64,000 nt of DNA from Phycisphaerae bacterium RAS2 (GTDB taxonomy: Bacteria > Planctomycetota > Phycisphaerae > UBA1845 > UTPLA1). The notes below the pieces were generated by a model that had not been told where the DNA came from, did no database searches, and was given only the letters and a program-made list of their open reading frames with translations. The position numbers were made by a program, and so were the translations under genes. The stretch is from contig CP036352.1 of the NCBI GenBank assembly GCA_007753915.1, forward strand, positions 3,783,306 to 3,847,305, in the 5' to 3' direction. Below are positions 1-64,000 of the stretch, one piece after another. The first letter of the stretch is position 1. Every line of letters starts with the position of its first letter.

Positions 1-2
1 CC

Positions 3-62
3 GACCTGCTCGCCGTGTGTTTCCAGGTTGTGCTGTTCAACGAGGCGCCACCGACCGCTTAA
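3..62 (+). CDS. C-terminal tail of an upstream gene (truncated by window edge)
   Basis: An open frame enters from the left edge and ends at the TAA at 60-62, giving a short hydrophobic tail (DLLAVCFQVVLFNEAPPTA). Too little remains to name the family. It is reported because it lies in the same direction as trpS and no other frame explains the sequence. It could also be a chance open frame. Confidence 0.4.
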   Translation, partial: DLLAVCFQVVLFNEAPPTA

Positions 63-178
63 CCGGATCGCACTGTCGATTGCCCGTCCCCGTTGCTATC
101 ATGTTCACTTGTGGCGGATGTTCGCCGTTGATTATTGTTGATAATGGACTTTCATAAGCACGACGGACGCGACCACCC

Positions 179-1150
179 ATGCGAATTCTTAGCGGCGTAC
201 AACCTTCCGGAAAGCTGCACCTCGGCAACTATTTCGGCGCGATGAAGCAGCACATCGAGATGCAGCACGCCCATGAGTGCTACATCTTCATCGCCAACTA
301 CCACGCGCTCACGACCATTCAAGACCCGGCGCGGCTCACCGGCCTCACGCGCGATGTCGCCATCGACTACCTCGCGCTCGGGCTGGACCCGGCCAAGGCC
401 TGTCTCTTTCGCCAAAGCGACGTGCCGGAGGTCTGTGAGTTGGCGTGGATTCTTTCCACCGTCACCGGCAAGGGGCTGCTCGAACGGGCCGTCAGTTACA
501 AGGACAAGACCGCACGCGGCCTCTCCGCCTCGATGGGCCTGTTCAGCTATCCGCTTCTTCAGGCGGCAGACATTCTGATTTACCGCAGCGATGCCGTGCC
601 CGTCGGCAAGGACCAGGTGCAGCACATCGAGATGACCGCCGACATGGCGGGGTACTTTCACAATACATACAAGTGCGAGGTCTTCACACTGCCGCAGGCC
701 AAGCTCAACGACGCCGCCATCGTGCCCGGCCTCGACGGCGAGAAGATGAGCAAAAGCTACGGCAACACGATCGATCTGTTCGAGGATGCCAGGAGCGCGA
801 AGAAAAAGATCATGGCGATCAAGACCGACAGCACGCCGGTCGAATCGCCCAAGAACCCCGACACGTGCACCGTCTTCGCGCTGCTCAAGCTCTTCCTCGA
901 CGCGACCGAGCTGGCCGACTGGCGCCGCAGGTATGAACAAGGCGGCATGGGCTACGGCGACGCGAAAAAACGCCTGGCCGAGGCATTCGAGGCGAAGTTC
1001 GGCCCCGCACGCGAGAAGCGCGCCGCGCTCGAGAAGGACACCGCGTACATTGAGGATGTGCTTGCTGCGGCCGGCAAGAAGGCACGCACCGTTGCGCAGG
1101 CCGTCATGGAAGACGTGCGCCGGGCGTGTGGAATCGTTGTTTCAAGATAG
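179..1150 (+). CDS. trpS: Tryptophanyl-tRNA synthetase
   Basis: Cytoplasmic class I aminoacyl-tRNA synthetase that charges tRNA-Trp with tryptophan using ATP. The 323-aa product has the normal length of bacterial TrpRS. The HIGH-type nucleotide motif appears as PSGKLHLGNY at residues 9-18, and the KMSKS loop as EKMSKSYGN near residue 190, so both ATP-binding elements are intact. The segment GKDQVQHIEMTADMA is the usual TrpRS tryptophan-pocket region. The ATG at 179 is the only start compatible with the conserved N-terminus (MRILSGVQPSG). A GATAAT box at 140-145 could serve as a -10 element, but no good -35 was found. The next gene is in the same direction. Confidence 0.96.
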   Translation: MRILSGVQPSGKLHLGNYFGAMKQHIEMQHAHECYIFIANYHALTTIQDPARLTGLTRDVAIDYLALGLDPAKACLFRQSDVPEVCELAWILSTVTGKGLLERAVSYKDKTARGLSASMGLFSYPLLQAADILIYRSDAVPVGKDQVQHIEMTADMAGYFHNTYKCEVFTLPQAKLNDAAIVPGLDGEKMSKSYGNTIDLFEDARSAKKKIMAIKTDSTPVESPKNPDTCTVFALLKLFLDATELADWRRRYEQGGMGYGDAKKRLAEAFEAKFGPAREKRAALEKDTAYIEDVLAAAGKKARTVAQAVMEDVRRACGIVVSR

Positions 1151-1190
1151 CGAACAAGGCTGTTTGGGGAAGAGCGTATCTTGTTGTGTA

Positions 1191-1209
1191 CCACTGCTTG
1201 AAGCAGTTG
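1191..1209. repeat. Palindromic repeat, ACTGCTT/AAGCAGT family
   Basis: Short inverted repeat (CCACTGCTTGAAGCAGTTG) in the gap between trpS and the HAD gene. The same core occurs at 6554-6578 and, with a longer loop, inside a gene at 19381-19424. It is probably one member of a dispersed palindromic family rather than a dedicated terminator, because no T-run follows. Confidence 0.6.
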
Positions 1210-1256
1210 CACGCCCGTGACCATGCGGGTTGCACGGCTCGCAGCGCGCGGGCATC

Positions 1257-1979
1257 ATGCAGCCCATGCTTCGGGCGATCATTTTCGATTTCGACGGCGT
1301 CATCGCCGACACCGAGCCGCTGCACTTCGCCGCGTTTGAACGCGTTCTGCGTGACACGCCGCTGGCCATCACGCAAGAGGAATACTTCGCTCGCTACGTC
1401 GGCCTGTCGGATCGCGTCTTTCTCGAGCGACTGGCCGCCGACCGGCGCGCGGCCGTTACGAATGAACTGCCCCGCTATTTCGATGAGAAATACCATGTCT
1501 ATCTGGAGCTGATCGGCCGAGGCACGTCGCTCATCGCCGGGCTGCGCGAGTTTCTCGCCGACCTCCCTCCGACCCTGCCGGTCGCCATCTGCAGCGGTGC
1601 GCGGCGGCCGGAGATCGACTTGATACTGTCGCAGCACGACCTCGCTGCGCGCTTCCCGATCATCATCACTTCCGAAGACGTGCATTCCTCCAAACCCGAG
1701 CCACACGGCTACCTGATGACGCTGCACAAGCTTCGCGCCAGGCACCTCTACGGCAGCGAGAAATCGCGCGACATCGACCCGGTCGACGCAATGCCCGCCG
1801 ATTCGTGTCTCGCCATCGAAGACAGCCCGCAGGGCATCCTCGCCGCGCGCGCCGCCGGCATGCGCACGCTGGCCATGCTTCCGTCCCACATCGCCTCGGA
1901 CGTGTCAGCCGCGGATCTGCGCCGGGAGAACTTCCGCGGCCTGACGTGGGACGACCTGTGCTATCGGTTTGTTTCGTAG
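1257..1979 (+). CDS. HAD-superfamily hydrolase (beta-phosphoglucomutase/phosphatase-like)
   Basis: Haloacid-dehalogenase fold phosphotransferase, about 240 aa. Motif I is IFDFDGVIADTEP near the N-terminus, with nucleophile Asp and acid/base Asp. Motif II is the Ser in AICSGARRPE, motif III the Lys in SKPEPHGYL, and motif IV the acidic pair in CLAIEDSPQGILAA. The cap region after motif I resembles the helical C1 cap of the beta-phosphoglucomutase/phosphoglycolate phosphatase group. An insertion of about 20 residues (around LYGSEKSRDIDPVDAMP) precedes motif IV. The frame extends to a TTG at 1230, but ATG at 1257 or 1266 fits the conserved N-terminus better. The substrate cannot be read from the sequence. 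Confidence 0.87.
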   Translation: MQPMLRAIIFDFDGVIADTEPLHFAAFERVLRDTPLAITQEEYFARYVGLSDRVFLERLAADRRAAVTNELPRYFDEKYHVYLELIGRGTSLIAGLREFLADLPPTLPVAICSGARRPEIDLILSQHDLAARFPIIITSEDVHSSKPEPHGYLMTLHKLRARHLYGSEKSRDIDPVDAMPADSCLAIEDSPQGILAARAAGMRTLAMLPSHIASDVSAADLRRENFRGLTWDDLCYRFVS

Positions 1980-2003
1980 GTTCCGGCGGGGCTTCGCCAA
2001 TCC

Positions 2004-2705
2004 ATGATTCGCAACGTCGCACGAAACATCTGGCAGATCAGCGGCTTTCCTGCCGGAGCGATCAACAGCTACCTCATCGGGGACGGCGACCGGCACATTC
2101 TCATCGACGCCGGCTCGAAGCTCGATCGACGCATCATCCTTCGCCATCTGCGCGGCGCAAGCGTCTCACTCCTGGCACTTACACACGTACACCCCGATCA
2201 CCAAGGCGCCGCCGCCGCAGCCTGCGATGCGTTCAAATGCCCGCTCGCCTGTCACGACGCCGACCGCCCCGCGATGGAGGGCCGTTCCCCCATGCTGCCG
2301 GACAATCGCCCGATCCGCTGGTCGAGCCGCTTCTTTGCGGGACCCGCGCGGCAGGTCGATCAAGCGCTGCGCGAAGGCGACGACGTGGTGGGCCTTCGTG
2401 TCATTGAGGCGCCGGGTCACACACCGGGGCACGTGATCTTCTTCCGAGAGGCCGACCGCGTGGCGATCGCCGGCGATCTCGCGACGAACATGAACTTCCT
2501 GACGATGCGGCCCGGCCTGCACCAGCCGCCGGCGTTCTTCAGCGTCGATCCGGCGCAAAACAGAACGTCATTCAAGAAGCTTGTCGAGTTGAACCCTGCC
2601 ATGGTGCTGTTCGGCCACGGCCCCCCACTGCGCGACATGGACGCTCTGCGCGCCTTTGCCCAGCGGTTGGAGCGCGGTCAGCGCGCGGCGTGCGAAGGCG
2701 CCTGA
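2004..2705 (+). CDS. MBL-fold metallo-hydrolase (glyoxalase II-like)
   Basis: Metallo-beta-lactamase fold hydrolase, 233 aa. The metal-binding HxHxDH motif is complete (THVHPDHQG, about residues 59-67). The further ligands are His in APGHTPGHV, Asp in AIAGDLATN and His in LFGHGPP. These are consistent with a dinuclear zinc/iron site as in glyoxalase II-type thioester hydrolases, but the substrate is unknown. It follows the HAD gene by about 25 bp in the same direction, so the two may be co-transcribed. Its last 28 bases overlap the end of the convergent phosphofructokinase gene. Confidence 0.88.
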   Translation: MIRNVARNIWQISGFPAGAINSYLIGDGDRHILIDAGSKLDRRIILRHLRGASVSLLALTHVHPDHQGAAAAACDAFKCPLACHDADRPAMEGRSPMLPDNRPIRWSSRFFAGPARQVDQALREGDDVVGLRVIEAPGHTPGHVIFFREADRVAIAGDLATNMNFLTMRPGLHQPPAFFSVDPAQNRTSFKKLVELNPAMVLFGHGPPLRDMDALRAFAQRLERGQRAACEGA

Positions 2706-4063
2706 ACTTCGTCGGCCGGAATCTCCATGCGACCGGTCGCCGGACAGCGCTGCAGCCGCGTCGCCGCGCGGCGGAATCTCTTGCGAAACTCCGCCTCGTC
2801 CATCTTCGCGGCTGTCGTCAGCTTCGCGAGCATCACGGGATTGTCGAGGTCTTCGCTTTCAAGTCGAATCATGTACGCCCGCGCCGTGCGATAGCCGTCG
2901 GAATCGATATCGACCTGCCGGATGCGCGTGCGATTGGTCTGCGGATCGACCATGTCGCTGAATCGCATCGGCACCAGCTCGTTCGACTGGATCGTGACCA
3001 TGACGCCAACGGACAGGTCGATCTTCGGGTCGAGCAGGATGCGGATCGCCCCGTTGCCCAGCTCGCGGCAGTAGGCGATGTCCAGCGGTGTCGGCGGGGC
3101 GCATCGCAACATATAGCCAATCGTCTGTGGAATGATCGTCAGGCTGTCGCTTCGCTCGCCGAACCGCCGCGTCAGCTCGTCGGTCAGCATGCGCGCCAAC
3201 GGCACCTCGGCCAGGCGCAGATGCCCCGCCGCGTCCATCGGCACCTTCTTGTTCAGCATGCGCTCCAGTTCCTCGCGGTCGCCCAGTCGATAGGCCAGGC
3301 CCTCCGCGACGATCGCCACGCCATCCACGCGCCCCATCGCCCGCCGCTTGATGATCGCGCCCTCCAGCACGTCCGCGATCTGCCCCAGCGTCACCGTCTC
3401 GGCGAACTCCTCGGGGATCAGCGTCAACGTCGCGCCCGTCGCCTTGCCCATGCCCAGCGCCAGGAATCCTGCGTGCCGCCCCATTGCCACGACGATGTAC
3501 CAGCGGCCGGTCGTCTTCGCGTCTTCCATCAGATTCGCGATCAACTCGCTGCCCAGATGCCGCGCGGTATTAAAGCCAAATGTAGGAATATCCCCCGGCA
3601 GCGGAAGATCGTTATCAATCGTCTTGGGCACGTGCACGACCCGGATGCGCCCGTGGCTGCGCTCCGAAACAAACCGAGCCGACAGCGCCGTGTCGTCTCC
3701 CCCGATCGTCACAACGTGCGTCACCCCCAGCTCGGTGAAATGCCGCAGTACGCGGTCCACTTTCGCGTTGTCCGGCCGGACCGTCATGTCCTCATCAAGG
3801 GCCGATTCATCGAGCAGCGTCGTCCGCGCCGTCCGCAAGATCGAGCCGCCATCGAAGTGAATCCGCGCGACGCGCGAAATGGTCAACTCCTCGGTGTGCC
3901 GCTCGGCGACGAACCGGTCGCTGGACAGGTGTTTGAAGCCATCGAGAATGCCGACGACCGTCATTCCCTTGTTGATGGCTTCAATGGTCGTCGCGCCGAT
4001 GACTGCGTTGATCCCCGGCGCCGGACCGCCCCCCACAATGATCGCCAAGCGAGAATGAGCCAC
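2678..4063 (-). CDS. pfp: 6-phosphofructokinase, pyrophosphate-dependent type
   Basis: Cytosolic phosphofructokinase-family enzyme acting on fructose 6-phosphate/fructose 1,6-bisphosphate, 461 aa. The N-terminal GGGPAPGINAVI loop binds the phosphoryl donor. Residues 121-125 read GGDDT: in ATP-dependent enzymes the fourth residue is Gly, and Asp at this place is the usual mark of PPi-dependent enzymes. PKTIDNDLPLPGD (146 onward) also carries the PPi-type Lys and the catalytic Asp, and MGRHAGFLALG is the substrate-binding motif. The start is a GTG at 4063-4061, chosen because GAGGAG lies 7 bases upstream. A TATAAT box is present on the minus strand at 4118-4123. PPi use is inferred from motifs only. 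Confidence 0.9.
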   Translation of the reverse strand: MAHSRLAIIVGGGPAPGINAVIGATTIEAINKGMTVVGILDGFKHLSSDRFVAERHTEELTISRVARIHFDGGSILRTARTTLLDESALDEDMTVRPDNAKVDRVLRHFTELGVTHVVTIGGDDTALSARFVSERSHGRIRVVHVPKTIDNDLPLPGDIPTFGFNTARHLGSELIANLMEDAKTTGRWYIVVAMGRHAGFLALGMGKATGATLTLIPEEFAETVTLGQIADVLEGAIIKRRAMGRVDGVAIVAEGLAYRLGDREELERMLNKKVPMDAAGHLRLAEVPLARMLTDELTRRFGERSDSLTIIPQTIGYMLRCAPPTPLDIAYCRELGNGAIRILLDPKIDLSVGVMVTIQSNELVPMRFSDMVDPQTNRTRIRQVDIDSDGYRTARAYMIRLESEDLDNPVMLAKLTTAAKMDEAEFRKRFRRAATRLQRCPATGRMEIPADEVQAPSHAAR

Positions 4064-4117
4064 CTACACGCTCCTCAATACGCCGAGTAAAACGGTTTAC
4101 CGATTACGATAAAGGCG

Positions 4118-4123
4118 ATTATA
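4118..4123 (-). promoter_or_regulatory. TATAAT -10 box upstream of pfp
   Basis: A perfect TATAAT on the minus strand lies 55 bases upstream of the GTG start of the phosphofructokinase gene. The sequence 17 bases further upstream (ATGACG) is only a poor -35 match. Confidence 0.4.
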
Positions 4124-4142
4124 GCATGACCCCTGCGCCCCG

Positions 4143-4547
4143 TCATCGTCCGGTGAAGACCGTACGACGATCTACGAAGCATAGTTTGTTCCCGAATGGA
4201 TCGGCGAAATAGAAAGACCGCTCGCCCCAAGGCCGCGTGGCGACCTTCCCGGCCGGGTCGCCGTGGACGTCGCCGGTATCGAACACCGCACCCGCCTTCT
4301 GACAGGCGATGTACACATGCTCTAGGTCATCGACTGCGAGGTAGAGATGCTCCGGCAGTGGCGTAGGGCGGCCATCGTCCCCGTCCGCCTTTGGGTCGTA
4401 ACAGGCGAGGATCGTCCCGTCGCAATCGAAGTAATGGCGGCCGTCCGAAACCCGCATCCCCGGCATGCCCAGTACGGCGGCGTAGAATGCAGCGGCCTGC
4501 TCGATGTCCGCAACCGGAACGATCACGCGGTAGAGCTTAGGGTTCAT
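4143..4547 (-). CDS. VOC-family (glyoxalase/bleomycin-resistance-like) protein
   Basis: Small protein of 134 aa with the paired beta-alpha-beta-beta-beta modules of the vicinal oxygen chelate fold: KLYRVIVPVADIEQAAAFY starts module one and EHLYLAVDDLEHVY starts module two, ending with WGERSFYFADPFGNKLCFV. The DPFGN element is typical of the family. The frame extends upstream to 4622, but ATG at 4547 is chosen because GGAGG sits 7-8 bases before it and the conserved module begins immediately after. The specific reaction (dioxygenase, lyase or resistance) cannot be assigned. It is divergently arranged with the RNA methyltransferase gene. Confidence 0.85.
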   Translation of the reverse strand: MNPKLYRVIVPVADIEQAAAFYAAVLGMPGMRVSDGRHYFDCDGTILACYDPKADGDDGRPTPLPEHLYLAVDDLEHVYIACQKAGAVFDTGDVHGDPAGKVATRPWGERSFYFADPFGNKLCFVDRRTVFTGR

Positions 4548-4581
4548 GCTCGGACCTCCGCTGTGGTAGTGTACCGGCATC

Positions 4582-5853
4582 ATGGCCCTGTCGCTCGACG
4601 AGAAACGTGAGATTCGCGTCACGTGTGCGCTGCTGATCCCGCCCTATCTGCGCGCCGAAATCGAGACGCTGGGCTATCAACTGATCGACGAGGGCCGCGC
4701 GTATGTCGAGCTTTTCGGCACGCTGCGCGACGCCATGCGGCTGAACCTGCACCTCCGCACTGCCCAGCATGTCCTTTGTCTGCTTAACCGGTTCGATTGC
4801 GACGGGCCGGACCAGCTCTATCGCGCGGTGAACGCTCTGCCGTGGGAGACCATCGTCGCCGCCGACGGTTATCTCACGGTCAGCAGCAGCGTCAATCACC
4901 CAACGATCAACAGTTGGGCGTTCGCGAGCCTGAAAGTAAAGGACGCCATCGTCGACCGCATCGCGGACAAGCTGGGCCGCCGGCCGGACAGCGGGCCGGA
5001 CCGTCGCGGCGTGGTGGTGCATCTCGAGTGGCACGGCGATCAGGCGGCGGTGTACCTGAACACGTCGGGGAACAAGTTGTCGGACCGGGGGTATCGGCGC
5101 ATTCCGCACAAAGCGCCGATGGCCGAGACGCTGGCGGCGGCGGTGTTGATGGCGGCGGGGTACGACGGCAGCGGCGTGCTGGTGAATCCGATGTGCGGCA
5201 GCGGGACGCTGGCGATCGAGGCGGCGCTGATGGCGACGGGCCGCGCGCCGGGGTTGCTGCGCAGCGATTACGGGCTGTTGCACGTGCTGGGGATGGACAC
5301 GGAGGCGTGGCAGGCTGCGCGGCGCGAGGCGGCGAAGGGGAACGCGGCGACAAGAGGGAATGCAGCGGTCAAATCGCGCAACAAGACGGGCGGCTCAATG
5401 ATCATCGCGAGCGACATCGACCCGGCGGCGCTGGCGGCGGCAAAACAGAACGCGAAAACAGCGGGGGTGGATCATCTCATCGAGTTTGCGCAGTGCGACT
5501 TTGCCGAGACGCGCGTGCCGGAACTGGGAGAGGGCTCCGGCATCGTGCTGTTGAACCCCGAATACGGCGAGCGGATGGGGGATGAGAAGGCGCTGGAGGC
5601 GACGTACGCGCGGATCGGCGATTTCTTCAAGCAGCGTTGCGCCGGCTACACGGGCCTTATCTTCACCGGCAACCGCAATCTGGCGAAACACGTCGGCCTG
5701 CGCGCCAGCCGGCGGATCGAATTCTGGAACGCGCGGATCGACTGCCGGTTGATGCGCTATGAGATGTACCGCGGGACGCGCGAGGCGTATGGGGCGAGCG
5801 GCCAATTGAAACTTGGCGATTCAAAATCTCGCCCATCCGAGCCGCGACCGTGA
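4582..5853 (+). CDS. THUMP-type class I RNA methyltransferase (RlmL N-domain-like)
   Basis: SAM-dependent methyltransferase of 423 aa resembling the N-terminal half of RlmL/YcbY and related tRNA/rRNA N2-guanine methylases. The first ~170 residues form a ferredoxin-like/THUMP RNA-binding region, with the diagnostic segment VYLNTSGNKLSDRGYR. SAM motif I reads NPMCGSGTLAIEAALMA around residue 201. The catalytic motif reads NPEYGER near residue 325, where the family consensus is NPPYGxR, so the second Pro is replaced by Glu. A low-complexity stretch (KGNAATRGNAAVKS) interrupts the methylase domain. The last residues (SRPSEPRP) and the stop codon lie inside an interspersed repeat at 5836-5867. Confidence 0.85.
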   Translation: MALSLDEKREIRVTCALLIPPYLRAEIETLGYQLIDEGRAYVELFGTLRDAMRLNLHLRTAQHVLCLLNRFDCDGPDQLYRAVNALPWETIVAADGYLTVSSSVNHPTINSWAFASLKVKDAIVDRIADKLGRRPDSGPDRRGVVVHLEWHGDQAAVYLNTSGNKLSDRGYRRIPHKAPMAETLAAAVLMAAGYDGSGVLVNPMCGSGTLAIEAALMATGRAPGLLRSDYGLLHVLGMDTEAWQAARREAAKGNAATRGNAAVKSRNKTGGSMIIASDIDPAALAAAKQNAKTAGVDHLIEFAQCDFAETRVPELGEGSGIVLLNPEYGERMGDEKALEATYARIGDFFKQRCAGYTGLIFTGNRNLAKHVGLRASRRIEFWNARIDCRLMRYEMYRGTREAYGASGQLKLGDSKSRPSEPRP

Positions 5854-5867
5854 GGGAGCGCCGCGCG
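5836..5867. repeat. Interspersed repeat, GAGCCGCGACCGT-AGGGAGCGCCG family
   Basis: The sequence TCCGAGCCGCGACCGTGAGG followed by GAGCGCCGCGCG spans the stop codon of the methyltransferase gene. Related copies occur at 22395-22443, 23157-23205 and 23270-23297, in both orientations. Each copy lies at a gene end or between genes. Confidence 0.7.
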
Positions 5868-5885
5868 TAGCAGAATCAATCGCAA

Positions 5886-6476
5886 TCACTTGTGCGGCGC
5901 ACCGTCACTTTCTGCGGCGTTAACTTGCGCGTTGGTAATGATCGCTCGAACTAAGCCGTCAAACTCCCTGCCACACTCCGGGCACCGGCCCGTTTCAACC
6001 GTCAGGCCGCGGAGCAGGTAGCCGCACTTGATGCACACAGGCACGCCCTGCTTCAGCAATTCGCTTCGCAACATCGACTGCATGCCCTGTCGATGAAACC
6101 GGCGAATCAGCAGCACGGCGGCAAGAAGCATCACAACGAACGAGAGGGCCTTCTCCATCAGCGACGGCCATTGCACGAAGTGCATGGCGTACCGGCCGAA
6201 GAAGTAAACAGACATGCTGACCAGCCAGATCAGGCCGACGCCGACCCAGTAACTCCATTGATTCGGGCGGCCCGCGTCTTTTGCGATCTGTCTTAGAGCG
6301 GCGATTCGCTTCTCATCCGATTCAAAGTAATCCATCTCCGGGAGGCCTGCGAGGGTGAGATTCAGCGGGTTGAACCGGATGCGAGGCCGCGCGGACAACG
6401 AGGCGTCTGGCTCGTGTCTGGAATTCGGCGACGCTTTGTCGCTTTCATCGGTGCTCGATGGTGGCTTGAGCGTCAT
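5886..6476 (-). CDS. Membrane protein with C-terminal CxxCG zinc ribbon
   Basis: Unrecognised protein of 196 aa. The N-terminal ~70 residues are soluble, then two hydrophobic segments (WVGVGLIWLVSMSVYFF and ALSFVVMLLAAVLLI) predict a hairpin membrane anchor. The C-terminus carries CIKCGYLLRGL...CPECGREF, a four-cysteine zinc ribbon. The same tail (CKRCGYDLR...CPECG) ends another membrane protein at 21787-22428. This tail is common on otherwise unrelated planctomycete membrane proteins, where its role is unknown. No clear ribosome binding site supports the ATG at 6476, but no other start fits. Confidence 0.75.
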   Translation of the reverse strand: MTLKPPSSTDESDKASPNSRHEPDASLSARPRIRFNPLNLTLAGLPEMDYFESDEKRIAALRQIAKDAGRPNQWSYWVGVGLIWLVSMSVYFFGRYAMHFVQWPSLMEKALSFVVMLLAAVLLIRRFHRQGMQSMLRSELLKQGVPVCIKCGYLLRGLTVETGRCPECGREFDGLVRAIITNAQVNAAESDGAPHK

Positions 6477-6553
6477 GAAACGAGACTCGTCTTCCGAACA
6501 TGGCCGCCAGTTGCGGCGGCCGTACTATTCATCGGCGTCTCACGGATCGCATC

Positions 6554-6578
6554 GTGCCACTGCTTGAAGCAGCGGCAC
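6554..6578. repeat. Palindromic repeat, GTGCCACTGCTT-G-AAGCAG family
   Basis: Near-perfect inverted repeat with 12-base arms (GTGCCACTGCTT and AAGCAGCGGCAC, one mismatch) and a single-base spacer. It is followed by a degenerate GCACAC-rich run to about 6620. The 6477-6735 gap holds this element and no gene that could be supported. Confidence 0.7.
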
Positions 6579-6735
6579 ACTCGGCACACTTCGCGCACAC
6601 GGCACACTCGGCGCAGGCTCATGCTGTTGCGGTTTCAGCGCTGCACACAACAGTTAACGCTCCAACCCCAGTTCTGTCACGCGCTCGCGCGAGCGGCCCA
6701 TCGCGGGTACAATCCCACACTACGAAGGAGACCCC

Positions 6736-7092
6736 ATGGCGAAGCGTCGCGGTTCGAACGGGCGGCAGGCAACGAAGGACAAGGGCGTCATCGTGTCGTT
6801 TCGGGTGGACCGGCACCTGGCCGACGTGCTGAACCAGGTGCCCGACAAGTCGGCGTTCATTCGAGACATCATTCTGCGCAGTTTCTACGAGACCTGCCCG
6901 GTCTGCCGCGGGCGCGGCGTCTTGCCGGCGGAGCTTTCGCGCTGGGCCGCCGGGCGACTCAAGGCCGACGCGTCCGTCGAGTGCTCGTGCTGCCTCTACG
7001 GCTACCCGAAGCAGACGCTACCGGCGAAGCACCGCAAGACGGCCGAGCCGTTCGTCTGCCCGCATTGCGAGTCGCACGACCACCGTCATTGA
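6736..7092 (+). CDS. Small ribbon-helix-helix-like protein with zinc-binding cysteines
   Basis: Unrecognised 118-aa protein. Residues ~15-50 (GVIVSFRVDRHLADVLNQVP followed by DKSAFIRDIIL) have the strand-helix-helix pattern of ribbon-helix-helix DNA-binding proteins, with the usual SAFIR turn. The C-terminal half holds CPVCRGRG, a CSCC cluster and a CPHCESHDHRH terminus, suggesting one or two zinc sites. The start is well supported by AAGGAG six bases upstream. A small transcriptional regulator whose DNA contact is zinc-stabilised is the simplest reading, but this is inference. No obvious target operator was seen next to it. Confidence 0.72.
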   Translation: MAKRRGSNGRQATKDKGVIVSFRVDRHLADVLNQVPDKSAFIRDIILRSFYETCPVCRGRGVLPAELSRWAAGRLKADASVECSCCLYGYPKQTLPAKHRKTAEPFVCPHCESHDHRH

Positions 7093-7182
7093 GCGATTGC
7101 GTGGTGATCGATGTCGCGGGGCGCTGATTGAATCGCGGCGAGCAAACTCGCTGGAGAAATACAAATTACGATACAGGTTACG

Positions 7183-7704
7183 ATGAACCAATTCGATTCT
7201 CATCCCACCATTCGCCCCGCCGCCGACTCGCGCGACTTCTCCGAAATCGGCCTGCTCATGCGTGAGTATCTCACCGAATTGGGCGTCGACTTATGCTTTC
7301 AGGATTTCGAGGGCGAGGTGGCCGACCTGCCCCGCACCTACGCCGCGCCGGATGGGGCGCTGCTCATCGCCCGCGCCGAGATCGACCCGTCCTCTCGTCA
7401 CCAGCCAACGGATCGCGCCGCCGCCGCAGGCTGCGTCGCCCTGCGCCGGGTCGGTGACACGCTCTGCGAGATGAAGCGGCTCTACGTCCGCCCGGCTCAT
7501 CGCGGCAGCGGCCTGGGCCGGCGACTCGTTGAGGCTGCGCTCGATCGCGCCCGCGAGATGGGCTTCTCGCGCGTGTGCCTCAATACCGTCGTGCCGAAGA
7601 TGCCAACCGCGGTCGCCCTGTACCGGTCGATGGGCTTTGTCGAAATCGAGCCGTTTGACTGTCACCCGGTCGACGGCACGCTGGCGATGGGCCGGCCTCT
7701 GTAG
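7183..7704 (+). CDS. GNAT-family N-acetyltransferase
   Basis: Acetyl-CoA-dependent N-acyltransferase of 173 aa. Motif A, which binds the acetyl-CoA pyrophosphate, reads MKRLYVRPAHRGSGLGRRLV, with the R/Q-x-x-G-x-G/A core intact as RGSGLG. Motif B follows as RVCLNTVVPKMPTAVALYRSMGF. The acceptor substrate is unknown. This is the common small single-domain form related to YafP/RimI-like proteins. ATG at 7183 has AGG five bases upstream. It stands alone between the zinc protein and the secreted protein at 7798. Confidence 0.88.
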   Translation: MNQFDSHPTIRPAADSRDFSEIGLLMREYLTELGVDLCFQDFEGEVADLPRTYAAPDGALLIARAEIDPSSRHQPTDRAAAAGCVALRRVGDTLCEMKRLYVRPAHRGSGLGRRLVEAALDRAREMGFSRVCLNTVVPKMPTAVALYRSMGFVEIEPFDCHPVDGTLAMGRPL

Positions 7705-7797
7705 CACCGCGGTCGATGCCGCGCGGTTGTCGCGGCCGTCTGCATGTATTAGACTGTGGTATAGGCGGGGCCGATTCGAATCAATGGGACCATCGCC

Positions 7798-9252
7798 ATG
7801 TTTCAACCCGTCTTGATCTGGCTGATCTTGCCGTTTTGCATTGCGCAGGATGATTCGGCATCGGGCTGGTCGCGTGACATGCCCGAGGCGCTTCGCAAAG
7901 CCCTCGACTATCGCAGCAAACCGCGAACGGGGTATGCGAAGTTCAAAGTGAAAAGCCGTGTCGGATATGCGCCAATCGTTGAGGCGCGTTACGAGCAGCG
8001 CTTTGCCGGCAACAATGTCGTCAGCAGGTACGCCTACGGCGAGGGCCGGGACGACCGCGAGTTGTTCTTGGCGGAGGATGGACTAACCGTCAACTGCATC
8101 AACAACCCTCCGAGCGTGTACGGCTCGAAAGCCTCCTCGCCTTTGACGCCTGACATTCGCACGCTGGGCCTGATTCCGGGCCTTTTTTCATCCATGAATC
8201 TTACGGACTGCATCAACATGCTCACAGTGCAAGGCAAACGCGAGTATCGATGGCGCATGGCCGGCGATGGAAAGATCCATGTCGAAGGTCGCAACAACAA
8301 GGAGAGCGGTGCGACGGATGAGATCAATTGGATCATCGATCCCTCGCGAGATTTCTCGATCGTCCACATCGCACGCACGTTGAACTCGCCCCCGTACGGC
8401 GAGAAGACGTACTACGAGTCGAAAATCGAAATCGGGCAATTCGATGGGTTCTGGTGGCCCCGGCGAGTAACTGCTCAACGCGATTCCACCAAACTGGCCG
8501 TGGACGTCGACGTGCTGGAACTCGAATTCAATCGCGCGGCCCATCCGCAGAAAATCGGCGTTGATCAGCTCGAATTGCCCATCGGGATGCTAGTCAACAT
8601 CACGATGTCAAAGTGCGAAGATTGGGGCTGGCACGAACTGCAAACGTTTGAGTACACGGGCGACAACAACCTTGTGCCAAAAGGTGAACCTCATCGAATC
8701 AAAGTAAGCAACTATAACATTCCACGGTTGATCGATTCCGGCCAATTCACACGGACCGCGGACGGCAATCTGCACATCGAAGTGACTCCCACCATGGTCA
8801 ACAGCGACGGAAAGATGGGGCCCTATCCACCCGAGTCGCGCAGCACGATCGCCGGCAATCCGGATGAGTGGGAGATTTACGTTCGCCGATGGATCGCACG
8901 GTACAGCGGCGAGGGACCGACGCCGGTCAAGGTGCCGCTCGACGAGAAGCAAAAGGCCGCGGCGATGGCGATACTCGAAGACTGCCGCAAGCAGGCCCGG
9001 CCGCTGGTCGAGCGCCGCAAGGCCGAGCGAATCGAAGCGGAAAAGACGTTCAATGCGCGGAACGCGGCAGTGCTCGCCGCGTCCCGGGGCGACGCGAAAC
9101 CTCCCTCGGCGCTGGTTCAGGACTTCCAGGCCGCGCAGAAGCGAGTCAGCGCGCTCCAACAGCCTGACCCGCAGGTTGAAGCGATTTTTGAGTCACTCAA
9201 GATGCGCCTCAACGGGCTTCCCACGGCAAAGCAGCGCATGCCGGGAAGGTAA
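7798..9252 (+). CDS. Secreted hypothetical protein
   Basis: Unrecognised protein of 484 aa. The first ~17 residues (FQPVLIWLILPFCIAQD) look like a signal peptide with cleavage after CIA. The body alternates beta-rich stretches resembling the LolA/outer-membrane lipoprotein carrier type of sheet (repeated short strands such as YAKFKVKSRVGYAPIVEARY), but no signature is strong enough to name it. Residues ~395-470 are Arg/Glu/Ala-rich and helical (DEKQKAAAMAILEDCRKQAR and onward), probably a coiled coil. Similar predicted exported proteins are frequent singletons in planctomycetes. Confidence 0.7.
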   Translation: MFQPVLIWLILPFCIAQDDSASGWSRDMPEALRKALDYRSKPRTGYAKFKVKSRVGYAPIVEARYEQRFAGNNVVSRYAYGEGRDDRELFLAEDGLTVNCINNPPSVYGSKASSPLTPDIRTLGLIPGLFSSMNLTDCINMLTVQGKREYRWRMAGDGKIHVEGRNNKESGATDEINWIIDPSRDFSIVHIARTLNSPPYGEKTYYESKIEIGQFDGFWWPRRVTAQRDSTKLAVDVDVLELEFNRAAHPQKIGVDQLELPIGMLVNITMSKCEDWGWHELQTFEYTGDNNLVPKGEPHRIKVSNYNIPRLIDSGQFTRTADGNLHIEVTPTMVNSDGKMGPYPPESRSTIAGNPDEWEIYVRRWIARYSGEGPTPVKVPLDEKQKAAAMAILEDCRKQARPLVERRKAERIEAEKTFNARNAAVLAASRGDAKPPSALVQDFQAAQKRVSALQQPDPQVEAIFESLKMRLNGLPTAKQRMPGR

Positions 9253-9387
9253 CTCCACCCGTCGCGCGCAAGAAAACGGGCGCACCGCGCTGTCGCACGA
9301 TGCGCCCGCTGATGGGTTGCCAATCATCACTGACGACTCCGACCCGCACGATCATTCAGGTCGGCGTCATCACTCATCGGCTGCCGG

Positions 9388-11190
9388 TCAGAAAAAGTCA
9401 ATCAGCGAGATCAGCAGATCGACGTACTCCGCCAGAGCCGTCTTCTGCGCCGAAGGCACCATCCAATCCTGCGGTGCGTTGACGCCGTCGATGCGATCCA
9501 GCAGGTTCTCCAACTGGTTCTGGGCCGCGTTGTAGTTCCCGTGGCTGATCAGCGCCGAAGCCAGCGCCGCGTGCAACGCAAGCGTGGCCCGCCGTGCCTT
9601 CTTGGCGATGGCGTTGTTCCCGGTAAACAGGTTGTGATCCATTTGCAGGATGTCGATCGCCAGTTGGCACGTCAGGCTTTGGAGGTATCCCTGCGTGACG
9701 CCGGGCTCCAACGGCAACGGGTCAACGTTGTCAGCGACGCCGTCGCCATCGGTATCGGCGCTGCACGGAGACGTGTGGAGCGTCAACAGCTCGTAGCCGT
9801 CGGGCAGGCTGTCACCATCCGAATCAGCCTGCGTCGGGTTCGGGCAGCCCGACCCCATGGCGGTGTCAACTTCAACGCCATCGCTCAAGCCGTCGCCGTC
9901 GGTGTCCGCGACAAGCGGATTCGTGCCGAAGACGGTCTCGTTCGCGTTCGACAAGCCGTCGCCGTCGATGTCGCCGTCGCAGGCATCGCCGATGCCGTCG
10001 CCGTCGAGGTCGGCCTGATCGGCGTTGGCGGTACTCGGACAGTTGTCCACATCGCCGCACAGTCCGTCGCCGTCCAGATCGTTGGCCGGATCATTCGGGC
10101 AGGCGTCGCAGGCATCGCCCTGCGCGTCGCCATCGGCGTTTTCCTGGCCGGTGTTCGCCACGTTCGGGCAGTTGTCCTCGTCGCCGCAGACGCCGTCGCC
10201 GTCCGCATCGTTGTTGGCGTCGAGCGGGCAGAGGTCACAGGCGTCGCCGAGCAGATCGCCGTCGGAGTCCTCCTGACCGGGGTTGGCAAAGCCGGGGCAG
10301 TTGTCGAGGTCTTCGCAGACGCCGTCACCGTCGCCGTCGTTGCTGGCGTCGTTGGAACAGACGTCGCAGATGTCGCCGATGCCGTCGCTGTCGGCGTCGT
10401 CCTGGCCGGCGTTGGGCAGCGTCGGGCAGTTGTCCACGTTCCCGCAGACGCCGTCGCCGTCGGAATCGTTGGCCGCGTCGAACGGGCACGCGTCGCACGC
10501 GTCGCCCAGACCGTCGCCGTCGGCATCCTCCTGACCAGGGTTGGCGTCGTCGGGGCAGTTGTCATCCTCGTCGGCGATGCCGTCGTCGTCGGCATCGGTC
10601 TCGGCAGGAGCAAACCGCAGGTTGTCAATCGCACCGGAAGGCGCCGAAACGGTCACGCGATGAATGGGCGTGGTCGATTCGATGCCGACAAAGCCGTGTT
10701 CGAGAAAGCCGCAGCCCGAGCCGTCAATGAACGGTCCTGTGAAGACCGCCGTCTCGATCACGTTGTTGTCCTCGTCGAAGGCCGTGAAGGTCGCGTTCTG
10801 GAAAAAGATCGCGACAAAGACAAACCCGAAGGCCTGCACCGGCGGGTCGAATTCCATCGACGTGGTGTTCGAAGCGGAGAGGCCGTACGGCGTCGAGCCG
10901 CCGGCGATGTCCTGAAGCAGCCGGAAGCACGCGTCGCTGTCGCGCACCACGCGGACATTCGGCTGAATCGTGACGCCCTGCGCCGCGTACTCGCCTGCGG
11001 GCATCGTGATGTTGGACATCACGGGCAGCGTCGCGCCGGAGCCGTCCTGCTCGAACGTGATGTGCGTGTGAGCGACCGAGTTGAAGTAACTGGCATCGGT
11101 GATGGGTGCGGCCCATGACCGATGGCCGGCTCCCAGCAACAGCGATCCCGCCGCGAGCGCGGCAAAAAAGAAACGTGTGCGCGTCAACAT
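9388..11190 (-). CDS. Secreted thrombospondin type-3 repeat protein
   Basis: Exported calcium-binding protein of about 600 aa. The signal peptide is MLTRTRFFFAALAAGSLLL...SWA. Residues ~30-200 form an all-beta domain of unknown ligand. Five tandem TSP3 units of about 43 residues follow, each of the form DNCP..N.GQ.D.DGDG.GDACD, then further D-x-D-x-D-G loops, each a likely Ca2+ site. The C-terminal ~110 residues are helical and resemble a conserved planctomycete/myxobacterial module (QSLTCQLAIDILQMDHNL) of unknown function. The start at 11190 is chosen over the frame's upstream Met because GGAGG lies 7 bases before it and the signal peptide begins there. DNA repeats of about 129 bp underlie the protein repeats. 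Confidence 0.88.
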   Translation of the reverse strand: MLTRTRFFFAALAAGSLLLGAGHRSWAAPITDASYFNSVAHTHITFEQDGSGATLPVMSNITMPAGEYAAQGVTIQPNVRVVRDSDACFRLLQDIAGGSTPYGLSASNTTSMEFDPPVQAFGFVFVAIFFQNATFTAFDEDNNVIETAVFTGPFIDGSGCGFLEHGFVGIESTTPIHRVTVSAPSGAIDNLRFAPAETDADDDGIADEDDNCPDDANPGQEDADGDGLGDACDACPFDAANDSDGDGVCGNVDNCPTLPNAGQDDADSDGIGDICDVCSNDASNDGDGDGVCEDLDNCPGFANPGQEDSDGDLLGDACDLCPLDANNDADGDGVCGDEDNCPNVANTGQENADGDAQGDACDACPNDPANDLDGDGLCGDVDNCPSTANADQADLDGDGIGDACDGDIDGDGLSNANETVFGTNPLVADTDGDGLSDGVEVDTAMGSGCPNPTQADSDGDSLPDGYELLTLHTSPCSADTDGDGVADNVDPLPLEPGVTQGYLQSLTCQLAIDILQMDHNLFTGNNAIAKKARRATLALHAALASALISHGNYNAAQNQLENLLDRIDGVNAPQDWMVPSAQKTALAEYVDLLISLIDFF

Positions 11191-11425
11191 GTCTCGTCCT
11201 CCCAGAAGTGATGGTGCATCGCCGATGCGCGGTCCACGTGAGCCGCTCGGCGTGGGCAAGAGACGCCCCGATGGAGCGCATTATCCGAATTCGTCATCGG
11301 CGTTTCAAGAAATTTCGCAGGAGAAGATGTCACAATGTTGCACTGCGCAGGTTCTGCGCGGTCGCCGGGTCCCGCGCGCGGGCCGGCCGACGGCATGCAA
11401 TCTCGACTTCAATCAGGTGGTGGGG

Positions 11426-12241
11426 CTACCGACGGCGGCGAACCAGGCTCATTCCAACCAGGGCCATCAACGCCAGGGACGCCGGTTCGGGCGCCCACGC
11501 GGCGGCACTGAACGTGCCGCTGCCGGTGAAAGGTGACGGCAGCGTGCCCAGCAGGTTGCCGGTGGCCACGTCGTAAATATAGAAGTTGGGCTGTGTCGTA
11601 TTTGGGCCATCGGTCACGTAGTAGGCAATTCCCGCGTGGACCGCCAGCCCATCGATGTCCGTCTCACCAGCCGGATAGGGTGCGAGGAAGGTCTCGCTCG
11701 CGCCGGCCGTGTCGATGTGATATAGCCCGCGGACATTGGGCGCAGGGGCCGTGTCGCTCAAGCCATAAAGCTTGCCGTCGGTCAAATCGAAATCCAGTCC
11801 GCCGTAATCGTAGGTGGATGGGTGGACATAGACCTGCGAGGCGACCAGTGTGCCGGGGTCGATTTCATAGACGGCCTCGGTTGCGATGTTGCGCGTGCCG
11901 TACAGCTTGCCGTTCTTAAAGCCCAGCCCAACGAAATTAATGGTCGCCGCGTTGAACATCATCGTGCCGACATTGGTCGGTGTCAGCACAGGTCCGAACG
12001 GCGACTTAAACAAGGTCGAACCGTTGTTCCAGTAGAGCGTATTGGTCGCCGCGTCGTAGGCCATGCCCCACGGTTTCGCGTCCGTGCCGGCTCCCGAGTA
12101 AATCGGCGTCGCGACGCCCGTGGTCGGGTTGACATTGAAAATCGTGGCGGTGCCGGATTGATCGTTGCCGACGATTAACTGTCCGAATGACGGGGTCGCA
12201 ACGAGACTTACGGCGGCGACGAGTAGTAGAACGCGACGCAT
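11426..12241 (-). CDS. PEP-CTERM anchored secreted protein
   Basis: Exported protein of 271 aa. It has a signal peptide (MRRVLLLVAAVSLVATPSFG), a central region of YVTN/beta-propeller-like repeats (AYDAATNTLYWNNG, GLDFDLTDGKLYGLSD, GLAVHAGIAYYVTD), and a classical C-terminal sorting signal: PEP, a hydrophobic segment (ASLALMALVGMSLV) and RRRR. PEP-CTERM proteins are processed by exosortase during export and surface or EPS attachment. No exosortase gene is in this window. The ATG at 12241 is supported by GGGAGG seven bases upstream. The DUF4394/NHL-type propeller reading is an inference from repeat spacing. Confidence 0.87.
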   Translation of the reverse strand: MRRVLLLVAAVSLVATPSFGQLIVGNDQSGTATIFNVNPTTGVATPIYSGAGTDAKPWGMAYDAATNTLYWNNGSTLFKSPFGPVLTPTNVGTMMFNAATINFVGLGFKNGKLYGTRNIATEAVYEIDPGTLVASQVYVHPSTYDYGGLDFDLTDGKLYGLSDTAPAPNVRGLYHIDTAGASETFLAPYPAGETDIDGLAVHAGIAYYVTDGPNTTQPNFYIYDVATGNLLGTLPSPFTGSGTFSAAAWAPEPASLALMALVGMSLVRRRR

Positions 12242-12523
12242 GATCCACCTCCCGGAAAGGACTTGGGAGCTCGCACGTCGGCGAGTGTCCGTGGCTATCG
12301 CTCTCCGCGCATGGTCTCAAAAACCACGCCAAATTTCAAGCCATTTGCCAAAACGAGTAATTGAGATTTGCGGCATCGCCAATCAGGGCGTGAATCGCAG
12401 AGGATTATCGGCCGCCATTTGCTATCCGCCATGTCGGATTTATTCGCCGCAATCGACGAACGACCTGCCGGTGCGTGGATTCAAGACGGAAGCAGCCCCA
12501 TTTTCTCCACCTGCCGGGCCCGA

Positions 12524-13708
12524 TCAGGGCACCAGCATTTCGACAAATGCGCGAATATCGCCGCCATCCAGTCGTTGATCGCTGTTGCAATCCGCGCGAC
12601 CGATGTCGCAGGAAGGAAAGGCCGCCGTATGGCCTGCCGGGTTCATGAGCGCCAGGACCATCGGTTCCAGGTCGGCGGCGCTCAGGGTGCCATCGCAGTT
12701 CAAGTCACCGGGAACGAACGGGATCGGCGTGAGTCGATGAATCAAAAAAACGCGGGCGGCTGCCTCGGTCGTCGCGCCGAGCGGGCCGTGCCCCGCGCCG
12801 GTCACGGGCCGGTAGTCGCGATACAGGTTGGCCGCATACATGGCATCACAGAGCCGGACGCTCTGTCGAATGGGAACCGCCGTATCACTCGTTCCGTGTG
12901 AAATGAAAAGCGGTGGATCGCCGGGTGTGAGCCATGTAATCGGATTGACCTGCATGCAAAGCTGGACCAGCGCGGGATACGGCGGAGTTGGATTGGCGAG
13001 GTTCGCGCGAATGTTTCCGATGCCCTGGCCCGGGGCGTCCCAGCCGACCAGATGCGATTCAGGTGAACCGGGATCGTCGTGATTGAACGCGCCGCCCGGC
13101 GGCGTGGTCACGTCGAGCTGCATGTTCAGGATGTCGGTCGGGCCGAAGAAATCGACCGCCGCCTGCACCGCGCTTGAAAACGCCAGGTTGCCGCCGGATG
13201 TTCCCTCCAGAGCCGGCGCATCGCCCGAGGTCGCCAGCAGCGCCGACAGATGCCCGCCGGCCGACGTGCCCCAGGAGCCGAACCGATTGACATCGAGGCT
13301 GTAGGTCGCGGCGTTGGCTCGAAGGAATCGCACCGCGCCCTTCACGTCATGGATCTGCGCCGGAAAAACGGCGCTTCCACTTAAACGGTAATTCACGCTG
13401 GCGACGACAAAACCCTGATCGCGCAGCTGCAGCGCCATGGCGGGCACGTTGTTGTGCGTGCCGCCCTGCCACCCGCCCCCGTGAATCCACAGCAGCATTG
13501 GATGCGGCGGCGTTCCCGCCGTCGGCATGTAAACGTCGAGAAAGACCGTCATCGTCCCGCCGGCATCAAGCGGCACCACGGCGTAGGGAACATCGTTGAA
13601 CGTCGGTGTGATCTGGGCCTTGGCTGGGACGGGGCGAGTGACCGCGCCAAGCAAGGCCGCCAAGGTGAACAAGAGTGTCCGCTGGATGATCGGCGCGCCG
13701 GCTACCAT
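12524..13708 (-). CDS. Secreted alpha/beta-hydrolase esterase with dockerin-like C-terminus
   Basis: Exported esterase/lipase of about 394 aa. After the signal peptide (IIQRTLLFTLAALLGAV...AKA) comes a hormone-sensitive-lipase/BD-FAE type hydrolase: oxyanion motif WIHGGGWQGG, nucleophile elbow GTSAGG, acid in HGTSDTAVP and His in GAGHGPLG, so the triad is complete. After the hydrolase a C-terminal type-I dockerin-like EF-hand pair is present (GDLNCDGTLSAADLEPMV and ADCNSDQRLDGGDIRAFVEM). Dockerin-like tails are widespread on planctomycete secreted proteins without evidence of cellulosomes. The start at 13708 follows GGGGAGG at 5-6 bases. The substrate could be a polysaccharide acetyl or feruloyl ester, but this is not shown. 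Confidence 0.88.
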   Translation of the reverse strand: MVAGAPIIQRTLLFTLAALLGAVTRPVPAKAQITPTFNDVPYAVVPLDAGGTMTVFLDVYMPTAGTPPHPMLLWIHGGGWQGGTHNNVPAMALQLRDQGFVVASVNYRLSGSAVFPAQIHDVKGAVRFLRANAATYSLDVNRFGSWGTSAGGHLSALLATSGDAPALEGTSGGNLAFSSAVQAAVDFFGPTDILNMQLDVTTPPGGAFNHDDPGSPESHLVGWDAPGQGIGNIRANLANPTPPYPALVQLCMQVNPITWLTPGDPPLFISHGTSDTAVPIRQSVRLCDAMYAANLYRDYRPVTGAGHGPLGATTEAAARVFLIHRLTPIPFVPGDLNCDGTLSAADLEPMVLALMNPAGHTAAFPSCDIGRADCNSDQRLDGGDIRAFVEMLVP

Positions 13709-13826
13709 AGCAACCTCCCCACGGCATGACGCTGGCAACTGACCCCGGACTATGCTCGGGGGTTCCATATCAGCCTAACGCCGAAGGGCCGACAGAATTG
13801 CGTAAGGGTCTCTCGCGAGATCCGCG

Positions 13827-15461
<1,635 letters not shown>

Positions 15462-15640
15462 GTGAACTACCTCCCAGGGAGAGATGAAATGCTCAAAGCA
15501 GGTTCGTCGGAGTGGTAAAGGGGTTTGTCTTTTATCTTGATCGTGCGGGCCGCCGCAGAAGCCGGCCCGACGCAGGTTCCAGAATGGCGCGCCGCGCGGG
15601 TCGCACCGGGATTCCAATCTTGCGGGGGAAGAGTCGTCGA

Positions 15641-16273
15641 TCAGGAGCGTTCGCCGAAATCCGCGAGAACCGCGGCGAAGACCCGTTCCACCTGCTGGCG
15701 CAGGTCCGTCAGGGTGGAATTGTTATGCACCATATGATCGGCTCTCGCCCGCTTCATGTCCAGAGGGTATTGGGAGTTTTCTCGTCGCTTCAGTTCTCCC
15801 GGCGTCCAATGGCGGGCCTTTTCGGACCTTCCTTTCCTTAATTCTTCCGTCGTATCAACAAAAACCACCGTATCGCACATCTGATCCAGCCCCGTCTCGA
15901 ACAACAGGGGACTGTCCACAACAACCATGCGCACCGTGGGGTTTACCTCGGCATCGGCCATCAGCACCGAACGCCGCGCCGCGATCCGAGGGTGCAACAG
16001 CGCCTGCAGCCGGAGCCGCTGCGATTCGTCGTCGAAGATCAACTCCGAAACCTTCCGCCGGTCGACGCCGCCCTCCGGCGAGCGAATCGAATCGCCCCAC
16101 CAGCCGATCAGCGTCTGCTGAACTTCGGGGGATGCAAGCTCCAGCGTGTTCAGCGCATCGGACGAAATCACGGCCGCGCCCAAGTCCGCGAGGATCGACG
16201 CCACCGTGCTCTTGCCGGAGCCGATGCCGCCCGAAAGACCCACCACGGGCTTGCTGCGACCTTCCTTCGTCAC
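15641..16273 (-). CDS. coaE: Dephospho-CoA kinase
   Basis: Last enzyme of coenzyme A biosynthesis; it phosphorylates the ribose 3'-hydroxyl of dephospho-CoA with ATP. The 210-aa length is normal. The P-loop is [14 protein letters not shown] at the N-terminus, followed by [15 protein letters not shown] with the conserved Asp of the CoaE DxD-like site, and the LID/CoA region around HPRIAARR and [14 protein letters not shown]. The start codon is GTG (16273-16271). It lies directly upstream of rho on the same strand and about 180 bp away, so co-transcription is possible. Confidence 0.94.
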
Positions 16274-16737
16274 GCATCACCCGCCAGCCAAACGGGAGTC
16301 CGTCACCCTGGAGAACGCTTCCAGCTCAAGATGCTTCAGCTGAACGGAGGCGAGGCCATGAAACGGGCACGCACTTCACCAACCGCGCCGAAGTATGAAA
16401 AGTTGGGTCCGCCCGGCGAATCCATCCGCCCAGTACGAGTTGAACGTCATCCCTCCGCCAAAGCATAGCGTAGGGGCGAATGCGTTTCAATAGTGGTATG
16501 AGGATGGGGCTATGGCCTGATTCCGCGCCGCGAATTGGTAGCATGTGACAGCGCGGCAGCGCGTCGGATGCTAACCCAGCCAGCCGAGTTGCTCACTCAA
16601 TTAGCAGGTCGGGGCTAAAAGCCACTCCGAATCCCAAAAAACTCGGGGATTCGCTACCTGAAAGCGACGGCTTGCCGTTGACTTCAGCGCGATATAATGT
16701 GGGCGTGTCCAACGTCCTTTCCTATCGGGCATTCGTC
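16274..16737. other. Gene-poor gap, no supported gene
   Basis: Between coaE and the nucleotidyltransferase gene the sequence has only short discontinuous frames. It contains a TATAAT at 16693-16698 on the plus strand and A/T-richer patches near 16590-16650, but no RNA gene or clear repeat was recognised. Confidence 0.5.
16693..16698 (+). promoter_or_regulatory. TATAAT -10 box upstream of nucleotidyltransferase gene
   Basis: A perfect TATAAT lies 40 bases before the ATG at 16738. A weak TTGCCG at 16672-16677 is spaced 15 bases upstream. The box argues that translation starts downstream of it rather than at 16672. Confidence 0.45.
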
Positions 16738-17292
16738 ATGGCGATGGAGCGCGTCGAACGCAGGCTGCGACAAGTGACAGCCGCTCTCGACGCTGCCGGC
16801 ATTCGATATGCCGTCATCGGAGGCAATGCCGTGGCCGTGTGGGTGGCCAAGTCGGACCCAGCGGCGACGCGCACCACGAAGGACGTCGACTTGCTCGTGG
16901 AACAGTGCGATCTTCCTCGTATTCGCGTGGCGATTGAGGGGATTGGTTTTCAGTATACCGATTTGAGACGGGTGGTTCTTTTTACCGATCCCGACGAACC
17001 AAGTCGAATGTCCGGCGTGCATCTGATTTGGGCGGGCAAGAAGGTGCGGCCGTCGTACTCCCATCCCGCGCCGACGTTGGATGAGGCCGTGCGCGATGCG
17101 GAGGGGTTCGCGGTTTTGAACCTGCCGGCGCTTGTGCGCATGAAGCTGACGTCGATGCGCGACATGGATCGAGTTCATGTCGCCGATCTGTTGCGCGTCG
17201 GAATGATCGACGAGAGCGTGCGCCGTGCGCTTCCAACGGACTTGCTGGCGCGACTCGACGAAATCGCCCGGTCAATCGAGGACGAGATGTAG
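16738..17292 (+). CDS. Nucleotidyltransferase-fold protein (AbiEii/DUF6036-like)
   Basis: Small protein of about 184 aa with the minimal nucleotidyltransferase fold: GIRYAVIGGNAVAVW supplies the GG-containing loop and TTKDVDLLVE the two metal-binding Asp residues. The rest (DLRRVVLFTD, FAVLNLPALVRMKLTSMRDMD) resembles the stand-alone proteins related to AbiEii or to DUF1814/DUF6036 nucleotidyltransferases. Some of these act as toxins that add nucleotides to tRNA, while others have unknown function. No AbiEi-like antitoxin partner is adjacent. ATG at 16738 is chosen since the TATAAT box lies just upstream; GTG at 16705 is an alternative. Confidence 0.7.
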   Translation: MAMERVERRLRQVTAALDAAGIRYAVIGGNAVAVWVAKSDPAATRTTKDVDLLVEQCDLPRIRVAIEGIGFQYTDLRRVVLFTDPDEPSRMSGVHLIWAGKKVRPSYSHPAPTLDEAVRDAEGFAVLNLPALVRMKLTSMRDMDRVHVADLLRVGMIDESVRRALPTDLLARLDEIARSIEDEM

Positions 17293-17321
17293 GCCACACT
17301 GCATCCTGTCGTATGACTGCA

Positions 17322-18872
17322 TCAGGAACCAAGCCCGACCTCCCGATTGAACTCCTCAATCCGCGCGTCCCAGCCGGCGGCCTCTTCAAACTGCTGCGTC
17401 CAGAAGTCCGGATCCCACAATCGGCGCAGCTCGTCCACGCCGCGCTGCTGCTGTTCGACCCACGTAAAGTACTTGAAGTTGTGCAGCGCCTTTCGGTCGT
17501 GGTAGCCCAGCTCGCGGAGGTGATCGACGCCGATGCCTTCGAGGTAGCGCGCGAAGTGCCGGCCGGCGAGCGAGTCGCTGTAAGCCCCGTGAGCGGCGCG
17601 CTGCTCTTCGATGCGTGAGGCGTACAGCTCCATCGAATCGGTCAGTGGGATGAACAGCACATCGCGCCCGTCCATCTCGTAATGCTTCGCGGTCTTGATT
17701 GCCGCAACGAGGTTGCACATGCTGGAAATGCCGATGTCCGGCAGGCGATCGATTACGTCGCGCGCGACGCCTTCCGCCTCCAATACCTTTCGCCCCGCGT
17801 CTTCGTTGAACAATCGCATCAGCGCCAGGCACTGCTCATCATCAATGGCCGCGACCAGGTCGGTGTTCCGCACGTTGTGAATCCACGGAATGTGCTTGTC
17901 GCCGATGCCTTCGATTCGATGGTCGCCAAATCCGCAGGCCAGCAGCGTGGGGCATTGCAGGGCTTCGACGGCGACGACGCGAACGTGCGGCGCAATCGTG
18001 CGAAGGTAATCGCCCGCGGCGATCGTGCCGGCGCTACCCGTCGCGGAGACGTAGCCGGCGAGGCGAAAGGGAGCCGCGGACTTCCGTCCGCGCGGCGCAT
18101 CGGGAGCGTGCGCCGTATTGGAATCCGCGCGGGCTGAAGCCCGCGGCTCATTGATCGGCAACGAGGCGTGCAACTGCCGAAAAATATCTTCCACGATCGA
18201 CCCCGTGACATGATAATGCCACGCCGCGTTGCCGAACTCCTCGAACTGATTAAAGATCACGCAATCGGGGCGCGTGCGCCGGATCTCCCAGCACTTGTCG
18301 TAAATCTCCTTGACGTTGCTCTCGCAGCCCGGCGTCGCGATCACCTCGGCCCCGATCGACCGCAACCACTCAAACCGCTCGCGCGACATGCCCTCGGGCA
18401 GGATCGCCACAGCCGTGCAGCCCAGCAGCACGCAGTCGTACGCCCCGCCCCGGCAGTAGTTTCCCGTGCTGGGCCAGACCGCCTTCTGCGTCGTCGGGTC
18501 GAACTGGCCGGTGACCAGCCGCGGCACGAGACAGCCGAAGGCCGCGCCGACCTTGTGCGCGCCGGTGGGAAAATGCTTCCCGACAATTCCGATGATGCGC
18601 GCGGGCACACCAGTGAGGGCGGGCGGAAACTCGATCCAGTTTCCGTTGTTGTAGCCGCCGCCGCAGGCGACCGGTTCGTTCTTCCATGTGATGCGAAAGA
18701 GATTGGCCGGATCGACGTCCCACAGGCCGACGTTCTTGAGGCGGTCCTTGATGCGCGGCGGGATGAGCGACGGGTCTTTCTGCTGCGCGAAGGTGGGGAT
18801 GACGATGTTCCGCTCGCGGCAGAGGGCGATGGCGTTCGTGAGGGCGGACTCTGGAGAAATCTTCGTGCTCAC
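17322..18872 (-). CDS. Fold-type II PLP-dependent enzyme (TrpB/cysteine-synthase-like)
   Basis: Pyridoxal-phosphate enzyme of 516 aa. The Schiff-base Lys lies in FPTGAHKVGAAFG, which resembles the GAHK motif of tryptophan synthase beta and diaminopropionate lyase relatives. WPSTGNYCRGGAY is the substrate carboxylate loop and VSATGSAGTIAAGDYL the phosphate-binding glycine loop. The reaction is unknown; a beta-elimination or lyase reaction is expected for the fold. The insertion NEPRASARADSNTAHAPD... between the FRQLHASLP helix and the glycine loop is encoded by a palindromic repeat (18125-18152) and is probably dispensable. It is transcribed divergently from the threonine-synthase-like gene, heading a cluster that includes ssnA, ygfK and xdh genes. 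In other bacteria this cluster contains the PLP enzyme YgeX, so it may take that place, but this is inference. Confidence 0.82.
   Translation of the reverse strand: MSTKISPESALTNAIALCRERNIVIPTFAQQKDPSLIPPRIKDRLKNVGLWDVDPANLFRITWKNEPVACGGGYNNGNWIEFPPALTGVPARIIGIVGKHFPTGAHKVGAAFGCLVPRLVTGQFDPTTQKAVWPSTGNYCRGGAYDCVLLGCTAVAILPEGMSRERFEWLRSIGAEVIATPGCESNVKEIYDKCWEIRRTRPDCVIFNQFEEFGNAAWHYHVTGSIVEDIFRQLHASLPINEPRASARADSNTAHAPDAPRGRKSAAPFRLAGYVSATGSAGTIAAGDYLRTIAPHVRVVAVEALQCPTLLACGFGDHRIEGIGDKHIPWIHNVRNTDLVAAIDDEQCLALMRLFNEDAGRKVLEAEGVARDVIDRLPDIGISSMCNLVAAIKTAKHYEMDGRDVLFIPLTDSMELYASRIEEQRAAHGAYSDSLAGRHFARYLEGIGVDHLRELGYHDRKALHNFKYFTWVEQQQRGVDELRRLWDPDFWTQQFEEAAGWDARIEEFNREVGLGS
18125..18152. repeat. 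Palindromic repeat B inside the PLP-enzyme gene
   Basis: CCGCGCGGGCTGAAGCCCGC followed by GGCTCATT, an inverted repeat centred on GGGCTGAAGCCC. The same element occurs at 27554-27581 and 29713-29735. On the coding strand it translates as NEPRASARA, in frame with the enzyme. Confidence 0.85.
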
Positions 18873-18949
18873 AGGGGGCTCCGTTTACATGGTCGTCGCA
18901 GCGTCTAGTTTATCCGCTTTGCCGGTAAGGCCCAATGCAAGCATGGCGG

Positions 18950-18955
18950 TATAAT
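18950..18955 (+). promoter_or_regulatory. TATAAT -10 box upstream of threonine-synthase-like gene
   Basis: Perfect TATAAT on the plus strand 40 bases before the GTG start, in the divergent gap between the two PLP-enzyme genes. No good -35 at the standard distance. Confidence 0.45.
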
Positions 18956-18994
18956 GCGAGTGACAATTCCAAACTTCCTGCTTGAGGATCGCGC

Positions 18995-20341
18995 GTGAGT
19001 CTTGCGACCCAATTGATTTGCGTTTCTTGCGAAAAGGAATTCCCGCCCGCAGCCGGCTGGACCTGCCCCGCCTGCGGACCGGACGAAGGCATTCTCGACG
19101 TGCAGTACGATCTGCCGCGCGTCCGGCAGACGCTGACCCGCGCGGCGCTGGCAACGCGGCCGCTGTCGCACTGGCGGTACGCGGAACTGCTTCCGGTCGC
19201 CGTGCCGCCGCCTGCGGGCATCGAGCAGATCGGGTGGACGCCGTTGGTCGACGCGCCGCGCCTGGCCGCTGCGCTGGGTATCGGGCGATTGCGACTGAAG
19301 GACGACGGCCGCAGCGCGTCGGCCTCGTTCAAGGACCGCGCCAGCAGCATCGGCGTCGCCCATGCCATTCAAACACTGGTTGCCACTGCTTCCCACCACG
19401 GCGGGTCTTCGACAAGCAGTGGCACAAGCAGAGATCGCGCTGACCCGCGCGCGACCCCCATCGCAATTCAGATCGCCTGCGCATCGACCGGCAACGCTGC
19501 CAGCAGTCTGGCACATTGCGCTGCCGCCGCGGGGCTGGCCTGCAACATCTTCGTGCCGCGGACCGTGCCCGAGGGCAAGCTGACGCAGCTGCTCGCCTAC
19601 GGCGCCCGCGTCTTCAAGGTTATGGGCAGCTACGCCGAGGCATACGACCTCTGCACCACGGCCTGTGCCCGGTTCGGCTGGTACAACCGCAACTGCGCCG
19701 TGAATCCGTACCTCGTCGAGGGCAAGAAGACCGGCGGGCTGGAAGTTGCCGAGCAGTGCGCCGACGACCCGCCGGAGTGGGTGGCCGTGAGCATCGGCGA
19801 CGGCTGCACGATCGCGGGAATCTACAAAGGTCTGCGCCAGATGCGCGAGGCGGGCGTCATCAGCTGGAACGCGCGCATGCTCGGCGTGCAGGCGGCCGGC
19901 GTCGCGCCGATCACGAACCTGTGGCAGCGGCTCATCGCCGGTGAATCGCTGGAGAAACTAACCAACCGCGAACTGCACTCTCGCGACACGACCTACGCTG
20001 ACAGCATCAACTGCCCCGTGCCGCGCAACTGGCGCAAGGCGCTGGCCGCCCTGCGCGACAGCGGCGGGGCATGCGTCGCCGTCACCGACGAACAAATCAT
20101 GGAGGCCGTGCGTACGACGGGCAGGCTGTCGGGCGTCTTCGCCGAGCCGGCGGCGGCGGCAGCGGTCGCGGGCATCGCCCAGGCCCGGCGCGACGGCATT
20201 CTCACCGAGCGGTCGAGCGTCGTCGCCATGATCACCGGCAACGGATTGAAGGACACGGCGGGCGCGCTGCGGGCAGTCGGCAAACCGCATGAAATCAAGC
20301 CGGATGTCGGTGAAGTGGAGCGAATCATACGCCAGGAGTGA
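18995..20341 (+). CDS. Threonine synthase-like PLP-dependent enzyme
   Basis: Fold-type II PLP enzyme of 448 aa. The N-terminus has a four-cysteine zinc ribbon (CVSCEKEF...CPACG) typical of ThrC-like proteins. The PLP Lys is in SASFKDRAS, and CASTGNAASSLA and the C-terminal glycine region complete the fold. Threonine synthase itself makes threonine from O-phosphohomoserine, but many look-alikes in catabolic clusters act as lyases, so the reaction is open. The GTG start at 18995 has GAGGA eight bases upstream. A 44-bp palindromic element (19381-19424) sits in frame just after the PLP Lys helix and adds about 30 Ser/Thr/Gly/Arg-rich residues. It is followed in the same direction by ssnA. Confidence 0.82.
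   Translation: MSLATQLICVSCEKEFPPAAGWTCPACGPDEGILDVQYDLPRVRQTLTRAALATRPLSHWRYAELLPVAVPPPAGIEQIGWTPLVDAPRLAAALGIGRLRLKDDGRSASASFKDRASSIGVAHAIQTLVATASHHGGSSTSSGTSRDRADPRATPIAIQIACASTGNAASSLAHCAAAAGLACNIFVPRTVPEGKLTQLLAYGARVFKVMGSYAEAYDLCTTACARFGWYNRNCAVNPYLVEGKKTGGLEVAEQCADDPPEWVAVSIGDGCTIAGIYKGLRQMREAGVISWNARMLGVQAAGVAPITNLWQRLIAGESLEKLTNRELHSRDTTYADSINCPVPRNWRKALAALRDSGGACVAVTDEQIMEAVRTTGRLSGVFAEPAAAAAVAGIAQARRDGILTERSSVVAMITGNGLKDTAGALRAVGKPHEIKPDVGEVERIIRQE
19381..19424. repeat. 44-bp palindromic repeat inside the threonine-synthase-like gene
   Basis: Perfect 11-base arms TGCCACTGCTT (19381-19391) and AAGCAGTGGCA (19414-19424) flank a 22-base loop that itself has CCC/GGG pairing. The arms match the intergenic elements at 1191 and 6554. 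The loop matches 20 of 22 bases at 29999-30020 inside another gene of the cluster. Confidence 0.85.
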
Positions 20342-20384
20342 ATGGAGAACGGAGAACTGAGAAGGCAGGAGCGGTTTCAGGACT

Positions 20385-20406
20385 CCTCTCCCCCATAGGG
20401 GAGAGG
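20385..20406. repeat. Perfect hairpin CCTCTCCCC-CATA-GGGGAGAGG
   Basis: Inverted repeat with 9-base perfect arms and a 4-base loop between the threonine-synthase-like gene and ssnA. It is preceded by a GGAGAAC/GAGAACTGAG word repeat that begins at the stop codon. No T-run follows, so it is more likely a dispersed repeat than a terminator. Confidence 0.65.
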
Positions 20407-20456
20407 GTGACACCAACCCTCGTTATTCTTAATTCGACATTCTACATTCAAAGACC

Positions 20457-21767
20457 ATGTCCACCATCCTTACCAACGCCATTCTCTGCGACCTCGACCC
20501 GCCGCGGGTCCAGCTTGGCGCACTGCGCATCGAAGACGGTCTCATCACCCATCGCGGCAGATCGGTGCCGGCCGGGCGCGACGACGAGGTGATCGACCTG
20601 GGCGGCGCGGTGGTGATGCCCGGGCTGGTCAACGGCCACACGCATCTGTACTCGGCGCTGGCGGTGGGCATGCCTCCGTCGCCGAAGACGCCGCGAAACT
20701 TCCTGCAGATTCTCAAGTACGTCTGGTGGCGGCTGGATCAGGCGCTGGACGCCGAGAGCATCGAAATGTCAGCCCGCATCGGCGCGCTGGAGGCCCTGCG
20801 CTGCGGCACGACGACGCTCATCGACCATCACGCTTCGCCCTGCGCCATCGACGGCTCGCTCGACCGCATCGAGGCCGGCCTGCACGCCGTTGGTCTGCGC
20901 GGCGTGCTTTGTTATGAAACCACCGATCGCCACGGCCGGGCCGGGCGCGAAGCAGGCCTCGCGGAGAACGCGCGTTATATCGTAAAATGTCGCGATCACG
21001 GACGCGGGCGATTCGCCGGGCTGGTCGGCGCGCACGCCTGCTTCACGCTGGAGGATGAATCGCTGCGGGCCTTGGCCGACTTGTCGCAAAAAACGCGCTG
21101 CGGCGTGCACATCCACGTCGCCGAGGATCCGTGCGACGAACGCGCCTGCCGCCGACAGCATCGCAAGTCGCTGATCGCCCGCCTCACCGCGTTCGGCCTG
21201 CTCCACGAGCGATCCATTTTCGCGCACGGTACGCACCTGGACGCCGCGGCGATCAAACGCGTCCGCGCGGCGAAGGTCACGATGGCGCACAACGCCCGTT
21301 CGAACATGAACAACGCTGTCGGCTATGCGCCCGTCGCCGAATTCGGCCCGCGCGTCATGCTCGGCACCGACGGCATCGGCGCGAACATGTTTGGCGAGGC
21401 CCGGGCCGCATGGTTCATCGCGCGGCACAGCGGGTCGCGCCTCGCGCCCGGCGACATCGTCGCTATGTTGGCACAGAGCGCCCGACGCGCGTCGGCCTCG
21501 CTGGGCGTCACGCTTGGGAAGTTGCAGCCCCGCGCGGTCGCCGATGTGGTCATCACCAACCATCGCCCGTTCACACCGATCGACACGAGCAACCTCACGG
21601 GCCACCTGCTGTTTGGCCTCGGCCCGCAACATGTCGAGTCGGTCATGATCGGCGGCCGCTGGAAACTCCGCGGCGGCAAGGTGCTGGAGTGCGATGAAGT
21701 CGGCGCGCGCGAAGCGGCTGTAGGGATTTCAAAGCGGATGTGGAAAAAAATGGAAAATTTCAAGTAA
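20457..21767 (+). CDS. ssnA: SsnA-type amidohydrolase
   Basis: Metal-dependent amidohydrolase of 436 aa in the SsnA/chlorohydrolase group. GLVNGHTHLYSAL carries the first metal-binding HxH, TTLIDHHASP and GAHACFTLEDESL the next elements, and HIHVAEDP and FAHGTHLD the following His ligands. MLGTDGIGANMF holds the catalytic Asp, in place of the HSPxSN-type arrangement of classical deaminases. It fits an aminohydrolase acting on a purine or other nitrogen heterocycle. In enterobacteria and anaerobes ssnA is linked to ygfK and selenium-dependent xanthine dehydrogenase, exactly the partners found here between 22.4 and 33.5 kb. The role in purine breakdown is from that context. Confidence 0.86.
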   Translation: MSTILTNAILCDLDPPRVQLGALRIEDGLITHRGRSVPAGRDDEVIDLGGAVVMPGLVNGHTHLYSALAVGMPPSPKTPRNFLQILKYVWWRLDQALDAESIEMSARIGALEALRCGTTTLIDHHASPCAIDGSLDRIEAGLHAVGLRGVLCYETTDRHGRAGREAGLAENARYIVKCRDHGRGRFAGLVGAHACFTLEDESLRALADLSQKTRCGVHIHVAEDPCDERACRRQHRKSLIARLTAFGLLHERSIFAHGTHLDAAAIKRVRAAKVTMAHNARSNMNNAVGYAPVAEFGPRVMLGTDGIGANMFGEARAAWFIARHSGSRLAPGDIVAMLAQSARRASASLGVTLGKLQPRAVADVVITNHRPFTPIDTSNLTGHLLFGLGPQHVESVMIGGRWKLRGGKVLECDEVGAREAAVGISKRMWKKMENFK

Positions 21768-21786
21768 CGATTGCAGCTTGCCTGCT

Positions 21787-22428
21787 ATGTTGTTCAAGTT
21801 AGAAAAAATCATTCCCGGCGAACTGGCATATCCGATGCCGTTGGTGACGCGCATTGTCGTATGGACAGCTCTTTGCGCCGGGTGCGCTGGGCCGTCGATC
21901 CTCCTGGCAGTCCTCGTCCGCGCGAACCATCTCGCGTTGGCGATTAGTTGTATTGCTTTTGTCGCGGCCTACGTTGTACTCACGGGCACCGAATTCTGGA
22001 TTTCACTCTGGCAGCGCGACTCGGCTCGCCGTGCGATTATTGCCGGGTTCACTTTGCGAATCCTGGCGTCCATTGTCTTTCCGCTCGGAATGATGCTCGA
22101 CATGATTCCCGGTATGCTCATTGCTGAATTGGTCGGATTCGATACAGAGAACTTCCATGAATTGAGCGCAGCCCAGACATTCGTCATGGCGTTCTTATTC
22201 GGCATTTCGATGAACTTCATCTTGTGGCTCGGCATCGCGATGCTCTATCCGATCACATACCGAATCAAGCCATCGAAACGGCCAGCCGGCGTCTGCAAGC
22301 GCTGCGGCTATGACCTCCGCGCCAGTCCGATCCGTTGCCCTGAATGCGGCGAACCGACGCCAGCGGCGGCGCTCCCGTCAGTCGAAGCACCTCCCGGCGC
22401 TCCTCGCCACAGCGAGTCCCAGACCTGA
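21787..22428 (+). CDS. Polytopic membrane protein with C-terminal CxxCG zinc ribbon
   Basis: Unrecognised protein of about 213 aa with four to five hydrophobic segments (for example VVWTALCAGCAGPSILLAVL, LAISCIAFVAAYVVL, LASIVFPLGMMLDMIP, VMAFLFGISMNFILWLGIAM) followed by the zinc ribbon CKRCGYDLR...RCPECGEP. This is the second protein in the window with that tail (see 5886-6476). The last residues (PGAPRHSESQT) come from an interspersed repeat that runs through the stop codon. ATG at 21787 follows no clear ribosome binding site. The gene sits among purine-cluster genes, but nothing in it suggests a role there. Confidence 0.72.
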   Translation: MLFKLEKIIPGELAYPMPLVTRIVVWTALCAGCAGPSILLAVLVRANHLALAISCIAFVAAYVVLTGTEFWISLWQRDSARRAIIAGFTLRILASIVFPLGMMLDMIPGMLIAELVGFDTENFHELSAAQTFVMAFLFGISMNFILWLGIAMLYPITYRIKPSKRPAGVCKRCGYDLRASPIRCPECGEPTPAAALPSVEAPPGAPRHSESQT

Positions 22429-22443
22429 CGGTCGCGGCTCGGA
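22395..22443. repeat. Inverted repeat flanking mocA, left copy
   Basis: A 49-base sequence beginning CGGCGCTCC and ending GGTCGCGGCTCGGA. Its reverse complement recurs at 23157-23205 with 44 of 49 bases identical. The copy overlaps the 3' end of the membrane-protein gene and ends 18 bases before the mocA stop. Confidence 0.85.
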
Positions 22444-22460
22444 TCGACGCGCGGCTGTTT

Positions 22461-23147
22461 TCAATCCGTTAAATCGTCCGGCGTGTCTGCATCGCGCAGC
22501 ACGGCGTCGGTCGGCAAGTCCACGAGCCGCACGCGGTCGGCGAACTCTCGCGTCAGCGCATTCAATCCGCCGTCGCACGCTGGCGACATCACGAAAGGAA
22601 TCAACTCGACGGGGAAAATGATCGGATGCCCGCGACGGCCGCCGTGCGACGCGATGATGATCGGTGGCCGGCCGTGGGCGCAATCGCTCGCGCCGCTCGT
22701 TTTCGATTCGCGCGAGATCGCCGCGAGGTACGCGCCGGCGCACGCGGCGAACGCATCGGTCGTCAGCCCTGGATAATCGCCGGGGCAGACAAGGATGCCG
22801 TCGTGCGGCGAGAATTCGCCAATTCCCGCACGACCCCGGCCCCAGGTCTCTCCCAGCGCACGCAGACCGATTCGCACTGAATCAATCATCTCCGACGATT
22901 CGTCTTCGTTGAACGCGATGCGGATCCTGCCGTGCGACGATTCTATCTTCGTTGCGCCCAGCGCGTCGGCAATCGCGCGGCGCGTCACGACCATGACGCC
23001 GGCGATGGCATCGACCGCCGCCATCGACTCCGCCAACCGCAACACCATCGGCTGGCCGTTGACGGCGATCAACTGCTTTGGCCGACCCATGCGCCGCGAC
23101 AAACCCGCAGCCGGGATCATGGCGAAGATTCGATCGCGATCGTTCAT
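22461..23147 (-). CDS. mocA: Molybdenum cofactor cytidylyltransferase-like protein
   Basis: Nucleotidyltransferase of 228 aa. The N-terminal signature IPAAGLSRRMGRPKQLIAVN is the NTP-binding GlxSxRMGxxK motif of the MocA/YgfJ and MobA group. LVCPGDYPGLT carries the metal-binding Asp, and SHGGRRGHPIIFP is the substrate-binding GxxGHP region. MocA transfers CMP to molybdopterin to give the MCD cofactor used by xanthine dehydrogenase-family enzymes, which agrees with the dehydrogenase genes downstream and upstream. It follows ygfK on the same strand across a 150-bp gap filled by repeats, and the gene is bracketed by a 49-bp inverted repeat. Confidence 0.88.
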   Translation of the reverse strand: MNDRDRIFAMIPAAGLSRRMGRPKQLIAVNGQPMVLRLAESMAAVDAIAGVMVVTRRAIADALGATKIESSHGRIRIAFNEDESSEMIDSVRIGLRALGETWGRGRAGIGEFSPHDGILVCPGDYPGLTTDAFAACAGAYLAAISRESKTSGASDCAHGRPPIIIASHGGRRGHPIIFPVELIPFVMSPACDGGLNALTREFADRVRLVDLPTDAVLRDADTPDDLTD

Positions 23148-23156
23148 ACTTGCCTA

Positions 23157-23205
23157 TCCGAGCAGCGACCATCAGGACTGGGACTCGCTGTGACAAGGAG
23201 CGCCG
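23157..23205. repeat. Inverted repeat flanking mocA, right copy
   Basis: Reverse complement of 22395-22443 with five mismatches in 49 bases, starting 10 bases upstream of the mocA ATG. The arms enclose the whole gene. Confidence 0.85.
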
Positions 23206-23269
23206 CGCGGCGTCCGGGACTCGCGCACACGTCCGATCCTGGACAGCCTCCATCGCTTGCTGCGTTTCC

Positions 23270-23297
23270 CGGCGCTCCCTTACGGTCGCGGCTCGGA
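23270..23297. repeat. Interspersed repeat abutting the ygfK stop
   Basis: CGGCGCTCCCTTACGGTCGC followed by GGCTCGGA, the reverse complement of the 5836-5867 element with few differences. It ends one base before the stop codon of the ygfK-like gene. Confidence 0.7.
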
Positions 23298-25367
23298 CTA
23301 TTGATGCACGTTGACCTGATTCACGCGCGACGCATCCAGCACGCCCGTCAGCAGATGCCGCATCGTGTGATACGCCCAAAGGTTCAGCGTGTGTTCGCCC
23401 TCCAGCGGCGAGTGCGCGTGCAACGCCTTCAGCGCGTGGGTCGCACCGTCGAACTCCGCGACGACCACGCCGTCATCCAGCACCAGATGCCCGTCGGCCG
23501 CCATCAATCGAAACACGCGGCCCTTGATCCGCCCGCGAATCCACGGCCCCTGCACCGATTGCCCGATGACAAACCCATCGCGCGGGGCGGCCTGCTCCCA
23601 CGAGCGCTCGCTGCCGAAGAACGTCGGCTTCTTGATGTACGGCCCGCCGTACTCGGGGCAGAACGTGTCGCAGTTGCCGCACTCGTTGCAGAAGTCGCTG
23701 TAGCAGGCGATCTGCATCGACTCGGTGATTTCAAACCGCCGTGAGTCGCCGTTGCGATGCGTGAGTCTGTCGCTGCGCGATTCGCCGTCAAGCGGCGAGA
23801 CAAGGATATCGTGATAGTCGAAGGCAATCTTGGGCGTGGGGTAGGTGAAGTTTGCCGCGTTCGGGCAGACGGGCATGCACTTGTCGCAGGTGATGCAGTC
23901 GAAGGTCTCCAGGTGTGAGTCGATGCGTTTGGGGACTTTGCGATTTTGCGCCGCATGGTAGCGAGGGTCGTTACCGATGCCTGCGACTTCGAAAGTGGTA
24001 TTCCAAACGGAGGATTCGGCCACGCTCAATCTCGTTCGCGGCGCCGAAAGCATCCGTATCAACTCCTCGTTAGGCCGCTCAACCTGGCAATCATCAGGAA
24101 TCCTTTTTCGAACTTGTGCGCGATGTAAAATGAACTCGGGGATTGTTCTTGCACCCCCTGATTTCTTCATCTGCGAAATGAGTCCTTCAAGAAGACTCTG
24201 CATTCTGCCATACCCTCCGGGGCGCAGGAGATCGGTGCTCACCGTGATTGGAACAAATCCGCACGCAACTACGTTCGGGAAATTCGCCGCACTGATCCCC
24301 GCGCTGAAGGAGATGGGAAACTCCGCGCCCATCGCCCGGCGAAACTCGTCCGTGAGTGTCATTGTAATGACATGCAGCGGCTGGCCCGACAGGTACATCA
24401 CCTTGTTGTCCGGCGTGAAGAAATCGCGGTGGTTGAGCACCTCCAGCGTGTTGCTGAATTTCGCGCCGAACGTCCGCCCGCGCGCCGCCGCGAAGCCCGA
24501 CAACCGCCGGCAGAGCTGCACGCCTTCGTCAAATCCCAGCCCCGTTCGATACGCTTCGGGGTTCACGGTCAATTCGGTGTAGCCCAGCACGTCGTGCAGC
24601 AAGTGCTCCAGCCGCTCCTTGCCGAGCATCGGCGGGTTCATCTTCACGATCACGTTGAAGTCGTACTCGCCCATCAGGAATTCGCAGATGCGCTCAATCT
24701 CGTCGGCCGGGCAACCGTGAAACGTCGAGAGCGTGATGCTGTCGCTGATGCGCGCGGGATACTCCAGCTTGCGCGCGGCGGCGAATTCCACTGGGATCTC
24801 CGCGCGAAGCTGTTCCACCATCGGTCGCGCGTCGATCATCGCATCGAGGAACCCGCGCACCGCCTCGCCTCGAATGCCCGCGAGGTCGTACCCGACGCTC
24901 AAGTCGTACACCACGTCGCCCGCCGGGCCGCGATTGCCCGCCGGCCCGTCGGGGTGCGCAGATCGAAACATGTCGATCAGCATGGCCCCGGCCACGTATT
25001 CGCGGATCGATTCGGCGATGCGCAGCTCCTGCGACCACTCGATGTTGTAGCCCACGTTGGTCACGTCGATGCAGGGGCGGCCGATCGTCAACCGATCGTT
25101 CACCTGCACCGTCTTGAGTTCGAGGATGCGCCCGCCCGCGACGTAGCTTAACAGGATGTTCTGCGCCATCTGCGTGTGCGGCCCGGCGGCGGGACCGAGC
25201 GGATTGCCGGCGCGATGCCCGTGAAACGCGACCGACAAGTCCGGCCCGTCGGCTGCGGGCGCGTACCAGCGATTGCGCGGCAATTCGAACAGCGCATCCT
25301 GCCGCGACGGTTCGAGGTACAACCGTCTTACGAGGTCCGCAAACGGCGCCGGGACAAGTTCGGCCAT
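23298..25367 (-). CDS. ygfK: YgfK-type flavin/iron-sulfur oxidoreductase, short form
   Basis: Protein of 689 aa in the YgfK family (often called putative selenate reductase subunit). The N-terminal ~430 residues form a dihydroorotate-dehydrogenase-like FMN barrel (NPLGPAAGPHTQMAQNI, GGRILELKTVQVNDR, STFHGCPADEIERICEFL, IVKMNPPMLGK, FPISFSAGI). Two cysteine clusters follow, CITCDKCMPVCPNAANF and CNECGNCDTFCPEYG, each fit for a 4Fe-4S centre. Enterobacterial YgfK is about 1030 aa and, as I recall, has a GltD-like FAD/NAD(P) domain in the middle. Only ~60 residues separate the barrel from the clusters here and no GxGxxG is seen, so that domain appears absent. The frame extends to 25436, but ATG at 25367 opens the conserved region. 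It is divergent from the dehydrogenase gene. Confidence 0.85.
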   Translation of the reverse strand: MAELVPAPFADLVRRLYLEPSRQDALFELPRNRWYAPAADGPDLSVAFHGHRAGNPLGPAAGPHTQMAQNILLSYVAGGRILELKTVQVNDRLTIGRPCIDVTNVGYNIEWSQELRIAESIREYVAGAMLIDMFRSAHPDGPAGNRGPAGDVVYDLSVGYDLAGIRGEAVRGFLDAMIDARPMVEQLRAEIPVEFAAARKLEYPARISDSITLSTFHGCPADEIERICEFLMGEYDFNVIVKMNPPMLGKERLEHLLHDVLGYTELTVNPEAYRTGLGFDEGVQLCRRLSGFAAARGRTFGAKFSNTLEVLNHRDFFTPDNKVMYLSGQPLHVITMTLTDEFRRAMGAEFPISFSAGISAANFPNVVACGFVPITVSTDLLRPGGYGRMQSLLEGLISQMKKSGGARTIPEFILHRAQVRKRIPDDCQVERPNEELIRMLSAPRTRLSVAESSVWNTTFEVAGIGNDPRYHAAQNRKVPKRIDSHLETFDCITCDKCMPVCPNAANFTYPTPKIAFDYHDILVSPLDGESRSDRLTHRNGDSRRFEITESMQIACYSDFCNECGNCDTFCPEYGGPYIKKPTFFGSERSWEQAAPRDGFVIGQSVQGPWIRGRIKGRVFRLMAADGHLVLDDGVVVAEFDGATHALKALHAHSPLEGEHTLNLWAYHTMRHLLTGVLDASRVNQVNVHQ

Positions 25368-25411
25368 GTTGTCATTGTACCACCGGCTCCCACTCTCGGC
25401 GTCGATTCCCG

Positions 25412-25417
25412 TATAAT
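25412..25417 (+). promoter_or_regulatory. TATAAT -10 box, 9 bases from the xanthine dehydrogenase ATG
   Basis: Perfect TATAAT in the 59-bp gap between the divergent ygfK and dehydrogenase starts. The first ATG of the dehydrogenase follows only 9 bases later, so transcription would start at or just before the start codon. No ribosome binding site is present. Confidence 0.5.
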
Positions 25418-25426
25418 CAAAGTGCC

Positions 25427-28123
25427 ATGTCCGCACCTGCTCACGCTTCCTCGTCCGTCGCCTTCACGCTGAACGGCCAATCCGTCTCCACGCCCCACGG
25501 TGACCGCAGCCTCCTCGACGTGCTGCGCGAGGACTTCGACATCATCTCGCCGAAGAACGGCTGCCAGCCGATGGGTCAGTGCGGCTGCTGCACGATCCTG
25601 ATTGACGGCAAGCCGCGACTAAGTTGCACGATCAAGGCCTCGGTCGCGGCGGGTAAGAACGTGACCACGCTGGAAGGATTGCCCGAAAGTAAGCGTCAGC
25701 AAATCGCCGACTGCTTCGTCCACGCCGGCGCGGTTCAGTGCGGCTTTTGCATCCCCGGCATTGCCATGCGGGCGCATGCTTTGTGTGAGAAAAATGCCGC
25801 ACCGACTCACGATCAGATCACCGGCGATCTGCGTGCTCATCTCTGCCGCTGCACGGGCTACACCAAGATTGTCGACGCGATCGACCTGCTCGCCCGCGTC
25901 CGCGGCGGCGAGCCGATGCCGTCCAACGGCTGCGCCGGAAAAGTCGGCGAACGCCTGCATCGTTACACCGGTCACGACGCGGCGCTCGGTATGCGCCGCT
26001 ACATCGACGACATCAAGGTGCCCGGCATGGTCCATGCCGCGCCGCGGTTGAGCGATCATCCGCGCGCGCTGGTGAAGAAAATCAATACCGCGCCGGCCAT
26101 GGCCGTGCCCGGCGTGCTGCGCGTCGTCACGGCGGCGGATGTGCCGGGTAATCGAATTGTCGGACTCATCACGCAGGACTGGCCGGTCTTCGTCGCCGAG
26201 GGCGAGGAGACGCGCTACGTCGGCGACGTGTTGGCGTTTGTCGTGGCGACGGATGTTCATGCGGCGCGGTACGCGGCGGATCAGATCGAGATTGAATACG
26301 ACATTCGCGCACCGGTCACAACGCCGGATGAGGCACTGAAGCCTGGCGCGCCGAAGATTCACCCCGGCGGCAATTTGCTTTCCAAAGCGGCGCTCGTGCG
26401 CGGCGAACCCGATGCGGTACTGGCAGCTTCCGCGCACGTCGTCGAAAACGTCTGGCAAACCCAGTGCATTGAGCACATGTATCTCGAACCCGAAGCGGCC
26501 ATCGCCATCCCCGACGGCGACGGACTAAAATTGCTCACCCAGGGCCAGGGCATTTTCGACGATCGTCGTCAGACGGCGAAGGTGCTTGGCTGGCCGATCG
26601 AGCGCGTCCGCGCCGAACTGGTGTCCAACGGCGGCGCGTTCGGCGGGAAGGAAGACATGAGCGTTCAGGCGCAGACCGCATTGTGCGCCGTGCTGGTGAA
26701 CAAACCCGTCAAATGCGTCCTGACGCGCGAGCAATCGTTACGGCTGCATCCGAAGCGCCATCCGGTGCGCATCTCCCTGAAGGTCGGCTGCGATGCCGAA
26801 GGGCGACTCACCGCCGCGCGCGTGCGCATCATCGGCGACAAGGGCGCGTACGCATCCGTCGGCGCGAAGGTGCTGGAGCGCGCCGCGGGTCACGCCATCG
26901 GCCCGTACAAGTGCGAGAACATCGACATCGAGTCGCTCGCCGTGTACACCAACAATCCGCCGAATGGGGCGATGCGCGGCTTCGGCGCGAATCAGGCCGC
27001 CTACGCCATCGAAGGCGCGCTCGACATGCTCGCCGCGAAGGTCGGCATCGACGGCTGGGAGATTCGCTGGCGAAACATCCTGCGACCCGGCGATCGTTTC
27101 TGCACCGGGCAGCGGCTGACCAAACCGTTCGGCCTGGAGCAGACGCTCCTCGCGGTGCGCGACGCCTATCGCGCTGAAAAATTCGCCGGCATCGCCTGCG
27201 GCATCAAGAACGTCGGCATCGGCAACGGCCTGCCCGAAATCGGCTGCGCGAGTCTGACGGTCGAAACCGACGGCCGCATCACGCTCCGAACCGGTCACAC
27301 CGAAATGGGCCAGGGCTTGTTCACCATCGCGATTCAAACCGCCGTGCAGGAGACCGGCCTGCCGCATGAGATTTTCACCGCCCGATGCGATACGTCCGAC
27401 CCCAACGACAGCGGTCAGACGACCGGCAGTCGCGGTACAGTGCTGACCTGCCACGCGGTGATCGACGCATGCAAGAAACTGAACGCGGACTTGAAGCAAC
27501 TGAACTGGCCTACCGATACCGAGCCGACCGCCAACGAGCCGCGGGCATGTGCTAACGAGCCGCGGGCTTCAGCCCGCGCGGCCATGCAAGCGCTCGCAAC
27601 CCTCGCCGGCCGAAAATACCTCGGCCGCTGGGAGTGCTACAAGACCGACAAGTTCGGCGCGGACGTGCCCGAGCCGAAGACGCACCTCACCTACGGATTT
27701 GCGACACAGGTCTGTATTCTCGACGAGACCGGGCGGATCAAGAAGTTCATCGCCGCCCACGACGTCGGCCGCGTGATGAACCCGACGCTGCTGGAAGGCC
27801 AGCTCGAAGGCTCGATCCACATGGGCCTGGGCTACGCGCTCACGGAGGAGATGGTCTACGACGGCGGCCGTCTGGTGACGGACGACGTGAAATCCTGCGG
27901 CGTGCTGCGGGCGCATCACATGCCGCCGATCGAAATGGTCCTCGTCGAAGTGCCCGATCCGGACTGCCCCTACGGCGCGCGCGGCGTCGCCGAGATCGGC
28001 CTCGTGCCGACCGCCCCCGCTGTGGCCGGCGCGCTGGCGAAGTTCGAGGGCTTCCACCGCACAACGCTGCCGATGAAAGACTCCCCTGCGGCGAAAGCCA
28101 TCCTCGGGCCTCGCGCGAGTTGA
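25427..28123 (+). CDS. Xanthine dehydrogenase-family protein, fused 2Fe-2S and Mo subunits (Se-dependent type)
   Basis: One-chain molybdenum hydroxylase of 898 aa. Residues 1-160 hold two 2Fe-2S clusters (CQPMGQCGCCTILIDG; CGFCIPG and CRCTGY). The rest is the molybdopterin-binding part, with GGAFGGKEDMSVQAQ, AMRGFGANQAAY, HTEMGQGLFTIAIQTA and the C-terminal RGVAEIGLVPTAPAV carrying the base-catalyst Glu. The ending FHRTTLPMKDSPAAKAI matches my recollection of the selenium-dependent xanthine dehydrogenase family, which carries a labile Se ligand rather than selenocysteine. No in-frame TGA occurs. It lacks an FAD domain, so electrons must leave through a partner; divergent YgfK is the obvious candidate. 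Repeat B (27533-27581) adds NEPRACANEPRASARA in frame near residue 705. Confidence 0.88.
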   Translation: MSAPAHASSSVAFTLNGQSVSTPHGDRSLLDVLREDFDIISPKNGCQPMGQCGCCTILIDGKPRLSCTIKASVAAGKNVTTLEGLPESKRQQIADCFVHAGAVQCGFCIPGIAMRAHALCEKNAAPTHDQITGDLRAHLCRCTGYTKIVDAIDLLARVRGGEPMPSNGCAGKVGERLHRYTGHDAALGMRRYIDDIKVPGMVHAAPRLSDHPRALVKKINTAPAMAVPGVLRVVTAADVPGNRIVGLITQDWPVFVAEGEETRYVGDVLAFVVATDVHAARYAADQIEIEYDIRAPVTTPDEALKPGAPKIHPGGNLLSKAALVRGEPDAVLAASAHVVENVWQTQCIEHMYLEPEAAIAIPDGDGLKLLTQGQGIFDDRRQTAKVLGWPIERVRAELVSNGGAFGGKEDMSVQAQTALCAVLVNKPVKCVLTREQSLRLHPKRHPVRISLKVGCDAEGRLTAARVRIIGDKGAYASVGAKVLERAAGHAIGPYKCENIDIESLAVYTNNPPNGAMRGFGANQAAYAIEGALDMLAAKVGIDGWEIRWRNILRPGDRFCTGQRLTKPFGLEQTLLAVRDAYRAEKFAGIACGIKNVGIGNGLPEIGCASLTVETDGRITLRTGHTEMGQGLFTIAIQTAVQETGLPHEIFTARCDTSDPNDSGQTTGSRGTVLTCHAVIDACKKLNADLKQLNWPTDTEPTANEPRACANEPRASARAAMQALATLAGRKYLGRWECYKTDKFGADVPEPKTHLTYGFATQVCILDETGRIKKFIAAHDVGRVMNPTLLEGQLEGSIHMGLGYALTEEMVYDGGRLVTDDVKSCGVLRAHHMPPIEMVLVEVPDPDCPYGARGVAEIGLVPTAPAVAGALAKFEGFHRTTLPMKDSPAAKAILGPRAS
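27533..27581. repeat. Palindromic repeat B, one partial and one full copy, inside the dehydrogenase gene
   Basis: AACGAGCCGCGGGCATGT at 27533-27550 is a truncated copy; AACGAGCCGCGGGCTTCAGC plus CCGCGCGG at 27554-27581 is a full one. Both are in frame and encode NEPRA-type peptides in a region where the family has no conserved sequence. Confidence 0.85.
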
Positions 28124-28143
28124 CGGCGACTCGGAGCGCGCTC

Positions 28144-28671
28144 ATGTGCGATTTCATCACCGTCGCGGTGCACGAAGATGATCTCGGGCAGTTGCACTCC
28201 ACCTTGCCCGAGCGATTCAGGCTGCATACGCAAGATCATCCACAGTTGAGCCCTATGCTCCCGGCTGGATTTGTTCAACGTTACGTCACCGAGCAGGATG
28301 CGGATTGTTCCTGCGGGCTTCACGGGGTGGATCATGAATCCGTGACACGTGCGCAGAATGAGTTGGCCCATTTCCAAACGCGAAAGCAAAAGGCCGGTTG
28401 GTCCGAAGCCAAGATCGAACGCGCGGCCGCATCGTTGCGATGTTCACTCGAAAAGGCCGAGCATGATGACTGGGTCGGAATCGATCCGGACATCGCTGTT
28501 TGGCTGCGAGCCGTAGGGCCGCTGGTCCGCGGATTGTACCTGCTCATTCACAGCTACAACGGCGGCGTCGATACAGAACGCCTGAAGCTCACGCGGGCCC
28601 GATTGAGCTTCACTAAATTGTGCGATCGGTCGTTCGTCACGCCGGAAGATGTGTTGCTGGAGTTATCGTAA
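28144..28671 (+). CDS. Hypothetical protein, 175 aa
   Basis: Unrecognised cytosolic protein starting MCDFITVAVHEDDL. It contains a CSCGLHG cysteine pair, a charged helical centre (RAQNELAHFQTRKQKAGWSE) and a C-terminal helix (RARLSFTKLCDRSFVTPEDV). The ATG at 28144 has GGAG seven bases upstream. It sits between the dehydrogenase gene and xdhC with gaps of about 20 bases on both sides, so it is probably in the same transcript, but nothing ties it to molybdenum enzymes by sequence. Confidence 0.68.
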   Translation: MCDFITVAVHEDDLGQLHSTLPERFRLHTQDHPQLSPMLPAGFVQRYVTEQDADCSCGLHGVDHESVTRAQNELAHFQTRKQKAGWSEAKIERAAASLRCSLEKAEHDDWVGIDPDIAVWLRAVGPLVRGLYLLIHSYNGGVDTERLKLTRARLSFTKLCDRSFVTPEDVLLELS

Positions 28672-28693
28672 TTGTGCGGAGTTTTTGGAACGA

Positions 28694-29713
28694 ATGAGTG
28701 AACTCGCCCCGGTGCTGGACGCCCTGCTCGCCGACCTCGACGCCGGTCGGCCGGTCGCGCTCTGCACCGTCGTCTGCACGCGCGGCAGCACGCCGCGGGC
28801 GCCGGGAGCGACGATGCTTGTCCGCGCTGACGGCAAAACGCTCGGCACGCTCGGCGGCGGCTGCGTCGAGGCCGAGGTTCGCAAACGCGCGTTTGAAATG
28901 CTTCGCGCCAACCGGAGCGGCCTCCTCGATTTCACGCTCGATCACGACTACGGCTGGGACGACGGCCTTATCTGCGGCGGGCGCATGTTCATCGGTGTGA
29001 TGCCGATGTCGCGCGAGACCGATGCCGCGCCCTACCGCGCCGCCCTCACCGCCACGCGTGCGCGACAGCCGGCGACGTTTCCCATCGTCATCAGCAACGC
29101 GCCACCCGAAGGCAAGACAGGCGGCAATGGAAGTGCCGTAACGCAACACTCGCCCGCAGCGAATGTCGCATCGGTCATGCCACGACGCGAGCGTTACACC
29201 GTGCATCTCGAAGTACCGCCGACGCTGCTCATTGCCGGGGCGGGTCACGTCGGCCAGGCACTGGCCAAGCTGGCGGTTGACCTGGACTTTCACGTCGTCG
29301 TCATTGACGACCGCGCCGACTACGCCGCGTGCGAGCGATTCGATTCTCGCGTCGAACTGGTGGTCGGCGACATCGCCGCTGCGCTGCGAACCCGCGCGAT
29401 CGACTCCGGTTGCTACGTCGTCATCGTCACGCGCGGCCATCAGAATGATGAGAAGGCCCTCGACGCGGTGATCCGTTCAACCGCCGGTTACATTGGTTTG
29501 ATCGGCAGCAGGCGAAAGAGCCGATTGATTCTCGACGATTTGCGCGCGGCTGGCGTGCCCGATGAACTCCTCGCGCGCGTGCATACGCCGATCGGACTTC
29601 CGATCAACGCGGTGACGGTTCCGGAAATCGCGGTCAGTATCGCGGCGGAACTGGTGCAGGTGCGCCGCACTCAACTTCCGGCGCTGGTCGAAGGGCCGGT
29701 GGAAACACAATAA
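28694..29713 (+). CDS. xdhC: XdhC/CoxI-family molybdenum hydroxylase maturation factor
   Basis: Protein of 339 aa that in its family binds MCD/Moco, helps its sulfuration and delivers it to xanthine dehydrogenase. The N-terminal XdhC/CoxI domain reads ALCTVVCTRGSTPRAPGATM followed by GGGCVEAEV. The C-terminal domain is a Rossmann fold (PTLLIAGAGHVGQALAKLAV, FHVVVIDDRADYA) ending with YIGLIGSRRKSRL and the PIGLPINA motif. A Ser/Gly-rich linker (~residues 130-170) joins the two. ATG at 28694 gives the family N-terminus. Its location between two sets of dehydrogenase genes suggests that it serves both. Confidence 0.92.
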   Translation: MSELAPVLDALLADLDAGRPVALCTVVCTRGSTPRAPGATMLVRADGKTLGTLGGGCVEAEVRKRAFEMLRANRSGLLDFTLDHDYGWDDGLICGGRMFIGVMPMSRETDAAPYRAALTATRARQPATFPIVISNAPPEGKTGGNGSAVTQHSPAANVASVMPRRERYTVHLEVPPTLLIAGAGHVGQALAKLAVDLDFHVVVIDDRADYAACERFDSRVELVVGDIAAALRTRAIDSGCYVVIVTRGHQNDEKALDAVIRSTAGYIGLIGSRRKSRLILDDLRAAGVPDELLARVHTPIGLPINAVTVPEIAVSIAAELVQVRRTQLPALVEGPVETQ

Positions 29714-29735
29714 GCCGCGGGCTTCAGCTCGCGGC
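29713..29735. repeat. Palindromic repeat B between convergent genes
   Basis: AGCCGCGGGCTTCAGCTCGC followed by GGC begins inside the stop codon of xdhC and ends 10 bases before the stop of the convergent FAD-subunit gene. It may act as a bidirectional transcript end, though it has no T-run. Confidence 0.75.
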
Positions 29736-29745
29736 CCTTTGAGTA

Positions 29746-30696
29746 TTACGCGCTTTGCGCCAATCGGTGATAAATCAACCTCGCCAGCACGCGGCGACGA
29801 TAGACGGCAGTGGATCGCATATCGTCGATTGGCGAAATATCACCGGCAAGCAATGATTCAATTTCATCGGGCCTCGTGAAGATCCGGCCCGAGTCCAGCG
29901 CAGATTCCAACATGCGACAGCGCACGACCGTTGGCGCAACGCTGTTGGCGACAACCCGCCAAGAGCCGGCAGCGTCCGGCGCACCGGATGCCCGCTCGCC
30001 CACTACGGCGGATCTTCGACTCGCGCTCGGGGCCGGGATTGCGTGACCCCTGGTCACTGACATCTGACCACTGACCACTGCCCTCCTCACCATCGCCACA
30101 CCGACTTTCGTAATCGCCTGCGCCCGCCGCGCGCCGACTTTGTGAAACCACTGCACGCCCCATGTCGGCGGCGGCAGACGAATCGCCACGATCAGCTCAT
30201 CCGCCGCCCGCACGCTCTTGCGATAACCGGTGAAATACTCGTCGAGTCGAACCTCGCGCCGGCCGCGCACCGACGCAAGTGTCACAGTTGCGTCATACGC
30301 CATCAGCACCGGCACGCCGTCCGCCGCCGGCGAGCCATTGCCAACGTTGCCCGCCCAGGTGCCGCGCGTCTGAATCTGCACCGCGCCGACCTGCCGCGCC
30401 GCCTCGGCCAACAAGGGATACGCCGCCGCCGCCTCGCGCGACTGCATCACATCCCAGTAAGTCGTCAGCCCGCCGAGCGTCAGCGACGCGCCGTCGCCGA
30501 CGCCGGTCCATTCCATCACGGCCAGCTCGCGCACGCGCGACAGGTCCAGCAGCGTCAACTTATCCTTCGCGCGATGATGCCACGACACCATCACGTCCGT
30601 GCCGCCGGCGATCGGCGTCACCGGCTCCCCGCGCGAGGCCGAGTCGGCCAGCATCATCAGCGCTTCATCCAATCCTCGCGGTGACAGCACTCTCAC
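29746..30696 (-). CDS. Xanthine dehydrogenase-family FAD subunit
   Basis: FAD-binding subunit of 316 aa (CoxM/XdhB/YgfM type). The flavin loops are VTPIAGGTDVMVSW and TRGTWAGNVGNGSPAADGVP, followed by the YFTGYRKSVRAADELI segment and the C-terminal CoxM domain (DDMRSTAVYRRRVLARLI). It passes electrons from the 2Fe-2S subunit to an acceptor, probably NAD+ or a quinone. About 40 residues (VVSGQMSVTRGHAIPAPSAS and onward, DNA 29980-30100) are an in-frame insertion made of the 22-base repeat core and a TGGTCAGTGGTCA word repeat. The start overlaps the last 4 bases of the next gene upstream in the operon, typical of translational coupling. Confidence 0.9.
   Translation of the reverse strand: MRVLSPRGLDEALMMLADSASRGEPVTPIAGGTDVMVSWHHRAKDKLTLLDLSRVRELAVMEWTGVGDGASLTLGGLTTYWDVMQSREAAAAYPLLAEAARQVGAVQIQTRGTWAGNVGNGSPAADGVPVLMAYDATVTLASVRGRREVRLDEYFTGYRKSVRAADELIVAIRLPPPTWGVQWFHKVGARRAQAITKVGVAMVRRAVVSGQMSVTRGHAIPAPSASRRSAVVGERASGAPDAAGSWRVVANSVAPTVVRCRMLESALDSGRIFTRPDEIESLLAGDISPIDDMRSTAVYRRRVLARLIYHRLAQSA
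29999..30020. repeat. 22-base repeat core inside the FAD-subunit gene
   Basis: Matches 20 of 22 bases of the loop of the 19381-19424 element (CCCACTACGGCGGATCTTCG plus AC). It is flanked by GC-rich imperfect arms (CCCGCTCG and CGCGCTCGGG-like) and followed at 30047-30080 by the word repeat GGTCACTGACATCTGACCAC plus TGACCACTG. All of it lies within the reading frame. Confidence 0.8.
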
Positions 30697-31259
30697 GGCC
30701 GCGATCCCCCCCGATCACCCGGCCCGGGGCGCGCCACGCCGCGCATCGGAATGCCGCGTAACGTCAACGCCGCCTCGGCACCCGCCACGACGCCGTCGTA
30801 CCCCGTGCAGCGGCACAAGTTGCCGCTCAAGAACTCCCGCAAATCGACATTCGACGCAATCTCCGGCCGCTCCAGCAGCCAGCGGATGCTCATCACAATC
30901 CCCGGCGTGCAGGCGCCGCATTGCGATGTGCCCGTCACGTTCAACGCGCTCGCCACGTCCGCCGCCACGCTCTCCACGGTCGTCACGACACGTCCGGCAG
31001 CCTGGAACGCCGGCACGAGACACGAATTTACCAACAAGCCGTCCAGGATGACGCTGCACGCGCCGCACTCACCCTCGCCGCAGCCTTCCTTTGTCCCCGG
31101 GCAGGCGCAGTCGTATCTCAGCACGTCGAGCAGCCGTGCATCAAGCGGCACCCGTCGCGAAACCGGCGCGCCATTCAGCGTGAACGACATATTGAACGTC
31201 TCCGTCGCGCCGGATTCACCTGCGCCGGGGCCGGCGCGATCGTTCGCGGAGTTCGCCAT
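30693..31259 (-). CDS. Xanthine dehydrogenase-family 2Fe-2S subunit
   Basis: Small electron-transfer subunit of 188 aa (CoxS/XdhC-type ferredoxin plus helical domain). The plant-type cluster motif is CPGTKEGCGEGECGACSVIL and the second cluster is formed by CGACTPG and CRCTGYDG. Together with the genes on either side it makes a three-subunit molybdenum hydroxylase. The first ~20 residues (Gly/Ser-rich) are not conserved. It starts 2 bases after the end of the Mo-subunit gene and ends overlapping the FAD-subunit start by 4 bases, so the gene order of the operon is Mo, 2Fe-2S, FAD. Confidence 0.92.
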   Translation of the reverse strand: MANSANDRAGPGAGESGATETFNMSFTLNGAPVSRRVPLDARLLDVLRYDCACPGTKEGCGEGECGACSVILDGLLVNSCLVPAFQAAGRVVTTVESVAADVASALNVTGTSQCGACTPGIVMSIRWLLERPEIASNVDLREFLSGNLCRCTGYDGVVAGAEAALTLRGIPMRGVARPGPGDRGGSRP

Positions 31260-31260
31260 C

Positions 31261-33507
31261 TCAACGACCCTCCAGCAGCGTCATCAATCGCTCCGGCGTC
31301 AGCGGTATCTCGTTCGCCTCGATTCCCAGCGCGTCGCACACCGCGTTCAGGATGGCCGGGGCGGGGCCGTCCATCGGCAGTTCGCCGATTCCCTTGGCCC
31401 CCTGCGGCCCGAACGGGGACGGCGACTCCTCAAAAAAGACGCGAATCGGCGGCAGATCGGCACACGCGGGGATGACATAATTCGTCATTTGACAATTTTT
31501 CATGACGCCGTCGTCCAGCACGACTTCTTCATACAACGCCCAGCCGATGCCCTGCACCACGCCGCCTTGAATCTGGCCGCGCGCCAGCGTCGGATTCAGG
31601 ACGCGCCCGACTTCCTGCCGCGCAACGAAATCCGTCACGCGCACGGCGAAGGTGCGCAAGTCCACCTCCACCTCGGCGACGTACGTCCCCCACGAGTACG
31701 CCGCATAGGCATCGCCGCGATAAGACTTGTCATCCCACTGAATGTGCGCGGGCTTCTCATACTTGCCGCGGCCGATCAATCGCTTCCCCGGATTCGCCGC
31801 GTGCCAGGACTTGATTGCTCCCGATGGATCGCGCGGTATCGATTTTGTGGTGCCGATGCCCGACTGCTTCAAGAGATCATCGCACGCCGCTTCGACGAGC
31901 TTCCCCACCACCATCGCCGTTCGGCTGGCCACCGTCGGCCCGCTGTTGGGCACGCGGCTTGTATCGGGCGTCGCCACGCGAACGAGATCGGCAGACACGC
32001 CAAGCTGCGCTGCGGCGATCTGCGACAGAATCGTCGATGTCCCCTGCCCCATGTCCGTCTGCGCAGTCAACACTTCCACGCGGCCGTCAGCGTGTCCTTC
32101 GACCCATACCTCCGACGCCAGATACGTTTCGCCGCCGCCGGTGAAGCCCGAACCGTGATGAAACGTCGCGAAGCCGATGCCGCGCCGCAGGTACGGATGC
32201 GAACCCGCACCCGAGTTCATATCCGCGTGCAGCTTCTGTCGCTCGTCATAACGCGCGTCGGTCAGCGCGGCGTCCATCAACGACGGCAGGTCCACGCCAT
32301 CGCTCACCACCTGCCCCGTCGCCAGCGTCTGCCCGTCGCGCACCAGATTCCGCCGGCGCAGCTCCACGGATGACATGCCTATTCGCCGCGCGATGACATC
32401 CATGTGCCGCTCGATCGCGAACATCGTCTGCGGCGCGCCGAACCCGCGAAACGCGCCGTACGGCACGCTGTTCGTCAGACGCGCTTCACCGATCGCGCGG
32501 ATGTTCTCGCACGCATAAGGCCCCGCCGCGTGAATGCACCCGCGACTCAAGACCACCGGCGACAACGTCACATACGCCCCGCCGTCCATCACCACGTCGA
32601 TATCCATCGCCAGCAACTTGCCGCTCGCATCCACCGCCGTGCGATGTCGCACCACGCCGGGATGGCGCTTGGTCGTCGCGGCCATGTCTTCCTGGCGGTC
32701 GTACACGATCTTCACTGGCGCGCCGGCTTTCTCGGCCAGCAGCGCCGCGTGAATCGCCAGATTGGATGGAAAATCTTCCTTGCCGCCGAAGCCGCCGCCG
32801 ACGGGCGCTTGAATCACGCGGAACGCCTCGCGCGGCCGATTGAAAAAATACGCCAGCGAATCGACGACATAATACGGACACTGCATCGACCCGCGCACCA
32901 CGAGCCGGCCGTCCTCCTGCCACGCCACCATGCCCTGCGTCTCAAGATAAACATGCTCCTGCGCGCCGGTGGCGTAGCGGCCCTCGATGATGTGCGCCGC
33001 CGAATCAAACAATGCTTGAAACTCCGCTTCGCGTCCCGGCTCGCCCGCGCCTTTGCGAATCGCCAGCCGTTTCAGCACGTTGTCCGATCCATGTTGAAGC
33101 AGCTCCGGCGTGAGGGGCATGTCCGGCCGCAATACCGCCGGCAACGGCTCGACTTCCACGCGTACCGCTCGCAACGCATCGCGCAGTTTGTGAATCGACC
33201 GATGCGCGATCAGCACCACCGGTTCGTGTTTGTGCCGAAATTCGTCTGCCACCAGCGCCGGTTGATCGGCCTCGATGAGCTTGATCGCATTGCGCCCCGC
33301 AGGGATGTCCCGATGATCGACGATCACAAAATCTGACCAGTTGATCGCCGGATCGAACACGACACGCTGGATCCGCCCCCGTGCGATCGGCGTGCGAATC
33401 GTCCCGCCGTGCAACACGCCGGGAATCGCCACGTCGTCCACGTACGCGGCCCGGCCGGTGAGCTTGTCCAGCCCATCGACCCTCGGAATGTCCGCACCGA
33501 CGCTCAT
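31261..33507 (-). CDS. Xanthine dehydrogenase-family molybdopterin-binding subunit
   Basis: Catalytic subunit of 748 aa. VDGLDKLTGRAAYVDDVAIP opens the first domain. The MCD-binding loops are GGGFGGKEDFPSNL, GAFRGFGAPQTMFAIE and QTDMGQGTSTILSQIA, and KGIGELPMDGPAPAI carries the catalytic Glu. The substrate is not encoded in obvious residues; xanthine or hypoxanthine is likely from context. The frame extends to 33708, but the ATG at 33507 is chosen because GAGAAG precedes it and the family N-terminus (MSVGADIPRVDG) begins there. It is the first gene of the three-subunit operon. Confidence 0.92.
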   Translation of the reverse strand: MSVGADIPRVDGLDKLTGRAAYVDDVAIPGVLHGGTIRTPIARGRIQRVVFDPAINWSDFVIVDHRDIPAGRNAIKLIEADQPALVADEFRHKHEPVVLIAHRSIHKLRDALRAVRVEVEPLPAVLRPDMPLTPELLQHGSDNVLKRLAIRKGAGEPGREAEFQALFDSAAHIIEGRYATGAQEHVYLETQGMVAWQEDGRLVVRGSMQCPYYVVDSLAYFFNRPREAFRVIQAPVGGGFGGKEDFPSNLAIHAALLAEKAGAPVKIVYDRQEDMAATTKRHPGVVRHRTAVDASGKLLAMDIDVVMDGGAYVTLSPVVLSRGCIHAAGPYACENIRAIGEARLTNSVPYGAFRGFGAPQTMFAIERHMDVIARRIGMSSVELRRRNLVRDGQTLATGQVVSDGVDLPSLMDAALTDARYDERQKLHADMNSGAGSHPYLRRGIGFATFHHGSGFTGGGETYLASEVWVEGHADGRVEVLTAQTDMGQGTSTILSQIAAAQLGVSADLVRVATPDTSRVPNSGPTVASRTAMVVGKLVEAACDDLLKQSGIGTTKSIPRDPSGAIKSWHAANPGKRLIGRGKYEKPAHIQWDDKSYRGDAYAAYSWGTYVAEVEVDLRTFAVRVTDFVARQEVGRVLNPTLARGQIQGGVVQGIGWALYEEVVLDDGVMKNCQMTNYVIPACADLPPIRVFFEESPSPFGPQGAKGIGELPMDGPAPAILNAVCDALGIEANEIPLTPERLMTLLEGR

Positions 33508-33710
33508 GAACTTCTCACACAGCCCAGCAGCCCGGGCTATCGCGAATGCGTTTCGCCGACGCTGCCGAACAAGAACCACACACGGGCCGTTGGAAAGTAT
33601 ACCGATCCGTGCACCGTCATGCGACGATGCGACCCCACGGCCGCGCTGCGGACGAAGTAGCCGATCGCGGCATCCGGCCGATAGAATAATCAACGTCGAG
33701 GAGATCACTT

Positions 33711-33908
33711 ATGACCCGTCGATTCATCGTGCTGTCCCTGCTGGCCGCTCTGTCCGCCGGCAATAACTTCGGATGCGTGCAACAAGAGCGCAAACCAGAG
33801 AAAAATCGAGTCCACGTAAAGGCACCGTTTGTTAAGAGTATTGATGTCGAGTGGGAGCGCGACGAAGACGAACCCAGGACCGACGTCGACGTGGACGTGG
33901 ACGATTGA
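33711..33908 (+). CDS. Small lipoprotein-like protein
   Basis: 65-aa protein with a signal sequence ([22 protein letters not shown]) whose Cys may be a lipidation site, although the residues before it fit the lipobox only loosely. The mature part is charged and ends in the acidic tail [13 protein letters not shown] lies 7 bases before the ATG. It overlaps no other gene on its strand and is followed directly by uvrA. The function is unknown. Confidence 0.6.
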
Positions 33909-33925
33909 GCCGCAACCGCGCGCCG

Positions 33926-36799
33926 ATGCCTGGTGATCGTCCTGCCGCGCACGGCGACGGAGACAATTCCCTTGCATCGGGCGCTGCCGACCTCATCCGC
34001 ATCCGCGGCGCTCGCACCCACAACCTTCGCAATCTCTCGCTCGACATTCCGCGCGATCGGCTGATTGTCGTCACCGGCCTGTCCGGCTCCGGCAAGAGCT
34101 CGCTCGCATTCGACACGATCTACGCCGAGGGGCAGCGCCGATACGTCGAAAGCCTTTCCACGTACGCACGCCAGGTACTAGGCCCGTCGCTGCGGCCCGA
34201 TGTCGATGTCATCGAAGGCCTGCCGCCGACCATCGCCATCGCCCAGCAGGCCGGTCGATCCGGCCCGCGCTCCACCGTCGCCACGATCACCGACATTCAC
34301 GACTTCCTGCGACTGCTCCTTGCGCGGGTCGGCGAGCCGCACTGCCCCGGCTGCGGCAAACCCATCACGCGCCACACGCTCACGCAGATTGTTGATGTCG
34401 TCATGGCGACACCGCCCGGCTCGCGCCTGCTGATCCTCGCGCCCCTCATCCGCGCGGCGAAGGGCACGCACGCCGACGCGCTCGCGCGCATCAGCAAACA
34501 GGGCTTCGTCCGCGTGCGCATCGACGGCCACCAGCACGAAGCTGCTGCTGCTCCCCCGCTCGACAAGGACAAACCGCACGACATCGACGTCATCGTGGAC
34601 CGCCTCGTCATGCGCGACGACCTGCGCGCCCGGTTGACCGAATCCATCGAGACGGCCCTGCGCCTGGCCGACGGCCTCGTCATCGCGTCGCGCGAAGTCG
34701 ACGGCGACTGGGCCGACGCGCGCTTTTGCACCCGATACAGTTGCCCCGATTGCAACATCGCCCTGCCCGAGATGGAGCCGCGGCTTTTCTCGTACAACTC
34801 TCCCCACGGCGCGTGCAACACCTGCGACGGCCTCGGCGAGGAATACTCCTTCGATCCGCAGTTGATCGTCCCCGATCCGAAATTGCCGCTCGACGCCGGT
34901 GCAATCGCTCCCTGGCGGCGCGGCGACGCACTCTCACGCCCGATGGCCCGGCTGCTCGAACAATTTTGCCGCGCATTCAAGGTCTCGCCGTCCACGCCCT
35001 TTCGCAGCTTGCCCGCGAAGGTCAAGGACATACTTCTTCATGGCGCCGCGCCCGACGCAAGCAACGGACCCGCATTCGAGGGGGCCATTCCCAACCTGCA
35101 ACGCCGCTGGAAAGAATCTCAAAGCGACGCCTTGCGCGTGCGACTCTCCCAGTTCATGTCGCGCCGACCCTGCCCTGCCTGCCGCGGCGCGCGACTGCGG
35201 CCCGAGGCCCTCGCCGTAAAACTCGCCGGCAAGTCCATCGATGACCTCGCGCATTTGAGCATCGACGCCGCCGCCGGATTCTTTCACGCCTTCGCTCCCG
35301 CTGGCGACTTGCAACCCATCGCCGAACCGATCGTGCGCGAGATTCGTCAGCGCCTGCGATTCATGATCGACGTCGGCATCGGCTACCTCACCCTCGCGCG
35401 AACGGCCGACACGCTCTCCAATGGCGAGGCCCAGCGCATCCGCCTCGCCACGCAGATCGGCTCCGGTCTCGTCGGCGTCTGCTACGTGCTTGACGAGCCG
35501 ACCATTGGCCTCCATCCACGCGATACGGCTCGGCTCATCGATACGCTGCGCCGGCTGAAATCGCAGGGCAACACGCTCTTCGTCGTCGAGCACGATCCAG
35601 ACGTCATCGCGGCCGGCGAATGGTTCATCGACCTCGGCCCCGGCGCGGGCGCGCACGGCGGACGCCTGCTCGCTAACGGCCCGCGCGATGCGCTGCTGGC
35701 CTCGACGGAGTCGGTGACAGCCGCGTACCTGCGAGGCGCGGCAACCGTTGCCGAAGCCTCCGGTCGCGCTGTGCGCGAACCCGATTCGCGCCGCGCACTA
35801 ACTGTGCAAGGCGCCGCGGAGAACAACCTGCAGCGCATCGACGTGACCTTCCCGCTCGGCCTGTTTTGCTGCGTCACCGGTGTGTCCGGCTCGGGCAAAT
35901 CCACGCTCGTGAATCAGATCCTGTTGCCCGCCCTGAAGAAGCACCTGGGCCTTTCACACGACCGCCCCGGCGCGCACCGCGCGGTCGCCGGGCTGGCCCA
36001 CGTCGACAAGGTGATTGAAATCGATCAATCCTCGGTCGGCCGCAGCCCGCGCAGCAACCCGGCCACCTACTGCGGTGTGTTCGGCGCAATGCGCGAGCTT
36101 CTCGCCAAGACGCGCGAAGCCCGCACGCGCGGGTATGATGCCGCTCGCTTCTCGTTCAACGCGCGCGGCGGCCGGTGCGAGGCGTGCCGCGGCTACGGCA
36201 CCCGCCGCGTCGAGATGCACTTCCTGCCCGACCTGTTCGTGCAATGCGGCGATTGCGGCGGCACGCGCTACAGCCGCGAAACGCTGGAAATTCGGTATCG
36301 CGGAAAATCGATTGCCGACGTGCTGAACCTCCGAACGGAGGAAGCGCTCGCGTTCTTCGAGAACGTGCCCGCGATCAGGCAAACCCTCGCCGCCGTCGTC
36401 GATGTCGGTCTGGGTTACCTCACGCTCGGCCAGCCGGCGCACATGCTCTCCGGCGGGGAGGCCCAGCGCCTGAAGCTCGCCGCCGAACTCGCACGATCCC
36501 CCATCGGTCACACACTCTACGTTCTCGATGAACCGACCAGTGGGCTGCACTTCGCCGACATCCGCCGCCTGCTCGACGTGTTGCACCGCCTGATCGATGC
36601 AGGCCACTCCGTCATCGCCATCGAGCACAATTTAGACGTCATTCGACAGGCCGACTGGATCATCGACCTCGGCCCCGAAGGGGGCGAAGCGGGTGGTCGG
36701 CTCGTCGCCGAAGGCACGCCCATGCAGCTTGCCACGATGGAGACGCACACGGGGAAACATCTGCGGAGCGCAATGAAGAATAAAGAATTGAGAATGTAG
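33926..36799 (+). CDS. uvrA: Excinuclease ABC subunit A
   Basis: DNA damage-recognition ATPase of nucleotide excision repair, about 957 aa, full length. First ATPase: Walker [15 protein letters not shown], zinc cysteines ([28 protein letters not shown] with CNTCDG), signature [17 protein letters not shown], Walker [16 protein letters not shown]. Second ATPase: [13 protein letters not shown], zinc module CEACRGYG...[22 protein letters not shown] and [14 protein letters not shown]. Both halves are intact. The start could be ATG 33926 or TTG 33905, since the conserved part begins at [15 protein letters not shown]. The last residues (MKNKELRM) are encoded by a GAAT/GAATTGAGAATG word repeat that runs on past the stop. 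Confidence 0.96.
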
Positions 36800-36804
36800 A
36801 ATGA
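36772..36804. repeat. AGAAT-type word repeat at the uvrA end
   Basis: AATGAAGAATAAAGAATTGA followed by GAATGTAGAATGAG, a degenerate 6-9 base tandem word. Comparable strings occur at 20338-20370 and 47714-47750, each time directly at the 3' end of a gene. Confidence 0.6.
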
Positions 36805-36921
36805 GTACCTCGCTCTTCATGGACACGCTCCACCGCCCGGCATGAAGGATCGCCGACCGGCGCGCGGGGCCGGGGACGGCGGCGGCCCGTCCGCGGGCTT
36901 GGATTCGTCGCGGCGATTCTG

Positions 36922-36927
36922 TATAAT
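36922..36927 (+). promoter_or_regulatory. TATAAT -10 box upstream of rhomboid gene
   Basis: Perfect TATAAT 65 bases before the ATG at 36993. Its position favours that ATG over the upstream in-frame Met at 36927. Confidence 0.5.
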
Positions 36928-36992
36928 TGCGATTTCTGCTTGCCGCGATCCTGCGGCGGATTGCCGGGCCGGTTGATTTCTCGGGGCCTCCC

Positions 36993-38759
36993 ATGGCGCT
37001 GAAGGTCAAGTGCAAATGCGGGACGATGCTCAAGGTGCCGTCCGCCATGGCGGACAAACGCATCACCTGCCCCGGCTGCCAAAAGGGATTCATCCTCCCG
37101 GCCGCGAAGTTCGCGGCGATGGGCGGCGCGGCCAAACCTTCCGCCGCACCGACTCGTGCCGCGACTGCGTCACCCGCTTCTTCGCAGATCGCGCCCGCGC
37201 CGGTCACACATGCCGCATCGCCGCCCGCCGATTCTCCGGAATCCTCGCGTTTGGCACTCGGCGCAGGCACCGAACCAACCGAACTCGACCTCACGCCGTC
37301 CAATCTCGACTCGGAGTTGGTCCCGTCAAGCGCCGACCTCTTGAGCGACCTCGCATTAAGCGAGTCCAATGCCGTAGCAGAGTTGAGCCTCGCTGAACCC
37401 GCGCCGGTATTGCGCAACGACCCGCTGGCGGAGATGCCGTCCGGCCCTGAAAAGACTTGCCGTTCGTGTGGAAAATCTTACCCGAATAAGGCCAAGATTT
37501 GTGTCCCGTGCGGAATTGACCTGAAGACCGGTCGCAGCCTCTTGACGGCCGAGGACAGCCATATCGACTCGGCCTATATCGCCGCAGAAAAGACGATCAA
37601 CATCATCAGTTGGATTTTCTGGCTGGGTCTTTACCCGATCGCTTCGGAAGCCTTTGGCACTAAGAAGCCGCAACTGATCCGAGGCGTTGCGATCTTTACG
37701 ATTCTGACTTCGTTCTGGTTCTTTGTTTGTGAATGGACAGATTCACCAAAGATGCATTCCCTCAAGAACGCGATGCTTTGGTCCGGCAACGCACAGCCCG
37801 ACCCCAACCAGATTCTCGCGCTCTACGCCACGACCAGCTTCGGTAACAGCGAAGCCTTCTTCGACAAGCTCGATCGATTCGAAGAGGAAGACGAAGAAGC
37901 GTATGACGAGGATGAAGTAGAAGACGATGAAGCGGACAGTGATTCAGGAGAATCCGATCATGAATCGGCGGCGGACGACGAATCGGCGGAACTCGATTCC
38001 GAAGAGTCGGATGAAGAGCCAGGTCTCAATTCAGCATCCTCCGCAGCTGCAAAATCACTGAAAAGCTCAAAGAGCAAGGACGCAAATCGGGAAATGCCCC
38101 CGGAGATGAAGCCGCCCGCAATGTCCTTTGAAGATGCCGTCTTCGCGGCGCACAACGCGCTGCCGGAATCCGAACGCTGCATTGGACAGTTTCATTGGTG
38201 GCAAACGATCACAAACGCATTCTTCCATGCCGATCTTCTCCATCTGGCATCCAACCTTCTGTTCTTGCTCGTGTTTGGTTGCCGCGTCAATGCGTTGATC
38301 GGCACAGCCAAGAGCGCCATTGTTTATCCCATCCTTGCCGTGGCGGGGTCAGTCGCCCACATGATTTCGGCCTCGGACCAGCCCCCCCATCCTTTGCTGG
38401 GCGCGTCCGGCGCAATCATGGGGCTTTCCGGGATGTATCTCGTGTTTTTCCCAGTGCACAAGGTCCACGTTGCTGCATGGGTACGACTTGGTCTGATGTT
38501 TGGATTCCGATTGAAGTATCAAATCTATGAGCGCCGCGGATTCTGGGTAGTCCTCTTCTATATCGCGTTTGATGTCTTCTACACGGTCTTTCGCATCGAA
38601 GACAACGTCGCCCACTGGGCTCACCTGGGTGGATTCATCTGCGGAATGGTTGTCGCGCTGATCCTGTTAATCACTCGGCAGGTCAACGCGCGCGGCGGTG
38701 ATATCTTCTCTGTCATGCTCGGGCAACGAGCATGGGCGCTTATCGGGAAGCCCAGATAG
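36993..38759 (+). CDS. Rhomboid-family intramembrane protease with N-terminal zinc ribbons
   Basis: Membrane protease of 588 aa. Residues 1-37 form a zinc ribbon (CKCGTMLKVP...CPGCQKGF), then an Ala/Pro/Ser-rich linker, and a second ribbon CRSCGKSYPNKAKICVPCGID near residue 155. Hydrophobic segments follow. The rhomboid core has HADLLHLASNLLFLLVFG, the catalytic Ser in LLGASGAIMGLSGMYLVFFP and the catalytic His in AHLGGFICGMVVAL. Between the first membrane segments lies an acidic low-complexity loop (EEEDEEAYDEDEVEDDEADS and more, ~50 residues) not found in typical rhomboids. Substrates are unknown; bacterial rhomboids cut membrane-spanning proteins within the bilayer. Confidence 0.88.
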   Translation: MALKVKCKCGTMLKVPSAMADKRITCPGCQKGFILPAAKFAAMGGAAKPSAAPTRAATASPASSQIAPAPVTHAASPPADSPESSRLALGAGTEPTELDLTPSNLDSELVPSSADLLSDLALSESNAVAELSLAEPAPVLRNDPLAEMPSGPEKTCRSCGKSYPNKAKICVPCGIDLKTGRSLLTAEDSHIDSAYIAAEKTINIISWIFWLGLYPIASEAFGTKKPQLIRGVAIFTILTSFWFFVCEWTDSPKMHSLKNAMLWSGNAQPDPNQILALYATTSFGNSEAFFDKLDRFEEEDEEAYDEDEVEDDEADSDSGESDHESAADDESAELDSEESDEEPGLNSASSAAAKSLKSSKSKDANREMPPEMKPPAMSFEDAVFAAHNALPESERCIGQFHWWQTITNAFFHADLLHLASNLLFLLVFGCRVNALIGTAKSAIVYPILAVAGSVAHMISASDQPPHPLLGASGAIMGLSGMYLVFFPVHKVHVAAWVRLGLMFGFRLKYQIYERRGFWVVLFYIAFDVFYTVFRIEDNVAHWAHLGGFICGMVVALILLITRQVNARGGDIFSVMLGQRAWALIGKPR

Positions 38760-38830
38760 AAGGCCCGCTTAAGCTGTCGCTCGCCTACACCGTTTCTGGC
38801 TCCCATCCTGCCGAGCCGCCGTTTCTCCGA

Positions 38831-38836
38831 TATAAT
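38831..38836 (+). promoter_or_regulatory. TATAAT -10 box upstream of MFS gene
   Basis: Perfect TATAAT 13 bases before the first in-frame ATG (38850) and 76 before the alternative ATG (38913). Confidence 0.45.
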
Positions 38837-38849
38837 CCCCGCTCGCGGG

Positions 38850-40406
38850 ATGGATCCCGCCGCACTCGGAAAGACCCACGTGGATTTGATCGGCGCTCGC
38901 GGCGTTCCTTTCATGGCGCGCCGGGCTTACACCATCGAAGTCAGGCACTTCCTGTTCTGGGGGCTGTTCGCCGGGCTGGTTGAGGGAACCGTCTCCGCCG
39001 TCGTCGTCGCCAAGACCTTCGGCGGCAGCAACTTCCTCATCACCGTTGTCCAGGCCACCCCCGCCTTCGCCAACCTTGTGAGCCTCTACTGGGGCGCGCT
39101 CATCGTCGGTCGGCGAAAAATCCCCGCGTTCATCGCGCTCGCCTCCGCTAGCGTCGCCGTGGCCCTCTCCATCGCCGTCACCCCGCGCTCCGACCTGGGC
39201 GGATGGATCTTCGCTCTGCAGATCTGCCTCTCGCGCGTCTTCATGTCCGGCGTCGTCACCACGCGCGCCTCCCTCTGGAAAAGCAACTACCCGCGCTCCC
39301 ATCGCGGACGTATCACCGCCAACCTTCAGATCGTCCGCACCCTCATGAGCCTGCCCGTCATCCTCGGCGGCGGCCTGCTCTTCGACCTCGCCCCCGATGC
39401 CTACCACTGGTTCTACCCGACCATCGCCGTCATCGGCGCGTTCGGACTGCTCGTCCTGCGCGGCGAGCGCGTCCGCGGCGAGGAACGAACCATCTCCCAT
39501 CGAATCAACGGCGCCGCCAGGGAACCGATTGCGCAAGTCTCGGACCCGCTGCAGCCGGCAATCGAAGCCGAGGACGAGAAGAAACCCCTTGCCGACGACG
39601 GCGTCATCGAACCCTTTTCCCTTGTCGCGCTCGTCAGCCCCTGGCAAATCATCCACCGCATGAAGCAGGTCCTCCGCGCCGACCCGCGCTTCGCCCGCTA
39701 CTGCAAGGCCCAGATGTGCATCGGCACCGCCAACCTCATGGTCATGCCGGTCAATACAATCGTCTTAACCAAAGTCCTCAACCTCAACTACACCTTGAGC
39801 AACGGCCTGCTCGACTTCATCCCGCGCGTCGTCACCATCGCCATGCTCCCCGTCTGGGCGCGCCTCTTTGACCGCGTCGGCGTCCTGCGCTTTCGCATGT
39901 CCAACTCGCTCTGCTGGTGCGGCTCACTGCTCTTTTGCGGCCTCGGCGCGCTCTTCGCCCACCTCTCCATCGGACAGGCCGGCGCGCTCGCAACCGTCGC
40001 CATCGGCATTTACGTCCTGGGCCGGCTCTTTGAAGGATTCGCCCAGAGCGGCGGCGCCATCGCCTGGAACATCGGACACCTGCATTTCGCCGAAGACGAC
40101 AAGGCCGAGCTGTACATGGGCATTCACGTCTCCCTGACCGGTCTGCGCGGGCTGATCGCGCCCTTCCTCGGCGCGCTGCTCTACACCTACATAGGCTGGC
40201 TCGTCTTCATGGTGGGATTCGTCATCTCGCTGATTGGTTACTTTATCTTCGCCGGCCTGGCTCGCGAAGAAGCCGCCTTGTCATGCGATTCGCCACAGCG
40301 CGATGAGACCGCTGCGCCCGAAGTACCATCGAACGGCGACCCCGCCCCCCGCGCTACCCGCCCGTCGCGCCCGCTTCAAGATGCTTCGCGAGGAAATGCG
40401 TCATGA
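38850..40406 (+). CDS. Major facilitator superfamily transporter
   Basis: Polytopic inner-membrane transporter of 518 aa with about twelve hydrophobic segments in two halves, for example FLFWGLFAGLVEGTVSAVVV, FIALASASVAVALSIAV, SLPVILGGGLLFDLA, and in the second half LLFCGLGALFAHLS, LATVAIGIYVLGRLFEGFAQ, GLIAPFLGALLYTYIGWLVF. A long cytoplasmic loop (~residues 205-265, ERVRGEERTISHRIN...) separates the halves. The substrate cannot be assigned. A later ATG at 38913 (MARRAYTIEV) is an equally possible start. The 3' end overlaps the convergent esterase gene by 53 bases. Confidence 0.82.
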   Translation: MDPAALGKTHVDLIGARGVPFMARRAYTIEVRHFLFWGLFAGLVEGTVSAVVVAKTFGGSNFLITVVQATPAFANLVSLYWGALIVGRRKIPAFIALASASVAVALSIAVTPRSDLGGWIFALQICLSRVFMSGVVTTRASLWKSNYPRSHRGRITANLQIVRTLMSLPVILGGGLLFDLAPDAYHWFYPTIAVIGAFGLLVLRGERVRGEERTISHRINGAAREPIAQVSDPLQPAIEAEDEKKPLADDGVIEPFSLVALVSPWQIIHRMKQVLRADPRFARYCKAQMCIGTANLMVMPVNTIVLTKVLNLNYTLSNGLLDFIPRVVTIAMLPVWARLFDRVGVLRFRMSNSLCWCGSLLFCGLGALFAHLSIGQAGALATVAIGIYVLGRLFEGFAQSGGAIAWNIGHLHFAEDDKAELYMGIHVSLTGLRGLIAPFLGALLYTYIGWLVFMVGFVISLIGYFIFAGLAREEAALSCDSPQRDETAAPEVPSNGDPAPRATRPSRPLQDASRGNAS

Positions 40407-41301
40407 TCGGCCACGCCCGCAGCGACGGCTGACCGCCGAACGGCAAACACCACGCGTGGCGAAAACTCGGCAGCTTCGCCACCGTGCACGAGACGCCCGC
40501 TCCCTCACACGCTTCGGCAAACTTCGTCGCCTGCTCGAACGGCACCACCTCATCCTGATCGCCGTGCAGAATCAGAATCGGCGGCGCGCCGGCGTGAACG
40601 TGCGAGATCGGTGACGCCTCGACATACCGCGCGGCGACCTTCTCCGGCGGCCCGCCGAGATACGCCTCGCCCAATCGGCGAATCATCCAATTCGACGACT
40701 TGTAAATCGACGTGATATCCGTCGGCCCGGCGATGCTCACGATGCAGCGTACATCAGCGGACTCCCCTGCGTACGCCTCGTCTTTGAACGATTCGGACTT
40801 CCCCGCCAGTCCGGCGACCAGCGCGAGCTGCGCCCCCGCCGAGAAGCCGCCGACGCCGACGCGCTGCGGATCAATCCCATATTGCGCCCGGCTGAAGCGC
40901 AAGAATCGAATCGCCGCCAGCGCATCCAGCACCGGAGCGGGATGCTCGCCGCCGTCGTTCGACAGGCGATACTGCGCCGTCGCCGCCGTGTACCCCATCG
41001 ACGCGAGGTGCTTCACCATCGGCCGCAGATCGCGCCGATCGCCGTACATCCACCCGCCGCCGTGAAACAGCACGATCGCCGGCCGCGGCATCGGTCCACC
41101 GACGGGCGTGTAAATGTCCATCATCAACTTGCGCTCGCCGCGCGAGACGTACGGAATCGATTCGTACGCGCGAACGTCATAAAGCCCCACCGGCGGGGCA
41201 TTGCAGCCGGCGGCGAAGAACGCGCTGACGCAAGAGATGAGAATGACAAGACCGACGTAACGATTTGAACGCGAACGACCGGATTCACGGTTGGAATTCA
41301 T
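40354..41301 (-). CDS. Lipoprotein alpha/beta-hydrolase (esterase)
   Basis: Esterase of 315 aa with an N-terminal lipoprotein signal (LVILISCVSAFFAAGC, lipobox AAGC). The hydrolase has the oxyanion loop VLFHGGGWMYGDRRDL, nucleophile elbow GVGGFSAGAQLALVAGL, acid in LHGDQDEVVPFEQA and His in FRHAWCLPFGG. It belongs to the carboxylesterase/acetyl-xylan-esterase-like group also seen at 12524-13708, but has no dockerin tail and is probably membrane-tethered on the periplasmic side. The substrate is unknown. Confidence 0.87.
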   Translation of the reverse strand: MNSNRESGRSRSNRYVGLVILISCVSAFFAAGCNAPPVGLYDVRAYESIPYVSRGERKLMMDIYTPVGGPMPRPAIVLFHGGGWMYGDRRDLRPMVKHLASMGYTAATAQYRLSNDGGEHPAPVLDALAAIRFLRFSRAQYGIDPQRVGVGGFSAGAQLALVAGLAGKSESFKDEAYAGESADVRCIVSIAGPTDITSIYKSSNWMIRRLGEAYLGGPPEKVAARYVEASPISHVHAGAPPILILHGDQDEVVPFEQATKFAEACEGAGVSCTVAKLPSFRHAWCLPFGGQPSLRAWPIMTHFLAKHLEAGATGG

Positions 41302-41365
41302 GACGCCATGATCATGCGCCGGAGCAGTATGTCAACGCCGCACATTCCGCTGATCATTGGCTCAT

Positions 41366-42319
41366 TTAACCGGCGAGCTTGCTCGGCGATCCCGCGCCGC
41401 CACGCAACCGCCCCAGACAGTAATTCACCAGCACGCGCCACGGATTCGCCATGAACGGCCACATCAGCGCCGCGCTGCGAAGATGCTTCGCCGCCATCGG
41501 CAGGTCGCCGTTCTCCAGATAATGCATCCCCGTGCGCTCATGCACGCGCGCGACCGCCCGCCGCCGCAACCATCCCGACGGATCCAACGCGAGAAACAAC
41601 TCCGCGTAATCCGCGATCAACCGCTCCATCTCCGCGCCATGACTGCGCGGGTCGCGCCAATGCGCCGGTCCCGGTTGCTGACGAATCAGCGGCATGGGCA
41701 GAATTAACGCGCGATGCCTCCGCAGCAACTCAATTGCGATGCGCCGATCCTCGCACGCCCGCCCCGCCGCGAACCCGCCGACAGCCTCGATCGCCGACCG
41801 CCTCGCCAGCATCGACGAGCACAGCCCGGTGAACACATTGCGCACCAGCAGCTCGGACTGAATCCTCGCGGGATCGAGCGGCCCATCGTACGCCATCGTG
41901 ACAAATGTCTGTTCCTTCTCGCTCCAGACCCGCGCAGCCGTCACGCAGAAATCCGCGTCCGGGTTCTGACACAGCGCCGCGATCTGCGTTTCCAGTTTCT
42001 CCGGCTCCCACACGTCGTCGGCATCGAGAAATGCCAGCCATTCACCCCGCGCTCGCGCGATCCCCGTGTTTCGCGCGGCCGACGCGCCGCCGTTCGCCTG
42101 ACGAATCAACCGCACATGCTTGAAATACGGCGCGCAGGCCTCCGCCGTGCGATCCAATCCGTCCGCGTCCGGCGCACTGCCGTCGTCCACCACGATGATC
42201 TCATCGGGCGGCAGCGTTTGTGCCAGCACCGACTCAATCGCCGCCGGCAGCACCTCGGCCGAGTTGTACGAAGGAATGATGACAGAAACGGTCGAATCGT
42301 CGGAAACGCGCGCTTTCAT
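41366..42319 (-). CDS. Family 2 glycosyltransferase
   Basis: GT-A fold glycosyltransferase of 317 aa. The N-terminus VSVIIPSYNSAEVLPAAIES...DEIIVVDDGS binds the nucleotide sugar, and GEWLAFLDADDVWEPEKLE holds the metal-binding DxD-type motif. Acceptor specificity is unknown; surface polysaccharide or protein glycosylation is likely. There are no membrane segments, though the C-terminal ~90 residues are Arg-rich and helical. The ATG at 42319 has no clear ribosome binding site. The leader contains a strong U7 hairpin at 42367-42418, so transcription from the RNA gene upstream should not run into it. Confidence 0.87.
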   Translation of the reverse strand: MKARVSDDSTVSVIIPSYNSAEVLPAAIESVLAQTLPPDEIIVVDDGSAPDADGLDRTAEACAPYFKHVRLIRQANGGASAARNTGIARARGEWLAFLDADDVWEPEKLETQIAALCQNPDADFCVTAARVWSEKEQTFVTMAYDGPLDPARIQSELLVRNVFTGLCSSMLARRSAIEAVGGFAAGRACEDRRIAIELLRRHRALILPMPLIRQQPGPAHWRDPRSHGAEMERLIADYAELFLALDPSGWLRRRAVARVHERTGMHYLENGDLPMAAKHLRSAALMWPFMANPWRVLVNYCLGRLRGGAGSPSKLAG

Positions 42320-42366
42320 GGCAACTAGATATATCGGTCGGATCGCGCTGGAGGAGCGATGAGCGC

Positions 42367-42418
42367 AAAAAAAGGCGGCCTGCCCTCGTCAGATCCTTCC
42401 TAGACGGCAGACCGCGCC
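42367..42418 (-). terminator. Rho-independent terminator-like hairpin in the glycosyltransferase leader
   Basis: On the minus strand GGCGCGGUCUGCC (42418-42406) pairs with GGCAGGCCGCC (42384-42374) with a two-base bulge and one U-G pair, followed by seven U (42373-42367). It is the second terminator after the large RNA and lies 48 bases before the glycosyltransferase ATG, so it could also attenuate that gene. Confidence 0.7.
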
Positions 42419-42489
42419 AAAACAACCGAGATGTCACCGATGCCGCGACCGCCCCGGCCCGGCAGGCGTCGCGCAGCAGCGCGTAAAAC

Positions 42490-43545
42490 AAAAAAATGCC
42501 ACGGAAGAGGTTTCGATCGCTTCGCCCTTCGAAGTCTTCGCCATCGTCCGTCGTACCGATCCGGTCTCCCGAATCGGCCGTCCCCTCTTGGGCTTGGCTA
42601 TCCGTTCAGAGGTCTGACAATCCCGCCGCCATCGCCGTTATTGCTTCGGCGAGGCCGCTTCACCGTTGGCCATCAGGCCCGGCCTTGCGGCTCTCGGCGG
42701 GTTGCTTCGATGCGACTGATTTAACTCGTTCGCATCGACCCTCTCTTCGGATTTCGCCGCCCTCCAGGGTTTTACCCGGACGACGCTAGCCGCTGCTTCT
42801 CAGCAACGGCCCCTTCCATGGGCTTCCGCGCCCCTTTGGCACATGCGTTCGCAAGAGGTCCGGTCATCCGCGAGCGTTGCCTGCCCGCCACCGTCCGTCC
42901 GCAGGGTTTCTTGCCACCCTCTCGACGGTTTGCTCCCTCTCGCGCCTTGTCCGCCCTGTTGCAGGCCGACAGCGCCGATGGGGTTCGCCCTTCGGAGCTT
43001 TCTCCTCACCAAGGTTGACCGGCGTCTTCCGCCGATGCCGACCCGCTTGCCGTTCACCACAGGCCTCGCTTCGACAAACCAGAGATTTGCCGAAGCTCGG
43101 GCCTGTCGCCCGACTTCCGGGTGCTTCCTCGGGTGAGTCCCTCGCGGCCGCGACGAGTTTGACCCCGCCTTGCCGCCGGTTGCTCCCCTGGGTTTCAGCC
43201 CTCTCAAGGGTTTACTTCGCCTGCCTTGGCCGCCCATTCCGACGGCTCATCCTCTCACGCGCTTGTCGGCCCCCGCGATTACTCGCGAGCGGCTTACCGT
43301 GCGCCGCAGAGACTCAATCAGCAGACGACCTGCCAAGCCCGAAGGCCCGGCGCCCTTCACAGGGTTTCGCGCCGCATGCTCCCTGGCGTTTGGCTTCTGA
43401 TTCGCCGACCCGGGCTATGGGTTCACCTCGCGACGCCGCCGTGTGTCACCACCGGTTCGGTCGCCGCTCTGGAGGCCGACGAGAGCCGACTTGCGCCGTC
43501 AGGGAGTCTGGTAGGCGCCGATCGAATTCGCCACTCTTCCGTGGC
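42490..43545 (-). ncRNA. Large structured non-coding RNA (~1,056 nt), family not recognised
   Basis: A stretch with no credible protein gene that encodes a folded RNA on the minus strand. The 5' end GCCACGGAAGAG (43545-43534) pairs perfectly over 12 bp with CUCUUCCGUGGC (42509-42498), followed by U7 (42496-42490); inside it CGAUCG at 43524-43519 pairs with 42519-42514. Local hairpins: CCGAUUCGG-GAGA-CCGGAUCGG (42577-42556), GCCGUUGCU-GAGA-AGCAGCGGC (42810-42789), CCGGGCC-UUCG-GGCUUGG (43350-43333), CGCGA-GUAA-UCGCG (43287-43274) and an 8-bp stem (43092-43072). They carry G-U pairs that are possible only on this strand and GNRA/UUCG loops. A repeated AAACCC-loop-GGG module occurs about four times (for example CCCU-GUGA-AGGG). 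It lacks RNase P, tmRNA, SRP and rRNA signatures. Confidence 0.86.
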
Positions 43546-43552
43546 AGAAGTG

Positions 43553-43580
43553 AATGTACAATGGGATTCGCGCGGGTCAA
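43553..43580 (-). promoter_or_regulatory. Promoter of the large RNA
   Basis: Minus-strand TTGACC (43580-43575, five of six to the -35 consensus), a 16-base spacer, and TACATT (43558-43553, four of six to the -10). The first base of the 12-bp closing helix (G at 43545) lies 8 bases after the -10, where transcription would begin. Confidence 0.72.
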
Positions 43581-43689
43581 ACGAAAAATTCGCGCGATGC
43601 AAAAGTCACAGGCGCGACGCGCGACTTGCAGTCGTCGCCCGCGCGCAAGCGTCGATGGAGCTATGAAATAACGTGACCGGTCGCGCCGT

Positions 43690-43720
43690 AAAAAAAGCCG
43701 CGTGTCGCGGCGGATTTTTT
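43690..43720. terminator. Bidirectional terminator-like hairpin
   Basis: GCCGCG-TGT-CGCGGC (43697-43711) flanked by seven A on the left and six T on the right, so it can end transcripts in either direction. It lies upstream of the large RNA promoter and insulates it from the defence-gene side. Confidence 0.65.
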
Positions 43721-43848
43721 GAACTCACAGGCGGCGCGCCGCCAAGGCCGATCGATTCCGCGCGCTTATTCACCGCCTCCCACCACAAATCACGGCTTTT
43801 CCACGGTTTGTCAACACGCACCGTCCGCCCCGCCGCCGGGGGCCTGCC

Positions 43849-43899
43849 ATGACCGCCCGAATGCGTTTCCAATGACATCGACGATTGACTGGAAACAGC
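43849..43899 (+). pseudogene. Remnant of the 5' end of rnpA
   Basis: Ungapped comparison with the intact rnpA start shows 46 of 59 identical bases (43838-43896 against 46136-46194), including GGCC-GCC plus ATGACCGCCCG. Translation gives MTARMRFQ, a stop, then HRRLTGN, against MTARMRFPKTRRLSGN in the real gene. After codon 16 the similarity ends. The remnant lies upstream of the two defence-like genes and the intact gene downstream of them, so the pair sits between two rnpA 5' ends. Confidence 0.75.
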
Positions 43900-43933
43900 C
43901 AGAGAAATGAACTGCCAGAGAAATGAGCTGCGT
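43893..43933. repeat. Short tandem repeat after the rnpA remnant
   Basis: The unit CTGCCAGAGAAATGA is repeated with few changes (AACAGCCAGAGAAATGAA then CTGCCAGAGAAATGAG then CTGCG). A GTGTGTGCC/TGTGTGCC pair follows at about 43940-43965. No gene is seen between 43721 and 44076 apart from the rnpA remnant. Confidence 0.6.
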
Positions 43934-44076
43934 CTCCTGTGTGTGCCCCCCCTTTGTGTGCCCCGCGATTCTGGCCGATTGCCGCACACACCTGAACCTC
44001 GCGGCCGCGCGAGTAAAGAGACGGTAGAGTAGCATGTTCCTTTGATGCTCCGGGCCACAAGTCACGAGGAGTCGAA

Positions 44077-44988
44077 ATGGGTGACATCAAGCTTTTTCGA
44101 GTCTCCGGAAACGGGGTCAGCGAAATCGAGGGCCAATCCGTAGCTGTTGAGAAGTCTCTGCAGGCGCTGATTGAGCGCCATCTCGACACGTTTCTCGGCG
44201 TTCGGTTTCTTGCCACCGAATACACCACCGGCAAGACCCACGGCGGACGGATCGACACGCTCGGCATCGACGAGAACGGTTGCCCGGTCATCATCGAATA
44301 CAAGCGGGCCACCAACGAAAACGTCATCAACCAAGGCCTCTTCTACCTCGATTGGTTGCTCGACCATAAGGCTGAGTTCAAGTTGCTCGTGATGGAGAAG
44401 TTTGGGAATCAGGCCGCCGACGAGATTGAATGGGCCGGCCCGCGGCTGATCTGCATCGCCGGCGATTTCACCCGCTACGACGAGCACGCCGTCCAGCAGA
44501 TCAACCGGAACATCGAGTTGATTCGTTATCGCCGCTACGGCGACGACCTTGTCCTTCTCGAACTCGTTAATGCAGTCACCGCCACAACGACCGAGGAGGA
44601 AGGTCCGAGCCCGCCCGCCGGTACGACCACTTACAAGACGATTTCCGAAACGCTTGCACAACTTACCGGCGAGCTGAAGGACCGCTTCGAAGCCGTCCGG
44701 GCATTCCTTCAAGCGCTCGGCGACGATGTCCAGATGAAGACACTCAAGTACTACGTCGCATTCAAACGCATCAAGAACTTCGCCTGCGTCGAGATTCGCA
44801 CTCAGGAGAAGAAAATCCTCATTTACACCAAGCTCGACCCATCAAGCGTGTCGCTCCAGGATGGTTTTACTCGTGATGTGGCGGAAATCGGGCATTTCGG
44901 CACCGGGGACTTGGAGATTACAATCCGCAACTCAGCCGACTTCGAACGGGCCAAGCCGCTGCTTATTCAGGCCTACGAGGGAAGTTGA
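44077..44988 (+). CDS. NucS/DUF91-like PD-(D/E)xK protein with C-terminal DUF5655-like domain
   Basis: Protein of 303 aa. Residues ~40-150 resemble the nuclease domain of NucS/DUF91 proteins: GGRIDTLGIDENGCPVIIEYKR supplies Asp, then the E-x-K pair, the catalytic pattern of PD-(D/E)xK nucleases, and NENVINQGLFYLDWLLDH follows as in the family. The C-terminal ~110 residues (LKDRFEAVRAFLQALGDDVQ...YVAFKRIKNFACVEI) fit the DUF5655 domain, common in defence and type-IV restriction contexts. GAGGAG lies 5 bases before the ATG. It is followed by an AbiJ/HEPN-like gene at 34 bp. DNA-end or branched-DNA cleavage is expected from the fold, but defence is inferred from context. Confidence 0.8.
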   Translation: MGDIKLFRVSGNGVSEIEGQSVAVEKSLQALIERHLDTFLGVRFLATEYTTGKTHGGRIDTLGIDENGCPVIIEYKRATNENVINQGLFYLDWLLDHKAEFKLLVMEKFGNQAADEIEWAGPRLICIAGDFTRYDEHAVQQINRNIELIRYRRYGDDLVLLELVNAVTATTTEEEGPSPPAGTTTYKTISETLAQLTGELKDRFEAVRAFLQALGDDVQMKTLKYYVAFKRIKNFACVEIRTQEKKILIYTKLDPSSVSLQDGFTRDVAEIGHFGTGDLEITIRNSADFERAKPLLIQAYEGS

Positions 44989-45022
44989 GCAGCTCCATCT
45001 GGCAACGTACTTGAGGTGTGAA

Positions 45023-45934
45023 TTGAAGTCCCTATTCTCAAAGCGTAACGCACCGTCTCCGACCCAGCTCCGCTACGACCTGCCCGACCAGGTACGGTCT
45101 CGGGTTCTGGCTGTCTTTCGGGATCTTTGCTACGAACCCAACGGCGGATTCGACGCACTGCTCAGCGAGGTTGGTCACCGCCTTTTCAAGGAGTACGGCT
45201 GTCTTCGCGCGTCTGGATACGAAGCCGCGCGCCGAAGCAACAACCCCGTCATCGAGCACTTTTTCTGCTGTCGAGACGAGGAGGCGCTCGACTTCATCGA
45301 AGCGTGCTTTCGGCCGTTTCTTTACAACGGCGGTCAACGGGGCGTGGATGAGATCAACGCGATCTTTCGTGAGCACGGTGTGGCATATGAGTTGTCGCCG
45401 TATGTACGGCACGAAGTGGAGAAAGAGACTTCGCTCTTTGGACGCATGCGGCCGGGAAAGGTCTTCGAAATCGAGTATCCGCGCATCATTCCCAGGGCGG
45501 ATCACTTGGTTCACACGGACATCGTCGAGCCGACACTGAAGCTGCTAACGAACTCGAAGCTCCGCGTCGCAAACGCGGAGATGCTCAAGGCCCACGCGGC
45601 ACTGCGGGCCGGCGAGTTTGAGGATGCGATCACGCTCTGCGGCTCGGCGTTCGAAAGTGTGCTTAAGACGATCTGTGACCTGAGGAAATGGCCGTACGAT
45701 CCCAACCGCGACACCTGTGCCAAGCTTGTCGGCATCTGCCGCGACAACAGTCTATTCCCGGCATTCTATGCGCCGATCTTCGAGTCCGTTGGAACGATTC
45801 GAAACAAGCTCGGCGACGCCCATGGGCGCGGCCCGGCTCCTCAACATACTGTGACTCAAGAGCAAGCCGAGCACATGTTGCACTCGACTGCTTCGCATGT
45901 CCTTCTACTCGCCAAGCTTGCCGGCCTTGGATAG
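45023..45934 (+). CDS. AbiJ-like abortive infection protein with C-terminal HEPN-like motif
   Basis: Protein of about 303 aa. The N-terminus (MKSLFSKRNAPSPTQLRYDL) matches the AbiJ N-terminal domain pattern of xLFSxRN. The C-terminal half (AALRAGEFEDAITLCGSAFESVLKTICD...IRNKLGDAHG) resembles the abortive-infection C-terminal domain; RNKLGDAH is an R-x6-H motif with Asn after Arg, as in HEPN RNases. A TTG start at 45023 is proposed because GAGG lies 6 bases before it and the conserved N-terminus starts there; the frame itself is open from 44861. It is one transcription unit with the NucS-like gene. Cutting of host or phage RNA on infection is the expected action, from family knowledge only. 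Confidence 0.78.
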   Translation: MKSLFSKRNAPSPTQLRYDLPDQVRSRVLAVFRDLCYEPNGGFDALLSEVGHRLFKEYGCLRASGYEAARRSNNPVIEHFFCCRDEEALDFIEACFRPFLYNGGQRGVDEINAIFREHGVAYELSPYVRHEVEKETSLFGRMRPGKVFEIEYPRIIPRADHLVHTDIVEPTLKLLTNSKLRVANAEMLKAHAALRAGEFEDAITLCGSAFESVLKTICDLRKWPYDPNRDTCAKLVGICRDNSLFPAFYAPIFESVGTIRNKLGDAHGRGPAPQHTVTQEQAEHMLHSTASHVLLLAKLAGLG

Positions 45935-46146
45935 ATAGACTGAAGGGAATCAAGGGGGACAAGAGTATCAACGGGGACATTCTGATCTATTGATATGGCC
46001 AATTCCGCGCCACGCGGGTGAAGATGGCGGATCTGGCGTTAAGATTGTTTGGACGAACAAACTGGCACAGCCAATGACCATGTCGCGCCGCGGGGCTCCT
46101 GACGGGACTCGGGCCGGCATGATTGGCGACCGGCAGGAGGCCGGCC

Positions 46147-46533
46147 ATGACCGCCCGCATGCGATTCCCCAAAACGCGACGCTTGTCTGGAAACAAGGCC
46201 TTCGATGCGGTCTTCGCCGCGAAGCGATCCGCCTCCAATCGCCTGCTCGTCGTCTATGCCCTCAAAAATAGCCTTTCGTATTCTCGGCTCGGCATCTCCG
46301 TCAGCCGCCGCATCGGCTCGGCCGTCCGTCGCAACCGCATCAAGCGGCTGATTCGCGAAGCCTTTCGACTCGAACGCGATCAGCTCCCCGCCGGGTACGA
46401 CTTCGTCTGCGTTGCCCGCGCGTCCGAGAAGCCGCTTCTCGCCGATTATCGGAAGGCATTGGTCACCGTCGCCGCCCGCGCTATCGCCAGCAAAGCATCG
46501 CCAAGGCGTGAGAAAAACACCCCAGAGGGTTGA
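46147..46533 (+). CDS. rnpA: Ribonuclease P protein component
   Basis: Protein subunit of RNase P, 128 aa, which helps the RNA subunit bind pre-tRNA leaders. RRLSGNKAFDAVFAAKRSA opens the fold and the family signature is RIGSAVRRNRIKRLIREAFR, the RNR motif that contacts P RNA. ATG at 46147 has GGAGG six bases upstream. The gene is usually preceded by rpmH (L34), but no L34 frame is present here; instead the two-gene defence cassette and a remnant of rnpA's own 5' end lie upstream. Confidence 0.95.
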   Translation: MTARMRFPKTRRLSGNKAFDAVFAAKRSASNRLLVVYALKNSLSYSRLGISVSRRIGSAVRRNRIKRLIREAFRLERDQLPAGYDFVCVARASEKPLLADYRKALVTVAARAIASKASPRREKNTPEG

Positions 46534-46810
46534 ACGCATTCGCGCAAGTTCTGCGCGACGTCGGCCCGCGCGCCGCCCTGCGTCTAGTATTTTTAAGACG
46601 CGCGGAATCCATCACACGCTGCCCGCCCGCACAACCGGCTCACCTCATCCAACCCGCGCGAGACTTTGCGGATTTTGTTGAAGACGCCGATCGGTCCGTC
46701 CGAATGTTCGGGTGAACGCGGACGCCCGGAGGGCAACGGTCCGGTTCAAAGAGTTTGACCCACATCCGCTCCAGGGCCTCATCGGTCCTGTCAGCGGTCT
46801 TCCCACCAGG

Positions 46811-46843
46811 CCGGGGCTTCGGGACGAAGCCTCGGCTTTTTTT
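46811..46843 (+). terminator. Rho-independent terminator after rnpA
   Basis: CCGGGGCUUCG (46811-46821) pairs over 11 bp, including one G-U pair, with CGAAGCCUCGG (46825-46835) around a GGA loop, followed by C and seven T. It lies within the upstream extension of the permease frame, so the permease must start after it. Between the rnpA stop and this hairpin (46534-46810) no gene is supported; a 61-codon TTG-initiated frame there is weak. Confidence 0.85.
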
Positions 46844-46879
46844 ATGCGCCCGTTGCCGCGCGCACCCCGTTACCCGAAG

Positions 46880-47707
46880 ATGCCCGCGATGACTTACGCG
46901 TGGCTTGTCCTGGTCGGTCTGCTTGCCGGTTTCTCCGGCGGACTCCTCGGAATCGGCGGATCGACCGTCATGATCCCCGGCATGATCCTTCTGCTCGGTC
47001 CCGCCGGGCAGCACCTCTACCAGGCCGCCGCCATGGCCGTGAACTTCTTCGTCGTCGGGCCGGCCGTCCTGCGACATGGCGCCGCCGGAGCCGTCCTGCG
47101 GCCGATCACCCGCTGGATGGCCCCCAGCGCTGTCGTCGGTGCGGTCGCCGGCGTTTTCGCCAGCGAGCTGCCTTCCTTTCGCGGATCGGGCCAGGGCTAC
47201 CTGCAAATCGCCTTCAGCGCGTTTTTATTCTACGCAATCGTCTATAACCTCTTCCGCCTCGGCACGCGCAAGCGCCTGCCGCCCATGACCCCGGCCGACG
47301 CCGCCCTCGTCCCGCGCTGGAAGATCATCACGCTCGTCGGCCTGCCGGCAGGCCTGGCCGGCGGACTGCTCGGCGTCGGCGGCGGACTCGTGGCTGTGCC
47401 GACCCAACAGGTCTTCCTCCGCGTGCCGCTGACAAACGCGATCGCCAACTCGGCATCAACCATCCTCTGGTCCAGCGTCGTCGGCACGATCGTCAAGCAC
47501 GCCCACCTGCACGAGCACGGCTACCGCCTGCGCGACTCGCTCTTTCTCGCGCTTTGTCTGATTCCATCGGCTATCGTCGGCTCGTGGGTCGCCGCCGACA
47601 AGGTGCACAAGTGGCCCGTCGGCATCCTCCGCGGGGCCTTTGTGATCCTGATGCTCTACTGCGGCTCGGAAGTCTTCTGGCTCGGGCTGGATCAGGTGCG
47701 GGAGTGA
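46880..47707 (+). CDS. TSUP (TauE/SafE) family permease
   Basis: Inner-membrane transporter of about 275 aa with two repeats of the TauE/SafE fold, each starting with a Gly-rich helix: VLVGLLAGFSGGLLGIGGST and VGLPAGLAGGLLGVGGGLVA. Seven to eight membrane segments are visible, the last being GAFVILMLYCGSEVFWLG. Family members export or import sulfite, sulfonates, taurine and related anions; the actual substrate is open. The frame runs back to 46712, but the intrinsic terminator at 46811-46843 argues for ATG 46880 (or 46889). Confidence 0.88.
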   Translation: MPAMTYAWLVLVGLLAGFSGGLLGIGGSTVMIPGMILLLGPAGQHLYQAAAMAVNFFVVGPAVLRHGAAGAVLRPITRWMAPSAVVGAVAGVFASELPSFRGSGQGYLQIAFSAFLFYAIVYNLFRLGTRKRLPPMTPADAALVPRWKIITLVGLPAGLAGGLLGVGGGLVAVPTQQVFLRVPLTNAIANSASTILWSSVVGTIVKHAHLHEHGYRLRDSLFLALCLIPSAIVGSWVAADKVHKWPVGILRGAFVILMLYCGSEVFWLGLDQVRE

Positions 47708-47713
47708 GTGGGG

Positions 47714-47750
47714 TGAATTGCGAATAGCGAATGGCGAATTGTGAAATTCG
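47714..47750. repeat. GAAT-type word repeat after the permease
   Basis: GAATTGCGAATAGCGAATGG followed by CGAATTGTGAAATTCGC, a 7-8 base degenerate tandem word that begins 7 bases after the permease stop. It resembles the strings at 20338 and 36772. Confidence 0.65.
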
Positions 47751-47751
47751 C

Positions 47752-47823
47752 GTAGGGCCCGCTGTTCGGACCTCACCGGGCGCGCGGGCCGAGACGGGAA
47801 TCGGTCCGCATAGCGGACCCTAC
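47752..47823. repeat. Inverted repeat GTAGGGYCCGCT...GCGGACCCTAC between convergent genes
   Basis: The left arm GTAGGGCCCGCTGTTCGGAC C (47752-47772) matches the complement of the right arm (47803-47823, GGTCCGCATAGCGGACCCTA C) at 17 of 21 bases, with a 30-base GC-rich loop. It fills the gap between the convergent permease and accA genes. No T-run follows either arm. Confidence 0.7.
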
Positions 47824-47851
47824 CTTCGTGGTAAATCGATCTAGATTAGAG

Positions 47852-48976
<1,125 letters not shown>

Positions 48977-49383
48977 TCACGATCCTTTCAAAGGCAACAC
49001 GCCGCGGTCGCCGGCCCGACTTCGGCGGCGGTCGCGTGGCGTCTTGCGAACTTAGCTAACCGATGACCGCAATCCAGATGTTCCTTCATCACCTGCGGAG
49101 CGACGGGCCAAACATACGCCCACCGACCCAATCCGCGCCGGGGCCGGTCTCCGACTTCGAGTTGATTCGCCTCACTCGGGCAGCATGCCCGCTCCCTCGT
49201 AGCTGCCCCTTGGATACGACCCAATAGGGTAAGCCGATCTAACTTCATCGACAAGAAATATTTGACGCAGCGGTTATCTGACATTAACGTCTTGGGGCCT
49301 CGCAGAACACGCGGCAGTACTAATGTTAGTGTTGACATTGGTTTACGTTTGCCGGACGCGGCCCTGAACTTCAACTCAAATTT
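48977..49383. other. Divergent intergenic region between accA and purL
   Basis: About 400 bases without a supported gene. It becomes A/T-rich toward the right and has a TTGACA at 49335-49340 plus a run with ATTAACGT/TAATGTTAGTG, but no -10 box at a proper distance was found. It should hold the promoters of both genes. Confidence 0.5.
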
Positions 49384-52300
49384 ATGGGACTTTGGAGAAT
49401 CGAGGTCTCGAACCGCTCCGGCCAGCCGGACCCTATCGGAAAGGCCACGGTCCAGACCCTCCACGAGTTTGGCATCCGATCCGTTCGAGATGTCCACGTA
49501 TCCACCCTCTATCTCGTGTCGCTGGCGGGGGCGATCCCGGACACAAAGCAACTGGCGCGCCGCATTGCAACCGAATTGCTCGCGGATCACGTCTGCCAGG
49601 AGTTTTCCATCCGAGGGGAAGGCCAAAAGGTAGACGACCCGCCCGTAGGCGTGGCCATCGAGGTATTCCCGCGCCCGGGTGTCATGGACCCGGTCGCCCA
49701 ATCGACTCTTGCGGCGATCCGGGCAATGGGAATCACGTGCGATAATGTTCGGACCGGGCGGCGCTACGTACTATCACCCATTCCGGGCGACGTCGAGAAG
49801 GCGAGAATCCCCACCCTGCTGGCGAATGATTGCATCGAGGAAGCAGTCTGGGGGGCGCGTGAGATCGCGCCGCCGCCGACCCCGCCGAAGTACGAGTTTC
49901 GGCTGCGAACCGCGCCGATCATTGGTTGCAGCGAGCAGGAGTTGGAGGCATTAAGCCGTCAGGGGCATTTGTTCCTCTCGCACGATGAGATGCGCGCCGT
50001 GCAGGCGCACTACCGGGCGCAAGGGCGCGAACCGACCGACCTCGAGCTGGAGACGATCGCGCAGACGTGGTCGGAGCATTGCGTTCACAAGACGCTCAAG
50101 GCGGCGATTGAGTACCACGGGGCGGCGATGCCGGCGGCGTCCGATGAGTCGTCCGCCAATGACGAACCGGTCATCCGCTACGACAATTTGCTGAAAAACA
50201 CGATCGCACGCGCGACGGATGAACTGATGCGCACCGGACGGGGGCCGACGTGTCTTTCGGTCTTCAAGGACAACGCCGGCGTGATCGCATTCGACGACCG
50301 ACACGGCATCGCCTTCAAGGTCGAGACGCACAATCACCCGTCGGCCATCGAGCCGTACGGCGGGGCGGCGACGGGCGCGGGCGGCGTGATCCGCGACGTG
50401 CTCGGGTGCGGGCTGGGGGCGCGGCCGCTGGCGAATACAGATGTCTTTTGCGTCGCGCCGCCCGACTGGCCGGTCGACGGCGTCCCGAGCGGCGTGATTC
50501 ATCCGCGCAGCGTCCTGCGCGGTGTGGTGGCGGGGGTGCGTGACTACGGCAATCGCATGGGCATCCCGACGGTGAACGGGGCGGTGCATGTTGACCCGCG
50601 CTACCTCGGCAATCCGCTCGTCTATTGCGGTTGCCTCGGACTCATTCCGCGCGATCGCATAGAAAAGCAAGTGCGGCCCGGCGATCGGATCGTGCTGCTG
50701 GGCGGTCGTACGGGGCGCGACGGAATCCACGGCGCGACGTTCTCCAGCGCCGAAATGTCGCACACACATGAGGACGAGTTCGCGCACGCCGTGCAGATCG
50801 GCAACGCGATTGAAGAGAAGAAGGTGCTCGATGTCGTGCTGGCGGCGCGCGACTGGGTCGGCCTAGACGGCGGGCGAACGTGTCTATTCTCGGCGATCAC
50901 CGATTGCGGGGCCGGGGGGTTGTCGTCTGCGATCGGCGAAATGGCGGCCGAGACGGGCGCGGTCGTGCGGCTGGAGCGCGTGCCGCTGAAATATGCCGGA
51001 CTGCGCTACGACGAAATCTGGATTTCCGAGGCGCAGGAGCGAATGGTGCTGGCCGCGCCGGCCGATCGCGTCGAGACGCTGCTGGCGCTGTGTCGCAGCG
51101 AGGACGTGGAGGCGACGATCATCGGCGAGTTCACCGACACGGGGCGGCTGGTCGTGACCTACGAGGGCACGCCGGTGGGTGACCTTGACTTGGCATTCCT
51201 GCACGAGGGGCTGCCGCGCAAAACGCTGCGGGCGGAATGGAATCCGCAGGACGGTGATGCAATCAAGCAAGTCGATTCTCAAAGCCGACGGATTGCAATC
51301 CGTGGGCGTCCGTCGCCGCCGAATGAATCGAGCGATTCGTCACTTGTTGAGCGCTTGCGCGCCGCCCTCGGCGACCCGACGACGGCGTCGAAGCACTGGA
51401 TCATCCGGCAGTACGATCACGAAGTGCAGGGGCGCAGCGCAGTGAAGCCGCTCGTCGGCCGATACGACGGCCCATCGGACGGCGCGGTGCTTCGCCCGTT
51501 GCTCGATTCGTATCGCGGCGTGGCACTGGGTTGCGGTCTCGCGCCGGAGCTGGCCGACGTGGACCCGTACCTCATGGCATGGGCGGCGATCGACGAAGCG
51601 CTTCGCAACGTGGTCTGCGTCGGCGGCGATCCGTCGCAAACGGCGATTCTTGATAACTTCTGCTGGCCGCGCGTGGACAATGCACGGAATCTCGGCGCGC
51701 TGGTTCGCGCCTGCCAGGCGTGTCACGATGCGGCGCTGGCCTACGGCGTACCTTTCATCAGCGGGAAGGATTCGCTCAACAACGAATTCGCGCTGCGGCC
51801 CGACGACGCTCGAAAACTCGAATCGCTCATGGCGCAGCGCTGGCCGGACGTGCCCGCGGCGAAGTTGTCTGAAGGGCGACTGGCGATTCCATACACGCTG
51901 CTCATTTCGGCGGTGTCGATCGCGCCTGATGTGCGGCGATGCGTAACGGCTTCGCTTAAGCCGCACTCCGCGCCCGCGCAGATCATCGCGGTCACAACCC
52001 GGGCCAACGATTGGCACTCCGCGGAGTTTGAACCATTTGTCGCGTTGCACCGCGCGGTGGCCGACGCCATCGGATCGGGCCGTGTCCTGGCGGCGCACGA
52101 TGTCAGCGATGGCGGAGTCGCGGTGGCCATCGCCGAAATGGCGATGGCGAACGGCGTCGGCTGCGACGTCGACGGCGATGCGATGGCAACGCTGGGAGAC
52201 CCGTTCGCACCGCGCCCGGGTACGTATTTGCTGCAAGTCGCCTCGCTCGATGCCGTTCAGGCTCTAACGCGCAACGAAGTACTTCTTGTTCGGTCGATCG

Positions 52301-52437
52301 CGCGCGTTCCTGCCACGTCGAATGAAGCCACCATGTCGCGCGGCGAATTGCGATTTCTAAGCGCAAACGGTTCGATGCTGGGATCGACTCCGTTGGATGC
52401 ATTGCGCGATGCGTGGCGCAAGCCCCTTGATTGGTAA
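49384..52437 (+). CDS. purL: Phosphoribosylformylglycinamidine synthase, with N-terminal PurS-like repeats
   Basis: FGAM synthetase of purine biosynthesis, 1,017 aa. Residues ~5-75 (RIEVSNRSGQPDPIGKATVQ) and ~85-160 (VAIEVFPRPGVMDPVAQSTL) are two PurS-like domains in tandem. The synthase core then follows: LSHDEMRAVQAHY, TWSEHCVHKTL, FKVETHNHPSAIEPYGGAAT, GGRTGRDGIHGATFSS and the second half with QYDHEVQGRSAVKPLVG and SGKDSLNNEF. No glutamine amidotransferase domain is present at the C-terminus, so ammonia must come from a separate PurQ not seen here. Large enterobacterial PurL is ~1,295 aa with the glutaminase, while small PurL is ~740 aa without the PurS part, so this is an intermediate form. 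The ATG at 49384 lacks a clear ribosome binding site. Confidence 0.93.
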   Translation: MGLWRIEVSNRSGQPDPIGKATVQTLHEFGIRSVRDVHVSTLYLVSLAGAIPDTKQLARRIATELLADHVCQEFSIRGEGQKVDDPPVGVAIEVFPRPGVMDPVAQSTLAAIRAMGITCDNVRTGRRYVLSPIPGDVEKARIPTLLANDCIEEAVWGAREIAPPPTPPKYEFRLRTAPIIGCSEQELEALSRQGHLFLSHDEMRAVQAHYRAQGREPTDLELETIAQTWSEHCVHKTLKAAIEYHGAAMPAASDESSANDEPVIRYDNLLKNTIARATDELMRTGRGPTCLSVFKDNAGVIAFDDRHGIAFKVETHNHPSAIEPYGGAATGAGGVIRDVLGCGLGARPLANTDVFCVAPPDWPVDGVPSGVIHPRSVLRGVVAGVRDYGNRMGIPTVNGAVHVDPRYLGNPLVYCGCLGLIPRDRIEKQVRPGDRIVLLGGRTGRDGIHGATFSSAEMSHTHEDEFAHAVQIGNAIEEKKVLDVVLAARDWVGLDGGRTCLFSAITDCGAGGLSSAIGEMAAETGAVVRLERVPLKYAGLRYDEIWISEAQERMVLAAPADRVETLLALCRSEDVEATIIGEFTDTGRLVVTYEGTPVGDLDLAFLHEGLPRKTLRAEWNPQDGDAIKQVDSQSRRIAIRGRPSPPNESSDSSLVERLRAALGDPTTASKHWIIRQYDHEVQGRSAVKPLVGRYDGPSDGAVLRPLLDSYRGVALGCGLAPELADVDPYLMAWAAIDEALRNVVCVGGDPSQTAILDNFCWPRVDNARNLGALVRACQACHDAALAYGVPFISGKDSLNNEFALRPDDARKLESLMAQRWPDVPAAKLSEGRLAIPYTLLISAVSIAPDVRRCVTASLKPHSAPAQIIAVTTRANDWHSAEFEPFVALHRAVADAIGSGRVLAAHDVSDGGVAVAIAEMAMANGVGCDVDGDAMATLGDPFAPRPGTYLLQVASLDAVQALTRNEVLLVRSIARVPATSNEATMSRGELRFLSANGSMLGSTPLDALRDAWRKPLDW

Positions 52438-52454
52438 TCTTCGCGGCGCGAGCC

Positions 52455-53651
52455 ATGCCATTTGCACGTCACCCCATCCTCTACGCGACGATCCTGCTTG
52501 GGCTCGTCCTGCATAGCGCGGGTTGCGATCGGGCGCGGCGGATGCCGAGGATGCCGCGCGTCGGACCGGCGACCCAACCGGCGACCCCGCCGCCGATGAC
52601 GCCGCTTTCCGAGTACGACGGACGCATCGAGCACCTCCTCATTCACAGCAAGGACGGCCTCGTCGCGCAGGCGTCGAAGCCCGTGTACGACCTGCTCGGG
52701 GCGCTGCCCGACGGGACCCGCGTGACGTTCGCGTGTAACAGCGAAGCTGCCCAGCGCGAGACGCTCGGCCGCATGAAGCAATACGGCTACGACCGGCGAC
52801 TGCGGATTGAAACGCGCCGCGTGGTCGGGCCCATCTCGGTGTGGCCGCGCGATCGCTTTCTGTTCGGCCATGCGCTGGTTGCGGGCAGCGCGTATCCGTT
52901 GTGCCTGATACCGACGATCGCCGGGCCGGCGAGCGAACCAAGCCGATTGAACGAGCAAGCCGGGGCCGCGGTGTTGCTGGGCGGGTTGATTCCCCAACTG
53001 CGCATCGCATCAATGGAACTAGTGGTGGAAGGCGGCAACCTGCTGGCATCGACCGAGCGTGTTTTCATCGGGGCCAACGTTCTCGCGGAGAATTTGTCGC
53101 AGGCCGGCGGCGGCACGCCTCGTGAATTGCTGCAACGGACCTTCGCGCCACCGGTCACGCTCGTGAGCGACGACGCCGGCAACGTGCCCTTTGTGCACCT
53201 CGATATGTACTTCACGGTGTTTGACGCCCGGCATGTGCTGGTCGCCAGTCCGGCGCTGGGGACGAATGCGATGAAGCATGCCGACGATGAATCGCGGCGC
53301 GAGCTGGCAGCGCGGCTTATGGGACACGAGGCCGATGCATCGCACTCGCGACAGAAGCGCTTCGACGACGTCGCGCGCCGCCTCGCCGACGAGGGCTTCA
53401 CCGTGACGCGATTGCCCTACGCCGATTGCCTCAACGGCGATTTCATCGTGACGTACAACAACGTACTTCAGGAGTCAGCCGACGGGCAGCGCGTGGTGTA
53501 CATGCCGACGTATCGAATCCCCGCCCTCGACGCTGCCGCGCGCCGGGTCTATGAGCAACTCGGCGCGAAGGTCCACGCCGTCGACGTCGCGCCGATCGCG
53601 CACCTCAACGGCGCGGTGCGCTGCATGGCCAACGTCATCGAGCGACGCTGA
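52455..53651 (+). CDS. Lipoprotein of the guanidino-group-modifying (agmatine deiminase-like) superfamily
   Basis: Protein of about 398 aa with a lipoprotein signal (LYATILLGLVLHSAGC). Catalytic features of the pentein-fold guanidino-modifying superfamily can be followed in order: WPRDRFL (like the WxRDxxP region of agmatine deiminase), VEGGNLL (Glu of EGGN), VHLDMYFTVF (the catalytic HxD), and LNGAVRCMANV with a Cys near the C-terminus as the likely nucleophile. Arginine, agmatine or peptidyl-arginine are family substrates; which one is used here is unknown. The lipid anchor suggests a periplasmic or outer-membrane location, unlike cytosolic agmatine deiminase. It follows purL by 17 bases in the same direction. 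Confidence 0.75.
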   Translation: MPFARHPILYATILLGLVLHSAGCDRARRMPRMPRVGPATQPATPPPMTPLSEYDGRIEHLLIHSKDGLVAQASKPVYDLLGALPDGTRVTFACNSEAAQRETLGRMKQYGYDRRLRIETRRVVGPISVWPRDRFLFGHALVAGSAYPLCLIPTIAGPASEPSRLNEQAGAAVLLGGLIPQLRIASMELVVEGGNLLASTERVFIGANVLAENLSQAGGGTPRELLQRTFAPPVTLVSDDAGNVPFVHLDMYFTVFDARHVLVASPALGTNAMKHADDESRRELAARLMGHEADASHSRQKRFDDVARRLADEGFTVTRLPYADCLNGDFIVTYNNVLQESADGQRVVYMPTYRIPALDAAARRVYEQLGAKVHAVDVAPIAHLNGAVRCMANVIERR

Positions 53652-53815
53652 AATCGTTCACCCCTGTAGCCTTGCACACGCCGGCTTGCGCCACGGTGGG
53701 GCCGCTCACACACTCCCCCGTGGTGCCTCGAATGGTTAACGCAATCACTTTGCCGAAGTGTCGTATTATCGCCCCTCTTCGGCCCTCGAACCCATCGCGG
53801 TGCAATCACAATTAA

Positions 53816-53845
53816 TTGACAATTTACGTCATGAAAGATTATGAT
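53816..53845 (+). promoter_or_regulatory. Strong sigma-70-type promoter of the PEP-CTERM pair
   Basis: TTGACA (53816-53821, perfect) and TATGAT (53840-53845, five of six) with an 18-base spacer, about 78 bases upstream of the first PEP-CTERM ATG. The preceding 53652-53815 gap is otherwise empty of genes. Confidence 0.78.
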
Positions 53846-53922
53846 CTGGTTATCTTCCTTGCCCCAACAAGGGCTGGAAGCGCCTTGCAAGACCTCGCCC
53901 AGGACGCATCGCAGGTACCCTT

Positions 53923-54612
53923 ATGTATTCTCCCAGTCGTGGCCGGCTCATTCTGCTTGCTGCATGCGCAGCGATTGGATTCGGTTCGGTCTCCCACGCC
54001 GGGATGTTGCATTCCATTTCCTTCAGCGACGTCCTTACGCCGCAACCGACCAGTTTTTCTCGTAATCTGGTGGTCCCGCGCTTTGACGACCAGTTGGGCG
54101 AACTGCAGAGCATTGATCTGTCCTTTACCGGAAACGTGCTGGGGACCGCCCGCTTCGAGAGCCTCAACCCGAATCCGCGCGACGTCGTTCTAAACCTTTC
54201 GGCGCATCTGGAGATCCGCAACCCCGATCAATCTCTCCTGACCGTCACCAATCCCATTGTCTCGATCCCGGCACATGCCGGCGCCTTCGATGGAGTCATT
54301 GATTTCGGTGGTTCATCCGGGGCGACCTTCCCGAACCTACAGGGTCAAGTCGTTCTGCCGCTCTTCACCTTAACGGACCCTGCCGCGCTCGATCAGTTCG
54401 TGGGATCCGGAACGCTGGCTTTTCCGGTCCATGCTTCGGCGACCTCTTTCGGGAGCGGACCCGGCAACATCATTTACTCCTTCTCCACGCTCTCGGCCGC
54501 TTCGATGGATATCATCTATCGATACGAAGTGCCGGAGCCGTCCGCCGGCGCCCTGCTGGCGGCCTTTGCGACCGTGACCGTACTCAACCGGTCTCGCCGG
54601 TCGCTTCGTTAG
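53923..54612 (+). CDS. PEP-CTERM protein, choice-of-anchor-E-like
   Basis: Secreted protein of 229 aa: signal peptide (RLILLAACAAIGFGSVSHAG), a beta-rich domain starting GMLHSISFSDVLTPQPTSFS of the type found in choice-of-anchor E proteins, and a sorting tail (VPEPSAGALLAAFATVTVLN then RSRRS). The domain is shared with the next gene (MISHSDSISMQPTDWALSLS), so the two are paralogues from a local duplication. It is transcribed from the promoter at 53816-53845. The function of the domain is unknown. Confidence 0.85.
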   Translation: MYSPSRGRLILLAACAAIGFGSVSHAGMLHSISFSDVLTPQPTSFSRNLVVPRFDDQLGELQSIDLSFTGNVLGTARFESLNPNPRDVVLNLSAHLEIRNPDQSLLTVTNPIVSIPAHAGAFDGVIDFGGSSGATFPNLQGQVVLPLFTLTDPAALDQFVGSGTLAFPVHASATSFGSGPGNIIYSFSTLSAASMDIIYRYEVPEPSAGALLAAFATVTVLNRSRRSLR

Positions 54613-54641
54613 GCTCCGCGATCCCGGGGGAAGGCATCACT

Positions 54642-55298
54642 ATGAAAGCAAGCGTGTGGATGTGCCTGGTCAGCCTTGCGGCTGCGGGGCCGGTGTCCGC
54701 CGGAATGATCTCGCATTCCGATTCGATTTCCATGCAGCCGACGGATTGGGCGCTCTCGTTGAGCGTGCCCCAGTTCAATCCCGCCCTGGGGTCGCTCGAC
54801 GCCGTCGAGTTTCAATTTCACGGAGACATGAACGGAACGATCTTTTACGAAAATGAAGAGCCGGCGCCGGCCGACGTGAACTTGCTTCTCTCGGCCTCGC
54901 TTACCTTGCAGCGCCCGGACCTCACCACACTGATCAGTCTGGCGCCTTCGCATTCGATCATGGAGACCGCGCCGGCTTTTGACGGTCTGCTTGATTTCTC
55001 GGGGGCGTCCGGTCGAACATATCCCGGCATCGCGGCCTCCGACTCGGACAGCTACGTCACGCTGCCGATGGAAGACCTCTCGCCCTACATCGGACTCGGG
55101 AACGTCGCGCTGCCTTGCAGCGCCCTGGGAAATTCCAGCGGGTCGGGTCCGGGCAACTGGACCTTTGGGTTCCTCACCAACGCCGCAGCCGAAGTGACCG
55201 TCACCTATCACTACACGCCGATTCCGGAACCTGCCACATTCGCCATGGCCTCTCTGGGTTGCTGGCTCGGCGCCCGCACGCGCCGACGCTTCAGCTGA
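54642..55298 (+). CDS. PEP-CTERM protein, paralogue of the preceding gene
   Basis: Secreted protein of 218 aa built like its neighbour: signal peptide ending VSAG, beta-rich domain with matching elements (VPQFNPALGSLDAVEFQFHG against VPRFDDQLGELQSIDLSFTG; FDGLLDFSGASGRTYPGI against FDGVIDFGGSSGATFPNL) and a tail IPEPATFAMASLGCWLGART RRR. The gap to the first gene is 29 bases, so one transcript is likely. Divergence between the copies is large, which argues for an old duplication. Confidence 0.85.
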   Translation: MKASVWMCLVSLAAAGPVSAGMISHSDSISMQPTDWALSLSVPQFNPALGSLDAVEFQFHGDMNGTIFYENEEPAPADVNLLLSASLTLQRPDLTTLISLAPSHSIMETAPAFDGLLDFSGASGRTYPGIAASDSDSYVTLPMEDLSPYIGLGNVALPCSALGNSSGSGPGNWTFGFLTNAAAEVTVTYHYTPIPEPATFAMASLGCWLGARTRRRFS

Positions 55299-55569
55299 TC
55301 GTTCCGCGCAATGCTCCAAACAGGCCTGTCATCACGGCTCTTCGGCCGTGCTTGACAGCCTCACGCCGCGCCCGGATACTCGAAAACAATCCACAGGCCG
55401 ATCCGGCCGGGTGGAGATCGCCGCCACAGCGTACCTGATGAACCCATCGCGACGCGCCGCGCCGTCTCGCGCCGCGTTTGATTGCGCGGGCTACCATCCG
55501 GTGAGATGACGTAGGAGCGGTGAGTCGCGCGTGCACTTCGGTCCCAGGCAGCCGGACAAGCAGGACACC

Positions 55570-56931
55570 ATGAACATCTTCATGCTGGGATGGGAGTTTC
55601 CACCGTTCATCAGCGGTGGACTGGGCACGGCCTGCTATGGCCTGACCAAGGGCTTGAGCGAGTTGGGGCACCGCGTCGTGTTTGTGCTGCCCCAGCCGGT
55701 CACCAGCGCCGCCGCGACGCATGTTCACCTCAAGACGCCCAGCACCCAGCAACTGCAGCAATACACTGCGTATCGCCTCAAGGAATTTGAGAACGTCGAA
55801 TTTCGCGCGATACCGTCGATGTTGCAGCCTTACGGCCGGCCTGCGGAATATGTCACCCATCTGGAATCGAGTCTGTCCCGCGGGCAGACGGTCGAGACGG
55901 AATCGGTCACGACACAGGCCGGGGCAGCGGAGGGCGGCGCGTCGGGCGCAAGCACGAGCGGCCGCGCAATCATCCCGATGGAGAGCGGTCCGGCCGGCCA
56001 CTATGGCGGCGACATGTTCGCCGAGGTGGAGCGGTTCGCGTTGATCGCCGTGGCCCTCGCGCGGGGCGAGCATTTCGACGTGATCCACGCGCACGACTGG
56101 ATGACCTACCCGGCGGGGATGGCGGTCGCGGCCGCGACGGGCAAGCCGCTCGTCGTGCACGTTCACTCGACGGAGTTCGACCGCAGCGGCGAGCATGTCA
56201 ATCAGCGTATTTATGACATCGAGCGGGCCGGCGTGCACAACGCCGATCGCGCCATCGCCGTCAGCCACCTGACGCGAAACATCCTGCTTCATCGCTATTC
56301 CGCCCCCGCCGCGCGGGTTGAAGTCGTTTACAACGCGATCGACAACAATGGCAACGGCCAGGCAATCGAGCTGCCGCCTGCGATTCGCAAGGACGAGAAG
56401 ATCGTCCTGTTCCTCGGGCGGATCACGATGCAGAAGGGGCCGGAGTACTTCCTCGCCGCCGCGAAGAAAGTGCTCGAGCACGAGAAGAACGTGCGCTTCG
56501 TCATGGCCGGGTCGGGCGACATGGCCCGCCGGTCGATTGAACTGGCCGCCGAGCTGGGCATCGGTCACAAGGTGGTGTTTACGGGTTTTCTGCGCGGCGA
56601 CGACGTGGCCCGCGTTTTCAAGATGGCCGACTTGTACGTCATGCCGAGCGTGAGTGAGCCGTTCGGCATCGCGCCGCTGGAGGCGCTTTCGCACGATGTG
56701 CCGGTGCTGATCTCCAAGCAGTCGGGCGTCTCGGAGGTTCTGACGCACGTCCTGAAGGTGGACTTCTGGGATGTTCACGAGATGGCGAACAAGATCATCG
56801 CCGTCCTGCGCCATCCGCCGCTCCAGGCGACCTTGCGCGAGCACGGCAGCTTTGAAATTCAGAAACTCACCTGGCGCGATTCGGCGGCGGCCGTCGTGAA
56901 GGTGTACGGGCAGGCCCTGGCGGCCAGATAA
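55570..56931 (+). CDS. GT4-family glycosyltransferase, glycogen-synthase-like
   Basis: GT-B fold glycosyltransferase of about 453 aa. The N-terminus MNIFMLGWEFPPFISGGLGT followed by ACYGLTKGLSELGHRVVFVL corresponds to the glycogen/starch synthase nucleotide-sugar loop. The C-terminal GT4 signature is VLFLGRITMQKGPEYFLAA with MPSVSEPFGIAPLEALSHD (E-x7-E). It is paired with a GH57 enzyme 14 bases downstream. Such GT4-GH57 pairs are found in several phyla, where they act in alpha-glucan or oligosaccharide metabolism. A flexible Ser/Gly/Ala segment (~residues 110-145) is inserted in the N-domain. The frame runs back to a GTG at 55531, but ATG 55570 fits the fold. Confidence 0.88.
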   Translation: MNIFMLGWEFPPFISGGLGTACYGLTKGLSELGHRVVFVLPQPVTSAAATHVHLKTPSTQQLQQYTAYRLKEFENVEFRAIPSMLQPYGRPAEYVTHLESSLSRGQTVETESVTTQAGAAEGGASGASTSGRAIIPMESGPAGHYGGDMFAEVERFALIAVALARGEHFDVIHAHDWMTYPAGMAVAAATGKPLVVHVHSTEFDRSGEHVNQRIYDIERAGVHNADRAIAVSHLTRNILLHRYSAPAARVEVVYNAIDNNGNGQAIELPPAIRKDEKIVLFLGRITMQKGPEYFLAAAKKVLEHEKNVRFVMAGSGDMARRSIELAAELGIGHKVVFTGFLRGDDVARVFKMADLYVMPSVSEPFGIAPLEALSHDVPVLISKQSGVSEVLTHVLKVDFWDVHEMANKIIAVLRHPPLQATLREHGSFEIQKLTWRDSAAAVVKVYGQALAAR

Positions 56932-56945
56932 GGCGGACGACTCCG

Positions 56946-58118
56946 ATGGCCTCGGTGTGTTTCTATTTTCAGGTTCACCAGCCCTATCGCCTGCGCCGCT
57001 ACTCGATCTTCGATCAGGACAGCAACTACTTCGACGACGCCAAGAACGCGGAAATCTGCCGCAAGGTCGCCAACAAGTGCTACATCCCGGCCAATCAGTG
57101 CATTTATGACTTGATCAAACTGCACGAGGGGCGCTTCCGCGTTTCGTACGCCCTGACCGGCGTCGTGATGGACCAGTTCGCCACGTGGTGCCCGCAGGTC
57201 ATCGACAGCTTCAAGCGCCTGGCCGACACGGGCTGCGTCGAGTTTCTCGCCGAGACATACTACCACAGCCTGTCGTTTCTCTATTCACGCACCGAGTTCC
57301 AGGAGCAGGTTCGCCTGCAACAGGAGAAGATCAAATCCCTGTTCGGCCAGACCAGCCGCGTCTTTCGCAACACCGAATTGATTTACAACAACGAGATCGC
57401 CGCGGCCGTCGCCGGCATGGGCTACAAAGCGATCATCGCCGAGGGCGCCGATCATCTGTTGGGCTACCGTTCCCCGAATTTTGTCTACTCCGCGCCCAAT
57501 GCGTCGATCCGCGTGCTGCTGAAGAACTACCGCCTGTCGGACGACATCGCCTTTCGATTCTCCAATCGCGGCTGGGCCGAGTGGCCGCTGACGGCGGACA
57601 AGTTCGCCAAGTGGGTGAATCAGGTGAACGGCTGCGGGTATACCGTGAACCTGTTCATGGATTATGAAACCCTCGGCGAGCACCAGTGGGCCGAGACGGG
57701 CATCTTTGATTTCCTTTATCACCTTCCGGGCGAGGTGATGCGAATCAACCTCGACAACAATTTCAAGACGCCCAGCGAAGTGATCGACAGCTACGAGCCG
57801 GTCGGCGAGTTCAGCGCGCCGCATCTCATCAGTTGGGCCGACACCGAGCGCGATTTGTCGGCCTGGCTGGGCAACGCCATGCAGTCCAACGCGCTGCAGG
57901 AGTGCTACAACCTCGAAGCAGCGGTGAAGGCCAAGGGCGACGAAGCGCTGCTGAACGACTGGCGTCGGGCGCAAACCTCCGACCATTTCTATTACATGTG
58001 CACCAAGTACTTCGCCGACGGCGACGTGCACAAGTATTTCAATCCGTACGAATCGCCCTACGACAGTTACATCAACTACATGAACGTGCTGGATCACATC
58101 GCGTCCCGCGCGAAGTGA
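56946..58118 (+). CDS. Glycoside hydrolase family 57 (alpha-amylase-like)
   Basis: GH57 enzyme of 390 aa, a retaining alpha-glucan hydrolase or transferase. Conserved regions: CFYFQVHQPYRLRRY (region 1, HQP), GCVEFLAETYYHSLSF (region 2), VFRNTELIYNNEIAAAVAG with the catalytic Glu (region 3), and NLFMDYETLGEHQW with the catalytic Asp (region 4). It lacks a signal peptide, so acts in the cytosol. It is translationally close to the GT4 gene and probably works on the same polysaccharide. Confidence 0.9.
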   Translation: MASVCFYFQVHQPYRLRRYSIFDQDSNYFDDAKNAEICRKVANKCYIPANQCIYDLIKLHEGRFRVSYALTGVVMDQFATWCPQVIDSFKRLADTGCVEFLAETYYHSLSFLYSRTEFQEQVRLQQEKIKSLFGQTSRVFRNTELIYNNEIAAAVAGMGYKAIIAEGADHLLGYRSPNFVYSAPNASIRVLLKNYRLSDDIAFRFSNRGWAEWPLTADKFAKWVNQVNGCGYTVNLFMDYETLGEHQWAETGIFDFLYHLPGEVMRINLDNNFKTPSEVIDSYEPVGEFSAPHLISWADTERDLSAWLGNAMQSNALQECYNLEAAVKAKGDEALLNDWRRAQTSDHFYYMCTKYFADGDVHKYFNPYESPYDSYINYMNVLDHIASRAK

Positions 58119-58242
58119 GCAGACTCAAACAATTCAGAATCACCACGACGAAGAAGAGGGAACAATCGCCTGTCAACGAGCCGATTGCGCAAGCAACCGA
58201 GGACATCGCAAAATGTGACTCGACCGCACCTCTGCTTCGCAT

Positions 58243-59463
58243 TCACGGCAACAGAATCGCCACAAACGCCGCCACGTCGCGCCCGTCGAGCAAGCCGTCA
58301 TCGTTGGCATCCGCGCGACACATCTCCGCGCCCGTCGGGTCGATCAGCGTGTTCGCCAGCAGGGGCGCATCCATCGGCGTCACGGAACCGTCCGCGTTCA
58401 GATCGCCGCGTACACAACTCGGCACCGTCGGCGCAACCGCCACCGCGATACCCGCCGGCATCGTGATCCCCTCCGCAACCGGAATGACTTCACCAATGTC
58501 CAGCGCGTCGCCGTCTGCATTCGAATCTTCCACGCGGTACACGGTCCCCGCGGCATCGGCCGCCGCGACGTACAACGCCGCCTCCCCATCGGCAGCGAGG
58601 TGCGTTGCCGATGCCATGTTTGCGGCATACAGCACGACCTCGCCGGCATCCAATGCGTCGTCGTCCCGCGTCAGATCGAGAAGCTTCATCACGTCACCGG
58701 TTGCCGGCCGCGCGAGAAACGACGACCACGGCCCCGTCGCAGCCAACCCGCTGCCGGGTAACATGCTTTCGGCATAACTCAAGTTCTCAGCGAAATCGAA
58801 AAAGTCCCCGTCGCCGTTTCGATCGCGCAGAATCCGCACCGGCGCCGCCGACAGATTCTGCGCCACGAGCACGCAGCCGTCGGGCCGAACCGCAAGGCTC
58901 ACCGGACTCGTCAACCCGTCGCCGACGACCAGCAATTCGCCGAAGTCCAGCGCATCGCCATCGCCGTTGGCATCCTCCAACCGCAACAATCGCCCGTTCG
59001 CGGAATCGGCGACAAAGAGCACGCCATCGGCAGCGCCCGCCAACGCGCTGAAAGTCGGCGCCGGCGGCCCGCCGGTCCACTCGGCATACAGCGTGACTTC
59101 GTTCGCATCGAGCGCGTCGCCGTCGCCGTTCAAGTCCGCTGCGCGCAGCACGATCGGCTGATCGGTCCGCGCGATAAACAGGGCATTCGGGGTTGTGGCA
59201 ATGGCGCCACTCGCCGCGGGCAAACCAGCGCAGTACGAAAGGCGCTCGCCGGAATCGAGATAATCCCCGTCACCATTGAGGTCGGACAATCGAACGATCT
59301 CGCCGGGGCGGGAGACGAACACATTCGGCGCGGCGAGCACCGGCGAACCGCACACCGCGAAAACGCTGAATGAAAGTGCGAATGAATTTCCGTGCCGACA
59401 AGACGCCGAGCGGCGAGACTCCCCAATTCTGGCGCGCCCCCTACGCGGCGGACTCGTCGTCAT
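58243..59463 (-). CDS. Secreted repeat protein with dockerin-like C-terminus
   Basis: Exported protein of about 406 aa. The signal peptide has a long Arg-rich start and the core SFALSFSVFAVCGSPVLAAP. The body consists of about seven ~45-residue repeats, each with a D-x-N-x-D-G-D-x-x-D calcium-type loop (DLNGDGDYLDSGE, DLNGDGDALDANE, DANGDGDALDFGE, DRNGDGDFFDFAE), likely propeller blades. The C-terminus is a dockerin-like pair (GDLNADGSVTPMDAPLL and ADANDDGLLDGRDVAAFV). The ATG at 59463 is chosen because AAGGTGG precedes it; it overlaps the end of scpB by 23 bases. No start codon lies between the scpB stop and the signal peptide, so the overlap seems real. Confidence 0.78.
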   Translation of the reverse strand: MTTSPPRRGRARIGESRRSASCRHGNSFALSFSVFAVCGSPVLAAPNVFVSRPGEIVRLSDLNGDGDYLDSGERLSYCAGLPAASGAIATTPNALFIARTDQPIVLRAADLNGDGDALDANEVTLYAEWTGGPPAPTFSALAGAADGVLFVADSANGRLLRLEDANGDGDALDFGELLVVGDGLTSPVSLAVRPDGCVLVAQNLSAAPVRILRDRNGDGDFFDFAENLSYAESMLPGSGLAATGPWSSFLARPATGDVMKLLDLTRDDDALDAGEVVLYAANMASATHLAADGEAALYVAAADAAGTVYRVEDSNADGDALDIGEVIPVAEGITMPAGIAVAVAPTVPSCVRGDLNADGSVTPMDAPLLANTLIDPTGAEMCRADANDDGLLDGRDVAAFVAILLP

Positions 59464-60250
59464 CAACCACCTTGAGTGTCGGCCCACTGTCATCCGCCGT
59501 CGCATCACCCGCGTCCTCGGATTCGCCCATCGCGCCTTCGGCGGACGGCGCGGCTGAAACCACCGGCTCGCGCGGCGCGATCGCGGCGCTGGCCCCGCCG
59601 CGCAGCGCCTCCACCTGCGGCAATTCCTCCAGCGACGCCAGACCGAACACTTCGAGGAATTGCTTCGTCGTGCCGTACAGCATCGGGCGGCCCAGGTCTT
59701 CCGCCCGGCCGACAATCTTCACGAGGTTCATCTCGCGCAGGCGATTCAGCACATCGCCCGCCGCAACCCCGCGGATCGACTCCACATCCGCTCGCGTCAC
59801 CGGCTGCTTGTATGCCACGATGGCCAGCGTCTCCAGCGCCGCGGCCGTCAAGCGCGTCTCATCGCGCGTGCGAAGCAGCTTGGACAGCCACGCATTGAAG
59901 GCCGGCAGCGTCAGCATCTGAAACCCGCCGGCGATCTCATTGATCCGAAACGACAGCCCCATGTCGGTGTAGTGCTGATTCAGCGCCGCGATGTGTCCGC
60001 GCACCTCGCGCGCATCGCCCACGCCGAGAATCTTCGCGATCTTCGCGGCCGGCAGCGGCGAATCCGTGGCGAACAGAATCGCCTCCACCACTTGGCGCGG
60101 TTGAATCTCCGGCGCGGCGGCGTCGTTCGGTTCGTGCGAAGATTCAAGCGCAGAACCATTGCGGGCGCTTCCCGCTTCATTGAGCGGCGCGGCGTCGGAT
60201 TGGTCCGGCGATTCAGATGCGTGATTCATTGTGGCGGTTCCACCATCCAT
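59441..60250 (-). CDS. scpB: Segregation and condensation protein B
   Basis: Accessory subunit of the SMC-ScpAB condensin that compacts and separates chromosomes, 269 aa. Two winged-helix domains follow a disordered N-terminus: RQVVEAILFATDSPLPAAKI opens the first, RLTAAALETLAIVAYKQPVT and RADVESIRGVAAGDVLNRLR carry the conserved ScpB core, and GRPMLYGTTKQFLEVFGL the second wing. The C-terminal ~50 residues are acidic and disordered. GGGAG is eight bases upstream of the ATG. ScpA is not in this window. Confidence 0.93.
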   Translation of the reverse strand: MDGGTATMNHASESPDQSDAAPLNEAGSARNGSALESSHEPNDAAAPEIQPRQVVEAILFATDSPLPAAKIAKILGVGDAREVRGHIAALNQHYTDMGLSFRINEIAGGFQMLTLPAFNAWLSKLLRTRDETRLTAAALETLAIVAYKQPVTRADVESIRGVAAGDVLNRLREMNLVKIVGRAEDLGRPMLYGTTKQFLEVFGLASLEELPQVEALRGGASAAIAPREPVVSAAPSAEGAMGESEDAGDATADDSGPTLKVVDDDESAA

Positions 60251-60435
60251 GGCGAAGACTCCCTTAGGACAGGCGGCGATTGTACGGGCCGCACGGCCGA
60301 TCCGGCAATCCGCGAGTTGTACGGCCGCCGCGGAATCCGGTCATCTTTGAGGTTCTTGGCTGCCGACGATACGATATCACCGCGATTCGGCGCAGGGGTG
60401 AATTGGGGCGGCGCGGCAGCAGGGATGCAGACGGC

Positions 60436-61278
60436 ATGGCGGGTGACCCACGCAGCATCGGCGTATTTGACTCCGGCATCGGCGGACTGACCGTCGTGCG
60501 CGCTTTGCGCCACCGAATGCCCAACGAAGACATCATTTATTTCGGCGACACCGCGCGCGTCCCCTACGGCAACAAGAGCACCCAGACTGTCACCCAATTC
60601 TCACAGGAAATCTGCCACTTCCTGATGGGGTTTGATCCGAAGGTTATTGTCGTCGCCTGCAACACCGCCAGCGCCGTCGCGCTCGGCGATCTCACGGCGC
60701 AGATTCCCGTGCCGATCCACGGTGTGGTCGAGCCCGGCGCGCGGGCTGCGGTTGAAGCGGCCGCCGGCGGCGTCATCGCAGTCGTCGCCACCGAGGCAAC
60801 CATTCACTCCGATGCGTATCGCCGCGCGATCATGCAGATCAACTCCAGCCAGCGCGTGACGCAAAAGGCCTGTCCGCTGTTTGTGCCGCTCGTCGAAGAG
60901 GGGCGAAGCTGCGACGACCCGATCACGCTGCTAAGCGTGCGCGATTACCTCACGCCGGTTCTCAAGCTCGGCCCGAAAGTCATCGTCCTGGGCTGCACGC
61001 ATTACCCGCTGCTCAAGCGCGCCTTCACACAGGTCGCCGGCGAGGATGTTCTGCTGGTTGATTCCGGCGAACAGACGGCGCAAACCGTCGCCGACAAGCT
61101 CGCCGCGCGCGGCGCGCTGACGGACTCAAACCGCCCCGGTAAACTATCCTGCTACGTCAGCGACAATCCCCAGCGCTTCAAGGAGATCGGTCAGCGCTTC
61201 TTCGGCCACCCGATCACGGACGTCACCTGGGTCCCGCACGAACAGCTCATGACCAGCCATGCCGCCGCACCGAAATAA
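60436..61278 (+). CDS. murI: Glutamate racemase
   Basis: Cytosolic enzyme that interconverts L- and D-glutamate for peptidoglycan, 280 aa. IGVFDSGIGGLTVVRALRHR holds the first catalytic Asp-Ser region, IVVACNTASAVAL the first catalytic Cys and VLGCTHYPLLKRAF the second, so both bases are present. The frame extends upstream to 60280, but the conserved part and length fit ATG 60436. Presence of the gene argues for peptidoglycan in this organism, in line with recent views of planctomycetes. Confidence 0.94.
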   Translation: MAGDPRSIGVFDSGIGGLTVVRALRHRMPNEDIIYFGDTARVPYGNKSTQTVTQFSQEICHFLMGFDPKVIVVACNTASAVALGDLTAQIPVPIHGVVEPGARAAVEAAAGGVIAVVATEATIHSDAYRRAIMQINSSQRVTQKACPLFVPLVEEGRSCDDPITLLSVRDYLTPVLKLGPKVIVLGCTHYPLLKRAFTQVAGEDVLLVDSGEQTAQTVADKLAARGALTDSNRPGKLSCYVSDNPQRFKEIGQRFFGHPITDVTWVPHEQLMTSHAAAPK

Positions 61279-62077
61279 GCTGCATACTGATCGATTCGCT
61301 TCGCCGCCGCGCAACCGGTGTGCCCCCGCAAGCCGGGCCCTCGCGCTGTGCCTCATCGCCGGCATCCTCTGCGGCTGTTCGGGGAGGAGTAAGACCTGGT
61401 ACCAGCGCAAGACGTCCAAGGACTTTGTCGACCTCGCCCTCGAGTCGCCCAATCCCGACGAGCGCCGCGAGGGGGTGAACGGCCTGTCGAACAGCGCCGA
61501 CGCCGCGACCGACTGGGCCGTCAAAGTCTTTGATACGATCGCGCGCACCGACAGCAACACCGCGGTGCGCTGCGCCGCCGTCCGCGCGATGCACCGGTCG
61601 GCCGGCCCGCAGCATCTGCCGACGCTGCTGAAGATTCTCCGCAGCGCTTCGCAGCGGCTTGACGACGTACGCCCGGCTCCCGGGCCGCTCCGCTGGGAGG
61701 CTGCCCGCCTTTTGGCTGCGATCGTCGGCGGGCAGAGCTATACTCCCGAGCAGCGCGATGAAGTCCTTTACGTGTTGCGCGATCGGGCCGTCGAAGACCA
61801 CGACCGCAACGTGCGGCTCGCGCTCATCGACGCACTTGGTTTCTTCCACGATCGCGCCGTGCTGGAGACGCTCATCGCCCTGCTTCGAGACGAGGACTTC
61901 GCCATCACGCGCGCTGCCGAGCAGAGCCTGATCGCACTGACCGGTGTCACCCATCGGCACAGTCCCGACGCATGGCAGGCATGGCTCGATAAGGCGGCCG
62001 ACCCATTCGAATTGGCCGGGTACACACCGGCCGAAGCCCGCGTTGAGAGCAAGTCCAACTGGAGCTGGGACTGGTAG
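61259..62077 (+). CDS. HEAT-repeat lipoprotein
   Basis: Protein of 272 aa with a lipoprotein signal (RALALCLIAGILCGC, lipobox LCGC). The mature part is an array of helical HEAT/PBS-lyase-type repeats, for example NPDERREGVNGLSNSADAAT, NTAVRCAAVRAMHRSAGPQH, DRNVRLALIDALGFFHDRAV and DFAITRAAEQSLIALTGVTH. These usually form protein-binding scaffolds. It starts 20 bases before the murI stop, suggesting coupling, but no functional link is known. Confidence 0.83.
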   Translation: MPPHRNKLHTDRFASPPRNRCAPASRALALCLIAGILCGCSGRSKTWYQRKTSKDFVDLALESPNPDERREGVNGLSNSADAATDWAVKVFDTIARTDSNTAVRCAAVRAMHRSAGPQHLPTLLKILRSASQRLDDVRPAPGPLRWEAARLLAAIVGGQSYTPEQRDEVLYVLRDRAVEDHDRNVRLALIDALGFFHDRAVLETLIALLRDEDFAITRAAEQSLIALTGVTHRHSPDAWQAWLDKAADPFELAGYTPAEARVESKSNWSWDW

Positions 62078-62192
62078 CGAGATTTCCGTCCCGGCTGACC
62101 CTGTACAGATACAACATCGTGATCGGCGAATTGTTTCCAGCATCCGCCAAGCGGTTGGAAGCAGCGTAGCCATTACCCGGAGGCTTGAAGCA

Positions 62193-63527
62193 ATGCCAAT
62201 CGTGACTGATCGACGGCACCACACTGGACTGGCCTTGCTGGCGCTGATCGTGGGCGGCGGTTGCCAGGTCGGCCCCGTTGCCCTGCAAATAGGTCAGGCG
62301 GAGTACAACGAGGCGATCCAGCACTCATCGGCACGGCAGATGCTTCTGAACCTGGTCCGCCTCAAGTACCGCGAGCTGCCGCTCGTTCTGGATATCAGCA
62401 GCATCTCGTCCCAATTTGAAATCGCCAGCGCTGCAGGAGTCAGCGGGCGCCTCAATGAAAACGTCGGCCAGGGCGCGCGAGGAATTTCGTCATCCGCGGG
62501 CTTTGATCCCGACGGCCCGACCGGCGGCCTCGGCACAAGCGGAAGCCGCGTTACCGGGAGCAATCCCGACTGGCTCGATTTGAGCGCGTCGTTCAGTTAC
62601 ACCGAGCGTCCGACGATTACCTATAGCCCGCTTCACGGCGGTGATTATGTCCAGCGCATGCTTTCCCCCATCGGTGTCGAGACGGTCGTTACCCTCTGCA
62701 ACACCGGCTGGCGCATCGACCGCGTCCTGAATCTCACCGTGCAAGACATGAATGGTCTGGACAATCTCGGATCGGCATCCGGGCCGACGCCGACGCTCGC
62801 GCCGGACTGCAAGGCATTTCGCGCCGCGCTGCGTCAGATGCGCAAGCTTCAGGTACTCCGAGCGATCAGCCTCGAGTTTGAATCGATTCCCGACGATCTC
62901 GCCTCGCCCATAGAAAAGGACCGGATCACGGCAGAGGACCTCCTGACCGCGGCCGCAGCGAACGCAAAATTTCGCCCGATCGACAACGGCGAACGCTTTG
63001 TCCTATCGCGCGATCGAAAGCGCGCGATCCTGCGCCTGAGCGATGCGCCGGAGCACGCCGAACAAGTTGCCGCGCTGCGCGATCAACTCGAATTGGCGGC
63101 GGATCAGTTTGTTTATGAACTCGTCCCCGCGCGAACCCAGACGGCTGGATACATCCCCGAAAAAGGACCGAAAACTCGAATCGTCCTCGATACGCGCTCG
63201 CTGGGAGGCGTGCTCTTCTTCCTTTCGGAATGCACGGTGCCGCCGGATTCTCACGTCGAAGCCGGGCTGGTTACCCAGACCGTCGATCGCGACGGGCAGC
63301 CCTTCGACTGGGGGTCGGTCATGAACGAGTTAATGGTCATTCACACGTCGCGCTGGCCCTCAAAGGACGCCTACGTCTCGGTGCGCAAGCGCGGCCATTG
63401 GTTCTACATTCGCTACGATGATCTAAATTCAAAGAGCACGTTCATGTTGCTCGGTCAGATTTTCAGGCTTCAGGCGGGCGAAGCCAAGAGTACGGCTCCG
63501 GTGCTCACGCTGCCCATCGGCGGTTGA
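62193..63527 (+). CDS. Hypothetical lipoprotein, 444 aa
   Basis: Unrecognised protein. The signal HHTGLALLALIVGGGCQVG has a GGC lipobox. The mature part begins QAEYNEAIQHSSARQMLLNL followed by VRLKYRELPLVLDISSISSQ, a pattern I have seen on uncharacterised bacterial lipoproteins. The middle contains a predicted beta-rich section and the end a conserved-looking RGHWFYIRYDDLNSKSTFML. GGAGG lies nine bases before the ATG. It follows the HEAT lipoprotein in the same direction, so both may act at the same membrane. Confidence 0.75.
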   Translation: MPIVTDRRHHTGLALLALIVGGGCQVGPVALQIGQAEYNEAIQHSSARQMLLNLVRLKYRELPLVLDISSISSQFEIASAAGVSGRLNENVGQGARGISSSAGFDPDGPTGGLGTSGSRVTGSNPDWLDLSASFSYTERPTITYSPLHGGDYVQRMLSPIGVETVVTLCNTGWRIDRVLNLTVQDMNGLDNLGSASGPTPTLAPDCKAFRAALRQMRKLQVLRAISLEFESIPDDLASPIEKDRITAEDLLTAAAANAKFRPIDNGERFVLSRDRKRAILRLSDAPEHAEQVAALRDQLELAADQFVYELVPARTQTAGYIPEKGPKTRIVLDTRSLGGVLFFLSECTVPPDSHVEAGLVTQTVDRDGQPFDWGSVMNELMVIHTSRWPSKDAYVSVRKRGHWFYIRYDDLNSKSTFMLLGQIFRLQAGEAKSTAPVLTLPIGG

Positions 63528-63533
63528 GTGAAA

Positions 63534-63998
63534 CTACGACGCGACCATGTCGTGATCCGCAGCCTGCCGGCGCTCGATCACCCGGCCGACCATCAGCCCC
63601 GCCTCGAACAACACCAGCATCGGCACCGCCAGCATCAGCATCGTGCCGATATCCGGCGTCGGCGTGATGACGGCCGACGCGACCAGCACCGCCAGCACCA
63701 CAAACCGTCGCGCGCTGCGCATCTGCACCGATGTCACAATGCGCATGGCAATGAGAAACACCACCACGATCGGCACCTGAAACCCCAGCCCGAACGCCAG
63801 CGCCAGATTGGTGACAAACCCGAGGTACTCCGCCACGCTGAAAAACGGCTGCACGATCTGCTTCGCGCTGGCTTTCTGCATCGGCATGTAATACGTCTCG
63901 CCATCGTGATACACGTTCAGCCGCCGCGTGCGCGGGTCCAGCCAGATCTGGCCGTCGACCGGGTCGGCCGGCTCCACCGTCGCAACGGGAATGTTCAT
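63534..63998 (-). CDS. tatC: Sec-independent translocase subunit TatC (truncated by window edge)
   Basis: C-terminal 154 residues of a TatC-like protein; the gene continues beyond position 64000. FFSVAEYLGFVTNLALAFGL with GFQVPIVVVFLIAM is the conserved TatC cytoplasmic loop and fourth helix region. RFVVLAVLVASAVITPTPDI is the fifth segment with its P-D motif, and MLMLAVPMLVLFEAGLMVGR is the last helix. The Met at 63998 is likely internal, because the N-terminal half with the first three helices is missing. A periplasmic insertion (PVDGQIWLDPRTRRLNVYHD) precedes helix 4. TatC forms the receptor for twin-arginine signal peptides. Confidence 0.88.
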   Translation of the reverse strand: MNIPVATVEPADPVDGQIWLDPRTRRLNVYHDGETYYMPMQKASAKQIVQPFFSVAEYLGFVTNLALAFGLGFQVPIVVVFLIAMRIVTSVQMRSARRFVVLAVLVASAVITPTPDIGTMLMLAVPMLVLFEAGLMVGRVIERRQAADHDMVAS

Positions 63999-64000
63999 GC

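Follow-up and report, generated by a model that had tools for sequence, protein, structure and literature searches.

A structured noncoding RNA of 1056 nt (~1.05 kb) is predicted at positions 42490-43545 on the minus strand of the window, by which we mean the whole 64,000-nucleotide stretch of the Phycisphaerae bacterium RAS2 chromosome that was analysed, and comparison of its homologues indicates that it almost certainly represents a real and previously uncatalogued class of structured RNA in the Planctomycetota. It is present once in the host genome (4.32 Mb, a single contig). The preliminary description of this DNA had proposed a large structured RNA with paired ends at this locus, but missed three of its properties: the five-fold repetition of one domain, the distribution across the phylum, and the boxA found with homologues in other classes. 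The features of the locus, in coordinates of the window, are these.

43575-43580, minus strand: -35 element TTGACC (promoter comparison over 32 homologues)
43553-43558, minus strand: -10 element TACATT, ending 7 nt before the 5' G of the RNA
43545 (5' end) to 42490 (3' end), minus strand: structured noncoding RNA, ~1056 nt (homologues, covariation, promoter, U run)
43534-43545, minus strand: 5' arm of the terminal helix P0 (helix 1), GCCACGGAAGAG, which in an alternative 5' hairpin (GCCAC/GUGGC) forms the first half
43369-43533, minus strand: 5' domain (helices 3-12), whose loop GGUGAACNCAUAGCC is highly conserved (consensus structure)
43197-43367, minus strand: domain A, used for model R3 (the domain-C model matches L024, L015 and L026 at the same borders)
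42986-43196, minus strand: domain B (R2 matches in L138 and L134; R3 matches in L131 and L128)
42829-42985, minus strand: domain C, the best conserved core, used for models R1 and R2 (covariance models)
42523-42826, minus strand: domain D, which contains E (consensus structure)
42600-42754, minus strand: domain E, nested in D (R2 matches in L130, L142, L028 and L031; R3 matches in L137, L140 and L134)
42498-42509, minus strand: 3' arm of P0, CUCUUCCGUGGC, the perfect complement of the 5' arm
42490-42496, minus strand: U7 after the terminal helix (read in the sequence; the RNA ends CUCUUCCGUGGC-A-U7)
42367-42418, minus strand: second, ordinary terminator-like hairpin followed by T7, 70-120 nt downstream of the RNA (read in the sequence rather than scored by a terminator tool)

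The blastn check suggested in the preliminary description, carried out in 60 relatives, gave matches in 26 genomes besides the window's own, one of these being judged a chance match, and it yielded full-length homologues with abundant compensatory changes: every homologue that we attempted to extend ran to full length (1038-1124 nt), with the same two ends and an end-to-end alignment. The short matches L034 (31 nt) and G749 (72 nt, 26.7 bits) were set aside as chance. R1, a covariance model of the core of the RNA (domain C), detects it in 47 of the 114 genomes of the window's order; in a sample of the class 40 of 397 genomes were positive, all within that same order and none in the other orders, and in a sample of the phylum the positives numbered about 31 of 391 other Planctomycetota genomes, all outside the class (36 at E<=1e-4 with the broader model R2). 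Only Planctomycetota were represented among the 20 contigs matched when a 22-base-specific pattern was run over 84,980 species genomes. Several near relatives are without the RNA, and this patchy distribution implies that it is not universally essential. Most carrier genomes hold one copy, which is chromosomal and free-standing. Two copies of the core occur in G445, G544, G571 and G583, on separate contigs or far apart, and in G001, which belongs to the same genus as the window's genome, a 121-bp fragment of the 5' end (93% identical) adjoins rnpA, with an intact RNA 2.7 kb away behind an insertion that carries two or three ORFs (L088:7058-7181, 7182-9749).

Alignment A2, comprising 32 full-length RNAs, was used to derive a consensus structure with RNAalifold, which placed 302 pairs at -638 kcal/mol for the sense strand against -543 for the antisense, in agreement with the earlier claim that the pairing favours one strand. 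Paired cells make up 89.9% of this 302-pair consensus, compared with 77.1% after shuffling and 36-42% once the pairing is slid by 1-3 columns; two-sided changes occur at 214 pairs (143 shuffled), and the covariation score is 0.419 (0.185 shuffled, about 0.09 slid), the slid comparison being a generous one because the structure was taken from the same alignment. An independent test on the 19 sequences of other classes alone recovered the same core (domain-C) fold with 25 of 32 pairs compensated, and the window copy itself has standard pairs at 239 of 296 consensus pairs. No reading frame stays open across the 32 homologues (the minimum of the longest open run is 42-78 codons of ~369), so the kilobase is protein-free as first described, and the five indels that separate the window copy from a 93%-identical relative are all of 1-2 nt.

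In the consensus the 5' and 3' ends are paired and five arms (the 5' domain, A, B, C and D) issue from one central junction. The preliminary description had counted at least five hairpins with GNRA or UUCG loops, and the alignment bears this out, with GNRA loops on five hairpins in 28-31 of the 32 sequences and UUCG loops also occurring. Its AAACCC-loop-GGG module does recur, but not in the form of independent hairpins: the AAACCC...GGG modules supply the 5' strands of long-range helices that are interrupted by 3x3 internal loops. There are ten such helices, two in each domain, and in the window their loops are of the types GUG/GAG, GCG/GUG, GAA/AAG, GAG/GCG, AUG/GAA, AAG/GAA and AAG/GAA. Unpaired stretches that are invariant over the 32 sequences comprise the GGUGAACNCAUAGCC loop, GCUAAAC, GUGAAACAAA and AACCAAUA. 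One lineage (L016, L019, L057) has an additional 60-100 nt in the domain-D hairpin (A2 columns 824-900), which is a variable arm.

Domains A-E are, on the comparison of their sequences and predicted pairing, very probably copies of one fold. They share a plan that opens with 4 bp, a 3x3 purine-rich loop and 4-5 bp, then a hairpin and 9-11 bp, and continues through a 5-8-nt A-rich strand to 4-5 bp, a 3x3 loop, a further 4-5 bp and a 3' hairpin, the last often with a GNRA loop. Model R2, built from domain C only and searched over 45 loci, returned 54 secondary matches at E<=1, all on the sense strand and all inside the RNA with the exception of L033:2632-2794, in a sequence space of which the RNA accounts for about 13%. 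The best of these reached 2.8e-7 (D/E of L130), followed by 1.4e-5 for domain A of L137 and 3.2e-5 for that of L024. Secondary matches fall at domain borders, and several coincide with domain A borders that had been set independently from the consensus (1139-1314 against 1139-1313 in L024; also 1688-1864 in L015 and 1820-1999 in L026). Model R3 was made with the domain A sequences of 25 Phycisphaerae, L024, L015 and L026 being left out. It finds domain A in most other-class homologues and also matches domains B (L131, 2.9e-7), E (L137, 8.2e-7; L140, 1.4e-6) and C (L136, 1.4e-3); its calibration on little sequence makes these E-values rough, and the position and strand statistics are independent of them. 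Because borders and order match, we infer domain duplication, convergence to a docking motif being less likely. The 5' domain is possibly a sixth, divergent copy.

A sigma-70-type promoter, upstream of the 5' end by 4-10 nt and in most cases by 6-7 nt, is common to the 32 full-length homologues, with a spacing between its conserved -35 and -10 elements of 16 nt in the window and 16-17 nt in all 32, and with a mean score of 8.4 against 6.0 in shuffled upstream DNA (maximum 6.4, 200 shuffles). The RNA appears to have a promoter of its own, as had been proposed, although the distance of 8 bases given between -10 box and start should read 7 nt. RNA polymerase would begin ~6-7 nt past the -10 box, at or adjacent to the first paired base. 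Just upstream of the promoter a hairpin flanked by A6 and T7 (window 43691-43720; a weak isrK-like match, 16.7 bits) is probably a bidirectional terminator. Also upstream are the repeats AAGTCACAGG / AACTCACAGG (CCTGTGANTT on the RNA strand) at window positions 43608-43617 and 43722-43730, and CCTGTGA-like motifs, which are found repeatedly upstream of many homologues, may be a regulator site.

The perfect 12-bp helix originally read between the two ends is confirmed: its arms are fully complementary, and it covaries, with two-sided changes at 6 of 10 pairs. The U7 finish is present as well, and U5 or longer follows P0 in 30 of the 32 homologues. Given the ordinary terminator-like hairpin downstream, transcription may run on past this U7, which would then be a processing site; local hairpins near the 3' end are feasible in several homologues, and the long-range P0 is likewise a candidate terminator stem. 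The first twelve bases at the 5' end can pair in either of two ways, both conserved and each excluding the other: in the terminal helix, or in a 5' hairpin that has 5/5 pairs in 28 of 32 sequences, one of them covarying (GC/CG/UG). The 5' end may fold first as this local hairpin and be taken over later by the 3' end, on closure of P0.

In classes other than the window's a boxA of CUCUUUGACAA type precedes the RNA or lies just after its first arm. When at most one mismatch is allowed, 12 of the 19 other-class RNAs have it close to their 5' end, where the expectation per locus is 0.012, and this count is a lower bound since the automatic terminal-helix finder misplaced some 5' ends (for example in L133, L136 and L142). 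Regular-expression searches located 16S leaders with boxA of the same form in the window's own genome (G000) and in G001, G019, G413, G415, G422 and G443, and a looser boxA upstream of 16S in G429 and G453. A leader-trailer helix together with boxA is the layout of pre-rRNA (PMC10250234), and its occurrence here speaks for a long RNA that is not translated and has to avoid termination by Rho. In the other classes a boxA-bound antitermination complex could help polymerase through the untranslated kilobase, as it does in rRNA. Any such likeness would be one of layout, in that the closing helix is present in the window's clade and the other-class boxA matches the form of the host rRNA boxA, whereas the RNA is non-homologous to rRNA; the Phycisphaerae copies have no recognisable boxA, and their transcripts appear to begin at the RNA itself.

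No neighbour gene is common to the 21 loci compared over up to 10 kb per side, and clustering found no family flanking the RNA in more than four of the 21. The gene rnpA (named, like PhoH, by reading protein sequences) lies divergently beside the RNA in six members of a single family (f1), being placed beside the RNA by clustering in G001, G002, G009 and G015 and through the antisense of the same gene in G013 and the window, where it lies ~2.5 kb from the RNA across a DUF5655/NucS-like gene. This gene, with its DUF5655 / NucS C-terminal domain, and a second ORF occupy window positions 44077-45934 between the RNA and rnpA; they are absent from that position in the sister genome. PhoH precedes the RNA in four genomes, and other flanking genes include recA, a solute-binding protein (SBP), prephenate dehydratase, a methyltransferase and Fer4. 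A conserved operon partner was rejected, as rnpA and PhoH recur within lineages only, and the lack of a conserved neighbour leaves the RNA without an evident target in cis.

The suggestion that the RNA is none of OLE, ROOL and GOLLD held for both the window and the homologues: against the window Rfam 15 gave no family at gathering score and chance-level matches only at E<=10, and against 13 homologues it gave no relevant match at E<=5, group II introns and other Rfam ribozymes being without a match in either. The window contains no tRNA. Searches of phage, plasmid and viral collections and with IMG/VR patterns returned no match to the RNA, on which grounds a phage or plasmid origin was rejected, and literature searches of partial coverage found no account of such an RNA. 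Like ROOL and GOLLD (about 660 and over 800 nt, respectively), the RNA is large, extensively covarying and without a known protein partner; unlike them it is longer, matches no Rfam model, lies outside phages, prophage-type contigs and tRNA islands, and is made up of one domain repeated five times, with a 5'-3' helix closing the whole. ROOL and GOLLD are possible RNA-only particles (PMC12286853), and any likeness to them may, by analogy, be in role and not by descent. OLE (~600 nt, in Bacillota) is likewise a large, ornate, accessory and chromosomal bacterial RNA, from which the present one is set apart by having no sequence or Rfam-model match to it and no conserved neighbour genes. Repetition of one RNA fold within a transcript is familiar from tandem riboswitches such as those for glycine. 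Here, by contrast, there are five copies, one of them nested, around one closed junction, and the RNA is no gene's 5' leader and matches no Rfam riboswitch.

Taken as a whole, the observations are best explained by a stable structural RNA, most likely a ribonucleoprotein scaffold or a self-assembling particle, and to this account as a whole we assign a probability of roughly 0.55; that it is specifically a scaffold or particle rather than a ribozyme, regulator or mRNA falls a little short of an even bet. The mature RNA would be stable and pseudo-symmetric, a scaffold that holds several copies of one partner on its repeated domains (an RNP) or, alternatively, one whose domains use GNRA loops and self-complementary CCCU-NNN-AGGG strands to dock into an RNA-only particle of the kind considered for ROOL and GOLLD. 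Five equal domains with such loops and strands suit several copies of one partner or docking alike; the palindromic strands are no proof of oligomerisation. More tentatively, five duplicated domains around a closed junction could make a single pseudo-symmetric chain that forms an RNA particle or compartment, with antitermination of the rRNA kind in some classes.

A large ribozyme or ribozyme-like RNA, in which the invariant unpaired stretches would form the active site and the domains its frame, would accord with the many invariant unpaired positions over 32 sequences, with five or more GNRA loops that could serve in tertiary docking and with a size and conservation resembling known large ribozymes; we regard it as unlikely, given that no Rfam ribozyme is similar, that the distribution is patchy, and that a five-fold repetition suggests repeated sites for binding or docking and not one active site. 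CsrB and CsrC titrate CsrA through repeated sites, and a multi-ligand sensor or sponge, each of whose domains titrates the same small molecule, protein or RNA, would make use of one domain in five copies and of the strong, constitutive-looking promoter, with rnpA as divergent neighbour in six relatives a further point in its favour. Long-range structure and a closed 5'-3' helix nevertheless exceed what a sponge needs, and with no conserved neighbour there is no downstream gene controlled in cis, which makes this regulatory role doubtful.

Patchy presence, the 5' fragment and full copy in G001 and the duplicated copies in four genomes could also be expected of a relic or passenger of a mobile element, an RNA of intron-like or satellite type with a structure that promotes its own spread. 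We consider this improbable: nearly all carriers have a single copy, the RNA has closed ends and a promoter of its own, the flanking genes tested include no linked recombinase or reverse transcriptase, and the phage, plasmid and viral collections hold no match. Even less credible, and already largely refuted, is a divergent or accessory rRNA-like or RNase P-like RNA; boxA and a closing helix are typical of pre-rRNA (PMC10250234) and rnpA adjoins the RNA in six relatives, yet 16S is intact elsewhere and the RNA matches no Rfam rRNA or RNase P model. RNase P RNA itself is ruled out by a canonical RF00010 gene elsewhere in the same genome (G000:C1:3701239-3701676, 268 bits), and RF00010 is separate from the RNA in 55 of 61 genomes (the window's own and 54 of 60 relatives).

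Known non-ribosomal bacterial RNAs this large and this conserved are few, and what OLE, ROOL and GOLLD do is still poorly understood. The class described here is longer than these three, unrelated to them by the tests run, and widespread in uncultured Planctomycetota; it would be a good target for cryo-EM, with the covariance models, domain borders and boxA providing testable handles. With one fold present five times, it would offer a natural example of a large RNA evolving by domain duplication, and a pseudo-symmetric RNA of this kind, if the structural reading is true, would be an RNA counterpart of repeat proteins.
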